Part shown: positions 1 to 64,000 of the stretch, in pieces
Numbering within the stretch: the stretch's first letter is position 1
How the letters are laid out: each line of letters begins with the position of its first letter
From: Ruegeria pomeroyi
GTDB lineage: Bacteria > Pseudomonadota > Alphaproteobacteria > Rhodobacterales > Rhodobacteraceae
DNA length: 64,000 nucleotides
Direction: 5' to 3'
Assembly (NCBI RefSeq): GCF_021405525.1
Contig: NZ_JAGQAG010000001.1
Span: 1,426,001-1,490,000 of the forward strand
The notes under the pieces: generated by a model
What the model saw: the letters and a program-made list of their open reading frames with translations, nothing else
What the model was told of the DNA's origin: nothing
Databases searched by the model: none
Translations under genes and position numbers: made by a program

Positions 1-13
1 GTTCCGCATGTGA
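1..13 (+). CDS. mccB: 3' end of a gene, probably methylcrotonyl-CoA carboxylase beta subunit (partial)
   Basis: Only the last codons are inside the window. Read from base 2 they give Phe-Arg-Met-stop (TGA at 11-13). MccB carboxyltransferase subunits commonly end in a ...FRM tail, and the next gene is the biotin-carrying subunit mccA, so mccB is the expected neighbour. This rests on three codons and gene order, so it is a suggestion only. The rest of the gene lies upstream of the window. Confidence 0.45.
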
Positions 14-37
14 TCCTCGTTTCGCAGAAAATATTCC

Positions 38-93
38 GGGGGCGCCAGTGCCGCGCCATTGGGTTGCCCCCAATGGCGACGGGCAGCGCCCCC
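38..93. repeat. Long interrupted palindrome between mccB and mccA
   Basis: An inner perfect 10-bp stem (54-63 with 69-78, 5-base loop) sits inside further pairing (49-52 with 82-85) and an outer 7-bp G/C stem (38-44 with 87-93). The whole forms one long hairpin of about 56 bases, ending about 30 bases before the mccA start. No T-run follows, so it does not look like a standard terminator. It could be an intergenic repeat or an mRNA-processing or stability element inside the leucine operon. Confidence 0.7.
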
Positions 94-125
94 GAACCGA
101 CCCTTGAGTCAAAAGGACCGACCCC

Positions 126-2063
<1,938 letters not shown>

Positions 2064-2128
2064 CGCGCCGCCGCGGACATGCGGCGGTGGGGCAGGTGAA
2101 CTGAGCGCAACGGGACAGGAGTGCGGCG

Positions 2129-2983
2129 ATGGGCGATTGGGTCGAAATCTTCGAGATGGGGCCGCGCGACGGGCTTCAGAACGAGAAACGCGAGATACCG
2201 GTGGCCGAGAAGGTGGCGCTGGTCGATTGCCTCAGCCGGGCCGGGTTCCGCCGGATCGAGGTGGCCAGCTTTGTCTCGCCCAAATGGGTGCCGCAGATGG
2301 CCGGGTCTGCCGAGGTGCTGGCCGGGATCACCCGCGCCGAGGGCGTGCGCTATGCGGCGCTGACCCCGAACATGCGCGGCTACGAGGATGCGCTGGCGGC
2401 GCGTGCAGACGAGATTGCGGTCTTTGCTTCGGCGTCCGAGGGCTTTTCCAAGGCCAATATCAACGCCACCATCGAAGAGAGCATCGCGCGGTTCGAGCCG
2501 ATCCTGGAGGCCGCGCGCCATATCGATCTGCCGGTGCGGGGCTATGTCTCTTGTGTGACCGACTGCCCCTATGATGGCGCGGTGGCGCCCGAGAAGGTGG
2601 CCGAAGTGGCCGACCGGCTGTTCTCGCTGGGCTGCTACGAGATCTCGCTGGGCGACACGATCGGGCAGGCGACCCCGGACAAGATCGCGCGCATGCTGCT
2701 GGCAGTGCGCGAGCGGGTGCCGGTCTCGCGGCTGGCGGGGCATTACCACGATACGGCGGGCCGGGCGCTGGCCAATATCGACGCCTCGCTGGCGCTGGGC
2801 GTGCGGGTCTTCGATGCTGCCGTGGGCGGCTTGGGCGGGTGTCCCTATGCGCCGGGCGCGGCGGGCAATGTGGCGACCGAGGCGGTTGCCGCGCATCTGG
2901 AGCGGCTGGGCTACCAGACCGGGCTCGACATGGATGTGATCGCCGAAGCGGCAGAGATGGCGCGCGCCATGCGCACCGGGTGA
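2129..2983 (+). CDS. mvaB: Hydroxymethylglutaryl-CoA lyase
   Basis: 284 aa, a TIM-barrel member of the HMGL-like family that splits HMG-CoA into acetyl-CoA and acetoacetate, the last step of leucine degradation. The N-terminus has the family signature EMGPRDGLQNE (catalytic Arg and metal-binding Asp). Near residue 235 the loop GGLGGCPYAPGAAGN carries the conserved active-site cysteine, and the metal-binding histidines are near residues 205-207 (AGHYHD). ATG 2129 follows an AGGAG ribosome site about 9 bases upstream. It lies between mccA and the hydratase gene, which completes the set of enzymes from methylcrotonyl-CoA to acetoacetate. Confidence 0.93.
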   Translation: MGDWVEIFEMGPRDGLQNEKREIPVAEKVALVDCLSRAGFRRIEVASFVSPKWVPQMAGSAEVLAGITRAEGVRYAALTPNMRGYEDALAARADEIAVFASASEGFSKANINATIEESIARFEPILEAARHIDLPVRGYVSCVTDCPYDGAVAPEKVAEVADRLFSLGCYEISLGDTIGQATPDKIARMLLAVRERVPVSRLAGHYHDTAGRALANIDASLALGVRVFDAAVGGLGGCPYAPGAAGNVATEAVAAHLERLGYQTGLDMDVIAEAAEMARAMRTG

Positions 2984-2986
2984 GAC

Positions 2987-3033
2987 CCGGAATTCTGCAA
3001 GAATTCCGGCCCGTTTTCCGTGCCGGAAAACGG
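2987..3033. repeat. Double-hairpin element, copy 1
   Basis: Two perfect hairpins lie head to tail. The first has a 9-bp stem (2987-2995 with 3001-3009) around TGCAA. The second has a 10-bp stem (3011-3020 with 3024-3033) with loop TGC. The element starts 3 bases after the HMG-CoA lyase stop and ends just before the ribosome site of the next gene. Copies of the same design but with different stem sequences occur at 18338-18384 and 27144-27193. Confidence 0.8.
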
Positions 3034-3049
3034 TTCTGAAGGAGAGGTC

Positions 3050-3832
3050 ATGTACGAAACCATCACCATCGACACCGACGCGCGCGGGGTCGCCACCCTG
3101 ACGCTCGACCGGGCGGAGAAACACAATGCCATGTCGGCGCAGATGCTGGCCGATCTCAGCGCCGCTGCCGCGCTACTGGCCGCTGACGACGCGGTACGGG
3201 TCGTGGTGCTGACCGGTGCGGGCAAAAGCTTTTGCGCCGGTGGCGATCTGGGCTGGATGCAGGCGCAGATGGCCGCCGATGCCGAAACCCGCTTTGTCGA
3301 GGCGCGCAAGCTGGCCGAGATGTTGCAGGCGCTCAACAGCCTGCCCAAACCGCTGATCGGCGCGGTGCAGGGCAACGCATTTGGCGGCGGCGTCGGCATG
3401 GCCAGCGTCTGCGATATCGCGATCGGTGTCGACACGCTCAAGATGGGCCTGACCGAGACCCGGCTGGGCATCATCCCCGCCACCATCGGCCCCTATGTCA
3501 TTGCCCGCATGGGCGAGGCGCGCGCGCGCCGGGTCTTCATGTCGGGGCGTCTCTTCGGGGCCGCCGAAGCGGTGGAACTGGGTCTGCTCGCCCGTGCGGT
3601 GCCTGCCGAAGATCTCGCCGCCGCGATCGAGGCCGAGGTCGCACCCTATCTGGCCTGCGCGCCCGGCGCGGTTGCCTCGGCCAAGGCGCTGATCCGCGAT
3701 CTGGGGCCGCGCGTCGATGACGCGGTCATCGACCGCACCATCCGGGCGCTGGTCGACCGTTGGGAGACGGATGAGGCCCGCGAGGGAATCGGCGCCTTTT
3801 TCGACAAGCGCAAACCTGCATGGAACACTTAG
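3050..3832 (+). CDS. liuC: Enoyl-CoA hydratase family, probable methylglutaconyl-CoA hydratase
   Basis: 260 aa crotonase-fold protein. It should hydrate 3-methylglutaconyl-CoA to HMG-CoA, the step between MCC and HMG-CoA lyase. The crotonase pattern is visible: an oxyanion-hole region SFCAGGDLGWMQ near residue 65 and the second loop GNAFGGGVGMASVCDIAI near residue 108. ATG 3050 is preferred to the upstream in-frame ATG 3020 because a GGAGAGG ribosome site sits 3 bases before 3050, and because 3020 would place coding sequence inside the hairpin element. The substrate assignment rests on operon context; crotonases cannot be told apart by motif alone. Confidence 0.88.
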   Translation: MYETITIDTDARGVATLTLDRAEKHNAMSAQMLADLSAAAALLAADDAVRVVVLTGAGKSFCAGGDLGWMQAQMAADAETRFVEARKLAEMLQALNSLPKPLIGAVQGNAFGGGVGMASVCDIAIGVDTLKMGLTETRLGIIPATIGPYVIARMGEARARRVFMSGRLFGAAEAVELGLLARAVPAEDLAAAIEAEVAPYLACAPGAVASAKALIRDLGPRVDDAVIDRTIRALVDRWETDEAREGIGAFFDKRKPAWNT

Positions 3833-3930
3833 GTTTGATCTCCTGTCGATCACCGGTGTCTGACCGAAAATATGCCTGAAAACCGATACCTGCTGCGTCG
3901 AAATATGCGTGGCAGGACGCGTTCGTTCAG

Positions 3931-3959
3931 TTGACCCTCTGAGCGGGCGCGGGTAGAGA
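3931..3959 (+). promoter_or_regulatory. Candidate sigma70-type promoter of the nuo operon
   Basis: TTGACC (3931-3936), a 17-base spacer and TAGAGA (3954-3959) form a good housekeeping-type promoter 65 bases upstream of nuoA. It sits in the 191-base gap (3833-4023) after the leucine operon, the only sizeable gap before nuoA. No other clear signal is seen in the gap. Confidence 0.55.
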
Positions 3960-4023
3960 AGGTCCAGTCAACACGCCAATTGACGGCGCGTCCCGAGGCG
4001 GGCGCGCAGGAAAGGAGCCACTC

Positions 4024-4389
4024 GTGGAAGAGCTGTTGCGGGAGTACCTCCCGATCCTGGTGTTTCTGGCCGTCGCCGCTGGTCTGGGCCTTGTCCTGAT
4101 TCTCGCCGCCGTTGTACTGGCGGTCCGCAATCCCGATCCCGAAAAGGTCAGCGCCTATGAATGCGGCTTCAACGCATTCGATGACGCGCGGATGAAATTC
4201 GACGTCCGGTTCTATCTGGTGTCGATCCTGTTCATCATCTTCGACCTCGAGATCGCCTTCCTGTTTCCCTGGGCCGTCGGCTTCAAGGACATGAGCGATG
4301 TGGGCTTCTGGTCGATGATGGTGTTCCTGGGCGTGCTGACCATCGGCTTTGCCTATGAATGGAAGAAAGGGGCGCTGGAATGGCAGTGA
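4024..4389 (+). CDS. nuoA: NADH-quinone oxidoreductase subunit A
   Basis: 121 aa membrane subunit of complex I, with three predicted helices (about residues 8-30, 62-82 and 90-112). The NuoA signature is present: [21 protein letters not shown], of which SAYECGF is the conserved loop near residue 45 that lies by the quinone channel. The start is GTG at 4024, with GGAAAGGAG about 7 bases upstream. It is the first gene of the operon, and its 3' end overlaps the start of nuoB. Confidence 0.96.
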
Positions 4390-4913
4390 TGACGGGTGCC
4401 AACACCGCGGGCGTCGACAAGGAAGTCGCCACCCAGGCCCTGAACGCCGAGTTACAGGACAAGGGGTTCCTGCTGACCTCGACCGAGGACATCATCAACT
4501 GGGCGCGTACCGGCTCGCTGCACTGGATGACCTTCGGTCTGGCCTGTTGCGCGGTCGAGATGATGCATACCTCGATGCCGCGCTATGACGCCGAACGGTT
4601 CGGCATCGCGCCGCGCGCCTCGCCGCGCCAGTCGGACGTAATGATCGTGGCCGGCACGCTCACCAACAAGATGGCGCCCGCCCTGCGCAAGGTCTATGAC
4701 CAGATGCCCGAGCCGCGTTACGTGATCTCGATGGGCTCCTGCGCCAATGGTGGCGGCTATTACCACTACAGCTATTCCGTGGTGCGTGGCTGCGACCGGA
4801 TCGTGCCGGTGGATATTTACGTGCCGGGCTGCCCGCCGACCGCCGAGGCGCTGCTGTACGGTCTGTTGCAACTGCAACGCAAGATCCGCCGCACCGGCAC
4901 CATCGTGCGCTGA
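4380..4913 (+). CDS. nuoB: NADH-quinone oxidoreductase subunit B
   Basis: 177 aa peripheral complex I subunit that holds the N2 [4Fe-4S] cluster, the last centre before quinone. The tandem cysteines ([11 protein letters not shown]), the [16 protein letters not shown] segment and the [11 protein letters not shown] segment supply the four ligands. The start is ATG 4380, inside the nuoA end and 6-13 bases after GAAAGGGG. ATG 4389 overlaps the nuoA stop and is a possible alternative. An ATG at 4359 has no ribosome site and lies too far into nuoA. Confidence 0.96.
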
Positions 4914-4925
4914 GGAGAGAGCGAC

Positions 4926-5531
4926 ATGACCGCAGCACTCAGAGAACTGGGCACCCATCTGGAACTGAAACGCGCCGACTGCATCCTGTCCTGGGATGTG
5001 ACCTTTGGCGAGCTGAACGTGGATGTGGCGCCGTCGAACCTGGTCGATTTCGTGGATTTCCTGCGTTCGGACAGCAGTTGCCGCTTTTCGACGCTGGTCG
5101 ATATCACTGCCGTTGACTATCCCGAACGGGCCAAGCGGTTCGACGTGGTCTATCACTTCCTCAGCATGTATCAGAACCAGCGCATCCGCCTGCGGGTCTC
5201 GATCCGCGAGGATGACATGGTGCCTTCGATCACCGATGTGCACCCTTCGGCCAACTGGTTCGAGCGCGAGGTGTTCGACATGTTTGGCATCCTGTTCACC
5301 GGCCACCCCGACCTGCGCCGCATCCTGACGGATTACGGGTTCCGGGGCTATCCGCTGCGCAAGGATTTCCCGACCACCGGCTATACCGAGGTCCGCTATG
5401 ACGAGGCGGAAAAGCGGGTGGTCTACGAACCCGTCAGCCTGGTTCAGGAATACCGGCAGTTCGATTTCATGTCCCCCTGGGAAGGCGCCGATTACATCCT
5501 TCCGGGAGATGAGAAGCAGGAGGCCAAGTGA
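4926..5531 (+). CDS. nuoC: NADH-quinone oxidoreductase subunit C
   Basis: 201 aa, the 30-kDa peripheral arm subunit of complex I. The family block runs from [20 protein letters not shown] (about residues 115-135) through [20 protein letters not shown]. The C-terminus ([12 protein letters not shown]) is typical. NuoC and NuoD are separate proteins here, unlike the fused NuoCD of enterobacteria. The stop overlaps the start of the next small gene by one base, so translational coupling is likely. Confidence 0.96.
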
Positions 5532-5704
5532 TGGAGTTCCTCTTCTGGCTCGTTTGGACCGTTGCGACCATCGTGCCGATGTTTAAGCTGCTGCCGCACT
5601 TCGGGGTCGACAAATACTGGGCCTTGGTCTGCGTGGTTCCGATCGGGGCGATTGGTTTGCTCTGGTGGATGGCGGTCAAGCTTCAAGAGTTGGAGCGCAG
5701 GTGA
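5531..5704 (+). CDS. Small membrane protein between nuoC and the sulfotransferase gene
   Basis: A 57-aa hydrophobic peptide starting [20 protein letters not shown], with two likely membrane segments (about residues 2-21 and 29-49) and a charged tail (KLQELERR). The ATG shares a base with the nuoC TGA, and its own TGA overlaps the GTG of the next gene. That tight packing and the codon pattern support a real gene. It looks like the small inner-membrane proteins that appear beside nuoC/nuoD in Rhodobacterales, perhaps an assembly or accessory peptide. No function can be read from the sequence. Confidence 0.75.
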   Translation: MEFLFWLVWTVATIVPMFKLLPHFGVDKYWALVCVVPIGAIGLLWWMAVKLQELERR

Positions 5705-6780
5705 GCTATTACCCGAAAACCCCGTCCGGCGACGGTCGGCCCCCAATAGGACCGGCTGTGGGATACGTGCGGCCTCAGGTGGCGGCCGCGCGGCTTTCGG
5801 GAGGTCTCGGCGCGATGATGACCAAGGTGAGCGGCAAATTTTTCGGCCGCTCCAATGTTCCGGTACGCTTGGCACAGGACACCTCTGCACCAGCGCCGTT
5901 TTTCGTTGTTGGGGCGGCCAAGGCCGGGACAACCTTTCTGCATGACTATTTCTTGTTTCATCCCGAAGTGTTCCTTCGCCGGGTGAAAGAGGTTCACTTC
6001 TTCGATCGCGAGGGGGGGGCGAACGACCCAGTCGCCAGGCAGCTGCGGGTGTGGTTGAACCAGAAGATCCGTCAGGTCGAGAAGAATCCGAAGGTCTTGG
6101 AGGCTGAAGTATCTGAAGACGTTCTGTTCATACGCGATGCGATCGAGTGGTTGAACCTGATCGACCGGCAGGGCGCGGGCTTACGGGACTATTTGGCCTT
6201 TATCTCGCCCAGTGAGGCCAAGGGCGGCAGTTACGTGCGATGCGGCGATATCACGCCCGGCTATGCGCTACTAAGCGGACGCGAGTTCCGCGAGATGGCC
6301 TCTACTCATCCAAACGCAAAGCTTGTTTTTGTGATGAGGGATCCTGTTGATCGGCTCTGGTCTCATATTTGTATGCAGGCCAGAATTCTGCGGAACCGGA
6401 GAAAGCGGGATGTCACGGCGATGGAACTTGCGAACGAGTTCTTGCAGTCGCAAACAGGGGTAAGAAAGACAATCGCGCCGCACAGTGACTATGTGCGTAC
6501 GATTGACGCCCTGCGTAGGAATGTGTCTGAAAAACAAGTAAGTTTCGTTTTCTACGAACGCCTTTTCGATGAGGTGGATTCGGTGTCGGCATTCAGGGAA
6601 CTGACCGACTTTCTGGGCCTTGCGCCGAAAATGCCGACTATGGAAAAAGTCGTGAACGCTGGCGACAGGACTCCGTTCCCGGAGGATATCGTTTGCCGGC
6701 TTCGTGAATGGCTGGACCCACAGTACAAGCGTCTTGCCGACTTCGTCCCCGACGACGTCAAGAGCAAGTGGAGAATGTGA
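5701..6780 (+). CDS. PAPS-dependent sulfotransferase family protein inside the nuo operon
   Basis: 359 aa. It carries the 5'-phosphosulfate loop of sulfotransferases ([20 protein letters not shown], near residue 70) and the 3'-phosphate-binding motif ([14 protein letters not shown], near residue 210). The [11 protein letters not shown] segment is typical of bacterial heparan-sulfotransferase-like proteins. GTG 5701 overlaps the preceding stop (GTGA) and is chosen as the start. ATG 5815, close before the fold, is an alternative because the first 38 residues are low in family features. The gene is visibly less GC-rich than its neighbours, which suggests later insertion into the operon. The acceptor molecule is unknown, and it has no obvious role in complex I. 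Confidence 0.82.
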
Positions 6781-6790
6781 GGATTTTGTG

Positions 6791-8005
6791 ATGGATGGCG
6801 GCAAGGGCTTCGAAGACGCGCTGACAGGCGAGCAGAAGATCCGCAACTTCAACATCAATTTCGGCCCCCAGCACCCGGCGGCGCATGGCGTGCTGCGGAT
6901 GGTGCTGGAACTGGATGGCGAGATCGTCGAACGTTGCGATCCTCATATCGGGCTGTTGCACCGCGGCACCGAAAAGCTGATGGAAAGCCGCACCTATCTG
7001 CAGAACCTGCCCTATTTCGACCGGCTCGATTACGTGGCGCCGATGAACCAGGAACACGCCTGGTGCCTGGCGATCGAAAAGCTGACCGGTGTCGAGGTGC
7101 CGCGCCGTGCCAGCCTGATCCGGGTGCTGTATTCCGAGATCGGCCGTATCCTGAACCACCTGTTGAACGTGACCACTCAGGCGATGGACGTGGGCGCGCT
7201 GACGCCGCCGCTCTGGGGGTTCGAAGAGCGCGAAAAACTGATGATCTTTTACGAGCGGGCCTGTGGCGCGCGTCTGCACGCGGCCTATTTCCGGCCCGGC
7301 GGCGTGCATCAGGACCTGCCCGACGCGCTGTTGGACGATATCGAGGCGTGGAGCCATACCTTCCCCAAGGTGCTCGACGATATCGACGGGCTGCTGACCG
7401 AGAACCGTATCTTCAAGCAGCGCAACTGCGATATCGGCGTGGTGAACGAAGAAGAGATCCTGCAATACGGATTCTCGGGCGTGATGGTGCGCGGCTCGGG
7501 CCTGGCCTGGGATTTGCGCCGTGCACAACCCTATGAATGTTATGACGAATTCGAATTCCAGGTGCCGGTGGGCAAGAACGGCGACTGTTACGACCGTTAC
7601 CTCTGCCGGATGGAAGAGATGCGCCAGTCGATCTCGATCATCCGCCAGGCCATCGCCAAGCTGCGCGATTGCCCCGGCGACGTGCTGGCGCGCGGCAAGC
7701 TGACGCCACCCAAGCGCGGCGACATGAAAACCTCGATGGAAAGCCTGATCCATCACTTCAAGCTTTATACCGAAGGGTTCCACGTGCCCGCGGGCGAGGT
7801 CTATGCCGCCGTCGAGGCGCCCAAGGGCGAGTTTGGCGTCTATCTGGTGGCCGATGGCACCAACAAACCCTACCGGTCCAAGATCCGGGCGCCGGGCTAT
7901 CTGCATCTTCAGGCGATGGACCATGTTGCCAAGGGCCACCAACTGGCCGACGTCGCCGCCATCATCGGCACGATGGACGTTGTGTTCGGGGAGATCGACA
8001 GATGA
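6791..8005 (+). CDS. nuoD: NADH-quinone oxidoreductase subunit D
   Basis: 404 aa, the 49-kDa subunit that forms the quinone pocket with NuoB. The start of the fold ([20 protein letters not shown]), the [15 protein letters not shown] segment and the C-terminal [14 protein letters not shown] block are all typical of the family. ATG 6791 is chosen over upstream starts because TGAGGA lies 7 bases before it and the protein then has the normal length. The 10-base gap after the sulfotransferase gene suggests continued operon transcription. Confidence 0.96.
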
Positions 8006-8313
8006 GCCCGATGCGATCCACTTTGATCGGAATGATGGGGCTGGCCGCTCTGGCCGCTTGTGACGTTGCGCCGACGGGCGAGGGCAGCACCGGCGTGATC
8101 ACCGGTGAAATGCGCGCCGACTATCTGGATGCCGTGGCCAGCGTCGGTTGCGTGCTGCGGGACGAGCGTCAGTATGGCGCGGTCGATTTTCAGGCCGGTC
8201 TGAGCCGCGAGCAGACGCTGGCGATCACCGCGAATTATCTGTCGAGAGGCAAGGCCGAACGGGTGGGGGATGGTGACTCCATCCGGATCAACACCGGGCC
8301 CTGTGCCGCGTAA
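8002..8313 (+). CDS. Small lipoprotein between nuoD and nuoE
   Basis: 103 aa. It has a type II signal peptide with lipobox LAAC (Cys about residue 20), so it is probably anchored in the envelope facing the periplasm. The remainder has two more cysteines ([17 protein letters not shown]) that could form a disulfide. ATG 8002 overlaps the nuoD stop (ATGA). No enzyme motif is seen. It is one of three unrelated-looking small lipoproteins in this operon (see also 11622 and 14524). Confidence 0.8.
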
Positions 8314-8339
8314 CGGGAACGAGAAGGACAAGAACACCA

Positions 8340-9572
8340 ATGCTACGCCGTCTGCATCCCGAACAGCCCGACAGCTTTGCCTTTACGCCCGCCAATCAGG
8401 CCTGGGCCGAGGCGCAGGTCACCAAGTTTCCCGAAGGCCGCCAGGCTTCTGCGGTCATCCCGCTCTTGTGGCGCGCGCAAGAGCAGGAGGGCTGGCTGAC
8501 CCGACCCGCCATCGAAGCTGTCGCCGACATGCTGGGCATGGCCTATATCCGGGTTCTCGAAGTGGCTTCGTTCTACTTCATGTTTCAGCTGCAACCGGTT
8601 GGAACTGTGGCTCATATCCAGATTTGCGGCACCACCTCCTGCATGATCTGCGGCGCCGAGGATCTGATCGCGGTCTGCAAGGAAAAGATCGCCGACAAAC
8701 CGCATACCCTGTCCGCCGATGGCAAGTTCAGCTGGGAAGAGGTGGAATGCCTCGGTTCCTGCACCAATGCGCCCATGGCGCAGATCGGCAAGGATTATTA
8801 CGAGGATCTGACCGCCAAGCGGTTCGGCGAGCTTCTGGACGAGCTGGCCGCTGGCAAGGTGCCGGTACCCGGCCCGCAGAATGGGCGTTACGCGTCCGAG
8901 CCTCTCAAGGGGCTGACCAGCCTGACTGAATATGACAGCGGCAAGACCCGCTATAATGCCAGCGTGCAACTGGCCACCGATATCGGTGACACGGTCAAGC
9001 GGATCGACGGCACCGAGGTGCCGCTGCTGACCCCCTGGATCGGCAAGGATGGCACGGTTGCCAGCCGCGCGGGCAAGGTCAGCCCGCCGCCCGCACCCGC
9101 CGCGCCGAAACCGGCGGTCAAGCAGTCCCCCAAGGCCGAGACGAAACCTGCGCCCAAGCCCGCAGCTGAGCCGGTGCTGAAACCCTCGACCGCACTGCCG
9201 GGGCAGGAGGATCTGGCCAGCCGCAAGGGCACCTGGCGTTATGAGGCCGAGGGTGCCGAGACCACGACCGACGAGGCGGGCGAGGAACAGCCGCTGACCC
9301 TGAGCGCGGCGCGCGAAGGTGGGGCCGATGACCTCAAGCTGCTCAAGGGTGTGGGACCCAAGCTCGAAGGTCTGCTCAACGAGTTGGGATTCTATCATTT
9401 CGACCAGATTGCCGCCTGGACCCCGGCCCAGGTTGCCTGGGTCGATGCGCGGCTGAAGTTCAAGGGCCGGATCGAACGGGACGGCTGGATCGATCAGGCC
9501 CGCCAACTGGCAGCGGGCGAAGAAACGGAATTTGCCAAAAGGGCGAAGAAGGACGGAATTTACGACGAATAA
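8340..9572 (+). CDS. nuoE: NADH-quinone oxidoreductase subunit E, with long C-terminal extension
   Basis: 410 aa, over twice the length of a minimal NuoE (about 160-170 aa). The N-terminal thioredoxin-like domain has the four [2Fe-2S] ligands in the [14 protein letters not shown] and [12 protein letters not shown] segments (about residues 96-145) and transfers electrons near NuoF. After about residue 220 comes an Ala/Pro/Lys linker (240-285), then [17 protein letters not shown], then a helix-hairpin-helix-like domain ([18 protein letters not shown]) ending with [15 protein letters not shown]. Long NuoE forms are common in Rhodobacterales. The role of the extension is unknown; docking within the peripheral arm is one guess. 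Confidence 0.94.
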
Positions 9573-9594
9573 CTGATAACAGGGAGACCACATC

Positions 9595-10059
9595 ATGACG
9601 ACCTCAACGGACAAATCGACAGACACGGCGCGTGTCTGGAAACGGGCGGCCTATGGCGGGCTCGTGGTCGCGGGTGTGATCCTGGTATTCGGTCAGACAA
9701 GCTTCGTGACAGCTGTTGTCGCCGGACTGGTGGCCTTTGCCGCGGGCGGCTACCTGGGGGGCAGAATGACCGCGGCCGCGCAGCAGGCCGAGGCGCGGGG
9801 CAATCTGGCCGAGGACATTCGTGCCGATGTCGCCCAGAGTGCGCCAGCGCCGATGGCAGAACCTGAGGTGGTCAACGTCGTGGCAGAGCCCGAGCCGGTT
9901 GAGATCGTGGCAGAGCCTGAGCCCGTCGCGACCGTGGCAGGGCTCGAGGCAGAAGAAGAGATGAAATTGGTTCAGCCTTCCAAGGTCTTGCCGGGCGAAG
10001 CTGAACTTGCCGCGCGCAAGGGCACGTGGCGATACGAAGGAAACAGCGCCACGGCATGA
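9595..10059 (+). CDS. Membrane protein sharing a C-terminal motif with NuoE
   Basis: 154 aa. It has two closely spaced hydrophobic stretches (about residues 19-35 and 36-55), followed by an acidic Glu/Pro/Val repeat region (PEVVNVVAEPEPVEIVAEPE and similar). The C-terminus, [18 protein letters not shown], closely matches [20 protein letters not shown] in the NuoE extension encoded just upstream. This suggests a shared binding partner or origin. No known domain is recognised. It lies 22 bases after nuoE with an AGGGAG ribosome site. Confidence 0.8.
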   Translation: MTTSTDKSTDTARVWKRAAYGGLVVAGVILVFGQTSFVTAVVAGLVAFAAGGYLGGRMTAAAQQAEARGNLAEDIRADVAQSAPAPMAEPEVVNVVAEPEPVEIVAEPEPVATVAGLEAEEEMKLVQPSKVLPGEAELAARKGTWRYEGNSATA

Positions 10060-10080
10060 TCCGTGGCGCGCACTGGAAAC

Positions 10081-10308
10081 ATGGACGAGAAACTGGAACA
10101 GGTCATTGCCCGCAAGGGTCGCCACATCGCCTTGGTCATCGCCGTGACCATGGTGCTGTGGCTTGTCCTGTCGATGTTCATCGGTCCGGCGCTGGGGCTG
10201 CCGGGCCGGTATGCGCTGCTGATAGATTTCGCAGCGCTTGCGGGTTTCATCTATGCGGTGATCAACATTTTTCAACTCTGGCGCCTGCGTCAGGATAGCC
10301 AAAGGTAG
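10081..10308 (+). CDS. DUF5337-like small membrane protein
   Basis: 75 aa with an N-terminal amphipathic stretch (DEKLEQVIARKGRHIALVIA) and two membrane segments (about residues 15-36 and 47-66). It resembles the DUF5337-type proteins that sit in nuo operons of Rhodobacterales; that match is from memory and not from a search. ATG 10081 is chosen. GTG 10063 in the same frame would add six residues, and neither has a strong ribosome site. The function is unknown. Confidence 0.75.
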   Translation: MDEKLEQVIARKGRHIALVIAVTMVLWLVLSMFIGPALGLPGRYALLIDFAALAGFIYAVINIFQLWRLRQDSQR

Positions 10309-10317
10309 GCAGGAAGC

Positions 10318-11616
10318 ATGCTGAAGGATCAGGACCGGATCTTTACCAATCTCTACGGGATGCACGACCGCACGCTGAAAGGCGCGATGGCACGCGGCCA
10401 TTGGGACGGAACCGCCGGCATCATCGCCAAGGGGCGGGACTGGATCATCCAGCAGATGAAGGACAGCGGGCTGCGCGGGCGCGGCGGCGCGGGCTTTCCC
10501 ACCGGTCTGAAATGGTCCTTCATGCCCAAGGAAAGCGATGGCCGCCCGTCCTATCTGGTGGTCAATGCCGACGAATCCGAGCCGGGCACCTGCAAGGACC
10601 GCGAGATCATGCGTCACGATCCGCACACGCTGATCGAAGGCTGCCTGATCGCCAGTTTCGCGATGAACGCAAACGCCTGCTATATCTATATTCGCGGCGA
10701 ATACATCCGCGAGCGAGAGGCGCTGCAGGCCGCGATTGACGAGGCCTATGACGCGGGCCTGTTGGGCAAGAACGCCGCCAAGTCGGGCTGGGACTTCGAC
10801 CTCTATCTGCATCACGGCGCGGGCGCCTATATCTGCGGCGAGGAAACCGCCCTGATCGAAAGCCTCGAAGGCAAGAAGGGCATGCCCCGGATGAAACCGC
10901 CGTTCCCGGCGGGCGCGGGGCTCTATGGCTGCCCGACCACGGTCAACAACGTCGAATCCATCGCTGTTGTGCCCACCATCCTGCGGCGCGGGCCGGAATG
11001 GTTCGCGGGCTTTGGCCGCCAGAACAACGCGGGCACCAAGCTGTTTGCCATCTCGGGTCATGTGAACAACCCCTGCGTGGTCGAAGAGGCGATGTCGATC
11101 TCGTTCCAGGAACTGATCGAGACCCATTGCGGCGGCATTCGCGGCGGCTGGGACAACCTGCTGGCGGTGATCCCGGGTGGCTCCTCGGTTCCCTGCGTGC
11201 GCGGGGAAAAGATGAAGGACGCGATCATGGATTTCGATTACCTGCGCGGCGAACTGGGCTCGGGCCTGGGCACGGCGGCGGTGATCGTGATGGACAAATC
11301 CACCGATATCGTGAAGGCGATCTGGCGTCTCAGCAAGTTCTACAAGCATGAGAGCTGCGGCCAGTGCACCCCCTGCCGCGAAGGCACCGGCTGGATGATG
11401 CGGGTGATGGACCGCCTGGTGCGCGGCGAGGCGGAACTGGAAGAGATCGACATGCTGTGGGACGTGACCAAGCAGGTCGAGGGCCACACCATCTGCGCCC
11501 TTGGCGACGCGGCGGCCTGGCCGATCCAGGGCCTGATCCGCAACTTCCGCGAAGAGATCGAGGATCGCATCAAGGCGCAGAAATCGGGCCGCATGGGCGC
11601 GATGGCGGCGGAGTGA
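10318..11616 (+). CDS. nuoF: NADH-quinone oxidoreductase subunit F
   Basis: 432 aa, the 51-kDa NADH- and FMN-binding subunit that starts electron flow in complex I. The glycine-rich nucleotide loop ([18 protein letters not shown], about residue 57), the FMN region ([20 protein letters not shown]) and the N3 [4Fe-4S] ligands ([16 protein letters not shown], about residue 345, plus a later Cys in [10 protein letters not shown]) are all present. The ATG follows AGGCAGGAAGC. The gene is complete. Confidence 0.97.
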
Positions 11617-11621
11617 ACGCG

Positions 11622-11996
11622 ATGAGCAAACCCACTGCCTCTCGTTTCCCCCAACGGGCCGCGCTGGCCCTTTTGATCGGTGCGGTCGCCGTGACGGCGG
11701 CCTGCAACAGCACCAAGCGCGAGAACCGGCTGCTGTTCGGCGGGCATTACTTTCCGGTCAAGGCCAAGCCGGTCGACAAGAAGGCGACGCTGTCGGTGTT
11801 CACGGTGACGGTGGACAAGGTCAGCCAGTCCTTTGACGACGCGCGCGAGGCGGGGCGGCACGGTGGTGTCTCGTACTGTATCGCCAATTACGGCAACTCC
11901 AGGATCGACTGGCAGGTCGGCCCCGACAGCGACCCCGCGCAACTGCGGATCGAGGGCGACAAGATGACCTTTCAAGGCACCTGTCAGCGGCCATGA
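11622..11996 (+). CDS. Small lipoprotein between nuoF and nuoG
   Basis: 124 aa with a signal peptide (ALALLIGAVAVTAAC) and lipobox Cys near residue 27, so probably a periplasm-facing lipoprotein. The mature part has a conserved-looking region with two cysteines (GVSYCIANYGNSRIDW and MTFQGTC). ATG 11622 lies 5 bases after the nuoF stop; GTG 11613, which overlaps the stop, is an alternative that adds three residues. No known domain is recognised. Confidence 0.78.
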   Translation: MSKPTASRFPQRAALALLIGAVAVTAACNSTKRENRLLFGGHYFPVKAKPVDKKATLSVFTVTVDKVSQSFDDAREAGRHGGVSYCIANYGNSRIDWQVGPDSDPAQLRIEGDKMTFQGTCQRP

Positions 11997-12060
11997 GCGG
12001 ACGGTCGGCATATCCCTGCCGGTCGGGCGCGCTGTTATTGCATAACAGGCCCGGCATGCT

Positions 12061-12083
12061 TCGGTCTGGATCTTCCAGACCGA
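12061..12083. repeat. Perfect hairpin next to the ribosome site of the DUF5333-like gene
   Basis: A 10-bp perfect stem (12061-12070 with 12074-12083) has a TCT loop. It is immediately followed by GAAAGGACA and the ATG at 12095, so it ends almost on the ribosome site. Inside an operon of this length it could tune translation or protect mRNA ends. There is no T-run, so it is not a terminator. Confidence 0.7.
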
Positions 12084-12094
12084 AAGGACATGTC

Positions 12095-12499
12095 ATGATC
12101 AAATCCATCCTGACCGCCGCCGCCAGCCTGGCCATCGTGGCCTCGACCGCTGCGGCCAAACCGCCGCTGCGCGAGGTGCCCGAGATCGCCGACGGCATCT
12201 TTACCATCGTGGTGGCCAACGAGATCCGCAAGAGTTGCGACGATATCGACGGGCGCCTGTTCAAGGGGATCGGCGAGATCCGCCGCCTGCGCGCCCGTGC
12301 CAACGAGTTGGGCTATTCCGACAGCGAGATCCGCGCCGTGCTGGACAGCGACGTCGAAAAGGAACGGTTCCGCGACCGTGGCCGCAAGTACATGGCCGAA
12401 CTGGGCCTCAACTATGACAAGCCGGGCGACCTGTGCCGACTGGGCCGGCTGGAAATTTCGAACAACAGCGCAATCGGCGCGCTACTGAGGGCGAATTAG
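12095..12499 (+). CDS. DUF5333-like secreted protein
   Basis: 134 aa with a Sec signal peptide (about residues 1-22, ending TAAA before KPPLREVPEI). The body contains NEIRKSCDDIDGRLFKGI and ARANELGYSDSEIRAVLDS, which I recall as typical of DUF5333 proteins of Rhodobacterales. Two cysteines (about residues 53 and 120) may pair in the periplasm. ATG 12095 is chosen because GAAAGGACA precedes it and the signal peptide starts there; the frame stays open further upstream but without a ribosome site. The function is unknown. Three bases separate it from nuoG. Confidence 0.8.
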   Translation: MIKSILTAAASLAIVASTAAAKPPLREVPEIADGIFTIVVANEIRKSCDDIDGRLFKGIGEIRRLRARANELGYSDSEIRAVLDSDVEKERFRDRGRKYMAELGLNYDKPGDLCRLGRLEISNNSAIGALLRAN

Positions 12500-12502
12500 A
12501 TC

Positions 12503-14527
12503 ATGTCTGACCTCCGCAAGATCAACATCGACGGGCACGAGATCGAAGTCGAGGGCGCAATGACCCTGATCCAGGCCTGCGAAGTGGCCGGGATCGAGGT
12601 GCCGCGCTTCTGCTATCACGAGCGTCTGTCGATCGCGGGCAATTGCCGGATGTGCCTGGTCGAGGTCGTGGGCGGTCCGCCGAAACCGGCGGCCTCCTGC
12701 GCGATGCAGGTGCGCGACCTGCGCCCGGGGCCGGAAGGCCAGCCGCCGGTGGTCAAGACCAACTCGCCCATGGTCAAGAAGGCCCGCGAAGGCGTGATGG
12801 AGTTCCTGCTGATCAACCACCCGCTGGATTGCCCGATCTGCGATCAGGGCGGCGAGTGCGATCTGCAAGACCAGGCAATGGCTTATGGCGTCGACTTCAG
12901 CCGTTTCCGCGAGGCCAAGCGCGCGGTGGACGATCTGAACCTGGGCCCGCTGGTCGGTACCGCGATGACCCGATGCATTTCCTGCACCCGCTGCGTGCGC
13001 TTCACCACCGAGGTGGCGGGCATCACCCAGATGGGCCAGACCGGCCGGGGCGAGGATGCCGAGATCACCAGCTACCTGAACCAGACGCTGGATTCGAACC
13101 TTCAGGGCAATATCATCGACCTGTGCCCGGTGGGTGCGTTGACCTCGAAACCCTATGCGTTCACCGCCCGTCCCTGGGAACTGACCAAGACCGAGAGCAT
13201 CGACGTGATGGATGCGCTGGGGTCGAACATCCGCGTCGATACCAAGGGGCGCGAGGTCATGCGTATCCTGCCGCGCAACCATGACGGCGTGAACGAAGAG
13301 TGGATCAGCGACAAGACCCGCTTTGTCTGGGACGGGCTGCGCCGCCAGCGGCTTGACCGCCCCTATGTGCGCGTCGATGGCAAGCTGAAGCCCGCGACCT
13401 GGCCCGAGGCGCTGAGTGCCGCCGCCACCGCGATGAAGGGCAAGAAACTCGCCGGCCTGATCGGCGATCTGGTCCCGGTCGAGGCCGCGTTTGCCCTGAA
13501 ACAGCTGGTCGAAGGGCAGGGCGGCAAGGTGGAATGCCGGGTCGACAATGCCCGCCTGCCGATCGGTAATCGGGGCGCCTATGTCGGCACCGCCGCCATC
13601 GAGGATATCGACGACGCGGATATGATCCTGCTGATCGGCACCAACCCGCGCGACGAGGCGCCGGTGCTGAATGCGCGTATCCGCAAGGCCTGGACCCGGG
13701 GCGCCGAAGTGGCGCTGATCGGGCCCGCCGCCGATCTGACCTATGACTATTTCCATGCGGGCACCGACCGTAAGGCGCTGGCCGACATGATCGCCGAGGG
13801 CGTTTCGGACGAGACCCGCGAGAACAAGAAGACGCTGGTGATCGTCGGGCAGGGCGCCCTGCGCGAGGCCGATGGTCTGGCGGTTCTGGCCGCGGCGCAG
13901 AAGATGGCCGAAATCTCGGGCTCGGGCCTGCTGGTGCTGCACAGCGCGGCGGGCCGCGTGGGGGCCATGGATATCGGGGCTGCGACCGAGGGCGGCATCG
14001 AGGCCGCCATCGACGGGGCCGAGGTGATCTATAACCTGGGTGCCGACGAGGTCGAAATCGACGCCGGAGCCTTTGTCATCTATCAGGGCAGCCATGGTGA
14101 CCGGGGCGCGCATCGTGCCGACGTGATCTTGCCGGGTGCCGCCTATACCGAGGAAAACGGCCTGTTCGTCAACACCGAAGGCCGCCCGCAACTGGCGATG
14201 CGCGCGGGCTTTGCTCCGGGCGAGGCCAAGGAAAACTGGGCCATCCTGCGGGCGCTGAGCGCCGAGCTGGACGCCACGCTGCCCTACGATTCTCTGGCGC
14301 AGCTGCGTCAGGCACTGGTGGCAGAGGTGCCGCATCTGGCGCAGATCGACCAGGTGCCGGAAAACACGGTCGAGGCGCTGGAACAGGGGCCGCTGGGTGC
14401 GGCCAGCTTCCGCAACGCGGTGGACGATTTCTATCTCTCGAACCCGATTGCCCGGGCCAGCGCCCTGATGGCGGAACTGTCGGCCGCCGCCAAGGCGCGC
14501 CGGGCGGAGAAGATCGCCGCAGAATGA
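12503..14527 (+). CDS. nuoG: NADH-quinone oxidoreductase subunit G
   Basis: 674 aa, the 75-kDa subunit that carries the N1b, N4 and N5 iron-sulfur centres. Visible ligand blocks are [19 protein letters not shown] (2Fe-2S), [19 protein letters not shown] (with the His/Cys ligands) and [16 protein letters not shown] (4Fe-4S), all in the first 170 residues. The rest is the molybdopterin-oxidoreductase-like domain without cofactor residues. The length is that of alphaproteobacterial and mitochondrial forms, shorter than E. coli NuoG. It overlaps the next gene by ATGA. Confidence 0.96.
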
Positions 14528-14910
14528 CCCGCCTCGCGCTCATATCGCCCCTGGCCCTGATGGCCTGCGCCGACCCGGCGCAGGATCAGGTGTCGCGTTT
14601 CGCGCCCCAATACATGGGCGTCGAAACCGCGCTGCTGGAAGGTGATCTGGTGCAATTCGGGGTTCGGATGAGCGGCGCGCGCAGCGCCGCCGATCTGGAC
14701 GACTATGCCGAATGCGCGGCGGCCCAATATGCCCTGATCCGGGGCTACGGCTTTGCGCGTCATTTGCGCACGAATGTGAATGAAAAGGGTGGCGTGTGGG
14801 CGGCGGATGCTGTTTACACCATCTCGCCATCCCTGCCGCGCGGGGCAAAGACCATCGACGCCGAAGTCGTGGTCGCGCACTGCGCCGAAAACGGAATACC
14901 CACGGTGTGA
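14524..14910 (+). CDS. Small lipoprotein-like protein between nuoG and nuoH
   Basis: 128 aa. It has a short signal peptide ([15 protein letters not shown]) with a lipobox-like LMAC, Cys at residue 15. The mature part contains [20 protein letters not shown] and a [20 protein letters not shown] stretch, with a third cysteine near the end (VAHCAENG). The ATG overlaps the nuoG stop (ATGA), so it is translationally coupled. No enzyme motif is recognised. It may be an envelope partner of complex I or an unrelated passenger. Confidence 0.78.
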
Positions 14911-14916
14911 GGACCT

Positions 14917-15954
14917 ATGGCTGAATTCTTTGACACCCCAGGCGGCATAGCCCTGATCATCCTGGCACAAGTGCTTGCGGTCGTTGCCTTTGTGATGATC
15001 TCGCTTCTCTTCCTCGTCTATGGCGACCGCAAGATCTGGGCCGCGGTCCAGATGCGCCGGGGCCCCAACGTGGTGGGCGTCTATGGCCTGCTGCAATCGG
15101 TGGCCGACGCGCTGAAATACGTGGTCAAGGAAGTGGTCATTCCCGCCGGCGCCGACCGGATGGTGTTCATCCTCGCGCCGATGACCTCCTTCGTGCTGGC
15201 GATGATCGCCTGGGCGGTGATTCCGTTCAACGACGGCTGGGTGCTGAGCGATATCAACGTCGCCATCCTCTATGTCTTTGCCGTCTCCTCGCTTGAGGTT
15301 TACGGCGTGATCATGGGCGGCTGGGCCTCGAACTCGAAATATCCGTTCCTGGGCTCGCTCCGATCTGCCGCTCAGATGATCTCTTACGAGGTCTCGATCG
15401 GTCTAATCATCATCGGGGTGATCCTGTCGACCGGCTCGATGAACTTTGGCGATATCGTGCGGGCGCAGGATACCGGCTGGGGCTTTTTCGGCTGGTACTG
15501 GCTGCCGCATTTTCCGATGGTCTTCCTGTTCTTCATCTCGGCGCTGGCCGAGACCAACCGCCCGCCCTTTGACCTGCCCGAGGCGGAATCGGAACTGGTG
15601 GCCGGCTATCAGGTGGAATATTCCGCCACGCCCTTCCTGCTGTTCATGGCCGGGGAATATATCGCCATCTTCCTGATGTGCGCGCTGACCTCGCTTTTGT
15701 TCTTCGGTGGCTGGCTGTCGCCCATTCCCGGCCTGCCCGACGGGGTGCTGTGGATGGTCGCCAAAATGGCGTTCTTCTTCTTCCTCTTTGCAATGGTCAA
15801 GGCGATCACGCCCCGCTACCGGTATGACCAGCTGATGCGGCTGGGCTGGAAAGTCTTCCTGCCGTTCAGCCTGGTCTGGGTGGTGTTCGTGGCCTTTGCG
15901 GCGAAATTCGACTGGTTCTGGGGCCTCTTCGCCCGCTGGACCGTGGGGGGCTGA
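14917..15954 (+). CDS. nuoH: NADH-quinone oxidoreductase subunit H
   Basis: 345 aa integral membrane subunit with about eight helices, which links the quinone site to the proton pumps. Family blocks are [20 protein letters not shown] (about residues 46-66), the acidic loop [20 protein letters not shown] (about 210-230) and the C-terminal [18 protein letters not shown]. The start ATG follows a GAGGA-type ribosome site just after the lipoprotein gene. Confidence 0.97.
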
Positions 15955-15956
15955 TC

Positions 15957-16451
15957 ATGGCGAATATCGACTATACCCGCGCCGCCAAATACTTCCTGCT
16001 TCAGGATTTCTGGGGCGGCATGAAGCTGGGGCTGAAGTATTTCTTCGCCCCCAAGGCGACCGTGAACTATCCGCATGAAAAGGGGCCGCTGTCGCCCCGG
16101 TTCCGCGGTGAACACGCGCTGCGTCGTTACCCCAATGGCGAGGAACGCTGTATCGCCTGCAAGCTTTGCGAGGCGATCTGCCCGGCGCAGGCCATCACCA
16201 TCGACGCCGAACCGCGCGAGGACGGCAGCCGCCGCACCACGCGTTATGACATCGACATGACGAAATGCATCTATTGCGGTTTCTGCCAGGAGGCCTGCCC
16301 GGTCGATGCCATTGTCGAAGGCCCGAATTTCGAGTTTGCCACCGAGACCCGCGAAGAGCTGTTCTATGACAAGGAGAAACTCCTGTCGAACGGCGACCGC
16401 TGGGAGGCCGAGATCGCCCGCAACCTGGAACTGGACGCGCCTTACCGATGA
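15957..16451 (+). CDS. nuoI: NADH-quinone oxidoreductase subunit I
   Basis: 164 aa, the 23-kDa subunit with two [4Fe-4S] centres (N6a/N6b) between NuoG and NuoB. Both ferredoxin-type motifs are complete: [16 protein letters not shown] (about residue 62) and [16 protein letters not shown] (about residue 102). It starts 2 bases after the nuoH stop and overlaps the next gene by ATGA. Confidence 0.97.
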
Positions 16452-17317
16452 AACCCGTCCTGCCGGATACCCTTTCCATTGCCCCTGGCAAGACGACCCC
16501 GCCGCTGGGGACGCTCTGGCTTGGCCCGCGCCTGCCGCGGATGGAGACCATGTGCATGCTGAACATGGTCCGGGCCGGTTGGGATGTGACCCTGTTCGGG
16601 TATCAGAGACCGGAAAACCTGCCTTCGGACATCCCATTCCGGGATGCTCGTGAGGTGATGGAGCGGGACCTCTCGGACCGCGCCGTCGAAGGCGCGCGCG
16701 CCCTGCCGGGTGCCATGGCGGCAGATATCTTCCGTCTGCACATGATCCGGCAGGAAAACATGGCCTGGGTCGACAGCGATTTCCTGCCCGTTTCGGACCG
16801 GTTCCCGGACATCCGACGCTCGTTCTTTGCGGTCAACGACAATCTGCCCGCCAACACGACAATGTATTTCGCCCCCGACGATCCGGTCTTGCTCGACTAT
16901 ATCGCCGCTGTCGAAGACGAATTCCCCGAGCCGCAGCCGTTCTATGGCGCACAGGTCAATGCCCGTATCCGCGAGTTGCGCCGCACTGACACGCCGATGC
17001 ATCGCGGCCAGATGCATGCGCGCCGCTATAGCGGCCCCTTCGTGCTGCGGCATCTGTTGCAGATCCATAACCGGACCGGCGAGGCGCTGGCCGAGGATGT
17101 GATCTTTCCGATCCAGTATTCGAACAAGAGCCAGTTCTGGGACCCCTACGAGGTAGCCACGCGTGCCTTCAGCGAGCGCACCTGGGCGGTGCATCTCTGG
17201 GGCAGCAGAATTCGCGGTCAGATGGAAGAGCGCGAGGCCGATCCGGGATCGTTCCTGGGGTATTTTCTGGCCGAGGTCGGGATGGGCAAACCACAAGCCA
17301 AAAGAGGTGTTGCATGA
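16448..17317 (+). CDS. Glycosyltransferase-like (GT32/galactosyltransferase fold) protein in the nuo operon
   Basis: 289 aa. The pattern resembles small sugar transferases of the GT32/alpha-1,4-galactosyltransferase group: an early [10 protein letters not shown] strand, [10 protein letters not shown] (about residue 95), then a DXD-type metal/sugar-nucleotide motif [10 protein letters not shown] (about residue 108), and a late [10 protein letters not shown] segment like the conserved C-terminal His motif. The family call is from pattern memory. It is coupled to nuoI and to the next gene by 4-base overlaps, so it is co-transcribed with complex I, though no sugar-transfer step is known there. 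It may be a passenger. Confidence 0.62.
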
Positions 17318-17733
17318 CCGACATGTCGAAACTGTTCGAACAGTTGATTGAGCAGAGCCAGGCCATGGCCAAAGCGGTCAACCCGGGCTTCGAGAATTTC
17401 TCTCCCTCCGAGGCCTTCAAGGGGTTCGAGGCGATGTGGCCCACCATGCCCAAAGAGGTGATGGAGCTGATGTTCGGCAATACCGTCAACAAGGACGGGC
17501 TGGATGCCAGGACCCGGCTGCTGCTGACGCTGGCGGGGTTGACCTGCCAGGGCGCCCAGGCCGATACGGCCGTGCGCCAGACTGTGCGCCACGCGCTGGA
17601 AGCGGGGGCGAGAAAACAAGAGATCGTGGAAACGATCGGACAGATGTCGGTCTTTGCCGGCATTCCCGCCATGACTCGCGCGCTGAACCTGGCGCAAGAG
17701 GTCATGGGCGATAATGGGGACGATGATCAATGA
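17314..17733 (+). CDS. Carboxymuconolactone decarboxylase/AhpD-like protein
   Basis: 139 aa. The alpha-helical CMD-like core is seen in [20 protein letters not shown] and the following [20 protein letters not shown]. The family includes gamma-carboxymuconolactone decarboxylases and AhpD-like peroxidase partners. Only one cysteine is present (LTCQG), so the AhpD CxxC disulfide is missing and a peroxidase function is unlikely. It is coupled on both sides by 4-base overlaps, between the glycosyltransferase-like gene and nuoJ. The role is unknown. Confidence 0.75.
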
Positions 17734-18332
17734 GCGTGTTTGCGTTTTACCTCTTTGCCATCAGCGCCATCACTGGCGGGCTGTTCACGGTGATCAGCCG
17801 CCAGCCGGTGCATTCGGTGCTGTGGCTGATCCTGGCCTTCATCTCTTCGGCGGGCCTCTTTGTGCTGCTGGGGGCCGAGTTCGTGGCCATGCTGCTGGTC
17901 ATCGTCTATGTGGGCGCGGTCGCGGTTCTGTTCCTCTTCGTCGTGATGATGCTGGACGTGGATTTTGCCGAGCTGAAGGCCGAAATGGCGCGCTATATGC
18001 CGCTGGCCTTGCTGATCGGGCTGGTGATCCTGATGCAGTTCGTCATGGCCTATGGCGCCTGGGAAACCGCCGAGGGTGCCGCCGGGCATCTGGCCCAGCC
18101 GGTGCCGGCGGATCGCCACAATACCGAGGCGCTTGGCCTCATCATCTATGACCAGTATTTCCTTCTGTTCCAGCTTGCCGGTCTGATCCTGCTGGTGGCG
18201 ATGATCGGTGCGATCGTGCTGACCTTGCGCCACCGCCAGGACGTCAAGCGTCAGGACGTCATCGCTCAGATGATGCGCGACCCTGCCAAGGCAATGGAAC
18301 TCAAGGACGTGAAACCGGGGCAGGGGCTGTGA
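17730..18332 (+). CDS. nuoJ: NADH-quinone oxidoreductase subunit J
   Basis: 200 aa membrane subunit with five predicted helices. The typical conserved third helix ([21 protein letters not shown], about residues 51-71) carries the pi-bulge/Tyr region involved in coupling. A C-terminal extension of charged residues ([11 protein letters not shown]) follows the last helix. It overlaps the preceding gene by ATGA. The stop is followed directly by a double-hairpin element and then nuoK. Confidence 0.95.
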
Positions 18333-18337
18333 GCGAC

Positions 18338-18384
18338 CCGATTTTTTGCAAAAAAATCGGCCCGAAATCTTTGCAAGATTTCGG
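18338..18384. repeat. Double-hairpin element, copy 2 (between nuoJ and nuoK)
   Basis: Two perfect 10-bp hairpins lie in tandem: 18338-18347 with 18351-18360 (loop GCA), and 18362-18371 with 18375-18384 (loop TGC). The design matches copy 1: CCG at the outer stem ends, TGCA-like loops, and a start just after a stop codon. The stem sequences differ but remain fully paired. It lies inside the nuo operon, so it cannot be a full terminator. Confidence 0.82.
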
Positions 18385-18410
18385 TGCCGCGCGAAGGACA
18401 GGATGGACGA

Positions 18411-18716
18411 ATGATCGGACTTGAACATTATCTAACGGTCGCGGCGACGCTGTTCGTCATCGGCATTTTCGGTCTGTTCCTGAACCGCAAGAACGTGATC
18501 GTGCTGCTGATGAGCATCGAACTGATGCTTCTGGCGGTGAACATCAACCTTGTGGCCTTCTCCTCGTTCCTGGGCGATCTGGTCGGGCAGGTCTTTACGC
18601 TCTTTGTCCTGACCGTCGCTGCCGCCGAGGCCGCCATTGGCCTCGCCATCCTCGTCTGTTTCTTCCGCAACCGCGGCACCATCGACGTCGAAGACGTCAA
18701 CGTGATGAAGGGGTAA
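18411..18716 (+). CDS. nuoK: NADH-quinone oxidoreductase subunit K
   Basis: 101 aa, the standard NuoK length, with three membrane helices and the conserved membrane glutamates ([17 protein letters not shown], about residue 35, and [14 protein letters not shown], about residue 71) that take part in proton translocation. ATG 18411 gives the family N-terminus MIGLEHYL and has AGGACAGGA upstream. An in-frame ATG at 18384 would only add non-conserved residues that overlap the hairpin. Confidence 0.96.
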
Positions 18717-18722
18717 GGGATC

Positions 18723-20867
18723 ATGGAAACAACCATTCTCTTTGCCCCGCTTGTGGGCGCCATCCTGTGCGGGTTCGGCTGGAAGTTCATCGGCGAGAAA
18801 GCCGCCATGTGGACCGCCACGGGCCTCTTGTTCCTGGCCTGCGCGCTCAGCTGGATCGTGTTCCTGGGCTTTGACGGCCATACCCAGCAGATCGAGATCC
18901 TGCGCTGGATCGAGAGCGGCTCGCTCTCGACCTCGTGGTCGATCCGCCTCGACCGGCTGACCGCGATCATGCTGATCGTGGTGACGACCGTCTCGGCGCT
19001 CGTGCATCTCTACAGCTTTGGCTACATGGATCACGACCCGCAGTGGCGCACCGGCGAAAGTTACAAGCCGCGCTTCTTTGCCTATCTGTCCTTCTTCACC
19101 TTCGCCATGCTGATGCTGGTGACGGCGGATAACCTGGTGCAGATGTTCTTTGGCTGGGAGGGCGTGGGCGTCGCCTCGTACCTGTTGATCGGGTTCTATT
19201 ATCGCAAACCCAGCGCCAATGCGGCGGCGATGAAGGCGTTCATCGTCAACCGGGTGGGCGATTTCGGCTTTGCCCTGGGTATCTTTGCCCTGTTCTTCCT
19301 GGTCGACAGCATCAACTTCTCGGACATCTTCGCCGCCGTGCCGACGCTGGCCGAGACGCAGATGACCTTCCTCTGGCGCGAATGGAACGCGGCCGAGGTG
19401 ATCGGCGTGCTGCTCTTCATCGGCGCCATGGGCAAATCGGCGCAGCTGATCCTGCACACCTGGTTGCCCGACGCGATGGAAGGCCCGACGCCCGTGTCGG
19501 CGCTGATCCACGCCGCAACCATGGTGACGGCGGGCGTGTTCCTGGTTTGCCGCATGTCGCCGCTTTATGAATTTGCACCGGGGGCTGCCGGGTTCATCAC
19601 CGTGCTGGGCGCCACCACCGCGTTCTTTGCCGCGACCGTGGGGCTGGTGCAGACCGACATCAAGCGGGTGATCGCCTATTCGACCTGTTCGCAGCTGGGC
19701 TACATGTTCGTGGCCGCCGGCGTGGGCATGTATTCGGCGGCGATGTTCCACCTGTTCACGCACGCGTTCTTCAAGGCGCTTCTGTTCCTTGGCGCCGGTT
19801 CGGTCATCCATGCGATGCATCACGAGCAGGACATGATGAACTATGGCGCGCTGCGCAAGAAGATCCCCTATACGTTCTGGGCGATGATGATCGGCACGCT
19901 GGCCATCACCGGGGTCGGCATCCCGCTGACCACCATCGGCTTTGCCGGGTTCCTGTCCAAGGACGCGATCATCGAAAGCGCCTATGCGGGTGGATCTAGC
20001 TACGGCTTCTGGCTGCTGGTCGTGGCCGCGTTCATGACCTCCTTCTACAGCTGGCGGCTCATTTTCCTGACTTTCTATGGCGAGGCGCGGGGCGACAAGC
20101 ATACCCATGACCACGCCCATGAAAGCCCCAAGGTGATGCTGGTGCCGCTGGGCGTGCTCAGTCTGGGCGCGGTGTTTGCAGGCATGATCTGGTACGGCAA
20201 CTTCTTTGGCCATGCCGATCAGGTGGGCAAGTTCTATGGCATCCCCGTGGCCGAGGCCGCGGCGGCTGGCCAGGACGCGGCCCATGGTGCCTCGGACAGT
20301 GACCACGTCACCACCAGCGAGGCGGCCCATGGCAGCGACGACGCCGGTCACGGCGGAGAAGCGGCCCACGCGATGGCCGAGGGCGAACATCACGCGTCCT
20401 TTGCCGGGGCACCGGGTGAGGGAGCGCTTTACTTCGGTCCCGACAACCACGTGCTGGACGACGCCCACGCGGCCCCGAAATGGGTCAAGGTCTCGCCCTT
20501 CATCGCCATGGTGCTGGGTCTGGCGCTGGCCTACCTGTTCTACATCGTCAATCCCGAGCTGCCCAAGCGGCTGGCGGCCAATCAGCGTCCACTCTACCTG
20601 TTCCTCAAGAACAAGTGGTATTTCGACGAGATCTACGACGCCATCTTCGTCCGCCCGGCGCTGGCCCTGGGCCGGCTGTTGTGGAAACGCGGTGACGGCG
20701 GCACGATCGACGGCTTCCTGAACGGCGTCGCCATGGGCGTGGTGCCCTATTTCACCCGCCTCGCGGGCAAGGCTCAGTCGGGCTACATCTTCACTTACGC
20801 TTTCTGGATGGTTCTGGGCATCGCTGCCCTGGTCACCTGGATGTCGATCGGCGGGGGCGCACACTGA
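18723..20867 (+). CDS. nuoL: NADH-quinone oxidoreductase subunit L, with His-rich insertion
   Basis: 714 aa antiporter-like distal subunit of complex I with the long lateral helix at the C-terminus. Typical blocks are [20 protein letters not shown] (about residue 140), [20 protein letters not shown] (about 245) and [18 protein letters not shown] (about 310). Between about residues 458 and 580 lies a hydrophilic segment rich in His, Asp and Ala ([11 protein letters not shown], and later many His near 520-570) that E. coli NuoL lacks. NuoL with such a loop is known in alphaproteobacteria, but the His content here is notable. It overlaps nuoM by one base. Confidence 0.96.
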
Positions 20868-22408
20868 TGGACAACATCCTTTCCATTGTCACCTTCATCC
20901 CGGCCCTGGCCGCGGCGATCCTGGCCGTGTTCCTGCGGGGCGAGGATGCCGCAGCCCAGCGCAATGCCAAATGGGTGGCGCTGTTTGCGACGACCGTGAC
21001 CTTCCTAGTGTCCATCGGTATCTATGCCGGCTTTGACCCGGCCGACACCGGCTTTCAGATGGTGGAAGAGGCCGAATGGCTGATGGGCCTGAAGTACAAG
21101 ATGGGCGTTGACGGGATCAGCGTGCTCTTCGTGCTGCTGACCACCTTCATCATGCCGCTGACCATCCTGGCCAGCTGGGAGGTGACGACCCGCGTCAAGG
21201 AATACATGATTGCCTTCCTGCTCTTGGAAACGCTCATGCTGGGCGTGTTCATGGCGCTCGACCTGGTGCTGTTCTACCTGTTCTTCGAGGCCGGGCTGAT
21301 CCCGATGTTCCTGATCATCGGTATCTGGGGCGGCAAGGAGCGCATCTATGCGTCCTTCAAATTCTTCCTCTATACCTTCCTCGGCTCGGTGCTGATGCTG
21401 GTGGCGATGGTGTCCATGTATGTGGATGCCGGTACCACCGATATCGCGCTGCTGATGAAGCATCAGTTCTCGTCCGAAAGCTTCAGCGTGCTGGGCGTGC
21501 ACGTGCTGGGCGGGGCGCAAACCCTGATGTTCCTGGCCTTCTTCGCCAGCTTTGCGGTCAAGATGCCGATGTGGCCGGTGCATACCTGGTTGCCGGACGC
21601 GCACGTGCAGGCGCCGACCGCCGGTTCGGTGGTGCTGGCCGCGATCCTGTTGAAGATGGGCGGCTACGGCTTCCTGCGCTTCAGCCTGCCGATGTTCCCC
21701 GTGGGGGCAGAGGTGATGACCGACCTGATCCTGTGGCTCTCGGCCATCGCGGTTGTCTACACCTCGCTGGTGGCGATGGTGCAGGAGGACATGAAGAAGC
21801 TAATCGCCTATTCCTCGGTCGCGCATATGGGCTTTGTCACCATGGGCATCTTTGCCGCCAACCAGCAGGGTGTCGACGGGGCCATCTTCCAGATGCTCAG
21901 CCACGGCTTCATCTCGGCGGCGCTGTTCCTGTGCGTGGGCGTGATCTATGACCGGATGCATACCCGCGACATCGACGCCTATGGCGGTCTGGTGAACCGG
22001 ATGCCGACCTATGCCCGCGTGTTCATGCTGTTCACCATGGCCAATGTCGGCCTGCCGGGCACAAGCGGGTTCATCGGTGAATTCCTGACCCTGATGGGCA
22101 CCTTCCAGAAGAACACCTGGGTTGCGGCGGTTGCCGCCTCGGGCGTGATCTTCTCGGCGGGCTATGCGCTGTGGCTCTATCGCCGGGTGGTGTTCGGGGA
22201 CCTGATCAAGGAAAGCCTGAAGGCGATCACCGACATGACCTCGCGCGAGCGCGCCATCTTTGCGCCGCTGATCGTGATGACCATCCTGCTGGGGGTCTAC
22301 CCCGCGCTGGTCACCGATATCATCGGCCCCTCGACCGCCGCGCTGATTTCGAACTTTGACACGGCCCTGGCCGCGGCTGAAGCCGCGACCCAGGTCGCAT
22401 CGCATTAA
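20867..22408 (+). CDS. nuoM: NADH-quinone oxidoreductase subunit M
   Basis: 513 aa antiporter-like membrane subunit. Conserved charged helices are visible: [20 protein letters not shown] (Glu near residue 144), [20 protein letters not shown] (Lys/His region, about 235) and [20 protein letters not shown] (about 310). Its ATG overlaps the nuoL stop (TGATG). The gene is complete, with no anomalies. Confidence 0.96.
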
Positions 22409-22423
22409 GGGAGCTTTGGGAAC

Positions 22424-23866
22424 ATGATCCAGGCTGATCTGTACATTATCCTGCCCGAGATCGTTCTGGCGCTCTATGCGATGGCGGCGTTGCTGGGGGC
22501 GGTCTATACGACCAAGGACGGGATGGGCCCGGCGCTGGTCTGGGCCACGGCGGCACTGATGGCGGTGCTGGCGATCTGGATCGCGACCCAGGACAGCGGC
22601 ACCCGCGTGGCATTCGGCGGCATGTTCGTTGATGACGCGTTTGCCCGCTTTGCCAAGGTGGCGATCCTGCTGTCGGCCGGTGCCGTCCTGCTGATGAGCC
22701 AGGACTACATGGCCCGGCGCGGGCTGTTGCGGTTCGAATATCCCTTGCTGGTGGCGCTGGCCGCTGTCGGCATGATGATGATGGTCAGCGCCGGCGACCT
22801 GATGTCTCTCTACATGGGTCTCGAACTGCAATCGCTGGCGCTCTACGTCGTGGCCTCGCTGCGTCGCGACAGCGTGAAATCGACCGAGGCGGGTCTGAAA
22901 TACTTCGTGCTGGGTGCGCTGAGTTCCGGCCTGCTGCTTTATGGCGCCTCGCTGGTCTATGGCTATACCGGCACCACGCTGTTCTCGGGCATCCTGACCA
23001 GCGCCCATCACGGCGAGGTCTCGATCGGGTTGCTCTTTGGCCTGATCTTCCTGATCTCGGGTCTGGCGTTCAAGGTCTCGGCGGTGCCCTTCCACATGTG
23101 GACCCCCGACGTCTACGAAGGCTCGCCCACCCCGATCACCGCCTTCTTTGCCACCGCGCCCAAGGTGGCGGCGATGGGTCTGTTCGCGCGGCTGATGTTC
23201 GATGCCTTCGGCAACGCGGTCAGCGACTGGCAACAGGTTCTGGTGGTGCTCTCGGTGCTCAGCATGTTCCTGGGCGCGGTGGCCGCGATCGGCCAGCGCA
23301 ACATCAAGCGGCTGATGGCGTTCTCGTCCATCGCGCATATGGGCTATGCCCTGATCGGTCTGGCGGCGGGCACCCAGGCGGGCGTGCAGGCGATGCTGGT
23401 CTATATGGCGATCTACGTCACCATGAACGTAGGCACCTTTGCCTTTATCCTGATGATGGAACGGGACGGCCAGCCGGTGGTGGATATCGACGCCCTGCGC
23501 CAGTTCTCGCGCCGCGACCCGGGCAAGGCGCTGGCGGTGCTGATCCTGATGTTCAGCCTGGCGGGCGTGCCGCCGATGCTGGGCTTCTTCGCCAAGCTGG
23601 GCGTCTGGCAGGCCGGTATCGATGCCGGGCTGATGGGGCTGGTCGTGGCCTCGGCCATCGCGTCGGTCATTGGTGCCTTCTACTATCTGCGCATCGTGTT
23701 CTACATGTATTTCGGGGCCGAGAACGAAGAGCCGATCGACACCCATTCCTCGCCCGTGCTGTGGGTGGCGCTGATGGGGTCGGCGGCGATGATGCTGGTG
23801 GGGCTGTTCTATCAGTTCGGGGTTGAAGGGGCGGCTGCCGCCGCGGCGGCGACGCTTGTCAACTGA
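22424..23866 (+). CDS. nuoN: NADH-quinone oxidoreductase subunit N
   Basis: 480 aa antiporter-like membrane subunit, the last nuo gene. Family blocks are [21 protein letters not shown] (about residue 126), [20 protein letters not shown] (about 215) and [20 protein letters not shown] (about 290). It is followed within 60 bases by the operon's intrinsic terminator. It completes the full set of 14 complex I subunits in the order A to N. Confidence 0.96.
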
Positions 23867-23891
23867 TCCCGCAACACAACCGACAAAGGGG

Positions 23892-23918
23892 GGCTCGGTC
23901 CTAGGACCGGGCCTTTTT
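23892..23918 (+). terminator. Intrinsic terminator of the nuo operon
   Basis: A GC-rich 10-bp stem (23892-23901 with 23904-23913, one G-T pair) is followed immediately by TTTTT (23914-23918). It lies 26 bases after nuoN and ends 5 bases before the birA ATG. It is the clearest rho-independent terminator in the window. Because birA follows so closely, some read-through may feed birA-coaX-rnj. Confidence 0.85.
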
Positions 23919-23923
23919 GCGCA

Positions 23924-24673
23924 ATGAGTGATTGGCCCCAAGGCTATGGCAAGCGGGTGCTGGACGAGGTCGACAGTACCCTGAACGAGGCAGGCCGGAT
24001 CGCGCCCACGCTGTCGGGTCCGGAATGGATCATGGCGCGGCGCCAGACCGCCGCCCGAGGGCGGCGGGGCAGGGCCTGGGTGCAAGCGCAGGGCAATCTG
24101 GCAGCAACATTGGTGATGCGCCCGGTGGGCGAGGCCAAGCAGGCCGCGCTGCGCAGTTTTGTCGCGGCGCTGGCGCTGTTCGATGCCTGTGTGGCGGTGA
24201 CCGGACGGGCCGAGGGGCTGTCGCTGAAATGGCCCAATGACGTGCTGTTGAACGGCGGCAAGCTGGCGGGTATCCTGCTGGAAAGCACCGGCCACGGCAG
24301 TGGTGTGGCGCACCTGGCCATAGGTGTCGGGGTCAACCTGGCCGATGCCCCCGGCGCCGATGCGGTCGAGCCGGGCGCTGTCCGCCCGGTCTCGCTGTTG
24401 TCAGAGACCGGTGCGCAGGTCGAGCCCGAGTTGTTCCTGACCGAACTGGCCGCCGCCTTTGCCCGCTACGAGGCGCAATTCCTGACCTATGGCTTTGCCC
24501 CCATCCGCAGTGCCTGGCTGACCCGCGCCGCGCGCCTGGGCGAGGTGATCACCGCCCGCACCGCAACGTCGCAAACCGTGGGCACCTTTGAAACGGTGGA
24601 CGCGGACGGCAACCTTGTCCTAAACACCGCCCAGGGCCGGGTCAGCATCCCGGCGGCAGAGGTCTATTTCTAG
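23924..24673 (+). CDS. birA: Biotin--[acetyl-CoA-carboxylase] ligase
   Basis: 249 aa single-domain biotin protein ligase. The substrate loop (ARGRRGRAWVQAQGNLAATL, about residues 43-62, matching the GRGRxGR biotinyl-AMP motif) and the LKWPNDVLLNGGKLAGILLE block (about 102-121) are clear. There is no N-terminal helix-turn-helix, so unlike E. coli BirA it should not repress transcription. It attaches biotin to carrier domains such as AccB and the MccA encoded at 126-2063. It sits in the common alphaproteobacterial order nuoN-birA-coaX-rnj. Confidence 0.93.
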   Translation: MSDWPQGYGKRVLDEVDSTLNEAGRIAPTLSGPEWIMARRQTAARGRRGRAWVQAQGNLAATLVMRPVGEAKQAALRSFVAALALFDACVAVTGRAEGLSLKWPNDVLLNGGKLAGILLESTGHGSGVAHLAIGVGVNLADAPGADAVEPGAVRPVSLLSETGAQVEPELFLTELAAAFARYEAQFLTYGFAPIRSAWLTRAARLGEVITARTATSQTVGTFETVDADGNLVLNTAQGRVSIPAAEVYF

Positions 24674-24686
24674 GGGAGACAGGGCC

Positions 24687-25466
24687 ATGCTTCTGGCCAT
24701 TGACTGCGGCAATACCAATACCGTCTTCTCGATCTGGGATGGCGAGAAATTCCTGTGCACGCTCAGGACCTCGACCCATCACGCGCGCACGGCGGATGCC
24801 TATTTCACCTGGTATTCCACTCTGATCAAACATTACGGGATCGAGACCGACATCACCGATGTGATCATCTCGTCCACGGTGCCACGCGTGGTGTTCAACC
24901 TGCGCGTCTTTGCCGACCGGTTTTTTGGCTGCCGTCCGCTGGTGGTGGGCAAGCCCGACTGCCTGTTGCCGGTTCAACCGCGCGTCGATGCGGGCACCGC
25001 CGTCGGCCCCGACCGTCTGGTCAATGCCGCCGGTGCCTATGACCGGCATGGCGGCAACAAGATCGTGGTCGATTTCGGCACCGCCACCACATTCGACGTG
25101 GTCGATGACGATGGCGCGTATGTGGGTGGCGTGATCGCGCCCGGCGTGAACCTCAGCCTCGAGGCGCTGCATATGGCGGCGGCGGCGTTGCCGCATGTGG
25201 ATATCGCCAAGCCGCAGGCGGTGATCGGCACCAATACGGTCGCCTGCATGCAATCGGGCGTGTTCTGGGGCTATGTCGGTCTGGTCAAGGAGATCTGCGC
25301 CCGGATCAAGGGTGAACGCGACCGGGATATGCAGGTGATCGCGACCGGTGGGCTGGCGGCGCTGTTTCAGCAAAGCGAAATTCTGTTCGATATCTTCGAA
25401 GACGATCTGACGATGCACGGGCTGACCGTGATCCATCGCTATAACAAGGAAAACGGAACCGTATGA
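24687..25466 (+). CDS. coaX: Type III pantothenate kinase
   Basis: 259 aa, ASKHA-fold kinase that phosphorylates pantothenate at the start of coenzyme A synthesis. The N-terminal phosphate loop (LLAIDCGNTNTVFSIWDG), the GPDRLVNAAGAY segment (about residue 110) and KIVVDFGTATTFDVVD (about 125-140) are the defining CoaX motifs. It starts 13 bases after birA with a GGGGAGA ribosome site and overlaps rnj by ATGA. Confidence 0.95.
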   Translation: MLLAIDCGNTNTVFSIWDGEKFLCTLRTSTHHARTADAYFTWYSTLIKHYGIETDITDVIISSTVPRVVFNLRVFADRFFGCRPLVVGKPDCLLPVQPRVDAGTAVGPDRLVNAAGAYDRHGGNKIVVDFGTATTFDVVDDDGAYVGGVIAPGVNLSLEALHMAAAALPHVDIAKPQAVIGTNTVACMQSGVFWGYVGLVKEICARIKGERDRDMQVIATGGLAALFQQSEILFDIFEDDLTMHGLTVIHRYNKENGTV

Positions 25467-27130
25467 GCCGTGAGAGATTAATCTACCTTCCATTGGGGGG
25501 CGCCGGCGAGATCGGCATGAACGCCTATGTCTATGGCTATGGCCAGCCGGGGAAGGAGCGGCTGATCCTAGTCGATATCGGTGTTGCCTTCTCCGATATG
25601 GACACCACGCCGGGGGTGGATCTGATCTGGGCCGACATCTCGTGGCTGCGCGAGAATGTCGACCGGCTTGAGGCGGTGTTCATCACCCATGCGCATGAGG
25701 ATCACGTGGGCGCGGTCGCCCATACCTATGACCAGTTGCGCAAACCGATCCACGCGCGCGCCTTTTCCGCCAATATCGCCCGGCGCAAGATGTCCGAACT
25801 GGGCCTGCCCGAGGAGGCGGTACAGACGGTTTCGGCCTGGCCCGAGCAGGTGCAGGCCGGACCCTTTACCGTCGGGTTCCTGCCGGTGTCGCATTCGATC
25901 CCGGAAAGCGCCGCGCTGGTCATCGACACGCCGGCAGGACGGATCGTGCATAGCGGCGATTTCAAGCTCGACCCCAACCCGGTGGTAGGCGAGGCCTTTG
26001 ATCCCGATCTGTGGGGCTCGGTGGGCAAAAGCGGGGTGCGGGCACTGGTCTGCGACTCGACCAACGTGTTCTCGCCCAATCCGGGCCGCTCGGAATCCGA
26101 GGTCGGCCCCGAGATCGAGAAACTGGTGGCGGGCGCCACCGGCATGGTGGTGGCAACCACCTTCGCCTCGAACGTGGCGCGAGTGCGGACCCTGGCCGAG
26201 GCGGGCGCCCGCGCCGGGCGCTCGGTGGTGCTACTGGGCCGTGCCATGCGGCGGATGATCGAGGCCTCGATGGAAACCGGCGTGCTGACAGAGTTTCCCA
26301 CTGTGATCAGCCCGGAAGAGGCGCAGGACATCCCGCGCGATCACCTGATGCTGATCGTGACCGGCAGTCAGGGCGAACGGCGCGCCGCCAGCGCGCAGCT
26401 GGCGCGCGGCAAGTATCGCGGGCTGGAACTGGCCGAGGGCGATCTGTTCCTGTTCTCGTCCAAGACCATCCCGGGCAACGAAAAGGAAGTCATCCGTATC
26501 ATCAACCAGCTCAGCGAAAAGGGCGTGGACGTGGTCGACGACAGCTCGGGCCGGTATCACGTATCGGGCCATGCCAACCGACCTGATCTGGAGCGGGTAC
26601 ATGCGCTGATCGACCCGCAGATGGTGATCCCCATGCATGGCGAGCACCGGCATCTGCGCGAACATGCGCGCGTGGCCGAGGCGGGCGGACGTCAGGGCGT
26701 GGTGGCGGTGAACGGCACCATGCTGGACCTCAGCGGCAATGCGCCGGTGGTCGCCGCCCATATCGAGACCGGGCGCACCTATCTGGACGGCACGGTGCAG
26801 GTGGGCGCGCTGGACGGGGTGATCCGCAACCGGATCCGGATGGCCCTGAACGGGCATGTGACGGTCACGGTGATCCTGGACGAAGAGGACGAACCGCTGG
26901 GCGAACCCTGGTGCGACATCATGGGTCTGCCCGAGATCGGCAGCTCCAAGGCGCCGCTGGTCGATGTGTTGGAGGAGGACCTGAACCAGTTCCTCATGCG
27001 CTCGAACCAGAAGACGCTGCGCGACGACGACCGGTTGGAAGAGGCGCTGCGCCGCATCGCACGCCAGACTGCCCAGGCGGAGATCGGCAAGAAGCCGGAA
27101 GTGACGGTGGTAATCAGCCGGATGCGCTGA
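25463..27130 (+). CDS. rnj: Ribonuclease J
   Basis: 555 aa metallo-beta-lactamase/beta-CASP RNase that acts in RNA processing and decay and replaces or supplements RNase E-type turnover. The zinc motif FITHAHEDHVGAV (about residue 75), the second histidine in LPVSHSIPESAALVI (about 143) and HSGDFKLDP are present. The beta-CASP His motifs follow, with HVSGHANRPDLERVHALIDP near residue 365. ATG 25463 overlaps the coaX stop. A double-hairpin element follows the stop codon. Confidence 0.95.
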   Translation: MSRERLIYLPLGGAGEIGMNAYVYGYGQPGKERLILVDIGVAFSDMDTTPGVDLIWADISWLRENVDRLEAVFITHAHEDHVGAVAHTYDQLRKPIHARAFSANIARRKMSELGLPEEAVQTVSAWPEQVQAGPFTVGFLPVSHSIPESAALVIDTPAGRIVHSGDFKLDPNPVVGEAFDPDLWGSVGKSGVRALVCDSTNVFSPNPGRSESEVGPEIEKLVAGATGMVVATTFASNVARVRTLAEAGARAGRSVVLLGRAMRRMIEASMETGVLTEFPTVISPEEAQDIPRDHLMLIVTGSQGERRAASAQLARGKYRGLELAEGDLFLFSSKTIPGNEKEVIRIINQLSEKGVDVVDDSSGRYHVSGHANRPDLERVHALIDPQMVIPMHGEHRHLREHARVAEAGGRQGVVAVNGTMLDLSGNAPVVAAHIETGRTYLDGTVQVGALDGVIRNRIRMALNGHVTVTVILDEEDEPLGEPWCDIMGLPEIGSSKAPLVDVLEEDLNQFLMRSNQKTLRDDDRLEEALRRIARQTAQAEIGKKPEVTVVISRMR

Positions 27131-27143
27131 GCCGGGCGCGGGA

Positions 27144-27193
27144 CAAGGTCTTGAAAAAGACCTTGTGGGCAAGATTTGACTTCAAATCTTGCC
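27144..27193. repeat. Double-hairpin element, copy 3 (after rnj)
   Basis: Two perfect hairpins in tandem: a 9-bp stem (27144-27152 with 27157-27165, loop GAAA) and a 12-bp stem (27168-27179 with 27182-27193). It begins 14 bases after the rnj stop and lies between the convergent rnj and NUDIX genes. The overall design matches the elements at 2987 and 18338, with different stem sequences. Here it could help end transcription from both sides, though no long T-run is present. Confidence 0.78.
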
Positions 27194-27212
27194 GCGCCAG
27201 GCCAAGGCCGGG

Positions 27213-27920
27213 TTACCCGGTCTCGGGCATCGGATAGCCGCGCAGGCGCAGGAACAGGCTCGCCTCTTCGTTGTTGTGGAAATAGGGCACCGAGGCGGGC
27301 GGTTCCGGGTCGGCCACCCGGCCCGCGACCTCTGCCAGCACCACTTCGGTGATGAAAGGCAGATCGAACCGGCGCGCGTCTTTCAGCGGGATCCATTGCA
27401 GGTGTGACAGCTCGTCCGAGGCATGGGTGAAATCGTCCAGGTCGCCCGAGATCGCTCCGGCATCGACCAGAAAGAACCGCGCGTCGAACCGGCGCGGTCT
27501 GCCGGGTGGGGTGAGAGCCCGGAACACGAATTGCAGCGCCTCGGCCGCCGGCAGGTGGCCGGTCGCCGCAAAGCTTTGCCAATCGGCGGGCACCGCGCCG
27601 GGCCAGTCACCGGGGCGGCCCAGGATCAGGCCGGTCTCTTCCCACAACTCGCGCACCGCGGCCACCGCCAGCGCATGACCCAAGCCCTGAGGCGCCTTTT
27701 CGGTCAGCCGGTCGGCGCAGACAGGTGGCAGGGGGCTTGCCAGCGGAACCTGCGCGTCCTCTGCATCCACCGCGCCACCGGGGAATACGAACTTGTTGGG
27801 CATGAACGCCGCCTTGGCGCCACGCTGCCCCATCAGGATGGCGGGATTGTCCAGCCGGTCGCGCAGCACGATTACCGTGGCCGCATTGCGGATTGCCGTC
27901 TTGTCCTGCTGCTCTGTCAT
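27213..27920 (-). CDS. NUDIX hydrolase (NUDT19-like type)
   Basis: 235 aa. The core of a NUDIX box is present (AAVRELWEETGL, about residue 90), preceded by FPGGAVD. The first part of the box is degenerate (the usual leading Gly and Glu are not in place) because of an inserted segment, as in NUDT19-like CoA/nucleoside-diphosphate hydrolases. The start at 27920 has an AGGAGGGGAC ribosome site just upstream, so the longer frame is rejected. It follows the DUF983 gene by 23 bases on the same strand, forming a likely two-gene operon. The substrate is unknown. Confidence 0.85.
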   Translation of the reverse strand: MTEQQDKTAIRNAATVIVLRDRLDNPAILMGQRGAKAAFMPNKFVFPGGAVDAEDAQVPLASPLPPVCADRLTEKAPQGLGHALAVAAVRELWEETGLILGRPGDWPGAVPADWQSFAATGHLPAAEALQFVFRALTPPGRPRRFDARFFLVDAGAISGDLDDFTHASDELSHLQWIPLKDARRFDLPFITEVVLAEVAGRVADPEPPASVPYFHNNEEASLFLRLRGYPMPETG

Positions 27921-27943
27921 GTCCCCTCCTGCCGGGCCGGGGA

Positions 27944-28336
27944 TCAGCGGTTCTTGTCGAACCCGTGCATACGGCGTGCCCATTGATAGGCGACCACCAT
28001 CCCCTTCAGCCGAGGCAAAAGGTAGAGCGAGAGGCTTAGGCATCCAAGCGCAAAAATGGTGAACAGCGTCATCGGGCTGGGCCGCCAGGTCTCGAAGACC
28101 ACCAGCAACAGCGGTGCCATCAGGTGGCCCACCAGCAGGATGGTCAGATAGGCCGGGCCGTCATCGGCACGGTGATGCATGTATTCTTCGCCGCATTCGC
28201 TGCAATGGTCGTTCACCTTGAGATAGGAATGCAGCAGCCGCCCCTCGCCGCAATTGGGGCAACGCCCGCGAAAACCCGTCAGGATGGCGGGCCAGGTCGG
28301 GCGGTCGGTCTCGGCGCAGAGGGCTTGATCGGTCAT
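27944..28336 (-). CDS. DUF983 membrane protein with zinc-ribbon
   Basis: 130 aa. A four-cysteine zinc-ribbon-like N-terminus (GRCPNCGEGRLLHSYLKVND, then HCSECGEEYMHH) is followed by two membrane helices (about residues 66-86 and 90-110). This layout is typical of DUF983 proteins, which are often near cytochrome oxidase or NUDIX genes. The start at 28336 (MTDQALCAETD) is chosen, as upstream codons lack family character. The function is not established. Confidence 0.85.
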   Translation of the reverse strand: MTDQALCAETDRPTWPAILTGFRGRCPNCGEGRLLHSYLKVNDHCSECGEEYMHHRADDGPAYLTILLVGHLMAPLLLVVFETWRPSPMTLFTIFALGCLSLSLYLLPRLKGMVVAYQWARRMHGFDKNR

Positions 28337-28570
28337 GGGGTCTCTCGGTCTAGGATTGCCCGTCAATCTGGGCCTGTTTCGTCGCCGGGAAAAGGCCACT
28401 TGCGGGCCTTGCGTCGGCATGTCGCAATAAGGGGCGGGCTCAGGGCATCTTTACCCCGGCGCGCCAGCAATGGCAAAATATTGTCGCCGCCCGCGACGGA
28501 GTTTCACCGCCCGGCCGTTACAAGGATACGAACGGCGGCACGGGGCCGCTGGCGAGCAAGGGAAACCGAT

Positions 28571-29059
28571 ATGAAACATGCAGGCTTTATCGCAGCCCTC
28601 CTTTTGACCGGTGTCGCGGTCACCGCCACCTCGGCGCTGGCGATGGGTCCGGGGGGCGGCATGCGCCATAACTTCTCCGAGATCGATGCCGATGGCGATG
28701 GCAAGATCACGCCAGAGGAGATGCAAGGCCACCGTGCCGCCATGTTCACCGGTGCCGATTCCGATGGCGACGGCAAGCTGAGCCAGGCCGAGCTTGAGGC
28801 GCAGGCCATGGCCCACGCCAAGGCGCGGGTCGGGTGGATGCTGGAGCGGCATGATGCGAACAAGGACGGAGCACTGAGCCAGGACGAGATGCCGAAGCAC
28901 CAGAAAGAGGGCAAATCGATGCGTATGTTCGAACATATGGATGCCGATGGCGACGGGGCGATCTCGGAGCAGGAGTTCTCGGAAATGCAGGCTCGGGGGC
29001 ATGACCGCCATGGCGGCCATGGCATGAAACACGGTTGCGACGGTAAACGGAAAAACTGA
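28571..29059 (+). CDS. Periplasmic EF-hand calcium-binding protein
   Basis: 162 aa with a Sec signal peptide (about residues 1-25, ending SALA). It has four EF-hand loops with intact acidic ligands: DADGDGKITPEE (about residue 39), DSDGDGKLSQAE (about 64), DANKDGALSQDE (about 96) and DADGDGAISEQE (about 122). The C-terminus is His-rich (HDRHGGHGMKHGC), a possible extra metal site. It is probably a calmodulin-like periplasmic calcium or metal binder. It lies 5 bases before an ECF sigma gene, so it may be part of that sigma factor's circuit. Confidence 0.88.
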   Translation: MKHAGFIAALLLTGVAVTATSALAMGPGGGMRHNFSEIDADGDGKITPEEMQGHRAAMFTGADSDGDGKLSQAELEAQAMAHAKARVGWMLERHDANKDGALSQDEMPKHQKEGKSMRMFEHMDADGDGAISEQEFSEMQARGHDRHGGHGMKHGCDGKRKN

Positions 29060-29064
29060 GACCG

Positions 29065-29667
29065 ATGGAGCGACGCGCTTCGACAGACGGGCCGGCAGAG
29101 GCCGCCGGCCCGGCGGACGAGGCGCTGTTGCGACTGTTTGCCAAAGGCGATCCCCAGGCGGCGCGGGATCTGACCGGTCGCCTGGGGCCTCGGGCCTTCT
29201 CCGTGGCGCTCAGGGTGCTGGGCAACCGGGCCGAGGCCGAGGACGTGGCGCAAGAGGCGATGATGCGCCTGTGGCGGATGGCGCCCGAGTGGGAGCCGGG
29301 CCGGGCGCGGGTGAGTACATGGCTCTACCGTGTGACGCTGAACCTGTGCCTTGACCGCAAGCGGCGGGCGCAGGCGGTCGATCTGGGTACCGTGCCCGAA
29401 CCGCCGGATGAGGCGCCACCAGCGATCGAGGTGCTGCAACAGGCGGCGCGGGTCGATGCGTTGCAGGCGGCGCTGATGCACCTGCCGGACCGGCAGCGGC
29501 AGGCGGTGGTCCTGCGCCATATCGAGGAACTCTCGAACCCCGAGATCGCCGAGATCATGGGGATCGGGGTCGAGGCGGTGGAAAGCCTGACAGCACGGGG
29601 GAAACGGGCGCTTGCCGGGCAACTGGCCGGTCAGCGCGCAGCTTTGGGGTATGACGATGACGGATGA
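29065..29667 (+). CDS. ECF-family RNA polymerase sigma factor
   Basis: 200 aa sigma70-family protein with region 2 (RAFSVALRVLGNRAEAEDVAQ, about residues 48-70, then EAMMRLWRMAPEW) and region 4 (LPDRQRQAVVLRHIEELSNP, about 140-160, then EIAEIMGIGVEAVESL). There is no region 1.1 or 3, as in the ECF class. The 3' end overlaps the next gene, which with the metal-sensor-like gene after it makes a sigma/anti-sigma/sensor set reminiscent of CnrH-Y-X. The trigger is probably a metal or envelope signal, by inference from its neighbours. Confidence 0.88.
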   Translation: MERRASTDGPAEAAGPADEALLRLFAKGDPQAARDLTGRLGPRAFSVALRVLGNRAEAEDVAQEAMMRLWRMAPEWEPGRARVSTWLYRVTLNLCLDRKRRAQAVDLGTVPEPPDEAPPAIEVLQQAARVDALQAALMHLPDRQRQAVVLRHIEELSNPEIAEIMGIGVEAVESLTARGKRALAGQLAGQRAALGYDDDG

Positions 29668-30022
29668 CATGACCGATCTGGACCGGATGCTGCACGCGGC
29701 GCGCGCCGGGCGGGACGACCTGCCCGAGGCGCTGGCGCAGCGGATGCTGGCCGACGCGGCCGGGGTACAGGCCAGCCTGACCCCACGACCCGTGCCGGGG
29801 CGCGATCTGCATGCGCATGGCGCCTGGCGTGCTCTGCTGGCGGCGCTGGGGGGCTGGCGCGGCATGGGCGGGCTGGCCACCGCCTGCGCGGCGGGGGTCT
29901 GGATCGGCGTCGCACCGCCTGAATTCCTGCCGGATCCGGCGCAGCTGGTGCTGGGTGCGCAGACCGAAACCGAGACGCTGGGGTTCTACGACCTGGCCGA
30001 CATCATCAGCGAGGATGGGTGA
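29651..30022 (+). CDS. Probable membrane anti-sigma factor
   Basis: 123 aa. A cytoplasmic N-terminal part (MTDLDRMLHAARAGRDDLPE) is followed by one membrane segment (about residues 71-91, GLATACAAGVWIGVAPPEF) and a short outer tail. The layout and its position directly after an ECF sigma gene, overlapping its 3' end, fit an anti-sigma factor, although no named anti-sigma domain is recognised. ATG 29651 is chosen; ATG 29657 would be nearly the same. The stop abuts the next ATG. Confidence 0.6.
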   Translation: MTMTDDMTDLDRMLHAARAGRDDLPEALAQRMLADAAGVQASLTPRPVPGRDLHAHGAWRALLAALGGWRGMGGLATACAAGVWIGVAPPEFLPDPAQLVLGAQTETETLGFYDLADIISEDG

Positions 30023-30493
30023 ATGACAGAGGAGAAAAAGACGCTGGGCTGGCCGCTCCGCCTGTTGTTGCTGGGCTCGCTGGCCCTCAACCTGCTGGTG
30101 ATCGGTCTGGCGGTGGGGGCCATCTGGCGCTTTGGCGGTGATCATGGTCATCGGCCACCGCTGCCGATGGCGGCAACGCTGTACAGGGCCTTGCCGGATG
30201 CCGACCGCGACTATCTGCGCCAGCATGCGCATGGGCGGCTGGATGCCCGGCAGTCACGCCGCGCGCAGGATATGGCCGAACTGGCGGCGGCACTCAGGGC
30301 TTCGCCCTTCGACGCCGCGCGGTTCGCCGCGCTTCTGGAACAGCATGAAATGCGGCGGGCCGAGGGGCATGAGGTCATGCGCGCGGCATTGATCGACCGG
30401 ATCGCCGCGATGGATACCGGTGCGCGTGCCGCCTATGCCGACCGCATCGAACGGATGCGGATGCACGGACATCCCCGGCGCGACCGGAACTAG
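30023..30493 (+). CDS. Periplasmic heavy-metal sensor-like protein (CnrX/CpxP-type fold)
   Basis: 156 aa with an N-terminal membrane anchor (about residues 12-34) and a long helical periplasmic part rich in Ala, Arg, His and Met (LYRALPDADRDYLRQHAHGR, LLEQHEMRRAEGHEVMRAAL). This fits the metal-resistance/metal-sensor family (PF13801-type helical hairpins). It follows the anti-sigma-like gene with no gap. By analogy with CnrYXH it may be the sensory partner that controls release of the ECF sigma factor. The metal specificity is unknown. Confidence 0.72.
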   Translation: MTEEKKTLGWPLRLLLLGSLALNLLVIGLAVGAIWRFGGDHGHRPPLPMAATLYRALPDADRDYLRQHAHGRLDARQSRRAQDMAELAAALRASPFDAARFAALLEQHEMRRAEGHEVMRAALIDRIAAMDTGARAAYADRIERMRMHGHPRRDRN

Positions 30494-30506
30494 GGCGAAG
30501 GGTGGT

Positions 30507-31895
30507 TCAGGCCGCTGCGGCATCGGCCAGCGACACCCGGTTGCGCCCGGTATCCTTGGCCCGATAGAGCGCCCGGTCCGCCTGTGCGATCAATTCGCCG
30601 GGGCTGAGCGGTGGTTCGGTCCCGGCGGGGGTGACGGTTACAAGCCCGATACTGGTGGTGACCGTGATCGGTTGGGCCTGACCCGGCACAACGAAGGGTT
30701 CCCCATTGATGCGGGCACAAAGCCGCGAGGCGGCACCAAGCGCTTGGGTTTGCGAGACACCGGGCAGCGCGATCAGAAACTCCTCTCCCCCGATACGGGC
30801 CAGCAGGTCACCGCCGCGCATCTGACCGATTAGGCGCCGCGCGGTCTCGATAAGCACCGCGTCGCCGGCGGGATGGCCAAAACGGTCGTTGATGCCCTTG
30901 AAATGGTCCAGATCGGCTAACATCACCGCATAGGGTTCTCCGGTCAAACCGGCCTCGTGAAGGATGCGATCCAGCTCGGGCAGGGCATGGCGGCGATTCC
31001 AAAGCCCCGTCATCGGGTCGGTCAGCGCCGCCTGAAGCCGCGCATTCAGCGTGCAGCGGTAGCGGTCCAAGCGGGCCTTGCGCCGCAGCAGCGTTTCCAG
31101 CCGCAGCACCAGTTCGCGCAGGGCGAAGCCACCGGGCATCACGTCATCGGCACCCCGGTCCAGCGCATCGGCGGCCAGGTGCGCGTTGGCTGGATTGGGA
31201 ATCGCAAGGATCGCGGCATTGCGGGTGGCGCCGCGTGCGCGCAGATCGGCTAGCAGGCGCAGCCCGGTGACGCCGTCGCTCAGCTCGACCACGATCACAT
31301 CCGGTTCACGGTCGCGCAGCAGGTGCTGAATATCCTCCATCCGGTGCAGGTCGATTCGATGCGCCACCTGATCCTTGAGGCGACTGCGCCAGATGGCGCC
31401 GGTGCCGGGGGTCTGGGTGACCAGCGCAATGTCGGCGATCCGGGGCAGGCCGCGGAACGTCGTAGTGCCTTCGGCAAAGCCAATGTCGCGCGCACCGCTT
31501 TGCTGGCGCAATTCCTCGATCCCAGTATAGGCGCGGACCAGGCTGCGGACCCGGGCCAGCAGGACCACGTCGTCATAGGGTTGGGACAGCACGTCCTCGA
31601 TTCCACTCTCCAGTGCGCGCAGGCGGGCGGTATGGTCGTTGTGCCCGGCGATGGCGATCATCGGGATACCTGCCAGGCTCTCATCTGCCAGCAGTGCGCG
31701 CTTGGCATCCATCGCGGTGCCGTCCGGCAGGGTCATCGCGCACAGGATCAGATCCGGGCGCACCCGGCGCAGCAACGCGCCTATCCCCTCCAGCCGGTCG
31801 CTCTGCACCACATGGTACCAGGCAGCCGACAGCTGCACCTTGAGCATGATCCGGTTTGTGGAGACACCGTCGAGGATCAGTATCGTTCCCTGCAC
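30507..31895 (-). CDS. pleD: PleD-like diguanylate cyclase with degenerate receiver domains
   Basis: 463 aa. It has two response-regulator-like domains and a C-terminal GGDEF domain with an intact active site (ARIGGEEF) and an RxxD inhibitory site (RGGD) five residues before it. The receivers look degenerate: the first has ILDG in place of a paired acidic pocket, and Cys-Ala (LILCAMTLPDG) where the phospho-Asp should be; the second has VIVVELSDG. Phosphorylation control is therefore doubtful. The start is GTG 31895 (AAAGG upstream), giving VQGTILILDG as the N-terminus. It is convergent with the metal-sensor gene, 13 bases apart. Confidence 0.85.
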   Translation of the reverse strand: MQGTILILDGVSTNRIMLKVQLSAAWYHVVQSDRLEGIGALLRRVRPDLILCAMTLPDGTAMDAKRALLADESLAGIPMIAIAGHNDHTARLRALESGIEDVLSQPYDDVVLLARVRSLVRAYTGIEELRQQSGARDIGFAEGTTTFRGLPRIADIALVTQTPGTGAIWRSRLKDQVAHRIDLHRMEDIQHLLRDREPDVIVVELSDGVTGLRLLADLRARGATRNAAILAIPNPANAHLAADALDRGADDVMPGGFALRELVLRLETLLRRKARLDRYRCTLNARLQAALTDPMTGLWNRRHALPELDRILHEAGLTGEPYAVMLADLDHFKGINDRFGHPAGDAVLIETARRLIGQMRGGDLLARIGGEEFLIALPGVSQTQALGAASRLCARINGEPFVVPGQAQPITVTTSIGLVTVTPAGTEPPLSPGELIAQADRALYRAKDTGRNRVSLADAAAA

Positions 31896-31991
31896 GGTCC
31901 CAGCCTTTCGACTATTGTTTCCAATTCTTGTCAAAGTGTTTATGAGACAGGTTAACAAACCCTTTCCAACCCTCTCCCAGCCGGAGCTTGC

Positions 31992-32273
31992 ATGCGAATT
32001 TCCGCCGATGCCGCCGAAACGCTGGCCTTGCAGGCGCTGACCTGGCTGGTGACCAATGACGAGCTATTGCCTGTGTTTCTGGGGTCGACCGGCGCCGATA
32101 TCGGCGATCTGCGCGCGCGGGCGGGAGACAGGCAGTTTCTGGCCTCGGTGCTGGATTTCCTGACGATGGACGACGCCTGGGTCATTGCCTTTTGCGATGA
32201 ACAGGGCATTGCTTATGATCAGCCGATGCAGGCGCGCGCCGTTCTGGGTGGTGGCGAGATGCATTGGACCTGA
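31992..32273 (+). CDS. DUF3572 family protein
   Basis: 93 aa, all helical. The sequence (ADAAETLALQALTWLVTNDE, FLASVLDFLTMDDAWVIAFC) is typical of the DUF3572 family, found widely in alphaproteobacteria next to pleD. It is divergent from pleD and 24 bases before the HAD phosphatase gene. The function is unknown. Confidence 0.82.
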   Translation: MRISADAAETLALQALTWLVTNDELLPVFLGSTGADIGDLRARAGDRQFLASVLDFLTMDDAWVIAFCDEQGIAYDQPMQARAVLGGGEMHWT

Positions 32274-32297
32274 CCCAGACAGACGGAGCCATATCAC

Positions 32298-32987
32298 ATG
32301 CCGATCGACGCGCTCTTGTTCGACAAGGACGGAACACTCTTTGACTTTGCCGCCACCTGGGGGGCCTTTGGGCGTGCCTTTCTGATGCGCATCGGCGATG
32401 GCGATGCGGCACGTGCGGCGCAGTTGGGCGCCATGATCGGTTTCGATTTCGATGCCGCGCGCTATGCCCGTGACAGTGTGGTGATCGCAGGCACGCCGGG
32501 CGAGATCGCAGAGGTTTTGCTGCCAGAGCTCCCGGGGGTCAGCCACGGCGCGCTGGTCGACATGATCAACGAGGAAAGCGCCCGCGCGCCGCAGGTTCAG
32601 GCGGTGCCGCTGGCGCCCTTTCTCGATGCGATGCGCGCGCGCGGCCTCAGGCTGGGCGTTGCCACCAACGATGGCGAGGCCCCGGCGCGGGCGCATCTGG
32701 GCTCGGTCGGGGTGGCGGACCGGTTCGATTTCATCGCCGGGTTCGACAGCGGCCATGGGGCAAAGCCGGGGCCGGGGCAGTTGTTGGCTTTTGCCGACCG
32801 GATCGGGCTTGACCCGGCGCGGGTGGCGATGGTGGGCGACAGCACCCATGACATGATGGCCGGGCGCGCGGCGGGCATGACCACGGTGGCAGTGCTCACC
32901 GGTCTGGCCGGGGCCGAGGATCTGTCCCCTCATGCCGATGTCGTTCTGCCCCATATTGGCCATATCGGCGACTGGTTGGGGCACTGA
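32298..32987 (+). CDS. HAD-family phosphatase (phosphoglycolate phosphatase-like)
   Basis: 229 aa. HAD motif I is LLFDKDGTLFDF (about residues 6-17), motif II is the LGVATNDGEAPARAHLG region (about 117), and motif III/IV is KPGPGQLLAF followed by VAMVGDSTHDMMAGRAAG (about 177-194). The cap is small and helical. The substrate cannot be fixed from sequence; Gph-like or general phosphatase is likely. Confidence 0.85.
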   Translation: MPIDALLFDKDGTLFDFAATWGAFGRAFLMRIGDGDAARAAQLGAMIGFDFDAARYARDSVVIAGTPGEIAEVLLPELPGVSHGALVDMINEESARAPQVQAVPLAPFLDAMRARGLRLGVATNDGEAPARAHLGSVGVADRFDFIAGFDSGHGAKPGPGQLLAFADRIGLDPARVAMVGDSTHDMMAGRAAGMTTVAVLTGLAGAEDLSPHADVVLPHIGHIGDWLGH

Positions 32988-33103
32988 CGCGAAAATTTGC
33001 GTCAATACGCCGCTGCGCTGACCAAAAGCGACATGACGTGTCGTGGATAGAGCGGCTTTGCCCCGACAAGATGGGAACCTGACCAAAATCTCAGGAGGGT
33101 CCC

Positions 33104-34663
33104 ATGGTTGATACCGACACCCGCAAACGCCGCGGCGGAGGCCGCGCCGGCGCCGCCGCCCGCAGGGGCAAGGCCGTCATCGAGCAGATGCCGTGGCGCC
33201 TGCCGGTCAATACCGACCGCCCGACCGAGCCGCTGCCCCCCGAGGGGGTCGAGGCGATCCATGATGGCGCCATGCGCATCCTCGAAGAGATCGGCGTCGC
33301 CTTTTACAACGAAGAGGCATTGGCGCTGTTCCGTGAGGCCGGGTGCAGCGTGGATGGCGAGATTGTCCGCATGGGCCGTGACTGGGTGATGGAGATGGTG
33401 GCCAAGGCGCCGCGCGAGTTCACCCTGACCCCGCGCAACCCGGACCGCACGCTCAGGATCGGCGGCAATGTGATCCTGTTCGGCAATGTCTCCTCGCCAC
33501 CCAACTATTGGGATATGGAGATCGGCCGCAAAGTGCCCGGAAATCGCGAGCAATGCCGCAACCTTTTGAAACTGACGCAGTATTTCAACTGTATCCATTT
33601 CGCGGGCGGTTATCCGGTGGAACCGGTGGATATCCACGCCTCGGTCCGGCATCTCGACGTGCTCTATGACAAGCTCACGATCTCGGACAAGGTGATGCAT
33701 GCCTATAGCCTGGGCAAGGAGCGGGTCGAGGACGTGATGGAGATGGTGCGCATCGCCGGGGGGCTCAGTGACGAGGAGTTCGAGGCGACGCCGCGGATGT
33801 ATACCAACATCAACTCGACCTCGCCGCTGAAACACGACCATCCGATGATCGACGGCTGCCTGCGGCTGGCCCGGCGCGGGCAGGCGATCGTGGTTACGCC
33901 CTTTACGCTGGCGGGCGCGATGGCGCCGGTGACCATGGCGGGCGCCGTGGCGCAATCGCTGGCCGAAGCGCTGTGCGCCATTGCCCTGTTCCAATATGTG
34001 CGACCCGGCATCCCCTGCGTGATCGGTACGTTTACCAGCAATGTGGACATGAAATCCGGTGCGCCCGCCTTTGGCACGCCGGAATACATGCGCGCCACCC
34101 AGATGACCGGCCAGATGGCGCGGTTCTACGGCCTGCCGGTGCGGTCCTCCGGGGTCTGCGCCGCCAACGTGCCCGATGGTCAGGCCATGTGGGAGACGTC
34201 GAACTCGCTCTGGGCGGCGGTGCAGTCGGGGACCAACATGGTCTATCACGCCGCCGGGTGGCTGGAGGGCGGGTTGATCGCCAGCCCCGAGAAGTTCATC
34301 ATGGATTGCGAGGTGCTCCAGCAGATCCAGCGCTATATGGAGCCCGCGACCTATGCCACCACGCCGGACGATATCGCGTTGGAGGCGATCCGCGCGGTCG
34401 GCAATGACGGGCATTTCTTTGGTATCCAGCACACCCAGGACCGCTATACCACCGCGTTCTACCAGCCTTTCCTGAGCGACTGGAAGAATTACGAGGGCTG
34501 GGAGGCGGCAGGGGCCATCTGGACGCCCGAGCGCGCCCATCACCTGTTCAAGGAGATCATCGGCAGTTTCGAGGCGCCGGAGATGGACGAAGGGATCCGC
34601 GAGGAGCTGGCCGATTTCGTGGCCCGCCGCAAGGCCGAGGGTGGCGCGCCCACGGATTTCTGA
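33104..34663 (+). CDS. Trimethylamine methyltransferase (MttB) family protein, non-pyrrolysine
   Basis: 519 aa member of the MttB superfamily (COG5598 type). The basic, glycine-rich N-terminus (KRRGGGRAGAAARRGKAVIE) and the segment EAIHDGAMRILEEIGV are shared in style with the paralogue at 59904. The reading frame is open throughout and has no in-frame TAG, so it lacks the pyrrolysine of archaeal MttB. Homologues such as MtgB move a methyl group from quaternary amines to a corrinoid. The gene is alone, preceded by AGGAGGG and flanked by unrelated genes, and no corrinoid protein gene is nearby. The substrate is unknown. Confidence 0.86.
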   Translation: MVDTDTRKRRGGGRAGAAARRGKAVIEQMPWRLPVNTDRPTEPLPPEGVEAIHDGAMRILEEIGVAFYNEEALALFREAGCSVDGEIVRMGRDWVMEMVAKAPREFTLTPRNPDRTLRIGGNVILFGNVSSPPNYWDMEIGRKVPGNREQCRNLLKLTQYFNCIHFAGGYPVEPVDIHASVRHLDVLYDKLTISDKVMHAYSLGKERVEDVMEMVRIAGGLSDEEFEATPRMYTNINSTSPLKHDHPMIDGCLRLARRGQAIVVTPFTLAGAMAPVTMAGAVAQSLAEALCAIALFQYVRPGIPCVIGTFTSNVDMKSGAPAFGTPEYMRATQMTGQMARFYGLPVRSSGVCAANVPDGQAMWETSNSLWAAVQSGTNMVYHAAGWLEGGLIASPEKFIMDCEVLQQIQRYMEPATYATTPDDIALEAIRAVGNDGHFFGIQHTQDRYTTAFYQPFLSDWKNYEGWEAAGAIWTPERAHHLFKEIIGSFEAPEMDEGIREELADFVARRKAEGGAPTDF

Positions 34664-34748
34664 CCAGGTTGCCCGGACGTCTTTGCCGTTGGCATTCGCC
34701 GCGTGCGCCCCGTAGACTGGGGCAGGGCAGGCGGTGCAAGAGGCGGGC

Positions 34749-36524
34749 ATGACGGATCTGGACGTGACGGTTGCGATACGGGACCGGCTGGCGCAGGCCG
34801 CCGCCGGGACGCTGGCCGCGCTGGCGCTTTGGGCGCTGGCCGAGGTCTGGGGCCGCGAGGTGCTGCCCGAACGGGTCTGGCTCTGCCTGCTGAGCCTGGT
34901 TCTGGTGCAATCGGGCGCCACGCTGGCGCTGGCGGGTCCGGTGGGCCTGTTGCGGGGCGCGGTCATGAGCCTGTGGCTGTCGCTGCCCGCGACCCTGCTG
35001 ACCTGGTCGGTGGCCAGCCGGTTCGATCCGGCCTCGCGCCTGTTGCAGCATCCGCAACTGGTGCTAGCGCTGGCGGGCTTCGTCTTTGTCGCGCTGCCCT
35101 TCCTGGTGGTTCGGGCCGAAGGGCGGCGCCGCGTGTTCGATTATGCCAGCCTGTTTGCTGCCACCTGGGAAACCGCGCTGCGCTTCGTGTTGGCCTGGGT
35201 CTTTGTCGGCCTGTTCTGGGGCGTGCTGCTGCTGTCGGATGCACTGCTTGACCTTGTCGGGGTGGGGGTGATCGACAGGATTCTGGAAGAGGGGGTGCTG
35301 TTTTACGCGCTCAGCGGCGCTGTGCTGGGTTTCGCCCTGGCGGTGATCCACGAGGCGCGAAGCAGGGTTTCTCCCTATCCGGTGTTGCGGCTCTTGCGGC
35401 TGCTGCTGCCGGTGTTGCTGACCGTCATGGTGCTGTTTCTGGCGGCGTTGCCGCTGAGGGGGCTGAGCGGGCTGTTCGGCGATCTGTCCTCGGCCGCGAT
35501 CCTGCTGGCCACTGCCGCCGCGGCGATCACATTGATCTCGACCGCGCTCGACCGGGACGAGGCGCATGCGGTGGCTTCGCCCGGGTTGCGGGCCAGCACG
35601 CGGGTGCTGGCCATCCTGCTGCCGCTGCCGATCGCGCTGGCGATCTGGGCGCTGGGCATTCGGGTGGTCGGTTACGGCTGGACACCCGCGCGCCTGTTCG
35701 CGGCGCTCAGCGCGGGGCTGATGGCCATCTATGGCCTGGGCTATTGCCTGCTGGCGCTGCGCGGTGGCGACTGGACCGCGCGCCTGCGCCGTTTCAACGT
35801 GACCATGGCCGTTCTGGTGCTTGTGTCCGCCGCCCTGTGGCTGACGCCGCTTTTGGACAGCCTGCGCATTTCGACGGCAAGCCAGGTTGCGCGTTATGCC
35901 GACGCACGCGCCGAGCGCGCTGAATTGCCGATCTGGGAGATGACCCATGATTGGGGCCATGCCGGGCAGGCCGGGCTAGCGCAGTTGCGCGATTTGGCGG
36001 TTGCGCGGGGGGATGCCGGGTTGATCCGCGCACTGGACCGCGCCCGCGAGGTGGACAGCCGCTATCTCTTCGAGACGCCGGAACTGCCGCTGAACGCTGA
36101 TCTTGTGCCGGAATTGGTGGCGCGGATGCAGGTGCGTCCAAAGGAGGAAGGGCTGAGCGAGGCAGACCTGGATGGTGTTCCCCAGCATCAACTGCAAATT
36201 TGGCGTGACGGTTGCGCCCGCCCTCTGCCTGACGGGCGGGCGGGCTGCGTGTTGATACGCGGCGCGTTGAGCCCGGTCGTATCGGCCGAGAACCAGGCGA
36301 TCGTGCTATATCTGGACGAATTGGGACTGGTCCGCGCCACCCATCTGCGACGCAACACCGCGGGCGATCTATTTCTGCGCCCGGCAGGTGACCCGCGTAA
36401 GGGCGATGACCTCGCTGCCGAGCAGGCGCTGCTGATGCGGGCGCTGGACGGCGATTTTTCCATCGTACCCTCCGGTCAGCGGGCACTGGATATCGGTGGC
36501 TCGCTGATATCACCCCAAGAATAG
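34749..36524 (+). CDS. DUF4153-type multi-spanning membrane protein
   Basis: 591 aa with about ten to eleven hydrophobic segments in the first 390 residues and a soluble C-terminal part (about 400-591). The layout and segments such as RVFDYASLFAATWETALRFV fit the DUF4153 family. ATG 34749 is chosen; GTG 34734 in frame would add five residues. The function is unknown. Confidence 0.75.
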   Translation: MTDLDVTVAIRDRLAQAAAGTLAALALWALAEVWGREVLPERVWLCLLSLVLVQSGATLALAGPVGLLRGAVMSLWLSLPATLLTWSVASRFDPASRLLQHPQLVLALAGFVFVALPFLVVRAEGRRRVFDYASLFAATWETALRFVLAWVFVGLFWGVLLLSDALLDLVGVGVIDRILEEGVLFYALSGAVLGFALAVIHEARSRVSPYPVLRLLRLLLPVLLTVMVLFLAALPLRGLSGLFGDLSSAAILLATAAAAITLISTALDRDEAHAVASPGLRASTRVLAILLPLPIALAIWALGIRVVGYGWTPARLFAALSAGLMAIYGLGYCLLALRGGDWTARLRRFNVTMAVLVLVSAALWLTPLLDSLRISTASQVARYADARAERAELPIWEMTHDWGHAGQAGLAQLRDLAVARGDAGLIRALDRAREVDSRYLFETPELPLNADLVPELVARMQVRPKEEGLSEADLDGVPQHQLQIWRDGCARPLPDGRAGCVLIRGALSPVVSAENQAIVLYLDELGLVRATHLRRNTAGDLFLRPAGDPRKGDDLAAEQALLMRALDGDFSIVPSGQRALDIGGSLISPQE

Positions 36525-36611
36525 GAGCAATTCGAGGTAAAGACCGGGCGCTATTGGCGCTTTGTTAATGTTTCGGATGCGACAGTGCCGACAAGCGTTA
36601 GGGGACCATCC

Positions 36612-37199
36612 ATGCATGGGCTGATCAACAGGGCCATACAATCTTTTGTATGCAACACCTATGGGCAGAGCCGCTGGATCCGGATCACGGAGGCGGCACA
36701 TCTCGGTTTTATCGAGTTTGAGGCGATGCTTGTCTATGATGACGAGACCTCGTTACGGGTCTTGCAGGAACTGTGCCTGGAACTGGGCCGCCCGCAGCGA
36801 GAGGTGCTCGAGGATCTGGGCACTTATCTGGTGTCCAACCCGAATACCGAGGCGCTGCGCCGTCTGTTGCGGTTCGGCGGCGTGACATATCTGGAATTCC
36901 TGCATTCGCTGGATGATCTGCCCGACCGGGCGCGGCTGGCGGTCTCGGATCTGCATCTGCCTGCGCTGGAGTTGCGCGAAGAATCGGGCGGCCGGTTCAG
37001 CCTGGCCTGCCATACGGGTCTGCCGGGCTATGCCAATGTGATGATGGGGGTATTGCGCGCCATGGCTGACGATTACGGCGCGCTGGTGATGCTGGAGCAC
37101 TCCGGTACCCGAGGCAAGGCCGAGGTGATCGAGATCACGCTGATCGAAACCGCCTTTGCCGAGGGGCGCAGTTTCGAATTGGGGGCGCGCGCGGGATGA
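36612..37199 (+). CDS. H-NOX (heme NO-binding) domain protein lacking the heme histidine
   Basis: 195 aa stand-alone H-NOX fold, starting MHGLINRAIQSFVCNTYG with the conserved W at residue 22. In active H-NOX proteins a His in the helix equivalent to residues 95-110 binds heme; here the segment is FLHSLDDLPDRARL with Pro104 at that place. The YxSxR motif that holds the heme propionates is also missing (ACHTGLPG). His98 lies nearby but out of register. The protein may not bind heme, or may bind it another way. The stop overlaps the start of a diguanylate cyclase, the usual partner of bacterial H-NOX. ATG 36612 is chosen for the family N-terminus. Confidence 0.82.
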   Translation: MHGLINRAIQSFVCNTYGQSRWIRITEAAHLGFIEFEAMLVYDDETSLRVLQELCLELGRPQREVLEDLGTYLVSNPNTEALRRLLRFGGVTYLEFLHSLDDLPDRARLAVSDLHLPALELREESGGRFSLACHTGLPGYANVMMGVLRAMADDYGALVMLEHSGTRGKAEVIEITLIETAFAEGRSFELGARAG

Positions 37200-38272
37200 T
37201 TGACCTGGAAGACCTTGCCTTTCTGCTGGAACGGCTCTGTCCGATGTTTGTGCTGCTGGACCGCTCTGGCCGGATGACCCGCGTCGGGCCCACCTTGCAG
37301 AAACTGCGTCCGGAGCAACCGATGCAGGGCGAGAAGTTTCTGGAGACCTTCGAGTTGCTGCGTCCCCGGTCGGTGGCGACGGTACCAGCGCTGATGGCCA
37401 GTTCCGGGGCCAAGCTGCACCTGAGCCTGCGGGACGAGCCGCGCACCGCGCTCAAGGGGCTGATCGTGCCCCTGCCGGGCGAACATGGGGCCATCGTCAA
37501 CCTGTCCTTCGGCATCTCGATCCTGGACGCGGTGCGTGACTATGCACTGACCAGCGCCGATTTCTCGGGCACCGATCTGGCGATCGAACTGCTCTATCTG
37601 GTCGAGGCGAAATCGGCGGCGATGGAGGCCTCGCGCAAGCTGAACCTGCGGCTTCAGGGTGCGATGATCGCTGCCGAGGAGCAGGCCTTTACCGATACGC
37701 TCACCGGGCTCAAGAACCGCCGCGCGATGGATCATATCCTGTCGCGGCTGCTGGCCGGGACGACACCGTTTGCGCTCATGCATCTGGATCTCGACTATTT
37801 CAAGTCGGTAAATGATACGCTGGGCCATGCCGCTGGTGACCACGTGCTGCAACATGTGGCTCGCGTGATGGTCGAAGAGACTCGCGGCGACGATACCGTG
37901 GCGCGGATCGGTGGCGATGAATTCGTGCTGATATTCAACCACCTGCAAGAGCGTGAACGGCTCGACAGCATCGCCCGGCGACTGATCGACCGGCTGGAGG
38001 AGCCGATCCCCTTCAACGGTGAGGAGTGCCGCATCTCGGCCAGTGTCGGCACGGTCCTGTCCAGCCAATTCGCGCGGCCCGATGCCTCGACCCTGTTGCA
38101 TGCCGCCGATCTGGCGCTTTACGCTGCCAAGCGCGCCGGGCGTGCGACGCATCGCTTCTATGAGGCCGGCCAGTCCTCAACCTCGGTCGAGCCGCTCGAG
38201 CGGGCGGCCACGCCAAGCCCGCAGGAAGAGGCGGCGGCCGGGCAAGGCGCCGCCCGCAATCTGGCAAGTTGA
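37196..38272 (+). CDS. Diguanylate cyclase with HNOBA/PAS-like sensor domain
   Basis: 358 aa. The N-terminus (LEDLAFLLERLCPMFVLLDR, RMTRVGPTLQKLRPEQPMQG) resembles the heme-NO-binding-associated (HNOBA) PAS-like domain of guanylate cyclases. A coiled-coil follows (about residues 135-165, VEAKSAAMEASRKLNLRLQ), then a GGDEF domain with intact ARIGGDEF and an RxxD inhibitory site (RGDD) just before it. It should make cyclic di-GMP. The ATG overlaps the H-NOX gene stop, so the two are co-expressed and the H-NOX protein probably controls the cyclase. The last 35 residues are low-complexity. Confidence 0.88.
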   Translation: MIDLEDLAFLLERLCPMFVLLDRSGRMTRVGPTLQKLRPEQPMQGEKFLETFELLRPRSVATVPALMASSGAKLHLSLRDEPRTALKGLIVPLPGEHGAIVNLSFGISILDAVRDYALTSADFSGTDLAIELLYLVEAKSAAMEASRKLNLRLQGAMIAAEEQAFTDTLTGLKNRRAMDHILSRLLAGTTPFALMHLDLDYFKSVNDTLGHAAGDHVLQHVARVMVEETRGDDTVARIGGDEFVLIFNHLQERERLDSIARRLIDRLEEPIPFNGEECRISASVGTVLSSQFARPDASTLLHAADLALYAAKRAGRATHRFYEAGQSSTSVEPLERAATPSPQEEAAAGQGAARNLAS

Positions 38273-38418
38273 TGCCCCGCGGAGGTGCGCCGCAGCACAA
38301 CGACCTTGACTTTGTGCTTCGGGTTTGGTCGCATTGATCCAGTTTAGGTCATTTTCGAAACCGGGCCGTTGCGCGCCCGTCTACGCGCGGTCAATGGCAA
38401 GAGGGAAAGGTCATTGAC

Positions 38419-39696
38419 ATGATGAAGCGACGCCTATGTGCATCTTTCGTGGCTGCCAGCATGGTGGTGGTACCGGCCCAGCGGGCTGCAGCCGATGAGG
38501 CTGCGGCGCTGATCGGGGGCGCCCTGCTGGGTGGCCTGATCGTGAACGAGGTTCACAAGAACAAGCAGCGCCAGCGCCAGCAGACCACGCGCAAGACCTA
38601 TCAATCGAGCGGTGTCTCCTCGGCGCAGCGCCAGCAGAACCGCGAAGTGCAGACCGCGCTGAACTATTTCGGTTATAATGTCGGCACCGTTGACGGGTCT
38701 CTGGGCCGCCGCAGCCGGGCAGGTATCTCGCATTTCCAGGCCGATATGGGCTATCCGATCGACGGGTATCTGGACGATCACGAGCGCGGGTTCCTGCTCG
38801 CCTCGCATCAGCGCGCGTTGGCCAGCGCCCATGTTGCGCCGTACAATCAGATTCTGGCCAGCCAGGGGCAGGGCGGGCTTCTGCGCACCTATCGCAACGA
38901 GCAGCTTGGTATCCAGACCCCGCAGGCCGTGCAGCCGGTGCAACCCCAGACTCATATGGCGGCAACGGCCCCGCAGACGTCGCAGGTGGTGACCGCGCGG
39001 GCGGCGACCGGTGCGGCCCTGCCCAATTTCGGCTTCGCCCAGACCACACCTGTTTCGATCAACGCCCATTGCAACGAGGTCAATCTGCTGACGACGTCGA
39101 ATGGCGGTCCCAGCCGTCCGGGCCAGGTGCGCGAGCCGGTCTTTGCATTGAACGAACAGTTCTGCCAGGCCCGCAGTCAGGCAATGACCGAGGCAAGCCA
39201 GATCGAGGTCACGATTCCCAACATGACCGCCGTACAGGTCGAGCAGCAATGCGATGGCCTGGCCCAGGCGATGGCGCCGCAGATGGTGGACATCGACACC
39301 AAGGCCCCGTCCGAGGTGGTCGCCGCCACTTCGGCCTTCTTGCAGGCCTCGGGTCAGCCGATGGCCAGCCTGATTTCGGGCGGCAAGATCTGTCTGGGTG
39401 TCGGATACCGAACCGACAACGCCGAGATGGCGCTGGCTTCGGCGACGCTGTTGGCGTCGGCCGGTCAGCTTGGCTATGGCGAGGTGGTGAGCCACCAGCT
39501 GCGTCAGGGCTTTGGCGCTCCGGTCGGCATGGCACGCGCCGGTGAGTGGATGCGGCTTGCACTGAACGCGGCGCAGAGCGGGTCCGGCGTGCTGGGGCAG
39601 ACGCCGGAACGGGTCGCCGTGCTGACCGAGGCCTCGACTTCGGCTGCGGCGGCACCTGCGATCCCGGTCTTCTCGGCCTCGACCAGCGGCAACTGA
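38419..39696 (+). CDS. Secreted protein with peptidoglycan-binding domain
   Basis: 425 aa. A signal peptide (about residues 1-25, ending QRAAA) is followed by a short glycine-rich stretch (LIGGALLGGLIVNEVHKNKQ) and a PF01471-type peptidoglycan-binding domain (REVQTALNYFGYNVGTVDGS, then HFQADMGYPIDGYLDDHERG, about residues 78-125). The remaining 270 residues contain several Cys and no recognised enzyme domain. It may act on, or sense, the cell wall. GGGAAAGG lies 10 bases before ATG 38419; ATG 38422 directly follows. The gap 38273-38418 shows only a weak possible promoter. Confidence 0.78.
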   Translation: MMKRRLCASFVAASMVVVPAQRAAADEAAALIGGALLGGLIVNEVHKNKQRQRQQTTRKTYQSSGVSSAQRQQNREVQTALNYFGYNVGTVDGSLGRRSRAGISHFQADMGYPIDGYLDDHERGFLLASHQRALASAHVAPYNQILASQGQGGLLRTYRNEQLGIQTPQAVQPVQPQTHMAATAPQTSQVVTARAATGAALPNFGFAQTTPVSINAHCNEVNLLTTSNGGPSRPGQVREPVFALNEQFCQARSQAMTEASQIEVTIPNMTAVQVEQQCDGLAQAMAPQMVDIDTKAPSEVVAATSAFLQASGQPMASLISGGKICLGVGYRTDNAEMALASATLLASAGQLGYGEVVSHQLRQGFGAPVGMARAGEWMRLALNAAQSGSGVLGQTPERVAVLTEASTSAAAAPAIPVFSASTSGN

Positions 39697-39698
39697 GC

Positions 39699-40397
39699 CT
39701 AGCGGCCCGCCTCGGAAATCCGGCGCGCGATCAGCGCCGGAACCGGGGGCAGGTCACCCAGAACCGGCAACAGCGCCCCGGCATAGCCCGCCTGTTGCAG
39801 CGCCTGCGGCACGTCCTCGTTGGCATGGCCGCCGGCGCAGGCAAAGAAGGGCAGGCAGAGCGACATCGCGCCGTGCCCGCTTGCGGCCTCGGTGATCGAG
39901 GGCGCCTCTTCGACAAATCCCACGGACAGGCGCGCCACGGGCAGATGCGCCCGAAGGTGCTCGGCAAAGCCACGGGCCACGGCACTCGGGTTGCGGCTGC
40001 GCCCCGATCCATGGGCAGCCAACACCAGCCCGCTTTCGGCCACCGGCCAGCCGCGCTGCTCCAGTTCCGTTGACAGATGCGCGGCGATCAGGGCGGGCAG
40101 GTCGGGGTCGATGCCCAGCGGATCGAGGATCTGATTGCCCCGCGGGCCCAACCGGCGCGGCAGGGCCGAGGTGACGAACCAGCCCCGTGCCATGAAGAGG
40201 GGATAGATCGGCACCGTTTCGGGCAGGCTCTCCAGCGCGGCCTCCAGCCGGCCCGGAGCGGCCATTGTGGCAGAATGCACGGTCAGGCCGGGGGCGGATG
40301 CAGCGACCCGTGCGGCAAAACGGGTCAGCGCGGCCTCGGCCGGGTCCGGGTCCGAGGGCTGGCCATGGGCGACGATCAGGGCGGTTGTCTCTGTCAT
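39699..40397 (-). CDS. Sirohydrochlorin chelatase/CbiX family protein
   Basis: 232 aa. Two half-domains carry the CbiX-type start LIVAHGQPSDPDPAEAALTR and a second AAHGSGRSRNPSAVARGFAE (about residue 134), with a late HANEDVP motif. Short CbiX proteins insert metal into sirohydrochlorin for siroheme or cobalamin. Only part of the family's residues can be judged here. It is convergent with the peptidoglycan-binding gene, with a gap of two bases. The start at 40397 (MTETTALIVAHG) is chosen. Confidence 0.8.
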   Translation of the reverse strand: MTETTALIVAHGQPSDPDPAEAALTRFAARVAASAPGLTVHSATMAAPGRLEAALESLPETVPIYPLFMARGWFVTSALPRRLGPRGNQILDPLGIDPDLPALIAAHLSTELEQRGWPVAESGLVLAAHGSGRSRNPSAVARGFAEHLRAHLPVARLSVGFVEEAPSITEAASGHGAMSLCLPFFACAGGHANEDVPQALQQAGYAGALLPVLGDLPPVPALIARRISEAGR

Positions 40398-40438
40398 GGT
40401 CCGAGTTGTGGGGCGCGGGACGGCGAAGTCAACCCAAC

Positions 40439-41371
40439 TCACCCCAAGAGCATCAACCACATCCACACGGTCAGGATCGAAGCCGCGGTTGCCACCAGCA
40501 CCGACGAGGCGGCAACCCGTTTGGCGCGGCCATAGATATTGGCAAAGATATAGGCGTTGAACCCCGGCGCCATGGCCGCGTTCAGCACGCCCGAGCGGAA
40601 CAGATCCTGCGGCAGCGCCAGCGCCGAGCCGAACAGCCAGACCAGACCGGGATGCAGCAGCAGCGAGATGGCGCAGATATAGGCGATCACGCGGGTGTCG
40701 CCCTCGGGTCTGTATTGCACCAGCACCCCGCCCAGGGCGAACAATGCCCCCGGCAGCGCCGCGCGGATGATCAGCGACAGCGCGTCATCGGCGATCTGGG
40801 GCAGCGAGATTCCGGTGAGATTCACGACAAAGCCCAGTGCGATCCCCAGGATCAGCACGTTGCGGAACATGGCGTTCAGGACCGAGGTCACCATCTTGCG
40901 CCCGCCGCGCCCGCGATTGCGGATCACCTCCATCGTGGTGATCCCCAGCGCATAGCAAAAGGGCGAATGGATGGCGATGATGGCATAGTTGCCGACCAGG
41001 TTTTCGGGGCCATAGGCGCGCTCGGTGATGGCCAGGCCCAAGAGGACCGAGTTGGAAAACAGGCAGCAAAAGCCGATGGCGACGCTGTCCTCCCAATCGC
41101 GGTTAAAGAGGAACCGCGCGCCGAGCAGGCCAGCGGTGAAACACAAGAACGCCGCCATGTAGAAACTGGCCAGCAGGGCCGGGTCAAAGCCCGCGTTCAG
41201 ATCCAGATTGGCAATGGCGCGGAACAGCAGGCAGGGGATGGCGAAGCCCTGGGTGAACCGCATCACCCCGTCGATATGCTCGGGCTTGAAATAGCCCGCC
41301 AGCGTTGTGCCATATCCCGCGCCGATCACCAGAAAAACCGGCAGAACAACATCTATCAGCGCCTGAAACAT
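40439..41371 (-). CDS. AEC-family (auxin efflux carrier-like) transporter
   Basis: 310 aa membrane protein with about ten helices. The start (LIDVVLPVFLVIGAGYGTTL) and RFTQGFAIPCLLFRAIANLD are typical of AEC transporters, which move organic anions such as malate or malonate. The central loop between the two five-helix halves holds the RNRGRGGRKM segment. The substrate cannot be judged from sequence. Confidence 0.85.
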   Translation of the reverse strand: MFQALIDVVLPVFLVIGAGYGTTLAGYFKPEHIDGVMRFTQGFAIPCLLFRAIANLDLNAGFDPALLASFYMAAFLCFTAGLLGARFLFNRDWEDSVAIGFCCLFSNSVLLGLAITERAYGPENLVGNYAIIAIHSPFCYALGITTMEVIRNRGRGGRKMVTSVLNAMFRNVLILGIALGFVVNLTGISLPQIADDALSLIIRAALPGALFALGGVLVQYRPEGDTRVIAYICAISLLLHPGLVWLFGSALALPQDLFRSGVLNAAMAPGFNAYIFANIYGRAKRVAASSVLVATAASILTVWMWLMLLG

Positions 41372-41432
41372 GGTTCAGCCGGCCCCCTGTTGCGGGGCCG
41401 GGAACATATGGCGACGCGCAGACAGAGCGACC

Positions 41433-42233
41433 TCAGAGCGCGTAGCGGATCACCATCCCGTCATAGGCGGGGGTGATGTGATCGGGGGTTTCGGCCGCCA
41501 CGGTGTCGTGGTCGAGATCGATATGCATGTTGGTCAGCACCGCCCGGCGCGGCGCGGCGCGTGCGATCCAGTCCAGTGACTTGTCCAGATGCGCATGCGT
41601 CGGGTGCGGGGTCCGGCGCAGCGCGTCCAGCACCCAGCAATCGAGATCCTGCAACTCGGCCCAGGCCTCGTCATAGATCTCGGCCACGTCCGGCAGATAG
41701 GCCAGTTCGTGGATGCGAAATCCCAGGCTGTCGATCGAACCATGGCCGACCCGGAACGGGCGAAAGGCGATCGGTCCACCGGGGCCGTCGATCTCGAACG
41801 GGCCCGAGATCGTCTTCATCTTCAGGATGGGCGGATAGGGTGAGCCATCGGGCTGCACAAAGGCATAGCCGAAGCGCGACAACAGCGCGTTCTGGGTATC
41901 GCCATCGGCCCAGACCGGGATGCGGGCGCGCATGTTGAACACGATCATGCGCAGATCGTCGATCCCGTGCACATGATCGGCATGGGAATGGGTATAGACC
42001 ACTGCGTCAAGCCGACCGGTGCCGGTATCCAGCAGCTGGCTGCGCATGTCGGGCGTGGTGTCGATCAGCACGGTTGTCACACCTGCCTCGCTTTCACGCT
42101 CGACCAGCATCGAGCAGCGGCGGCGGGTGTTGCGCGGGTTCTCGGGGTCGCAGTCGCCCCAATGCCCGCCCAGGCGCGGCACCCCCCCGGAAGAGCCGCA
42201 GCCCAGGATGGTAAAGCGCAGCTCGCCGCTCAT
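41433..42233 (-). CDS. MBL-fold metallo-hydrolase, PhnP-like
   Basis: 266 aa. An early glycine-rich LGCGSSGGVPRLGGHWGDCD segment and the zinc motif YTHSHADHVHGIDDLR (about residue 80) mark the PhnP-like phosphodiesterase group of the metallo-beta-lactamase fold. Further His ligands are near residues 155-160 and 220 (GHGSIDS and HPTHAHLDKS). It is the last gene of the minus-strand operon, overlapping tatD by 4 bases. Role: a cyclic phosphodiesterase acting on an unknown substrate. Confidence 0.85.
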   Translation of the reverse strand: MSGELRFTILGCGSSGGVPRLGGHWGDCDPENPRNTRRRCSMLVERESEAGVTTVLIDTTPDMRSQLLDTGTGRLDAVVYTHSHADHVHGIDDLRMIVFNMRARIPVWADGDTQNALLSRFGYAFVQPDGSPYPPILKMKTISGPFEIDGPGGPIAFRPFRVGHGSIDSLGFRIHELAYLPDVAEIYDEAWAELQDLDCWVLDALRRTPHPTHAHLDKSLDWIARAAPRRAVLTNMHIDLDHDTVAAETPDHITPAYDGMVIRYAL

Positions 42234-43045
42234 GCGGCGGCCTTGAAGCGGGCGGCCTTGATGAACAGCCGGTCGAAATTGGCCTGCGTGCGGGCGGCGA
42301 AATCGGCGTAATCCAACCCGAACAGCTCGGCCCCGACCCGTGCGGTATGGGCGGTATAGGCCGGTTCGTTGCGCCGGCCCCGATGCGGTGGCGGCGCCAG
42401 ATAGGGGGCGTCGGTCTCGACCAGGATACGGTCGAGCGGCGCGTCGGCGAAGATATCGCGCAGCTCCTGGCTTTTGGGGAATGCGGCGATGCCCGACATC
42501 GACAGGTAGAAGCCCAGATCAAGGGCGGCCCGCGCCAATGCGGGCGAGGAGGAGAAACAGTGCATCACGCAGGGATAGGGCGCGCGCTGGTACTCCTCGG
42601 CCAGGATGCGGGCCATGTCGTCATCGGCGGCGCGGGCGTGGATGATCAGCGGCAGGCCGGTTTCCTGCGCCGCGCGGATGTGAATGCGCAGCGAGCGCTG
42701 CTGCACCTCGGCGCTGTCGGCGGTGTAGTGATAGTCGAGTCCGGTCTCGCCGATGCCGACGAATTTAGGGTGCCGGGCCAGCGCCACCAGTTCCTCGACC
42801 GTGGCCATGGGTTCCTCGGCGGCGCTCATCGGGTGAGTGCCAGCGGCATAGAACACGGGCGCATGCGCCTCGGCGATGGCGCGCACGGCGGGTTCGTTCT
42901 TCAGCCGGGTGCAGATCGTCACCATCCGGGTGACGCCAGCCCGCGCGGCGCGGGCCACGATCTCGTCCAGCTGCCCCTCGAAATCGGGGAAGTCGAGGTG
43001 GCAATGGCTGTCGGTGATCTCGGGTGTGGTGTCGGTCGTGCTCAT
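42230..43045 (-). CDS. tatD: TatD-family metal-dependent DNase/hydrolase
   Basis: 271 aa TIM-barrel hydrolase. The metal-binding DSHCHLDFPDFEGQLDE (about residues 12-28), the GIGETGLDYHY block (about 97) and the late VETDAPYLAPPPHRG (about 210) are the TatD signature. Members cut DNA from the 3' end in vitro. It overlaps holB and the MBL gene by 4 bases each, as in many bacteria where tatD follows holB. Confidence 0.93.
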   Translation of the reverse strand: MSTTDTTPEITDSHCHLDFPDFEGQLDEIVARAARAGVTRMVTICTRLKNEPAVRAIAEAHAPVFYAAGTHPMSAAEEPMATVEELVALARHPKFVGIGETGLDYHYTADSAEVQQRSLRIHIRAAQETGLPLIIHARAADDDMARILAEEYQRAPYPCVMHCFSSSPALARAALDLGFYLSMSGIAAFPKSQELRDIFADAPLDRILVETDAPYLAPPPHRGRRNEPAYTAHTARVGAELFGLDYADFAARTQANFDRLFIKAARFKAAA

Positions 43046-44163
43046 CGGCCCCAGCTGGCGGTATCCTGCATCTTGAACACCGTATCTAGGACAAGCGCTG
43101 CGGGGTCAAGGTTCACAGCCTGCCCATGCCGGGCGCGGGCCGAGATGGTGGCCGCAACATCGGCCCAGCGGCGACCGCTGTCAGGGTCGGGGGCGAGGCG
43201 AGAGAGAACCTGCGCCTCTCCCATCGCGGCCTCGGGTTGGGGGGGCATGCCAGTGGCGCCGGTACGTGCCAGTCGGGCCAAGGCGATGTCGACAAGGCCC
43301 AGCAGAAGGTCGAACCGTTCGGCCGCGCCGCGCCCTGCCGCAGCCTCGGCCAGCGCCAGCGCGCGCGGGCGGTCGAGCCGGGGCATCGTGTCCAGAAGCG
43401 CGATCAGCTCGGCATAGAGCGCCAGACCGTCTAGGTTCAAGAGCCGCAGCGCCCGCCCGACCGAGCCCGAGGCGAGCGCGGCCAGATGCTCCGGCATCGC
43501 CTCGGTCCCGGCGCCCGCCTGTTCCAGTGCGGCCTGCATGTCGGCGGGTGACAGCGGTGTCAGGCGCAGGGTGCGGCAGCGCGAGCGGATGGTCGGCAAC
43601 AGGCGCGAGGGCTGGTGTGAGACCAGAAGCAGCGTGGTGCGCGCGGGCGGCTCCTCGAGCATCTTCAACAGCGCGTTGGCGGCGCTGGTGTTCATTTCGT
43701 CTGCGCTGTCCACGATCACCACGCGCCGCCCGCCATCGGCCGAGCTGAGACCAAAGAAGCGGCCCAGCTTGCGAATATCCTCGACCACGATTTCGGAGCG
43801 CAAGCGCCCCTGGTCGTTGACCGAGCGGGTGATCACGGCCAGCCCGGGTTCGGCCCCGGCCTGCATCCGGCGCGCAACCGGGTGTTCGGGGTCGATGTCA
43901 AGCGTCTGTGGCGGCGGGGGGGCGCCGAACAGGCCATCGTCGGACTGTGGCGGCGTGGCCAGCAGAAAGCGTGCGATGCGCCAGGCCAGCGTAGCCTTGC
44001 CCACCCCCTGCGGCCCAGTCAGCAGCCAGCCGTGATGCAGCCGGTCCGAGCCATAGGCGGAGAGAAAGGCCCGTTCCGCGGCGTCCTGGCCAAACAGGCG
44101 GAGCGTCTCGCGCGGATGTGGCGCACCGGGCGCCTGCTCCGGGGTGGGGATCTCGTCGGTCAT
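43042..44163 (-). CDS. holB: DNA polymerase III subunit delta'
   Basis: 373 aa AAA+ clamp-loader subunit. It has Walker A WLLTGPQGVGKATLAWR (about residues 48-64) and a Walker B-like VVIVDSADEMN (about 150), with the sensor/ATP region SSADGGRR before it and ALLKMLEEPPARTTLLLVSH after. The family commonly does not hydrolyse ATP. The order tmk-holB-tatD is common in bacteria. Confidence 0.93.
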   Translation of the reverse strand: MTDEIPTPEQAPGAPHPRETLRLFGQDAAERAFLSAYGSDRLHHGWLLTGPQGVGKATLAWRIARFLLATPPQSDDGLFGAPPPPQTLDIDPEHPVARRMQAGAEPGLAVITRSVNDQGRLRSEIVVEDIRKLGRFFGLSSADGGRRVVIVDSADEMNTSAANALLKMLEEPPARTTLLLVSHQPSRLLPTIRSRCRTLRLTPLSPADMQAALEQAGAGTEAMPEHLAALASGSVGRALRLLNLDGLALYAELIALLDTMPRLDRPRALALAEAAAGRGAAERFDLLLGLVDIALARLARTGATGMPPQPEAAMGEAQVLSRLAPDPDSGRRWADVAATISARARHGQAVNLDPAALVLDTVFKMQDTASWGR

Positions 44164-44795
44164 CGGGTCCGGGTCAGATGGGTCAGAACGATCTCTGTCA
44201 CATCCGCCGCCACGCTGTCCATGTCGCGATTGCCGTCGATGATGCGGAACCGATGGGCATATTCCCGCGCCAGGTCGAGAAATCCGGCGCGCATGCGCTG
44301 TTGCAGCTCGGGACCGAAATCCTCGAACCGTTCCTCGCTGCCCTGCCGGCCCTTGGCGCGGCTCAGGCCGGTTTCGGGGTCCATGTCGATCAGCAGGGTC
44401 AGGTCCGGTTCGCGTCCGATCATCAGCGCATGCAACTGGTCGACCAGCTGCCGCAGATCGCCGCGCGACAGGCCCTGATACATGCGGGTGCTGTCGGCGA
44501 AACGGTCGCAGATCACCACGCGGCCCGCGGCCAGCGCCGGTTCGATGGTGCGTTCCAGATGATCGCGGCGGGCGGCGGTAAAGAGCAGGATCTCGGTTTC
44601 CGCCGACCAGCGGTCGGGGTCGCCTTCAAGCACCAGACGGCGGATTTCCTCGGCCCCGGGCGAGCCGCCCGGCTCGCGCGTCAGAACGACGTCATGACCC
44701 GCCGCGCGCAAGGTTTCGGCCAGCCGCCGCGCCTGGGTGGATTTGCCCGATCCGTCGATGCCTTCGAAGGTCAGAAACAGCCCCGTGCCGCTCAC
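44160..44795 (-). CDS. tmk: Thymidylate kinase
   Basis: 211 aa P-loop kinase that makes dTDP from dTMP. The phosphate loop FEGIDGSGKSTQARRLAE (about residues 9-26), the LTREPGGSPGAEEIR segment (about 39) and VICDRFADSTRMYQG (about 91) are present. It is coupled by 4-base overlaps to the carboxypeptidase gene upstream and holB downstream. Confidence 0.95.
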   Translation of the reverse strand: MSGTGLFLTFEGIDGSGKSTQARRLAETLRAAGHDVVLTREPGGSPGAEEIRRLVLEGDPDRWSAETEILLFTAARRDHLERTIEPALAAGRVVICDRFADSTRMYQGLSRGDLRQLVDQLHALMIGREPDLTLLIDMDPETGLSRAKGRQGSEERFEDFGPELQQRMRAGFLDLAREYAHRFRIIDGNRDMDSVAADVTEIVLTHLTRTR

Positions 44796-45958
44796 ATCGC
44801 CTCCGCCGGTCCGGCGTTGAGCTGGCGCAGCAGCAGGTTGGCGGCGGTCTTGATCCGCACCACAAAGCCACCCGCCGGCACCGCCTCGGCCGCAACCAGA
44901 GGGCGGCGGATTTCGGGCAGGTCGTCGGGCTTGATCACCAGCTCGGCCAGTTGCTGGCCTTTGGCAATGGGCGCGTTGATCGGACCGTCATAGACCACTT
45001 CGGCCGCGACCTTGGTATCGGACAGGACCGGCAGCAGCAGGTTCAGATCCTCGGCCGGAACCAGTCCTACCGATTGTTTTGCTCCCATCCAGACTTCGGC
45101 GCGGGCGACCGGGTCGTCGGCGCGGGCAACGGTTTTGGTGGCAAAGTGGCGAAAGGACCAGTTCACGATCGCTTCGGCCTCCTCTGCGCGGCGGGCTTCG
45201 CTTTCCAGCCCGGTCAGGACAAATACCACCCTGCGATCGCCCTGACGGGCCGAGCCGACAAGACCATAGCCCGCCTCGGCGGTGTGCCCGGTCTTGAGCC
45301 CGTCGGCGCCGATGTCGAGCCTAAGCAGCGGGTTGCGGTTGCGGACATTCGATGGCGCGCGGCCGTCAAAGGCAAATTCCGTCTCGGCAAACAGCGGATA
45401 ATACTCGGGAAAATCAGTGATCAACCGATTGGCCAACACCGCCAGATCATGCACCGACATCAGATGTCCCGCTGCCGGCCAGCCGTTGGAATTGGCGAAT
45501 GTCGAGCGGGTCATGCCCAGTTGCTCGGCGCGCTTGGTCATGAAGCGGGCAAACCCGGCCTCGGTGCCATCGGGGCTGAGCGCCTCGGCGATCACCGCGC
45601 AGGCGTCGTTGCCGCTGAGCACGATGATGCCACGCAGCAAATCCTCAACCCGCACTCGGTCGGTGGTATTGAGGAACATGGTCGAGCCGCCATAGCTCAT
45701 TGCGTGCTGTGACACCGGCAACCGCTCGTCCAGCGTCAGCCGTCCATCGCGCAGCGCCTCGAAGGTGACGTAGAGCGTCATCAGCTTCGACATCGACGCG
45801 GGCGGCAGCGCCTCGTCGGCGTTCTTGTTGAGCAGGACGGTGCCGGTGCTCTGATCCAGCACATAGGCGGCGCGCGCCGAGGTGTCATAGGCCAGCGCGG
45901 GCAGGGCGGCGAGCGCCAGGCCCAGGGCCAGCAGGGCGGAGCGGATGAAAGTCGGCAT
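44792..45958 (-). CDS. dacC: D-alanyl-D-alanine carboxypeptidase
   Basis: 388 aa low-molecular-weight penicillin-binding protein that trims the terminal D-Ala from peptidoglycan stems. A signal peptide (about residues 1-23) and all three active-site motifs are seen: SMSK (about 55), SGN (about 113) and KTG (in DGLKTGHTAEAGYG, about 217). The C-terminal domain and a possible amphipathic anchor follow. It overlaps tmk and lies 17 bases after the SPOR lipoprotein gene. Confidence 0.92.
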   Translation of the reverse strand: MPTFIRSALLALGLALAALPALAYDTSARAAYVLDQSTGTVLLNKNADEALPPASMSKLMTLYVTFEALRDGRLTLDERLPVSQHAMSYGGSTMFLNTTDRVRVEDLLRGIIVLSGNDACAVIAEALSPDGTEAGFARFMTKRAEQLGMTRSTFANSNGWPAAGHLMSVHDLAVLANRLITDFPEYYPLFAETEFAFDGRAPSNVRNRNPLLRLDIGADGLKTGHTAEAGYGLVGSARQGDRRVVFVLTGLESEARRAEEAEAIVNWSFRHFATKTVARADDPVARAEVWMGAKQSVGLVPAEDLNLLLPVLSDTKVAAEVVYDGPINAPIAKGQQLAELVIKPDDLPEIRRPLVAAEAVPAGGFVVRIKTAANLLLRQLNAGPAEAM

Positions 45959-45975
45959 TGGGATACCCTCCCGTC

Positions 45976-46857
45976 TTAGTTCTTCACTGCATAGGCGTCC
46001 GAAAAACCGGTGCCCTGAACCTGTTTAAGAAGCGCGGTGCGTTCGGATTTCGACTGCGCCGGGCCGACCACGACCCGCCAGAAACTCTTGCCGCTGGTGG
46101 CCTCTTGCCGGATCGTCGGCACCATGCCTGCGGCGCGCATCTGGTCGGCGGCGCGTTTGGCATTTGCCTCGACGCTGAAGATGCCGATCTGGATATAGGG
46201 CTTGTCCAGCGACGAGGTCTGCGGTTTCGGTTTGGGCGGTGCAGCGGGGGCGGGGGCTGCCGCCGGGGCCGGGCTGGGCGCGGCGGCCTCGATCGCTGCG
46301 GCGGCACCGGCAACCGGATCAAGCGTGGTTTCAGCCACCTCGGGCAGCGGTTCGACCGCGTCGGCCTCGGCCAGCGTCTCTTCGAGCGGCGGCTCCTCCT
46401 GAACCTCTTCTCGGCGCAGCGCGGTCACGTTCAGTTCCACCGGTGCACCGGCCAGCATGCCCAGCGCGGCAGCGGCATCGGACGAGGCCTGAATGCGCGG
46501 GCCGGGAATGTCGCGCTCGCGCCGGAACAGGGCGCCGATCACGAACTTGTCGTTGGTGGCGTTGCGAATGATGACCCGCTCGGGTTCCTTGACGTCGGGA
46601 TGCGCCACCCAGACACCACCCAGCGAGGGGCGTCCGTCCCACAGACCGGCCTCTGTCACCTGGAACACCTCGGGCGCTTCGACATCGCGTTCGACCAGTT
46701 TGGTGCTGCGGGTTTCGCTGCTGGCGGCCTCCTCCTTGTCCTTTGGCTGAAGAAAGGACAGGTTGGCGCCCTCTTCGCAACCGGCCAGCAACAACAGGCC
46801 AAGCCCAAGGGCCGGTAAACGGGTCAGTGGGCGGGACAATGGGCTCTTGCGGTGCAT
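45976..46857 (-). CDS. SPOR-domain lipoprotein
   Basis: 293 aa. A lipobox signal (LGLGLLLLAGC, Cys about residue 27) precedes a body with an Ala/Pro linker (about 190-215) and a C-terminal SPOR domain (YIQIGIFSVEANAKRAADQM to VGPAQSKSERTALLKQVQGT), which binds denuded glycan strands at division sites. The start is at 46857. The frame stays open upstream, but that stretch overlaps the tRNA-Ser gene and has no protein features. First gene of the minus-strand operon. Confidence 0.88.
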   Translation of the reverse strand: MHRKSPLSRPLTRLPALGLGLLLLAGCEEGANLSFLQPKDKEEAASSETRSTKLVERDVEAPEVFQVTEAGLWDGRPSLGGVWVAHPDVKEPERVIIRNATNDKFVIGALFRRERDIPGPRIQASSDAAAALGMLAGAPVELNVTALRREEVQEEPPLEETLAEADAVEPLPEVAETTLDPVAGAAAAIEAAAPSPAPAAAPAPAAPPKPKPQTSSLDKPYIQIGIFSVEANAKRAADQMRAAGMVPTIRQEATSGKSFWRVVVGPAQSKSERTALLKQVQGTGFSDAYAVKN

Positions 46858-47065
46858 GTCGTTTGTATCCTTGCCTGTATCCGGGGCGCGCGCCGCCCCG
46901 CTGCCGGTTGTCCGGTCGTTGCGCTGCTGTGGGCGCCAAGGCCCGCTTTGGGGCGGATCATAACGCGCGGACCCGCCCTTTGAAAGCCTGCTGCACGGGC
47001 TTCGGCAAGTTTTCCCGGCTGGCCTCTTGCCTCGTCCGGGGCGAACGCATAGAGGGAATGCGACC

Positions 47066-47155
47066 GGGGAGGTGGCAGAGTGGTCGAATGCGGCGGTCTT
47101 GAAAACCGTTGATGGTGAGAGCCATCCCAGGGTTCGAATCCCTGTCTCCCCGCCA
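47066..47155 (+). tRNA. tRNA-Ser (anticodon UGA)
   Basis: A 90-base cloverleaf including a genomically encoded CCA (47153-47155). The acceptor stem is 47066-47072 with 47145-47151, the anticodon loop CTTGAAA contains TGA (47099-47101), the extra arm is long as in serine tRNAs, and the T arm has GGTTCGAATCC. It is a common integration target, and IS-related debris starts about 20 bases after its 3' end. Confidence 0.95.
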
Positions 47156-47174
47156 GCCACCCTAGTCTCAGTTT

Positions 47175-47645
47175 GGCTTTGTCAGAGGGATGGCGCTTGA
47201 GCGGGGCAGGGTGGGCAGTTAGCCTCTGAGCATACCGAAACGTGATCCTTGTAATTCCCTTCGCAGCAGCCCACAGATCATTCGTCTGGTGGTGATGCTG
47301 TAGGTCAGATTTCCGCTGTCGCTGCGCAATGTCGAGGATCTGCTTCACGAGCGCGGCGTCGATGTCAGCCACGAAACGTTCGGGTTCGTTGGCTGAACAA
47401 TAGGGCGGAGAAATCACATTCGCCATTCCTATGAAGAGAGGGGGTATTCAACGCTTCAAGTGAATGCGAAGTTTGCAGATGTTTGCTGCCGTCATGACTC
47501 GGCCTTCAATCACTTCAATTCGAAGTGCGGCCTCACCAGCCCACAGAGTTTCAAATTCAACCGCGCCGTCACCCTAGCCGAGTGGTGTCAGCTTGCCGCG
47601 GCAGAAAGGGTAGGGTTACTGTTCCAGCTGAGACCAGTTCGAGAC
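47175..47645 (+). mobile_element. IS6-type insertion sequence relic A (internally deleted)
   Basis: This segment matches the IS copy at 62811-63649 at both ends. It begins with GGCTTTGTCAGAGG (an IS-end-like 14-mer, 11 of 14 bases as in copy C), then the transposase 5' region (47220-47396), then jumps to the transposase 3' region (from about 47397, TGGCTGAACAATAGGGCGG). About 300 bases of the middle are missing. The start codon is lost (ATA in place of ATG), and the frame carries the same amber codon (47301-47303) as copy C. The right end is degraded after about 47645. It is non-functional. Confidence 0.85.
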
Positions 47646-47656
47646 CGCTTTATGAT

Positions 47657-47947
47657 ATGACGAGAGTCATTCTTTCTGAGTTTGGGTGGACCGGCTATTG
47701 TCTGCCTGACTGCGGGCCTGGGGCGCGTGAACAAGAAGAACAATTGGGTCATGAAATGGTGCAGATGATTGAAATCATAGATGACGAACTCACTGGTCAT
47801 GTGGTCAATGTCCAGCACATTGTCGCAATCACTGGCAACAACTCCGGCGACCAAGTTCTGCTGCTTTCGACCGGTCGGGAAATAAAACTTCACGAAAGCG
47901 AGGACATTGACATGTTGCTCGGCAAGATACAGGGGCTGGAGGAGTAG
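47657..47947 (+). CDS. Small hypothetical protein with FlbD-like C-terminal segment
   Basis: 96 aa from ATG 47657 (MTRVILSEFGWTGYCLPDCG); ATG 47756 is an alternative. The C-terminal half (VVNVQHIVAITGNNSGDQVL, then LLSTGREIKLHESEDIDMLL) has the pattern of a small beta-barrel followed by a helix, as in FlbD-like or LytTR-like modules, but this is a loose likeness. It lies immediately after IS relic A, so part of its 5' region may be IS-derived. No function is assigned. Confidence 0.5.
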   Translation: MTRVILSEFGWTGYCLPDCGPGAREQEEQLGHEMVQMIEIIDDELTGHVVNVQHIVAITGNNSGDQVLLLSTGREIKLHESEDIDMLLGKIQGLEE

Positions 47948-48120
47948 GGATGCCGAGGCCTCCCGGCTTGATTTCACTTGTTGCCATTTGCGGCCTCCGA
48001 CTACAGGGCTGGTGCGACAAAGGAGCAACATAGACAAGCCGAAAACGCTTGATGGAGATCAACGCGGACTTCTTCCCGCTGCGTAGATTGGATGCATGAA
48101 GATTACGCAGGGTGGCTATC

Positions 48121-50562
48121 ATGGCTACACGATTGAAGGGCGAACTGTCGGTCGAACAGTTGCGGCGAACTTGTGATCCCGCGAGCCTCGTCGGCGCGGG
48201 AACCGAGCAAACTGGCAAAGGTGGGCTGGTTGGCCAGGAACGAGCGCTGCGTGCCCTCAAGCTGGCAGTGGAAATTCGGCACGAAGACTTCAATCTTTTC
48301 GTTCTCGGCCCGCAAGGGACGGGGCGCCACACCACGGTGGAACAGGTTCTGCGCGCTCATGCTGCCACGCGCGAAACACCATGCGACTGGGTATATGTGA
48401 ACAACTTTGATGCGCCTCATAAACCGGTCGCGCTGAAGTTGCCTGTTGGCCTGGCGGATCGGCTAAAGGTCGAGATGGAGGACGTCATAGACGACCTGGC
48501 GGGCGACATGCCTGCGCTTTTCGAATCCGAGGAATATCAGGCGCAGAGGCGCGCTATTGAAGAGAGTTTTAGCGAGCGGCACGAGCAGGCTATGGCCGAT
48601 TTCGCAGAGCGCGCTCGGGAGGAAAACACGACACTGATCAGAACGCCGATGGGTTTCATGGTTGCTGCCACCAAGGAGGGAAATGTTCTCAAGAGCGAGG
48701 AGTTTAAGAAGCTACCGGAAGACGAGCAGACAGTGATCGAGGAGAAGGTCGAGCGTTTTCAGAACCAGCTCTCTGATATACTCAGAGACGCTTCCAAAAT
48801 GGAGCGTGAGCACCGCTCGCGGGTCGAGGCATTGAATGCCGAGATGGCAGAGCGCGCGGTTTCCAGCCGGATCGGCGAGGCGGAGTCCGCCTTTGGTGCT
48901 GTCGATGGAGTGTCCGACTATCTCTTTCGTGTCCGAAAGGACATGATCGAGAACCCCGAGATCTTTCTCCAAGCGGCAGCCCAGCGACAGAACGGGCCGT
49001 TTCCCGAAGCAATAGCGAAATCGCATCTGGACCCGATCTTTCGACGTTACCTGGTCAACGTGATCGTGTCCCACGATCCGGCTGCGATGTCTTCGGCACC
49101 AGTCGTTGTCGAGGACCTTCCCTCATTGGAACGGCTGGCGGGACGGATCGAGCATATTTCCCAGATGGGCTCTCTGGTCACCGACTTTTCCCTCATTCGA
49201 CCCGGGGCGCTGCATCTTGCAAATGGAGGATATCTTCTGATTGATGCGCGGCGAATTCTCGCAGAACCCTACGCGTGGGACGCTCTGAAACGGTGCCTGA
49301 AGAAACGGTCGATCACCATCACGTCTCTGGTCGATCGCATGAGCCTGTTCTCGACGACCTCGCTGGAGCCCGAGCCAATTCCGCTGGACGTCAGGGTGGT
49401 TCTGGTGGGCGACCGCAGGCTGCACAGCCTGCTTGTCATGCTGGACCCGGAATTTTCCGAGCTGTTCAAGGTGCAGGCAGATTTCGAAGGCACCGTGACG
49501 CGCAGTGGCGAAACACTGTTCGGTCTGGCCTCGGTCCTTCACGACTTCGCGCGGAAGCAGGGCTTGCTTCCACTGACCGATTCCGGCGCAGCGAGGTTGC
49601 TGGACGAGGCCACGCGTCTTGCTGGCGATGCGCGCAAGCTGACGCTGCAACTCGGTCAGTTGACCGATCTGCTTCGCGAGGCGGAACACTATGCGCGATC
49701 GGACGGGCATTCGATCGTGAGCGAGACCGAAATCGCGCGCGCGGTGGGCGAGCGCGAGCGTCGCGCGTCGCGCGTACAGGAACGTTTCCAAGAGGCCATT
49801 TCACGACAGATCGTCCTGGTCGATACAGAGGGCACAATGGTCGGTCAGATCAATGGTCTTTCCGTCGTCGAAACAGGAACTTACCGCTTTGGCCGCCCCT
49901 CGCGCATCACGGCGCGCGTCCGGATGGGGGCGGGCAAGCTGATCGACATCGAGCGAGAGGTGGAGCTTGGCGGCGCCCTGCATTCGAAGGGAGTGATGAT
50001 CCTTGGGGGCTATCTAACATCGACCTATGCGCTGGATGCACCTTTCTCGCTTCACGCCAGCCTCGTCTTCGAACAAAGCTATGGCGGTGTCGACGGGGAT
50101 AGCGCGTCTTGTGCCGAACTGATCGCGCTGCTTTCGGCGCTTTCGGGCAGGCCGGTTCGACAGGATCTCGCGATCACCGGTTCGGTCAATCAACTTGGAG
50201 AGGTTCAGGCCATCGGTGGCGTCAACGAAAAGATCGAGGGGTTTTTCGATGTCTGTGCCGAGCGTGGGTTGACCGGAAATCAGGGCGTGATCATCCCGGC
50301 CTCGAATATCGAACACCTCATGCTGCGCGATCGGGTGGTCGAGGCCGTCGGGCAGGGGCGTTTTCGGATCATTCCGATCCGGTCTGTCGATGAGGGGGTG
50401 GAAATCATGACCGGTCGCACCGCAGGCGCAAGGGTGGAAACGGGAGAGTTCCCGGATGGCAGCGTGAATGCAGAAGTCGAGGCAAGGCTTCGTACGTTTG
50501 CCAGGGATCGCAGAGCGTTTTCTGCCCGCACCGAAGCGGCAGGTGAGGGTGAGCATTCATGA
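48121..50562 (+). CDS. Lon-like AAA+ protease (LonB/YcbZ type)
   Basis: 813 aa. It has an N-terminal AAA module (Walker A GPQGTGRHTT about residue 63, where Arg69 replaces the usual Lys), a long helical insert (about 110-260), and a Lon-type C-terminal protease domain. The Ser-Lys dyad is Ser661 (GGVDGDSASCAELIALLSAL) and Lys704 (GGVNEKIEGFF); the 43-residue spacing equals that of E. coli Lon. The layout fits the AAA_32/Lon_C proteins related to YcbZ. ATG 48121 is chosen (CAGGGTGG just upstream). It is coupled to the next gene by ATGA. First cargo gene between IS relics A and B. Confidence 0.87.
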   Translation: MATRLKGELSVEQLRRTCDPASLVGAGTEQTGKGGLVGQERALRALKLAVEIRHEDFNLFVLGPQGTGRHTTVEQVLRAHAATRETPCDWVYVNNFDAPHKPVALKLPVGLADRLKVEMEDVIDDLAGDMPALFESEEYQAQRRAIEESFSERHEQAMADFAERAREENTTLIRTPMGFMVAATKEGNVLKSEEFKKLPEDEQTVIEEKVERFQNQLSDILRDASKMEREHRSRVEALNAEMAERAVSSRIGEAESAFGAVDGVSDYLFRVRKDMIENPEIFLQAAAQRQNGPFPEAIAKSHLDPIFRRYLVNVIVSHDPAAMSSAPVVVEDLPSLERLAGRIEHISQMGSLVTDFSLIRPGALHLANGGYLLIDARRILAEPYAWDALKRCLKKRSITITSLVDRMSLFSTTSLEPEPIPLDVRVVLVGDRRLHSLLVMLDPEFSELFKVQADFEGTVTRSGETLFGLASVLHDFARKQGLLPLTDSGAARLLDEATRLAGDARKLTLQLGQLTDLLREAEHYARSDGHSIVSETEIARAVGERERRASRVQERFQEAISRQIVLVDTEGTMVGQINGLSVVETGTYRFGRPSRITARVRMGAGKLIDIEREVELGGALHSKGVMILGGYLTSTYALDAPFSLHASLVFEQSYGGVDGDSASCAELIALLSALSGRPVRQDLAITGSVNQLGEVQAIGGVNEKIEGFFDVCAERGLTGNQGVIIPASNIEHLMLRDRVVEAVGQGRFRIIPIRSVDEGVEIMTGRTAGARVETGEFPDGSVNAEVEARLRTFARDRRAFSARTEAAGEGEHS

Positions 50563-51269
50563 GCAAGGAGATGCGTCCTGAACCTCATCTTCTGGTCGTT
50601 GGAATGAATAGTTCCGATGTGAAGGCCACGATGTCATTTGCGCGTACCCTGTTGGACATGCTGCCAGCGATCCCGAGGGGCCTGCTAGTAGATACGCGGA
50701 TTGCAGACCTCGCTATTGGTGTAGGGCATAGGGTCGTAGCCCTCGACGGTACGCTCCGGGAGATGCCAACTGACGAACAGTTGCGGCGAACCGTGAAATG
50801 GGAGGCAAGCCGTCTGGAGACACTCATCGCCGACTTGTCATCTGGACGCTCTGAGCGCTTGAGTTGCGAGGTGGCCGAAGGCGATCTGATCACATGCGCA
50901 TGCGCCGCTGCTGCCGACGAAGATATTTTGCTGCTCTGCCAACGCCCCATGCTTGCATTTCATGGCAATGTGCTTTTGATCGGTGCACCCAACTCACACT
51001 CGACCAAGGTCTTGGCCATGGTGCGCGCGCTGGCCAATTCATCCGCGGCCAAGATATCCGAGGTTCAAACCACCGAGGAGGTCGCAGCAGTTTTCAAAAG
51101 GGTTGATCGCAGTCGCGTCGCGGCAATTGTCGTTGATCTCAACGTGGGTCCACTGAAGAGCGAAGAGGACCTGAGGCACCTTTTCTCTGCCGCGCGTTGT
51201 CCGGTGGTCGTGATTGGGGCCAAGCATATCAAACCGACCTGTGACAAAGCGGACGCGTCCGTTACCTGA
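50559..51269 (+). CDS. Hypothetical protein, possibly Usp-like, paired with the Lon-like protease
   Basis: 236 aa with two alpha/beta halves: LLVVGMNSSDVKATMSFART near the start, and NVLLIGAPNSHSTKVLAMVR (about residue 130) in the second. Rossmann/Usp-like strand-loop patterns are visible, but no ATP motif is certain. There is no signal peptide or membrane segment. ATG 50559 overlaps the protease stop (ATGA), so it may be an adaptor or substrate-delivery partner; this is inference from coupling alone. Confidence 0.62.
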   Translation: MSKEMRPEPHLLVVGMNSSDVKATMSFARTLLDMLPAIPRGLLVDTRIADLAIGVGHRVVALDGTLREMPTDEQLRRTVKWEASRLETLIADLSSGRSERLSCEVAEGDLITCACAAAADEDILLLCQRPMLAFHGNVLLIGAPNSHSTKVLAMVRALANSSAAKISEVQTTEEVAAVFKRVDRSRVAAIVVDLNVGPLKSEEDLRHLFSAARCPVVVIGAKHIKPTCDKADASVT

Positions 51270-51296
51270 CTGCTGGGGGCGTTGTTTTCTGCAACC

Positions 51297-51376
51297 AGAA
51301 CGGTTGCGGGGGTGCTGCCCTCAAGGAAATCGGTGCCAGCCACCGTCAGGAAACGGGTTGCTGGTTTGAGGTGCCC
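51297..51376 (+). mobile_element. Short IS6-type transposase fragment D
   Basis: The bases around 51323-51376 translate in one frame to KEIGASHRQETGCWFEVP, which matches the transposase segment AIGNAHRQETGRWLNN of the IS copy at 62.8 kb. The match extends left to about 51297 with a 5-base deletion that breaks the frame. It is a scrap of the region missing from relic B. Both sides are unrelated sequence. Confidence 0.65.
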
Positions 51377-51726
51377 CCTAGATCTGTAGACGCTTCGCCG
51401 CCTACCGGACCTGGCTTGGTCCCGTGATCGTTCCTGTTTTCAAAGGAGGCGCCCGGAGAAGTACGCGGCTCTCAAGGAGGGACTCGAAAGGCACTGCCCG
51501 GGAATGATCATCCAGTTTTCGACCGGTGGAGGGTCAGGCGCAGGCCAGACGCGTGGCGGAATGCTGCCACCGCGACCGGACATGGCCTCGTTGTCCGTCG
51601 GATCGAATAACTTCCCGAACTTCCGCCCCGACAGGTTGACGAACTTCGGTTCCGGGGGGTGTTACGTTGCGCCCAAGGGTAGACCCGCATCGTATCCTTG
51701 ACCCCCTAGCCTACATTGATCCGAAG
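51377..51726. other. Non-coding or decayed stretch between IS fragments
   Basis: About 350 bases lie between IS fragments D and B. The only open frame (51504-51701, 65 codons) shows no recognisable protein features, lacks a ribosome site and is rich in Pro/Gly/Arg. No promoter, tRNA or terminator is seen. It is probably debris from successive insertions and deletions. Confidence 0.5.
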
Positions 51727-51934
51727 GGTCTTGCCACAAGGCATAGGGTTGAGACGGGCAGGGTGGTTCACGCCTCAGTCTTCAACTATTTCAACTAGGA
51801 GCGCAACCTCACCAGCCGACAGAATTTCAAGCTTAACCGCGCCGCCGTCTAGCCGAGTGGCGCCAACTTGCTGCGGCATAAAGGGCAGGGTTACTGTCCG
51901 AGCTGAGATCGGTTCGAAGCTGTCTGACACCTCC
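51727..51934 (+). mobile_element. IS6-type relic B (both ends kept, middle deleted)
   Basis: A 208-base mini-copy of the 62.8-kb IS. Its left part starts GGTCTTGCCACAAGG and continues through GGTTGAGACGGGCAGGGTGG. It then jumps to the transposase 3' region (from about 51770, CGCCTCAGTCTTCAAC) and runs to the same right end as copy C (CTGTCTGACACCTCC, ending 51934). About 620 internal bases are missing relative to copy C. The right end is fused into the tetR reading frame on the other strand. Confidence 0.85.
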
Positions 51935-52604
51935 CAGAAATGGCCTTCGCGCTGGTAGCAGGGTCCAAGAAATGGATGGGGAACAGCCCGGCTAGGAAGC
52001 GCCTCACAAGTTCCATCGCCCAAACGCGCGAGAAATTCTCCATGTCGGTCAGGTAGTGCACCCACATGCCCTCAAGCAGCGCTAGCGTGCCATGGGTGGC
52101 ATCTTCGGCGAGAGTTGCCGATGCCCCCTCCTCGCCAGCTATTTCTTCAAAGGCGGAGCGCAGTTTTTGCACCAAACGCTCGTCTTGGGTGCTGGTGTAT
52201 TGGGCGATCCCGGGGTGAGAACTTGCCGCGCCGCGGAATGCATGCCAGATCTTGATCCCGCGCGGGCTGAGTAGGGTTTCGGAAAGATCGGCGACGACGA
52301 TCGCCATCACACGCACCGCCGGGGGGGCGTCGCCGATGTCGGTCATCCGATCCATTTTTGAATAGTAGTGCTCGCTGAACTGCTTGGCCGCTGCGGTTAC
52401 CAGATTGTCCTTGCCGCCAAAATGCAGGTGTACCATTCCGCGCGACAATTCCGCCCGGTGAATGATGTTTGTGACTGAGGCCTCCGTCAGGCCGCTTTCA
52501 GCGATCGTGTCGAGAGTCGCGTCGATCAATGCCTGCCGGCTGGCTTCTGGATCACGCTTGGCTGGTCGGCGTCGACGGTGTTTGGTTGAGGTAATATCTT
52601 TCAT
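51891..52604 (-). CDS. TetR/AcrR-family (BetI-like) repressor
   Basis: 237 aa. N-terminal helix-turn-helix (ALIDATLDTIAESGLTEASV, then TNIIHRAELSRGMVHLHFGG, about residues 25-65) with the KDNLVTAAAKQF continuation typical of BetI-like TetR proteins. The ligand domain has LLEGMWVHYLTD. The last 13 residues and stop codon come from the right end of IS relic B, so the natural C-terminus was replaced. It is divergent from the ABC transporter operon, whose promoter carries a perfect palindrome (52679-52698), the likely operator. The start at 52604 (MKDITSTKH) has a weak ribosome site. Confidence 0.86.
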   Translation of the reverse strand: MKDITSTKHRRRRPAKRDPEASRQALIDATLDTIAESGLTEASVTNIIHRAELSRGMVHLHFGGKDNLVTAAAKQFSEHYYSKMDRMTDIGDAPPAVRVMAIVVADLSETLLSPRGIKIWHAFRGAASSHPGIAQYTSTQDERLVQKLRSAFEEIAGEEGASATLAEDATHGTLALLEGMWVHYLTDMENFSRVWAMELVRRFLAGLFPIHFLDPATSAKAISGRCQTASNRSQLGQ

Positions 52605-52648
52605 ATTCAACCATGTAGATCGATTTCCATCAAATTTCAAAGAGTAGA

Positions 52649-52678
52649 TTGACACAAGCACTGCCGCCGCGCAATACT
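52649..52678 (+). promoter_or_regulatory. Promoter of the methylamine/ABC operon
   Basis: A perfect -35 box TTGACA (52649-52654), an 18-base spacer and AATACT (52673-52678) as a fair -10 box. The palindromic operator begins on the next base, so a bound repressor would block transcription start. The promoter lies in the divergent gap between tetR and the first permease gene. Confidence 0.65.
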
Positions 52679-52698
52679 TAATGGACAATCGTCCATTA
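52679..52698. promoter_or_regulatory. Perfect palindromic operator, probable TetR-family binding site
   Basis: An 8-bp perfect inverted repeat TAATGGAC / GTCCATTA with a 4-base spacer (AATC). The dyad directly follows the -10 box of the operon promoter and lies 75 bases from the tetR start. The length and symmetry fit TetR/BetI-type operators. Its ATG at 52681 is part of the dyad and is not the permease start. Confidence 0.8.
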
Positions 52699-52731
52699 GG
52701 GAATTTAGGCAGGCCAGGTCGGGGAGGTCCG

Positions 52732-53592
52732 GTGTTCAAGCCCAGAAGCGAAGCGGCCAGAGGATATGCTCTCAGTTCGCCTGCCACGGCCTATGTCGGC
52801 TTTCTGGTGGCGGCGCCGCTTGTCATTCTGATCACCTATTCCTTCTGGACGCAGACCTACGTTACGCTTGATAAGACGCCCACGCTCGGGAACTATCGCG
52901 CCGCGCTGTCCGATCCGCTGGTGCATCACCTGATGCTGCGTTCGATCTGGATCGCTGGCGCGGTCACTCTGGCGACCGTGGTGCTGGCCTATCCGATTGC
53001 CTATTTCATCGCGATGAAGGCCCGGAGAAAAACGATCTGGCTCTTGTTGATCACCATTCCCTTCTGGTCCAGCTACCTGCTGCGGGTGTTCGCATGGAAG
53101 CTGATACTGGGATTCAATGGCGTGATGAACTCGGCGCTACTGGGGCTCGGCCTGATCGATGAACCGCTTGATTTTCTGCTTTATAACGAGTTTGCAGTGG
53201 TGCTGACTCTGGCTCATGCCTGGGCCCCGTTCGCGATCCTGCCGATCTATGTCAGTCTGCAAAAGATCGACCCCAGCCTGCTTGAAGCAGCGACCGACTT
53301 AGGCAACAGCCCGCTGCAAAGGTTCCTGCGCGTGACGCTGCCGCTTACCGTGCCCGGTATCATTGCCGCCAGCCTGATCATTTTCGTCCCAACGGTGGGC
53401 GATTATGTGACCCCCGCGCTGGTGGGCGGGTCGGATGGCAAGATGATCGCCAACCTGATTCAGGTTCAATTCGGTGCTGCGAACAACTGGCCTTTAGGAG
53501 CCACGCTGTCGCTTTTGGCGATGATGTCGGTCGGCTTTGTGGCAATCGTGTTCGTCATCGCGGGTCGCGGTTTGGGGGGGCGAATTAGATGA
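52732..53592 (+). CDS. ABC transporter permease (spermidine/putrescine PotB type)
   Basis: 286 aa with six predicted helices. The EAA-type loop is seen in LLEAATDLGNSPLQRFLRVT (about residue 183). The first helix begins YVGFLVAAPLVILITYSFWT. The GTG at 52732 is chosen as start because GGGGAGG lies 4 bases upstream; the upstream in-frame ATG (52681) sits inside the operator and would put leader residues into it. It partners the next permease and the ATPase. Substrates of this family are polyamines, betaines or related cations. Confidence 0.87.
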   Translation: MFKPRSEAARGYALSSPATAYVGFLVAAPLVILITYSFWTQTYVTLDKTPTLGNYRAALSDPLVHHLMLRSIWIAGAVTLATVVLAYPIAYFIAMKARRKTIWLLLITIPFWSSYLLRVFAWKLILGFNGVMNSALLGLGLIDEPLDFLLYNEFAVVLTLAHAWAPFAILPIYVSLQKIDPSLLEAATDLGNSPLQRFLRVTLPLTVPGIIAASLIIFVPTVGDYVTPALVGGSDGKMIANLIQVQFGAANNWPLGATLSLLAMMSVGFVAIVFVIAGRGLGGRIR

Positions 53593-54374
53593 AACGTCCT
53601 TCACTCCTTGTGATCTACGCCTTTGCCTATTTGATCTTCCTTTACCTGCCGGTGATGTTCTTGCCGCTGTTTTCGTTCAACAGTGGAACCATCGTTGCAT
53701 TTCCGATCAAGGGCTGGACACTTGACTGGTACCGCAAGCTGGGCGAGCAGGATACCCTGATCCAGGCGCTTTGGAATTCGCTGGGTGTCGGTGCAGTCAC
53801 GGCATTGCTGGCCACCGCCATGGGGCTGTTCGCTGCCCGCGCTTTTGTTCGCTACCGGTTTCGTGGTCAGGCTGCGGCCGAGGGGCTGGTGATGCTGCCG
53901 CTCGTCATTCCCGGCATCATCGTTGCCTCGTCGATGCTGGTGCTGTTCTTGTTCCTTGGTCTGCAGCCGTCGTTGGTTACGGTCACGCTGGGGCATACCT
54001 TTCTGGCACTGCCTTTTGCCGTATCGATCCTGAAATCCGCCTTTGACGATTTCGACGCCTCGCTCGAAGAGGCTTCTTATGATCTGGGCTGTGGCGTGTT
54101 CGAGACTTTCCGGCGTGTCACCCTGCCGGTTGTTGCCCCGGGCATCGTCGCCAGCATTCTGGTGACCTTTACCGTCAGCTTCGACGAATTCGTGCTGGCC
54201 TTCTTTCTGTCTGGCAACCAGCCAACCCTGCCGGTCTACATCTGGAGCCAGATCCGCTTTCCGGCCAAGCTGCCCAATGTTCTGGCGCTTGGTTCCATTC
54301 TGCTTTTCGCCTCGGCCATGCTCTTGGTGCTGGCCAAATATTTCCAACGCCGCTCAACAACTCGAGACGTCTGA
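53589..54374 (+). CDS. ABC transporter permease (PotC type)
   Basis: 261 aa with six predicted helices and the coupling loop LEEASYDLGCGVFETFRRVT (about residue 158). The N-terminus (LLVIYAFAYLIFLYLPVMFL) is typical of the second permease in PotABCD systems. It overlaps the first permease gene by ATGA and the ATPase gene by one base. Confidence 0.88.
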   Translation: MKRPSLLVIYAFAYLIFLYLPVMFLPLFSFNSGTIVAFPIKGWTLDWYRKLGEQDTLIQALWNSLGVGAVTALLATAMGLFAARAFVRYRFRGQAAAEGLVMLPLVIPGIIVASSMLVLFLFLGLQPSLVTVTLGHTFLALPFAVSILKSAFDDFDASLEEASYDLGCGVFETFRRVTLPVVAPGIVASILVTFTVSFDEFVLAFFLSGNQPTLPVYIWSQIRFPAKLPNVLALGSILLFASAMLLVLAKYFQRRSTTRDV

Positions 54375-55492
54375 TGACCGAGAAAAACATCATAGAACTC
54401 AAAGGCGTCGAGAAACGCTATGGCAGTTTCCTGGCGGCCTCCGGGATCGATCTGGACCTTCGTCAGGGCGAATTCTTCTCTTTGCTGGGGCCGTCGGGCT
54501 GCGGCAAGACCACGGTGCTACGAATGATCGCGGGTTTCCAGGAACCGACACAGGGCGCCATCCTGATCGATGGGCAAGACATGGCCGGCGTGCCGGCCAA
54601 CAACCGTCCCACCAACATGGTGTTCCAGAGCTATGCCATTTTTCCGCATCTGAATGTGGCCAACAACGTGGCCTATGGGTTGCGCGGGCGGGTGCCCAAG
54701 GCCGAGATCGACGCCCGCGTGACCGAGGCGCTGGAGATGGTTGAATTGGGAGGGTTGCACCAACGCGGAGCCAATGAGCTGTCTGGCGGTCAGCGCCAGC
54801 GGGTCGCACTGGCCCGCGCACTGATCATGCGACCCAAAGTGCTGCTGTTGGACGAGCCGCTCTCGGCGCTGGACAAGAAACTTCGCGAACAAATGCAGTT
54901 CGAAATGCGTAACCTGCAACAATCGCTGGGTATCACCTTTGTCATGGTCACACACGACCAATACGAGGCTATGACCATGTCCGACCGCATCGGCGTGATG
55001 TTTGATGGCCGCCTGGAGCAAGTAGACACGCCGGCCACGCTTTATGCGCGCCCCTGCAACCGGGCGGTGGCCAGTTTCATCGGAGAGATGAACATCCTGC
55101 CGGCCACTGTACTGGAGGAAACCGGGGGCATGCTTTCCATTGAAGCGGCCGGGTTTGGCCGCATGCGGATCGAACGAAATGTCAACGCCACCGATCGGGC
55201 ACGCGACATCATTGTCGGCATCCGCCCCGAACAGCTGGAAATCAAGGCCGACAAACCCGCCGACTATCCTGCCACGCTGAAAGGTAAAATCAGCAATGTC
55301 GCCTTTTACGGTGAGAACATCCACTATCATGTCGCGGTCGAGAATATCGACAAACCGATCGCGGTGTCGGTGCCGAACTATTTCCACACGGTCGATTTCA
55401 ATCGCGGTGACGCGGTCTGGTTGGGCCTGCAAGTGGCCAGTGTGATCGATTTGGGTAAAGAAAGAAAATCAAGCCAACGGGAGAAAACATGA
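54374..55492 (+). CDS. ABC transporter ATP-binding protein (PotA type)
   Basis: 372 aa. Walker A LLGPSGCGKTTVLRMI (about residue 38), Q-loop MVFQSYAIFPHLNV (about 83), signature ELSGGQRQRVALARAL (about 135) and Walker B VLLLDEPLSALD (about 157) are complete. A C-terminal TOBE-type domain (about 280-365, ILPATVLEETGGMLSIEAAG) is typical of PotA/OpuCA-like ATPases that serve polyamine or betaine importers. Confidence 0.93.
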   Translation: MTEKNIIELKGVEKRYGSFLAASGIDLDLRQGEFFSLLGPSGCGKTTVLRMIAGFQEPTQGAILIDGQDMAGVPANNRPTNMVFQSYAIFPHLNVANNVAYGLRGRVPKAEIDARVTEALEMVELGGLHQRGANELSGGQRQRVALARALIMRPKVLLLDEPLSALDKKLREQMQFEMRNLQQSLGITFVMVTHDQYEAMTMSDRIGVMFDGRLEQVDTPATLYARPCNRAVASFIGEMNILPATVLEETGGMLSIEAAGFGRMRIERNVNATDRARDIIVGIRPEQLEIKADKPADYPATLKGKISNVAFYGENIHYHVAVENIDKPIAVSVPNYFHTVDFNRGDAVWLGLQVASVIDLGKERKSSQREKT

Positions 55493-56550
55493 GACTTCAA
55501 GGCATTGCAGCATTCGCACTCGCGACCGCCATCAGCACCGGCTGCGCCAGCGCCGGGGGGGCGGACCTGAGCGTTTTCGATTGGTCGGGCTACGAGGATC
55601 CGGGCTTTTTCGCCAGCTACATGGCGAAATACGGGAACGAGGCGCCCAGCTATTCCTATTTCGGCAGCCAGGAAGAGGCTTTTACGAAGCTTATGTCGGG
55701 CTTTACCGCCGATCTTGCACATCCCTGTTCGGACGCAGTGCGCAAATGGGTGGCGGCCGACCTGATCAAGCCGCTGGATGAAAGCAAGCTGACCAACTGG
55801 GCCGATATGCTGCCCGAGATCAGGGAGGTCGACGGCATCGTTCTGGATGGCAAGCTCTACATGCTGCCCTTCGAATGGGGCAATACCGGCCTGATCTATC
55901 GCACCGACAAGATCGCTGCCGACGCGGTCTCGCTGCAACTGCTGGCCGATCCCGCCTATGCGGGCAAGATCGCCATTCCCGATGCGGCCTCGTCGGCCTA
56001 TGCGCTGGCTTCGCTGGCCACCGGCAACGGCGCCGATTACACCAATCTGAGCGACGAACAGTTCAAGGAAGCGTCGGATTTCCTGCGCGCGATTCATCCC
56101 AACATGCGGTTCTACTGGTCGGATGCGGGCCAGCTGGACCAGGCGATGACCAGCGGCGAGATCGAAATGGGCTGGGCCTGGAACCAGTCCGAGCTGAACC
56201 TGATCTGGAACGAAGTGCCCGCCGCGATGATGCGGGACGTCGACAAGGGTATCGCCACCTGGGTCTGTGGCTATGTGCATCTGAAATCCTCGACCACGCC
56301 GGACGAACAGGTCTATGACCTGCTCAACGCGCTCACCGATCCTGTCAGCGGTCAGTACATCATCGACAACTGGGGGTATCCGCATTCCAACGCCAAGGCG
56401 TTCGAGATGGCCGATCAGGCCAACATCGAGGCCTACGGGTTCTCCGATCCTAAAAGCTTCTTCGAAGGCAGCCTGTTCTTTGACGCGGTGACGCCGGAAC
56501 TCGAGGCCAAAATGCTGGCCGAGTTCGAGCGGATCAAGGCCGGCTTCTAA
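55489..56550 (+). CDS. Extracellular solute-binding protein (PotD type)
   Basis: 353 aa with an N-terminal signal (ALATAISTGCASA) and the PotD/SBP fold (DLSVFDWSGYEDPGFFASYM, about residue 26, then EWGNTGLIYRTDKIA, about 127). PotD-like proteins bind polyamines or quaternary amines through acidic and aromatic residues; the aromatic-rich segments WSGY and FYWSDAGQ fit a cation-binding pocket. The ligand is not known. A hairpin follows the gene at 56567. Confidence 0.87.
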   Translation: MRLQGIAAFALATAISTGCASAGGADLSVFDWSGYEDPGFFASYMAKYGNEAPSYSYFGSQEEAFTKLMSGFTADLAHPCSDAVRKWVAADLIKPLDESKLTNWADMLPEIREVDGIVLDGKLYMLPFEWGNTGLIYRTDKIAADAVSLQLLADPAYAGKIAIPDAASSAYALASLATGNGADYTNLSDEQFKEASDFLRAIHPNMRFYWSDAGQLDQAMTSGEIEMGWAWNQSELNLIWNEVPAAMMRDVDKGIATWVCGYVHLKSSTTPDEQVYDLLNALTDPVSGQYIIDNWGYPHSNAKAFEMADQANIEAYGFSDPKSFFEGSLFFDAVTPELEAKMLAEFERIKAGF

Positions 56551-56566
56551 TTCACTCATTTCGCCG

Positions 56567-56584
56567 GGGGCGCCTCTGCGCCCC
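56567..56584 (+). promoter_or_regulatory. GC-rich hairpin after the binding-protein gene
   Basis: A 6-bp GC stem (56567-56572 with 56579-56584) with a 6-base loop, 17 bases after the stop codon and 30 before the next gene. There is no T-run. In ABC operons such hairpins often stabilise the upstream mRNA, so the binding protein is made in excess of the downstream enzymes. That role is inferred from position. Confidence 0.5.
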
Positions 56585-56613
56585 TGGCCCCGACGGATAG
56601 GAACACGCGCGAT

Positions 56614-58677
56614 ATGTCCGACGCGAACCCATACGCTTTGCTTTTTGAACCGGTTAAGATCGGCCCGGTAACAGCCCGCAACCGGTTCTTTCAGGTACCG
56701 CATTGCACCGGGCTGGGTCATCTGCGTCCGCGCGCCGATGCCGGTGTGCGGGGGATAAAGGCCGCTGGCGGCTGGGCGGTGGTTTCGAACCAGGAAACCG
56801 AGATTCATCCCACCTCGGATCTTTCGCCCTTTCCCGAGGGGCGGCTTTGGGATGACCGTGACATTCCAGCTTTGCGGCTGATGACGGACGCCGTGCACGA
56901 ACATGGGGCGTTGGCCGCGATCCAGCTGGTGCATAACGGCAACCACGCCGTTAACCATCTGAGCCGCGCGCCGATCTTGGCCCCCTCCGAGATGAGCGCC
57001 GATCTGGCGATGCCGAAACACGCCCGCGCCATGGACAAGACCGATATCCGCGAGTTGCGCCGCTGGCACCGAGATGCAGCGCTGCGCGCCAAACAGGCCG
57101 GCGCCGATATCATTTATGTCTATGCCGGACATTCCATGTCGATCGCCCAGCATTTCATGCTGCCGCATATGAACACCCGCAGCGACGAATATGGCGGGTC
57201 GCTGGAAAACCGCGTGCGGCTTGCGCGCGAGTTGCTGGAGGACACGCGCGAGGCGGTGGGCGACACCTGTGCCGTGGCCTTCCGTTTCGCCATTGACGAG
57301 ATGCAGGGACCCGACGGCATGCAGGCCGCCGAAGAGGGCCGCGCCGTGGTCGAGTTGCTGGCCGATCTGCCCGACCTGTGGGATGTCAATGTTTCGGGCT
57401 GGGACAATGACAGCATCACCACCCGGTTTCAGCCGCAGGACGGATACCAGAACGACGTACTCGCCTTCGTCAAGCAGGTGACCGGCAAGCCCGTCGTGGG
57501 CGTGGGCCGGCTGACCTCGCCCGACCTTATGGTGTCGATGGTCAGAAAGGGGATCGTGGACCTGATCGGCGCGGCGCGGCCCTCGATCGCCGACCCGTTC
57601 CTGCCGACCAAGATCCGCGAAGGCCGCATCGACGAGATCCGCGAATGCATCGGCTGCAATATCTGCGTCGCCTCGGACAATCTGGGCATTCCGATCCGCT
57701 GCACCCAGAACCCGACCATGGGCGAGGAATGGCGGCGTGGCTGGCATCCCGAGGTCATCACCTCGAAGGGCAAGCAGAACGAGGTTCTGGTGATCGGCGG
57801 TGGCCCGGCCGGGCTGGAATGCGCCATGCAGATGGCCCGGCGCGGCTATGAGGTGACACTGGCCGAGGCATCGTCCGAATTCGGCGGGCGCGTGGCCCGT
57901 GAAAGCCGCCTGCCGGGGCTGTCGGCCTGGGGCCGGGTGATGGACTATCGCCTGAACGACCTGAACCGGCGCGCCAATGTGCGTATGTTCACCAACAGCG
58001 CGCTGGATGCGGCGCAGGTCGCCGAACTGGGCATCGGCAACGTGTTTGTGGCGACCGGCGCCCATTGGCGCCGCGACGGCATCGGCCGCAACACCCAACG
58101 CCACGCACCAGACATCGCGGCGGGCGCAACCATCCTGACACCCGACGACATCCTGTCGGGCCAGATGCCCCCTGTGGGCCCGGTCCTGGTCTATGATGAC
58201 GACAATGTCTATCTGGCGGGCGTGATTGCCGAGAAGCTGGCCTTGGCCGGTCTGGAGGTGATCTTTGCCACGCCCGAGAGCCTGGTTTCCAGCTTCACCG
58301 TGAACACTCTGGAACAGCATCGCATTCAGGCCCGGCTGATCGACCTGGGCGTGGACATCCGCTGCAACCAGAAGCTTGCGGCGCTTGGCACAGGCAATGC
58401 CACCCTGACCTGCGCCTTTACCGGGCGACAGCTACCGGTGGTCTGCGAGTCTGCGGTGCTGGTGACCGAGCGCATCCGCGAGACCACCCTGCACGCCAGC
58501 CTGAAGCCGCTGAACCTGACCACGCTCGAGCTGATCGGGGATGCCGCGCAGCCGGGCCTGATCGTCGATGCGGTATTCTCCGGCCATCGCGCCGCCCGTG
58601 ATTTCGAACGCCCGAGACAGGATGCCGACAAGGATTGGTTCCGCCGTGAAATCATCGACCTGAGAGAGGAGTCGTGA
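56614..58677 (+). CDS. Trimethylamine-dehydrogenase-like flavoprotein (old-yellow-enzyme/Fe-S/NAD-type)
   Basis: 687 aa with the three-part plan of trimethylamine dehydrogenase and DgcA-like demethylases: an OYE barrel (1-370), an iron-sulfur motif and a C-terminal pyridine-nucleotide-like domain (about 390-480, EVLVIGGGPAGLECAMQMAR). Cys31 in QVPHCTG matches the TMADH cysteine that binds FMN covalently. The [4Fe-4S] ligands are Cys345, 348, 351 and 363 (ECIGCNICVASDNLGIPIRC). The active-site Tyr and His appear as YVYAGH. It probably oxidises a secondary or tertiary N-methyl amine to formaldehyde and the smaller amine. First enzyme gene after the transporter. Confidence 0.88.
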   Translation: MSDANPYALLFEPVKIGPVTARNRFFQVPHCTGLGHLRPRADAGVRGIKAAGGWAVVSNQETEIHPTSDLSPFPEGRLWDDRDIPALRLMTDAVHEHGALAAIQLVHNGNHAVNHLSRAPILAPSEMSADLAMPKHARAMDKTDIRELRRWHRDAALRAKQAGADIIYVYAGHSMSIAQHFMLPHMNTRSDEYGGSLENRVRLARELLEDTREAVGDTCAVAFRFAIDEMQGPDGMQAAEEGRAVVELLADLPDLWDVNVSGWDNDSITTRFQPQDGYQNDVLAFVKQVTGKPVVGVGRLTSPDLMVSMVRKGIVDLIGAARPSIADPFLPTKIREGRIDEIRECIGCNICVASDNLGIPIRCTQNPTMGEEWRRGWHPEVITSKGKQNEVLVIGGGPAGLECAMQMARRGYEVTLAEASSEFGGRVARESRLPGLSAWGRVMDYRLNDLNRRANVRMFTNSALDAAQVAELGIGNVFVATGAHWRRDGIGRNTQRHAPDIAAGATILTPDDILSGQMPPVGPVLVYDDDNVYLAGVIAEKLALAGLEVIFATPESLVSSFTVNTLEQHRIQARLIDLGVDIRCNQKLAALGTGNATLTCAFTGRQLPVVCESAVLVTERIRETTLHASLKPLNLTTLELIGDAAQPGLIVDAVFSGHRAARDFERPRQDADKDWFRREIIDLREES

Positions 58678-58678
58678 C

Positions 58679-59911
58679 ATGACCGGACGCCCCCCCGAAC
58701 TGGACGCGCTGATTGCCGAATACCACCCCGGACTGGCCATGCCGCGCGGGTTTTACACCTCGCAAGCGATCTATGATCACGATATCGCGCGGGTCTGGAA
58801 CCGGAACTGGCTCTGGGCCGGGCACGAAAGCCAGATCCCCGAGGCTGGGGATTATGTCTTGCTCGATTACGGGTCGGAATCGATCATCATCGTGCGCGAC
58901 CGCGACGGCGGGGTGCGCGCACATTTGAATATCTGCCGGCATCGCGGCTCGCGCATCTGCACCGAGGCTGAGGGAACGGCGCGCGTCTTTGCCTGCCCCT
59001 ATCATGCCTGGACCTTTGAGTTGACAGGCGAGTTGCGCGCGGGCCGGGCTATGGGGCCGGATTTCGACCCCTCGCGCTGGGGGCTGTTCCCGGTCCGGGT
59101 GACGCTGTTCCAGGGACTGATCTTTGTCTGCTGCGACGCGGACACACCGGCACTGGAGCCGGCGCTGGCGCAACTGGCCCCGCTGACCGCGCCCTATGGG
59201 CTGGACCGTCTGAAGGTGGCGCACAAGGCCAGCTATCCGGTGCTCGCCAACTGGAAACTGGCGGTCGAGAACTATCTGGAATGCTATCATTGCGGCCCGG
59301 CGCATCAGGAATATTCGCGCTCGCACAGCCTGAAATCGCCCAAGGAAATGGCCGAGCTCGTGGGTCCGCTAGCGGAACGCGCGGCGGCGGCGGGGCTGTC
59401 CTCCGAGATGCTGGACCTGACCGGGGCGGCCGCTCCGACGCCGTTCACCGGCGCCTATCTGCGCCGCTATCCGCTTTATCCCGGCTACGATACCGGCAGT
59501 CGCGATGGCGCGCCCCTGGCACCGCTTCTGGGTGACCTCAAAGGGTATGACGGCGGTGCCACCGACATGGGGATCGGGCCACTCAACTGGTTCCTGGTCT
59601 ATTCCGATCACCTGGTCGGCTACCGTTTCCTGCCCCGCGACGTGCAGCAGACCGACATCGAGGTGGTCTGGATGGTCCATGCCGACGCTGAAGAGGGGCG
59701 CGACTATGACCGCGAAGCGCTCACCTGGCTCTGGCATGTCACCTCTCAGGATGACGAACGCATCATCCGGCACAATCAGGCCGGCGTGAACTCGGCCTAT
59801 TTCCAGCCCGGCCCGTTGAGCGAAATGGAAGGCTGGGTGGGCGATTTCTACAACTTCTATCTACGCATGATCGGGCCGGACCCAGAATTCAGGAAGGCAG
59901 CAAATGGTTGA
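58679..59911 (+). CDS. Rieske-type oxygenase alpha subunit (GbcA/stachydrine demethylase-like)
   Basis: 410 aa. The Rieske [2Fe-2S] motif is complete: Cys86-x-His88 and Cys106-x2-His109. The catalytic domain carries the mononuclear iron site with NYLECYHCGPAHQEYS (about residue 200) and a late acidic ligand region. Related Rieske enzymes (glycine betaine, carnitine and stachydrine demethylases) hydroxylate an N-methyl or aliphatic position with release of formaldehyde. No reductase or ferredoxin gene is in this cluster, so electrons must come from elsewhere. It starts 1 base after the TMADH-like gene and overlaps mttB. Confidence 0.87.
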   Translation: MTGRPPELDALIAEYHPGLAMPRGFYTSQAIYDHDIARVWNRNWLWAGHESQIPEAGDYVLLDYGSESIIIVRDRDGGVRAHLNICRHRGSRICTEAEGTARVFACPYHAWTFELTGELRAGRAMGPDFDPSRWGLFPVRVTLFQGLIFVCCDADTPALEPALAQLAPLTAPYGLDRLKVAHKASYPVLANWKLAVENYLECYHCGPAHQEYSRSHSLKSPKEMAELVGPLAERAAAAGLSSEMLDLTGAAAPTPFTGAYLRRYPLYPGYDTGSRDGAPLAPLLGDLKGYDGGATDMGIGPLNWFLVYSDHLVGYRFLPRDVQQTDIEVVWMVHADAEEGRDYDREALTWLWHVTSQDDERIIRHNQAGVNSAYFQPGPLSEMEGWVGDFYNFYLRMIGPDPEFRKAANG

Positions 59912-61472
59912 GACACCCACAAAACCCCGTCGGCGGGGTGGCGGCGGACGTGCCGCGCGGATCGCGGTGCAGCAGGCGACCACCGGTAACGAGGCGGTAC
60001 ATGGCGGGATGCAGGGCGGGCGGTACAAACCGCTCAGCCAGCGCGACATGGAAAGCATCCACTCGGCCGCGCTGACCGTGCTGGAACGCACCGGCGTGTC
60101 CGATCACTTTCCCGAATTGCTGGATCTTGTCCTGCCCAAGGGCGCGGTGCTGAACGAACATGGCCGCCTGTGCTTTCCCCGCGCGCTGATGGAGGACCTG
60201 CTCTCTGTCGCCGCAAAGGAGTTCTATGTCTTTGCGCGAGGCGAGCGTGAGGGCAAGGATGACATGCACTGCACCGCCGAAAGCGTCTATTTCGCCAATT
60301 CGGGCACGGCGGTCACCACCTTCGACTACGAAACGAGGTCCTATCGCCCCTCGACCCTGCGCGACGTCTACGATTTCACCCGGCTGGTGGATCAACTGGA
60401 AAACATCCACATGCTGGGCGATACGGTTCTGGCCACCGATGTGACGGACGATTTCGCCCATGACATGAACACCGTCTACGCGATGCTGGCGGGCAGCCAG
60501 AAACCCGCCTGCCTGACCTTTCGCGACCGCAGCCACATCCCGCACGCGATCCGCATGTTCGACCTGGCCTCGGGCGGCGAAGGCAGTTTCATGAAAAAGC
60601 CCAGCGTGATCTTTGGCGGCTGCCCGATGGTTTCGCCCCTGCGGATCGGGCGCGAGAACATGGAGCTTCTGATCGACACCGCCAAACTGGGCCTGACCGT
60701 CGATCTGGCGGTGCCGCCGCAGGCCGGGGCCACCGCCCCCGCCACGCTGGCCGGAACACTGGTGCAGACCGTGGCCGAAACCCTCGCTTGCGTGGCAATC
60801 GTCAACCTGATCACCCCCGGCTGTCCGGTCTGCTTTGCCGCCTGGCCCTTCATCACCGATCTGCGCAGCGGCTCGTTCACCGGGGGCAGCGGCGAACAGG
60901 CGCTGATCGGGGCCGCCGCGGTACAGATGGGCAATTTCTATGGCCTGCCCACTTCCGTGGGCGCGGGGATGACCGACGCCAAGGTGCCTGATGCGCAATA
61001 CGGGTTGGAAAAGGCGCTGACCTTTTCGCTGGCCGCCCATGCGGGTGCCAACCGGCTGTGCGAGTTCGGCGGCATGATCGGCAGCTTGATGGGATGCAGT
61101 TTCGAAAGCATGGTCATCGACGACGAGGCCGGCGGCATGATCCTGCGCACCCTGCGCGGGATAGAGGTTTCGGACGAGACCATGGCCGTGGACGTGATCC
61201 ACAAATGCGCCCTCGACCCCGGTCATTTCCTCGGCAACTCCCATACGCTCACCTACATGAATACCGAGTTCGTCTATCCGCAGCTGATGGATCGCGAGCG
61301 CACCGACACCTGGGAGAACGAGGGTAAGACTGACCTTCTGGAACGGGCGCGGGACAAGGCCAACACGATCTTGGACAGTCATTTCCCCAACTATTTCGGC
61401 GCCGCCGACGCAGAGGTGCGTGCGGAGTTTCCGATCATCATGTCAGAAGAGGAGATGGCTCGCCGTGGATAA
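59904..61472 (+). CDS. MttB-family methyltransferase, non-pyrrolysine (second paralogue)
   Basis: 522 aa MttB-superfamily protein, distantly similar to the gene at 33104 (shared basic Arg/Gly N-terminus and SIHSAALTVLERTGVSD-type segment). No in-frame TAG occurs, so it is the pyrrolysine-free type, as MtgB. Such enzymes take a methyl group from a quaternary amine and pass it to a cobalt corrinoid protein, which is not encoded in this window. In an operon with TMADH-like and Rieske enzymes, it may remove the first methyl group from the quaternary amine or compete with the Rieske enzyme. It overlaps both neighbouring genes by 8 bases. Confidence 0.83.
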   Translation: MVETPTKPRRRGGGGRAARIAVQQATTGNEAVHGGMQGGRYKPLSQRDMESIHSAALTVLERTGVSDHFPELLDLVLPKGAVLNEHGRLCFPRALMEDLLSVAAKEFYVFARGEREGKDDMHCTAESVYFANSGTAVTTFDYETRSYRPSTLRDVYDFTRLVDQLENIHMLGDTVLATDVTDDFAHDMNTVYAMLAGSQKPACLTFRDRSHIPHAIRMFDLASGGEGSFMKKPSVIFGGCPMVSPLRIGRENMELLIDTAKLGLTVDLAVPPQAGATAPATLAGTLVQTVAETLACVAIVNLITPGCPVCFAAWPFITDLRSGSFTGGSGEQALIGAAAVQMGNFYGLPTSVGAGMTDAKVPDAQYGLEKALTFSLAAHAGANRLCEFGGMIGSLMGCSFESMVIDDEAGGMILRTLRGIEVSDETMAVDVIHKCALDPGHFLGNSHTLTYMNTEFVYPQLMDRERTDTWENEGKTDLLERARDKANTILDSHFPNYFGAADAEVRAEFPIIMSEEEMARRG

Positions 61473-62805
61473 CACCGAACTCAGAGCCTGGGATAACGGT
61501 CATTTCGTTCACCCGTGGGAAGGCATGGCCGCTGTAGGTCAGAACGACCGAACTTTTGTCGAAACTGCCAGCGGCATTCATATCGTCAACGACAAGGGCG
61601 AACGGCTGATCGACGGGCCCGGCGGCATGTGGTGCACCCAGATCGGTTACGGCCGCACAGAGATGGCCGATGCGATGGCGGAACAGGCGCGTCAGCTTGC
61701 CTATTTCTCGCCCTTCAACAACACCAACTCGATCGCCACACGGTTTGCTCGCGAACTGGCAAAGCGGGCGCCGGGCGATCTGAACCACGTGTTCTTCACC
61801 ACCGGCGGCTCTACCGCGGTCGACAGCGCCCTGCGGTTTATCCAGTTCCGCAACAACCTGATGGGACATCCCGACAAGAAGATCGTAATTTCACGGCAGA
61901 AGGCCTATCACGGCAGCACCTATCTGGCCGCCAGCGTCAGCGGCAAAGAGCGTGACCGGCTGTGGTTGGATAAGGCCGATGACCTGGCCCATTTCCTGCC
62001 GAATGTGAACCCGCTGTATCGTGCCGAGGGCCAGAGTGTCGCGGACTTCCTGGACGAAAAGATCGCGGATCTGGAAAACGCGATCCTGACCTTTGGGGCG
62101 GATAGGGTGGCCGCCTTCATCGCAGAGCCAATCCTTGCGTCGGGCGGAGTGATTGTCCCGCCCGAAGGCTATCACAAGCGCTGTCTCGAAATCTGCCGCC
62201 GCCATGACGTGCTCTATATCTCTGACGAGGTCGTGACCGCCTTCGGGCGGCTGGGTCACTGGTTCGCCTCGAAGGACGTGTTCGGCATTCAGCCCGATAT
62301 CATCACCTGCGCCAAGGGAATGACATCGGGTTATGCCCCGATGGGGGCCGCGATCATTTCCGACCGGCTGATTGCCGACATCGCCGGGAACGATGCCACA
62401 TTCTCAAACGGGTACACCTATTCCGGCCATCCGGTTTGCGCCGCCGCCGGGCTGACCAGCATGGAGATCATCGAACGCGAAGGCATTCTGGAACATGTCC
62501 GGCAGGTCGCGCCGGTGTTCCAGGAACGGCTGCACGATCTGCGCCGGATCGGCATTGTCACCGACACCCGCGGCATGGGGCTGATGGGGTGCGTGCAGTG
62601 CTCGCTCGACGGGAATAAAACCAGCTTGCTGGAAGGCGACTATGAGATCGGCGCGCGGATCGATGCCGAATGCCAGAAACGGGGTCTGCTGGTTCGACCT
62701 ATCATCAATATGTGCGTGATGTCACCGCCCCTGATCATCAGTGAGGATCAGATTCACCAAATGTTTGATGTCTTGGGGGACGGAATCCGCGCGTCGGAAA
62801 TATGA
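61465..62805 (+). CDS. Class III aminotransferase (omega-amino acid type)
   Basis: 446 aa PLP enzyme of the omega-transaminase group. The pyridoxal lysine is about Lys284 (TCAKGMTSGYAPMGAA), and the DEVVTAFGRLG segment (about residue 253) and FTTGGSTAVDSALRF (about 111) are typical. It transfers the amino group of an amine or omega-amino acid to pyruvate or 2-oxoglutarate. GTG 61465 is chosen: it follows a GAGGAG-type ribosome site and overlaps the mttB end. In this operon it would take the primary amine left after demethylation. IS copy C begins 6 bases after its stop. Confidence 0.86.
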   Translation: MDNTELRAWDNGHFVHPWEGMAAVGQNDRTFVETASGIHIVNDKGERLIDGPGGMWCTQIGYGRTEMADAMAEQARQLAYFSPFNNTNSIATRFARELAKRAPGDLNHVFFTTGGSTAVDSALRFIQFRNNLMGHPDKKIVISRQKAYHGSTYLAASVSGKERDRLWLDKADDLAHFLPNVNPLYRAEGQSVADFLDEKIADLENAILTFGADRVAAFIAEPILASGGVIVPPEGYHKRCLEICRRHDVLYISDEVVTAFGRLGHWFASKDVFGIQPDIITCAKGMTSGYAPMGAAIISDRLIADIAGNDATFSNGYTYSGHPVCAAAGLTSMEIIEREGILEHVRQVAPVFQERLHDLRRIGIVTDTRGMGLMGCVQCSLDGNKTSLLEGDYEIGARIDAECQKRGLLVRPIINMCVMSPPLIISEDQIHQMFDVLGDGIRASEI

Positions 62806-62810
62806 GTTGT

Positions 62811-63649
62811 GGTATTGTCAAAGGTATGAACGGCGGTCTCAGATGGCATCCGGTTGAGACGGGCAGGGCGGTCTCGTAGCCTCTGAGGATGCCGAGACGC
62901 GATCCGTTCATATACTTCCACAGCAGTCCAGAGATCATTCGTCTGGCGGTGATGCTGTAGGTCAGATTTCCGCGATCGCTGCATAATGTCGAGGAGCTGC
63001 TTCACGAGCGCGGCGTCGATGTCAGTCACGAAACGATCCGGTTCTGGTGGCAAAGGTTTGGCCCGATGCTTGCGTCCGAGATCCGCAGGAAATGCGCGGA
63101 TCGGCTTCGGTCCTGGCCGCAGTGGCGTTGGCACTTGGATGAGATGTTCGTGAAGATCAATGGCGAGCGGTACTACCTTTGGCGGGCCGTCGATCACGAA
63201 GGCGAGGTCCTGGAAAGCTTTGTGACAAAGACGCGGGACAAGAAGGCTGCATTGAAAATCCTCAGAAAATCAATGAAGCGCCACGGTCGACCTCATGTCC
63301 TGGTGATCGACCGGTTGAGGTCCTATGGTGCGGCGATGAAAGCCATCGGCAATGCCCATCGGCAGGAAACGGGTCGCTGGCTGAACAACAGGGCGGAGAA
63401 TTCGCATCTGCCATTCCGACGCCGCGCGCCGGCAATGCAACGCTTTCGGCGCGTGCGAAGTTTGCAGAAGTTTGCTTCCGACCACGCCTCGGTCTTCAAC
63501 CATTCCAACTCGCAGCGCAGCCTCACCAGCCGACAGAATTTCAGGTTGAACCGCGCCGCTGCTCTTGTCGAGTGGCGCCAACTTGCTGCGGCATAAAGGG
63601 CAGGGTTACTGTCCGAGCTGAGACCGGTTTGAAGCTGTCTGACACCTCC
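62811..63649 (+). mobile_element. IS6-type insertion sequence copy C (near complete)
   Basis: An element of about 839 bases, bounded by GGTATTGTCAAAGG on the left and, inverted, GGAGGTGTCAGACA on the right, which share GG and TGTCA as imperfect terminal repeats. A further inverted 9-base repeat occurs inside (62834-62842 and 63618-63626). It contains the transposase at 62889. The length and DDE-type transposase fit the IS6 family. It is tightly inserted between the aminotransferase stop and the end of the betaine-type ATPase gene. The exact ends remain approximate. Confidence 0.8.
62889..63596 (+). pseudogene. IS6-family transposase with an in-frame amber codon
   Basis: The full frame from ATG 62889 to TAA 63594 would encode 235 aa, the normal length, but codon 24 is TAG (62958-62960) where active relatives typically have Tyr (MLYVRFP). 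After it come the DDE residues in WHLDEMFVKINGERYYLW (first Asp), VLVIDRLRSYGAA (second Asp) and NNRAENSHLPFRRR (Glu). The catalytic core is otherwise open from ATG 63066. Relic A has the same amber codon. Unless it is read through or restarted, this copy is inactive. Confidence 0.85.
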
Positions 63650-63660
63650 TCATTGTGCTG

Positions 63661-64000
63661 TCAGTTCCGCCGCGTGCTCGCGTCTGATGCAACGCGCGGC
63701 ACCAGTGCTTTGACCAAGTTTGTCATATCGAGCGTTCCCTCAGGCACACCATCGCGCATCACGATAAAACGATGCGACGTGTCGCCGCCCGAGCGGGCAA
63801 TCATGCTTTCCAGCGTATCGTCATGATCGACCTCGCCATGGGCGTCGGGCGGTACCGGCTGCCCATCGAGCGGAGTCATGATCGAGCGGACCCGCAGCAC
63901 CCGGGCCCGGTTGATGTCGCTGACGAAGTCCTCGATATACGGATCGTTCGGATTGAGCAGGATATGCTGCGGCTCGCCCTGCTGCACGATATAGCCGTCC
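63661..64000 (-). CDS. C-terminal part of a glycine betaine/proline-type ABC transporter ATPase (partial)
   Basis: The visible 112 residues, read on the minus strand from the window edge, begin DGYIVQQGEPQHILLNPNDP, then YIEDFVSDINRARVLRVRSI. This is the end of the ATPase domain and the start of the CBS-type region found in ProV/OpuAA importers of glycine betaine or proline betaine. The last part (SHRFIVMRDGVPEGTLDMTN) is CBS-like. The gene runs off the window. Its stop codon is 12 bases from the right end of IS copy C. The substrate fits the methylamine theme of the neighbouring operon. Confidence 0.8.
   Translation of the reverse strand, partial: DGYIVQQGEPQHILLNPNDPYIEDFVSDINRARVLRVRSIMTPLDGQPVPPDAHGEVDHDDTLESMIARSGGDTSHRFIVMRDGVPEGTLDMTNLVKALVPRVASDASTRRN

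Follow-up and report, generated by a model that had tools for sequence, protein, structure and literature searches.

In the operon described here, a Rieske oxygenase (RO) and a methyltransferase of the MttB superfamily look, by sequence comparison, like alternatives for one step, likely the first demethylation. We consider it rather probable that either enzyme can carry out the first demethylation of a single quaternary compound taken up by the cell, and that an HADH-like flavoprotein and a class III aminotransferase (AT) finish the work. The window, i.e., the whole stretch of 64,000 nucleotides of Ruegeria pomeroyi that was analysed, holds the following features:

51769–51934, plus strand: remnant of an IS6/IS240-type element on the left flank, overlapping the TetR frame by 44 nt at its 3' end
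51891–52607, minus strand: TetR-family, BetI-like repressor (PF13977, PF00440), at 100.8 under the equivalog cut-off of 201.3 for the BetI choline repressor (TIGR03384)
52649–52678, plus strand: sigma-70-like promoter TTGACA-18-AATACT, the sole promoter-like site found in 52500–63100
52680–52697, no strand assigned: operator palindrome AATGGACAATCGTCCATT (18 bp), kept at the operon start in relatives
52732–53592, plus strand: PotB-type permease, whose open reading frame opens at 52681
53589–54374, plus strand: PotC-type permease (profile search)
54374–55492, plus strand: PotA-type ATPase (TIGR01187, 380.3 bits vs. a cut-off of 355.6)
55489–56550, plus strand: PotD/PotF-type solute-binding protein, with the PotF acidic ligand positions not kept and with invariant Trp/Tyr
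56614–58677, plus strand: HADH/TMADH-type flavoprotein, with covalent-FMN Cys31, 4Fe-4S cysteines and Glu61/Trp263/Asp355
58679–59911, plus strand: Stc2/GbcA-like RO (profile and structure-sequence matches, motif residues)
59904–61472, plus strand: MttB-superfamily methyltransferase, non-pyrrolysine (profile match)
61465–62805, plus strand: class III AT, starting near 61465 (PRK07036 aminotransferase NF005447, 645.5 bits vs. 618; the model name gives no substrate)
62851–63660, plus strand: IS6/IS240-type element on the right flank, with DDE_Tnp_IS240 in 63066–63596

The frames of TetR and of the operon genes (PotB-C-A-D, flavoprotein, RO, MttB and AT) are intact, and neighbouring genes overlap by up to 8 nt or lie up to 63 nt apart, in line with the original prediction of a single run of genes with overlaps or short gaps. 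Its view that this is one regulated unit is likewise upheld, as the conserved operator adjoins the sole promoter-like site found. Since shuffled sequences yield a mean of 3.3 such sites, the promoter call rests on conservation, its TTGACA being kept in 16 of 17 aligned loci. Translation of PotB probably starts at GTG 52732 and not at ATG 52681, because the latter falls within the operator palindrome. Matches to the operator (44 exact sites and 7 with one mismatch) were found in 50 of 92 loci, while one base-shuffled copy held none with up to two mismatches. The other 42 loci show no operator; some of these are incomplete, but L134, L137, L138 and three loci of BCCT type are complete. The 18-bp palindrome stands in all three architectures, namely MttB-only (L020), RO-only (L133, L135, L136) and both (the window), and an Oceanospirillaceae MAG (L078) has one operator before the flavoprotein and another between divergent AT and MttB.

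The gene set is conserved across Rhodobacterales, where the original prediction had suggested looking for it, and beyond, but the three demethylases are not obligatory together, and RO or MttB is often missing. Among 63 distinct HADH-like loci, of which 10 (L105, L133-L140, L142) came from flavoprotein searches and the rest from MttB searches or the window itself, 35 have RO and MttB, 19 MttB only, 6 RO only and 3 neither. Many of the MttB-only and RO-only operons also have the same importer and operator. In 394 evenly sampled genomes of the same family, the flavoprotein at 60% identity or above occurs in 16, with both enzymes in 3, MttB only in 6, RO only in 6 and neither in 1, i.e., with one enzyme alone in 12 of 16. 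The remaining 378 genomes have MttB at 74% or above in none and RO at 60% or above in one (G141). Where the RO or MttB adjacent to the flavoprotein is missing, no close relative was detected elsewhere in the sampled family genomes (E 1e-150 for MttB, E 1e-90 for RO); the exceptions are G245 and G326, where MttB is present apart from the flavoprotein. On a quick tree of the flavoprotein, RO presence requires 11 changes and MttB presence 5. Many MAG loci, some of them on short contigs, have MttB but no flavoprotein. It is because each enzyme is so often missing, without a close relative elsewhere in the sampled family genomes at those thresholds, that the two look like alternatives. The original prediction had instead read the three enzyme types as three successive steps, which is not supported, as many operons of otherwise equivalent make-up lack RO and many lack MttB. 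A scheme in which MttB, RO and the flavoprotein act in sequence, each at another methylation level of one compound, would agree with the fact that all three share an operon here and occur together in 35 of 63 loci (the window included), but we regard it as improbable, given how common MttB-only and RO-only operons are in which the flavoprotein pocket is unchanged. In addition, a search of the sampled genomes at the stated thresholds detected no close relative of the absent enzyme in another place.

The RO has the CxH...CxxH cluster ligands (Cys86, His88, Cys106, His109) and the ECYHC site, so the predicted complete set of Rieske ligands was confirmed. Its score against glycine betaine monooxygenase GbcA (NF058607) is 289.4 vs. 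an equivalog cut-off of 670, and the best solved-structure match is 3vca (241 bits), which, like 4qup, we take to be Stc2. For a reductase, sought elsewhere in the genome as the original prediction proposed, nine reductase-like matches were obtained as candidates, the best at 32% identity. MttB scores 336.2 bits against its superfamily PF06253 (curated cut-off 25), whereas five of the genome's seven paralogues reach 580–779. It falls below the cut-off of the pyrrolysine trimethylamine methyltransferase (TIGR02369, 361.6 vs. 525), and its frame has no internal stop (in-frame UAG absent). Of the 54 loci whose downstream sequence is long enough, 31 have the AT close to the flavoprotein; in loci of the L055 type it is on the other strand, and no operator site of its own was found there. 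A gene behind AT in L020, taken by eye for a creatinase, had no NCBIfam match at E 1e-30 and was dropped.

The search for a corrinoid partner in the rest of the genome yielded candidates: one B12-binding_2 corrinoid protein is present, with a DUF1638-like gene nearby (by eye), together with a second pterin-binding gene (Pterin_bind) and one RACo-type activase gene, so the genome holds a corrinoid protein, a second methyltransferase and an activase. According to PMC12478193, glycine betaine demethylation in Ruegeria pomeroyi is carried out by MtgBCD, in which an MttB-superfamily methyltransferase works with one common corrinoid protein MtgC, the pterin protein MtgD, RamA and DUF1638. The MtgC/MtgD/RamA-like genes found here are candidate partners of the window MttB. 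MtgC occurs at 84–100% in 19 of 19 genome entries examined. All six RO-only genomes also have MtgC and further MttB paralogues, so that neither follows the distribution of MttB of the window type, and MtgC was rejected as a marker separating MttB genomes from RO-only genomes.

The flavoprotein has the predicted Cys31 for covalent FMN and Cys345/348/351/363 for the 4Fe-4S cluster. Its description as TMADH-like holds for these cysteines, but histamine dehydrogenases are closer (720 and 712 bits, vs. 500 for TMADH). The aromatic bowl of TMADH, which we take to be Tyr60/Trp264/Trp355, is replaced by Glu61, Trp263 and Asp355; of the histamine dehydrogenase pocket, presumably Gln65/Trp267/Asp358, Trp and Asp are kept and Gln is Glu in 63 of 63 loci. 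In these 63 loci, Glu61 and Trp263 are constant, Asp355 is found in 61 and Cys31 in 59, and the pocket is alike in all architecture classes. It also occurs in three plasmid homologues (L102-L104); neither MttB nor RO was seen among the genes annotated around them. On S. meliloti pSymA, the flavoprotein (56%) was the only gene of the set in the 20 kb inspected for the common operon; its neighbours there are a semialdehyde dehydrogenase and other genes. A literature search for structure 6L6J gave nothing relevant. The closeness to histamine dehydrogenases, and Glu and Asp at the TMADH Tyr60 and Trp355 positions, could mean that the flavoprotein is no demethylase and that, like histamine dehydrogenase, it removes the amino group of a primary amine, with MttB or RO removing one methyl only. 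We find this unlikely, since the flavoprotein would then duplicate the neighbouring AT, and DgcA and StcD, flavoproteins related to it, act as N-demethylases.

The binding protein is far from the PotD and PotF equivalogs (68.1 vs. 582 and 63.6 vs. 636). The acidic amine ligands of PotF, which we assume to be D39, E185, D247 and D278, correspond in a weak alignment (65–70 bits) to Gly, Ser and Cys at D39, E185 and D278, with D247 at a gap or Asn, whereas Trp32, Tyr35, Trp130, Trp210, Trp231 and Trp258 are invariant in 21 aligned sequences; the AlphaFold model is poor (mean pLDDT 54.3). In L035, L037 and L039, a BCCT carrier lies directly upstream of the flavoprotein and MttB, without Pot genes, and an 86–89% homologue of it is near the operon in five further loci. 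Guanidino clues that are no more than suggestive come from the neighbourhoods: six Leisingera-lineage loci have an agmatinase next to the operon, agmatine-deiminase-like and N-carbamoylputrescine amidase genes follow AT in L034 and L107, which come from the same genome, with an overlap of 4 nt, and seven loci from proteobacterial MAGs have deiminase-like genes in the vicinity of MttB. Enolase-superfamily genes were dropped as clues: the best named families of the Leisingera neighbour, considered as a betaine epimerase, are sugar-acid dehydratases, below cut-off, and the two such genes of L109 score under the cut-off for cis-3-hydroxyproline dehydratase.

If the two first steps are indeed exchangeable, the most likely substrate, which we name tentatively and at somewhat below even chances, is a quaternary amine that also carries an amino or guanidino group, favoured because of Glu61/Asp355 in the pocket and the polyamine-gene neighbours. 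Plain polyamines are disfavoured, because the binding protein has lost the acidic ligands of PotF. That same loss, the invariant Trp and Tyr residues, the BCCT carriers replacing the importer in three loci and the omega-amino-acid enzymes among class III aminotransferases would all suit a zwitterionic omega-betaine (e.g., of beta-alanine or of GABA), from which AT would receive the amine left after demethylation; we rate it as a rather unlikely substrate, as Glu61 and Asp355, presumably ligand-contacting pocket sites, would repel a carboxylate.

The gene set looks mobile. The left-flank remnant and the element on the right share 91% identity over 167 nt and have the same orientation, and a genome search found IS6-type remnants confined to this part of the genome. 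Remnants on both sides of the operon, and found nowhere else in the genome, might suggest that IS6-type elements brought unrelated catabolic genes together, but this is very improbable indeed, as gene order, overlaps and operator are kept in many genera and the operator is also found in a gammaproteobacterial MAG.

The predicted theme of import and N-demethylation is supported as a likely one. In the favoured pathway with alternative first steps, the TetR/BetI-like repressor would bind the palindrome at the start of the eight-gene operon and be released by an inducer that is probably either the substrate or the first product made from it, and the Pot-type ABC importer would take up the quaternary N-methyl compound. 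The first methyl could be taken by MttB, which would hand it to MtgC, the one corrinoid protein; MtgD would then transfer it to tetrahydrofolate, and RamA would reactivate the cobalt. Alternatively, RO could remove it with O2, with formaldehyde released; the genome of the window has both enzymes. The flavoprotein would next oxidise the tertiary or secondary amine, and AT would take the final primary amine. The genes and their residues, the operator, the exchange pattern and the MtgC-, MtgD- and RACo-like genes are observed directly, whereas enzyme activities, step order and substrate are inferred.

Operator, flavoprotein and often importer are constant, while a B12-dependent methyltransferase, an oxygenase or both vary, which amounts to a natural exchange experiment on what looks like one reaction. 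This pattern makes the substrate findable by standard tests, and the conserved operator is a handle for a regulon search. The gene set is unnamed in the titles and abstract openings of the literature searched, although full papers may describe it, and it points to a methylated nitrogen compound without assignment in those titles and openings. Speculatively, marine Rhodobacterales might carry a mobile regulon for a quaternary diamine or guanidino-amine (e.g., trimethylated putrescine or agmatine), with corrinoid- and O2-dependent demethylases as freely exchangeable first steps before one flavoprotein. If so, a cell with both enzymes could demethylate in the presence as well as in the absence of oxygen, the methyl going to folate or formaldehyde.

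Among known systems, PotABCD/PotFGHI polyamine importers share the subunits and the ATPase subfamily, but the window binding protein is far under the PotD/PotF cut-offs and without the acidic ligands of PotF. Histamine dehydrogenases (3k30, 6de6) agree in length, Cys-FMN, 4Fe-4S and pocket Trp and Asp, while the window has Glu61 for Gln and an operon with N-demethylases. Stachydrine catabolism in Sinorhizobium uses the Rieske enzyme Stc2 and the flavoprotein StcD, so both systems pair a Rieske demethylase with a TMADH-type flavoprotein; in window-type operons, however, MttB can replace or join RO, and a Pot importer, a BetI-like repressor and an AT are present. Compared with MtgBCD (PMC12478193), the genome of the window has likely counterparts of MtgC, MtgD, RamA and DUF1638, whereas the window MttB is divergent and sits with a Pot importer, an HADH-like flavoprotein, an RO and an AT.

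The gene run of about ten kilobases put forward in the original prediction is confirmed: its open reading frames, with their family matches, are TetR, PotB, PotC, PotA, PotD, the TMADH/HADH-type flavoprotein, the Rieske oxygenase (RO), MttB and the class III aminotransferase (AT), with junctions from an 8-nt overlap up to a 63-nt gap, and all the residues it had listed were found in the window proteins. Among solved structures, the flavoprotein matches histamine dehydrogenases best (720 and 712 bits), followed by 6l6j (653) and TMADH (500). The operon MttB, which has no in-frame UAG, finds its matches of known structure among glycine betaine and trimethylamine methyltransferases.

A scan of genome contigs gave 78 loci with MttB relatives, of which 77 were used (L097, a weak, partial match, was left out), and one MttB cluster takes in 75 of these. 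The flavoprotein accompanies MttB in 50 of the 77 loci, TetR in 37, PotC in 36, RO in 30 and AT in 29, counts that are too low through overlapping-ORF choice; the distant MttB relatives of L114 and L115 (45-49%) still have Pot genes nearby. At E 1e-150, MttB was found in 11 of 394 evenly drawn family genomes and was absent from G031, the second genome sampled from the window's genus, and in 398 phylum genomes the window's own genome was the sole match; the distribution is therefore patchy. The gene set is conserved in relatives, though RO and MttB do not always stand together: one or the other is missing from many operons.

The flavoprotein gene is followed directly by MttB, without RO, in many operons, e.g., in Shimia aestuarii (L020), the closest relative on the flavoprotein tree. 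Flavoprotein and RO queries run against the same 394 family genomes yielded operons with RO and without MttB:

L133, L135, L137: PotBCAD-flavoprotein-RO, no MttB (TetR matched in L133 and L135)
L134, L136: flavoprotein-RO with AT, no MttB
L138: flavoprotein-RO alone, no MttB

After removal of six duplicates, 63 distinct flavoprotein loci remained, with both RO and MttB in 35, MttB only in 19, RO only in six and neither in three (one of which, L142, is truncated just downstream). Since this collection favours MttB, the evenly drawn genomes give a fairer picture, and the 16 of them with the flavoprotein comprise three with both, six with MttB only (in two, G245 and G326, MttB is unlinked or on another contig), six with RO only and one with neither. 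The pocket is alike in all classes (Glu61 and Trp263 in 63/63, Asp355 in 61/63, with Glu in the other two). On a quick flavoprotein tree that includes long branches, 11 changes are needed for RO and five for MttB. Read most simply, MttB and RO would perform one and the same step ahead of a single flavoprotein.

The palindrome AATGGACRATYGTCCATT lies upstream in all 17 aligned loci (one mismatch in two), preceded by TTGACA in 16 of them. In the window it occupies 52680-52697, directly 3' of TTGACA-18-AATACT, where bound TetR protein would block transcription at this predicted operator. A search of 92 loci (1.60 Mb) gave 44 exact sites and seven with one mismatch, spread across 50 loci, with no site in the other 42; one base-shuffled copy yielded none at up to two mismatches. 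Of these 50 loci, 49 have a site next to PotB, TetR, the flavoprotein, AT or MttB; the exception is L083, where the site stands ahead of a binding-protein-like ORF (read by eye) that is itself followed by the flavoprotein. Nine Leisingera-lineage loci have a second upstream site with two mismatches, and seven further matches beyond the 92 loci all fall in duplicates of counted operons. In L078, from a gammaproteobacterial MAG, one site precedes the flavoprotein and another separates AT from MttB, so that in this locus AT is linked to the regulon.

The operon is flanked by IS6/IS240-type remnants that all point the same way, as direct repeats, with two more further right:

47194-47642, IS6/IS240-type remnant
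51769-51934, IS6/IS240-type remnant
62851-63660, IS6/IS240-type remnant

Searching the genome gave six matches, which fall at five places and stay inside a 37-kb stretch around the operon. IS sequence of the same kind lies close to the operon of L022, a relative; acquisition of the operon as a module is probable. Between the first two remnants, genes for a Lon-like protease and a stress-protein-like product were read by eye. To the right of the remnant at 62851-63660 (window 63661-63999; L100 862-11382) are choline/betaine-type ABC genes, the ATPase crossing the window edge with its window fragment below cut-offs. They are followed in L100 (by eye) by M24 peptidase-like, GntR regulator, two Asp/Glu racemase-like, PhyH-like and dimethylglycine-dehydrogenase-like genes, and the whole resembles a further module for an amine or osmolyte.

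The corrinoid partner is, as had been noted, absent from the window; the source genome (4.5 Mb, four contigs) has one B12-binding_2 protein elsewhere, with a DUF1638-like gene close by (by eye), besides eight MttB-family genes, two pterin-binding genes (the lower-scoring one being the MtgD candidate) and one RACo-type activase. SPO2160 and SPO2162 name the Ruegeria pomeroyi counterparts of the corrinoid and DUF1638 genes, and in that species glycine betaine demethylation and methionine synthesis both require MtgC and MtgD (PMC12478193). Shared MtgC/MtgD/RamA would therefore most likely serve the operon MttB. The RO reductase, also missing from the window, has nine candidate matches in the genome, the best at 32% to a GbcB-like query.

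A second MttB-family gene (window 33104-34663; 744.7 bits to PF06253) is nearer the model than the operon MttB, and the ORF list gives no obvious operon around it. Read by eye, the surroundings of another divergent MttB (C1:2508177, in L132, C1:2500500-2516500 of the same genome) include an amidohydrolase-like gene and a second ABC importer of the Pot type, and L115 has a similar trio. One family genome, G200, has 22 MttB-family matches, some partial; the other 18 genomes examined have 2 to 14.

As to the substrate, three clues point to a quaternary compound: MttB, the type of Rieske enzyme, and a BCCT carrier. This carrier, which scores below its family cut-offs, replaces the Pot importer in L035, L037 and L039, and homologues (86-89%) lie beyond AT in five further loci. 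Glu61 with Asp355, agmatinase and N-carbamoylputrescine amidase hint at a second positive group. The agmatinase next to Leisingera-lineage operons is over its cut-off (one protein scored), as is the amidase of the L034 operon, whose deiminase is below its own; in L034 (11551-14833), MttB and then AT, agmatine-deiminase-like and N-carbamoylputrescine amidase genes form one run with a 4-nt overlap. The binding protein has lost the PotF-type acidic positions and keeps invariant Trp/Tyr (weak alignment), a clue that would argue against an ordinary polyamine. These readings draw on the ligand roles of the corresponding residues in PotF, HADH and TMADH.

Judged from sequence, we have a conserved, regulated and probably mobile operon for predicted quaternary-amine catabolism, with two putative, exchangeable first demethylases.
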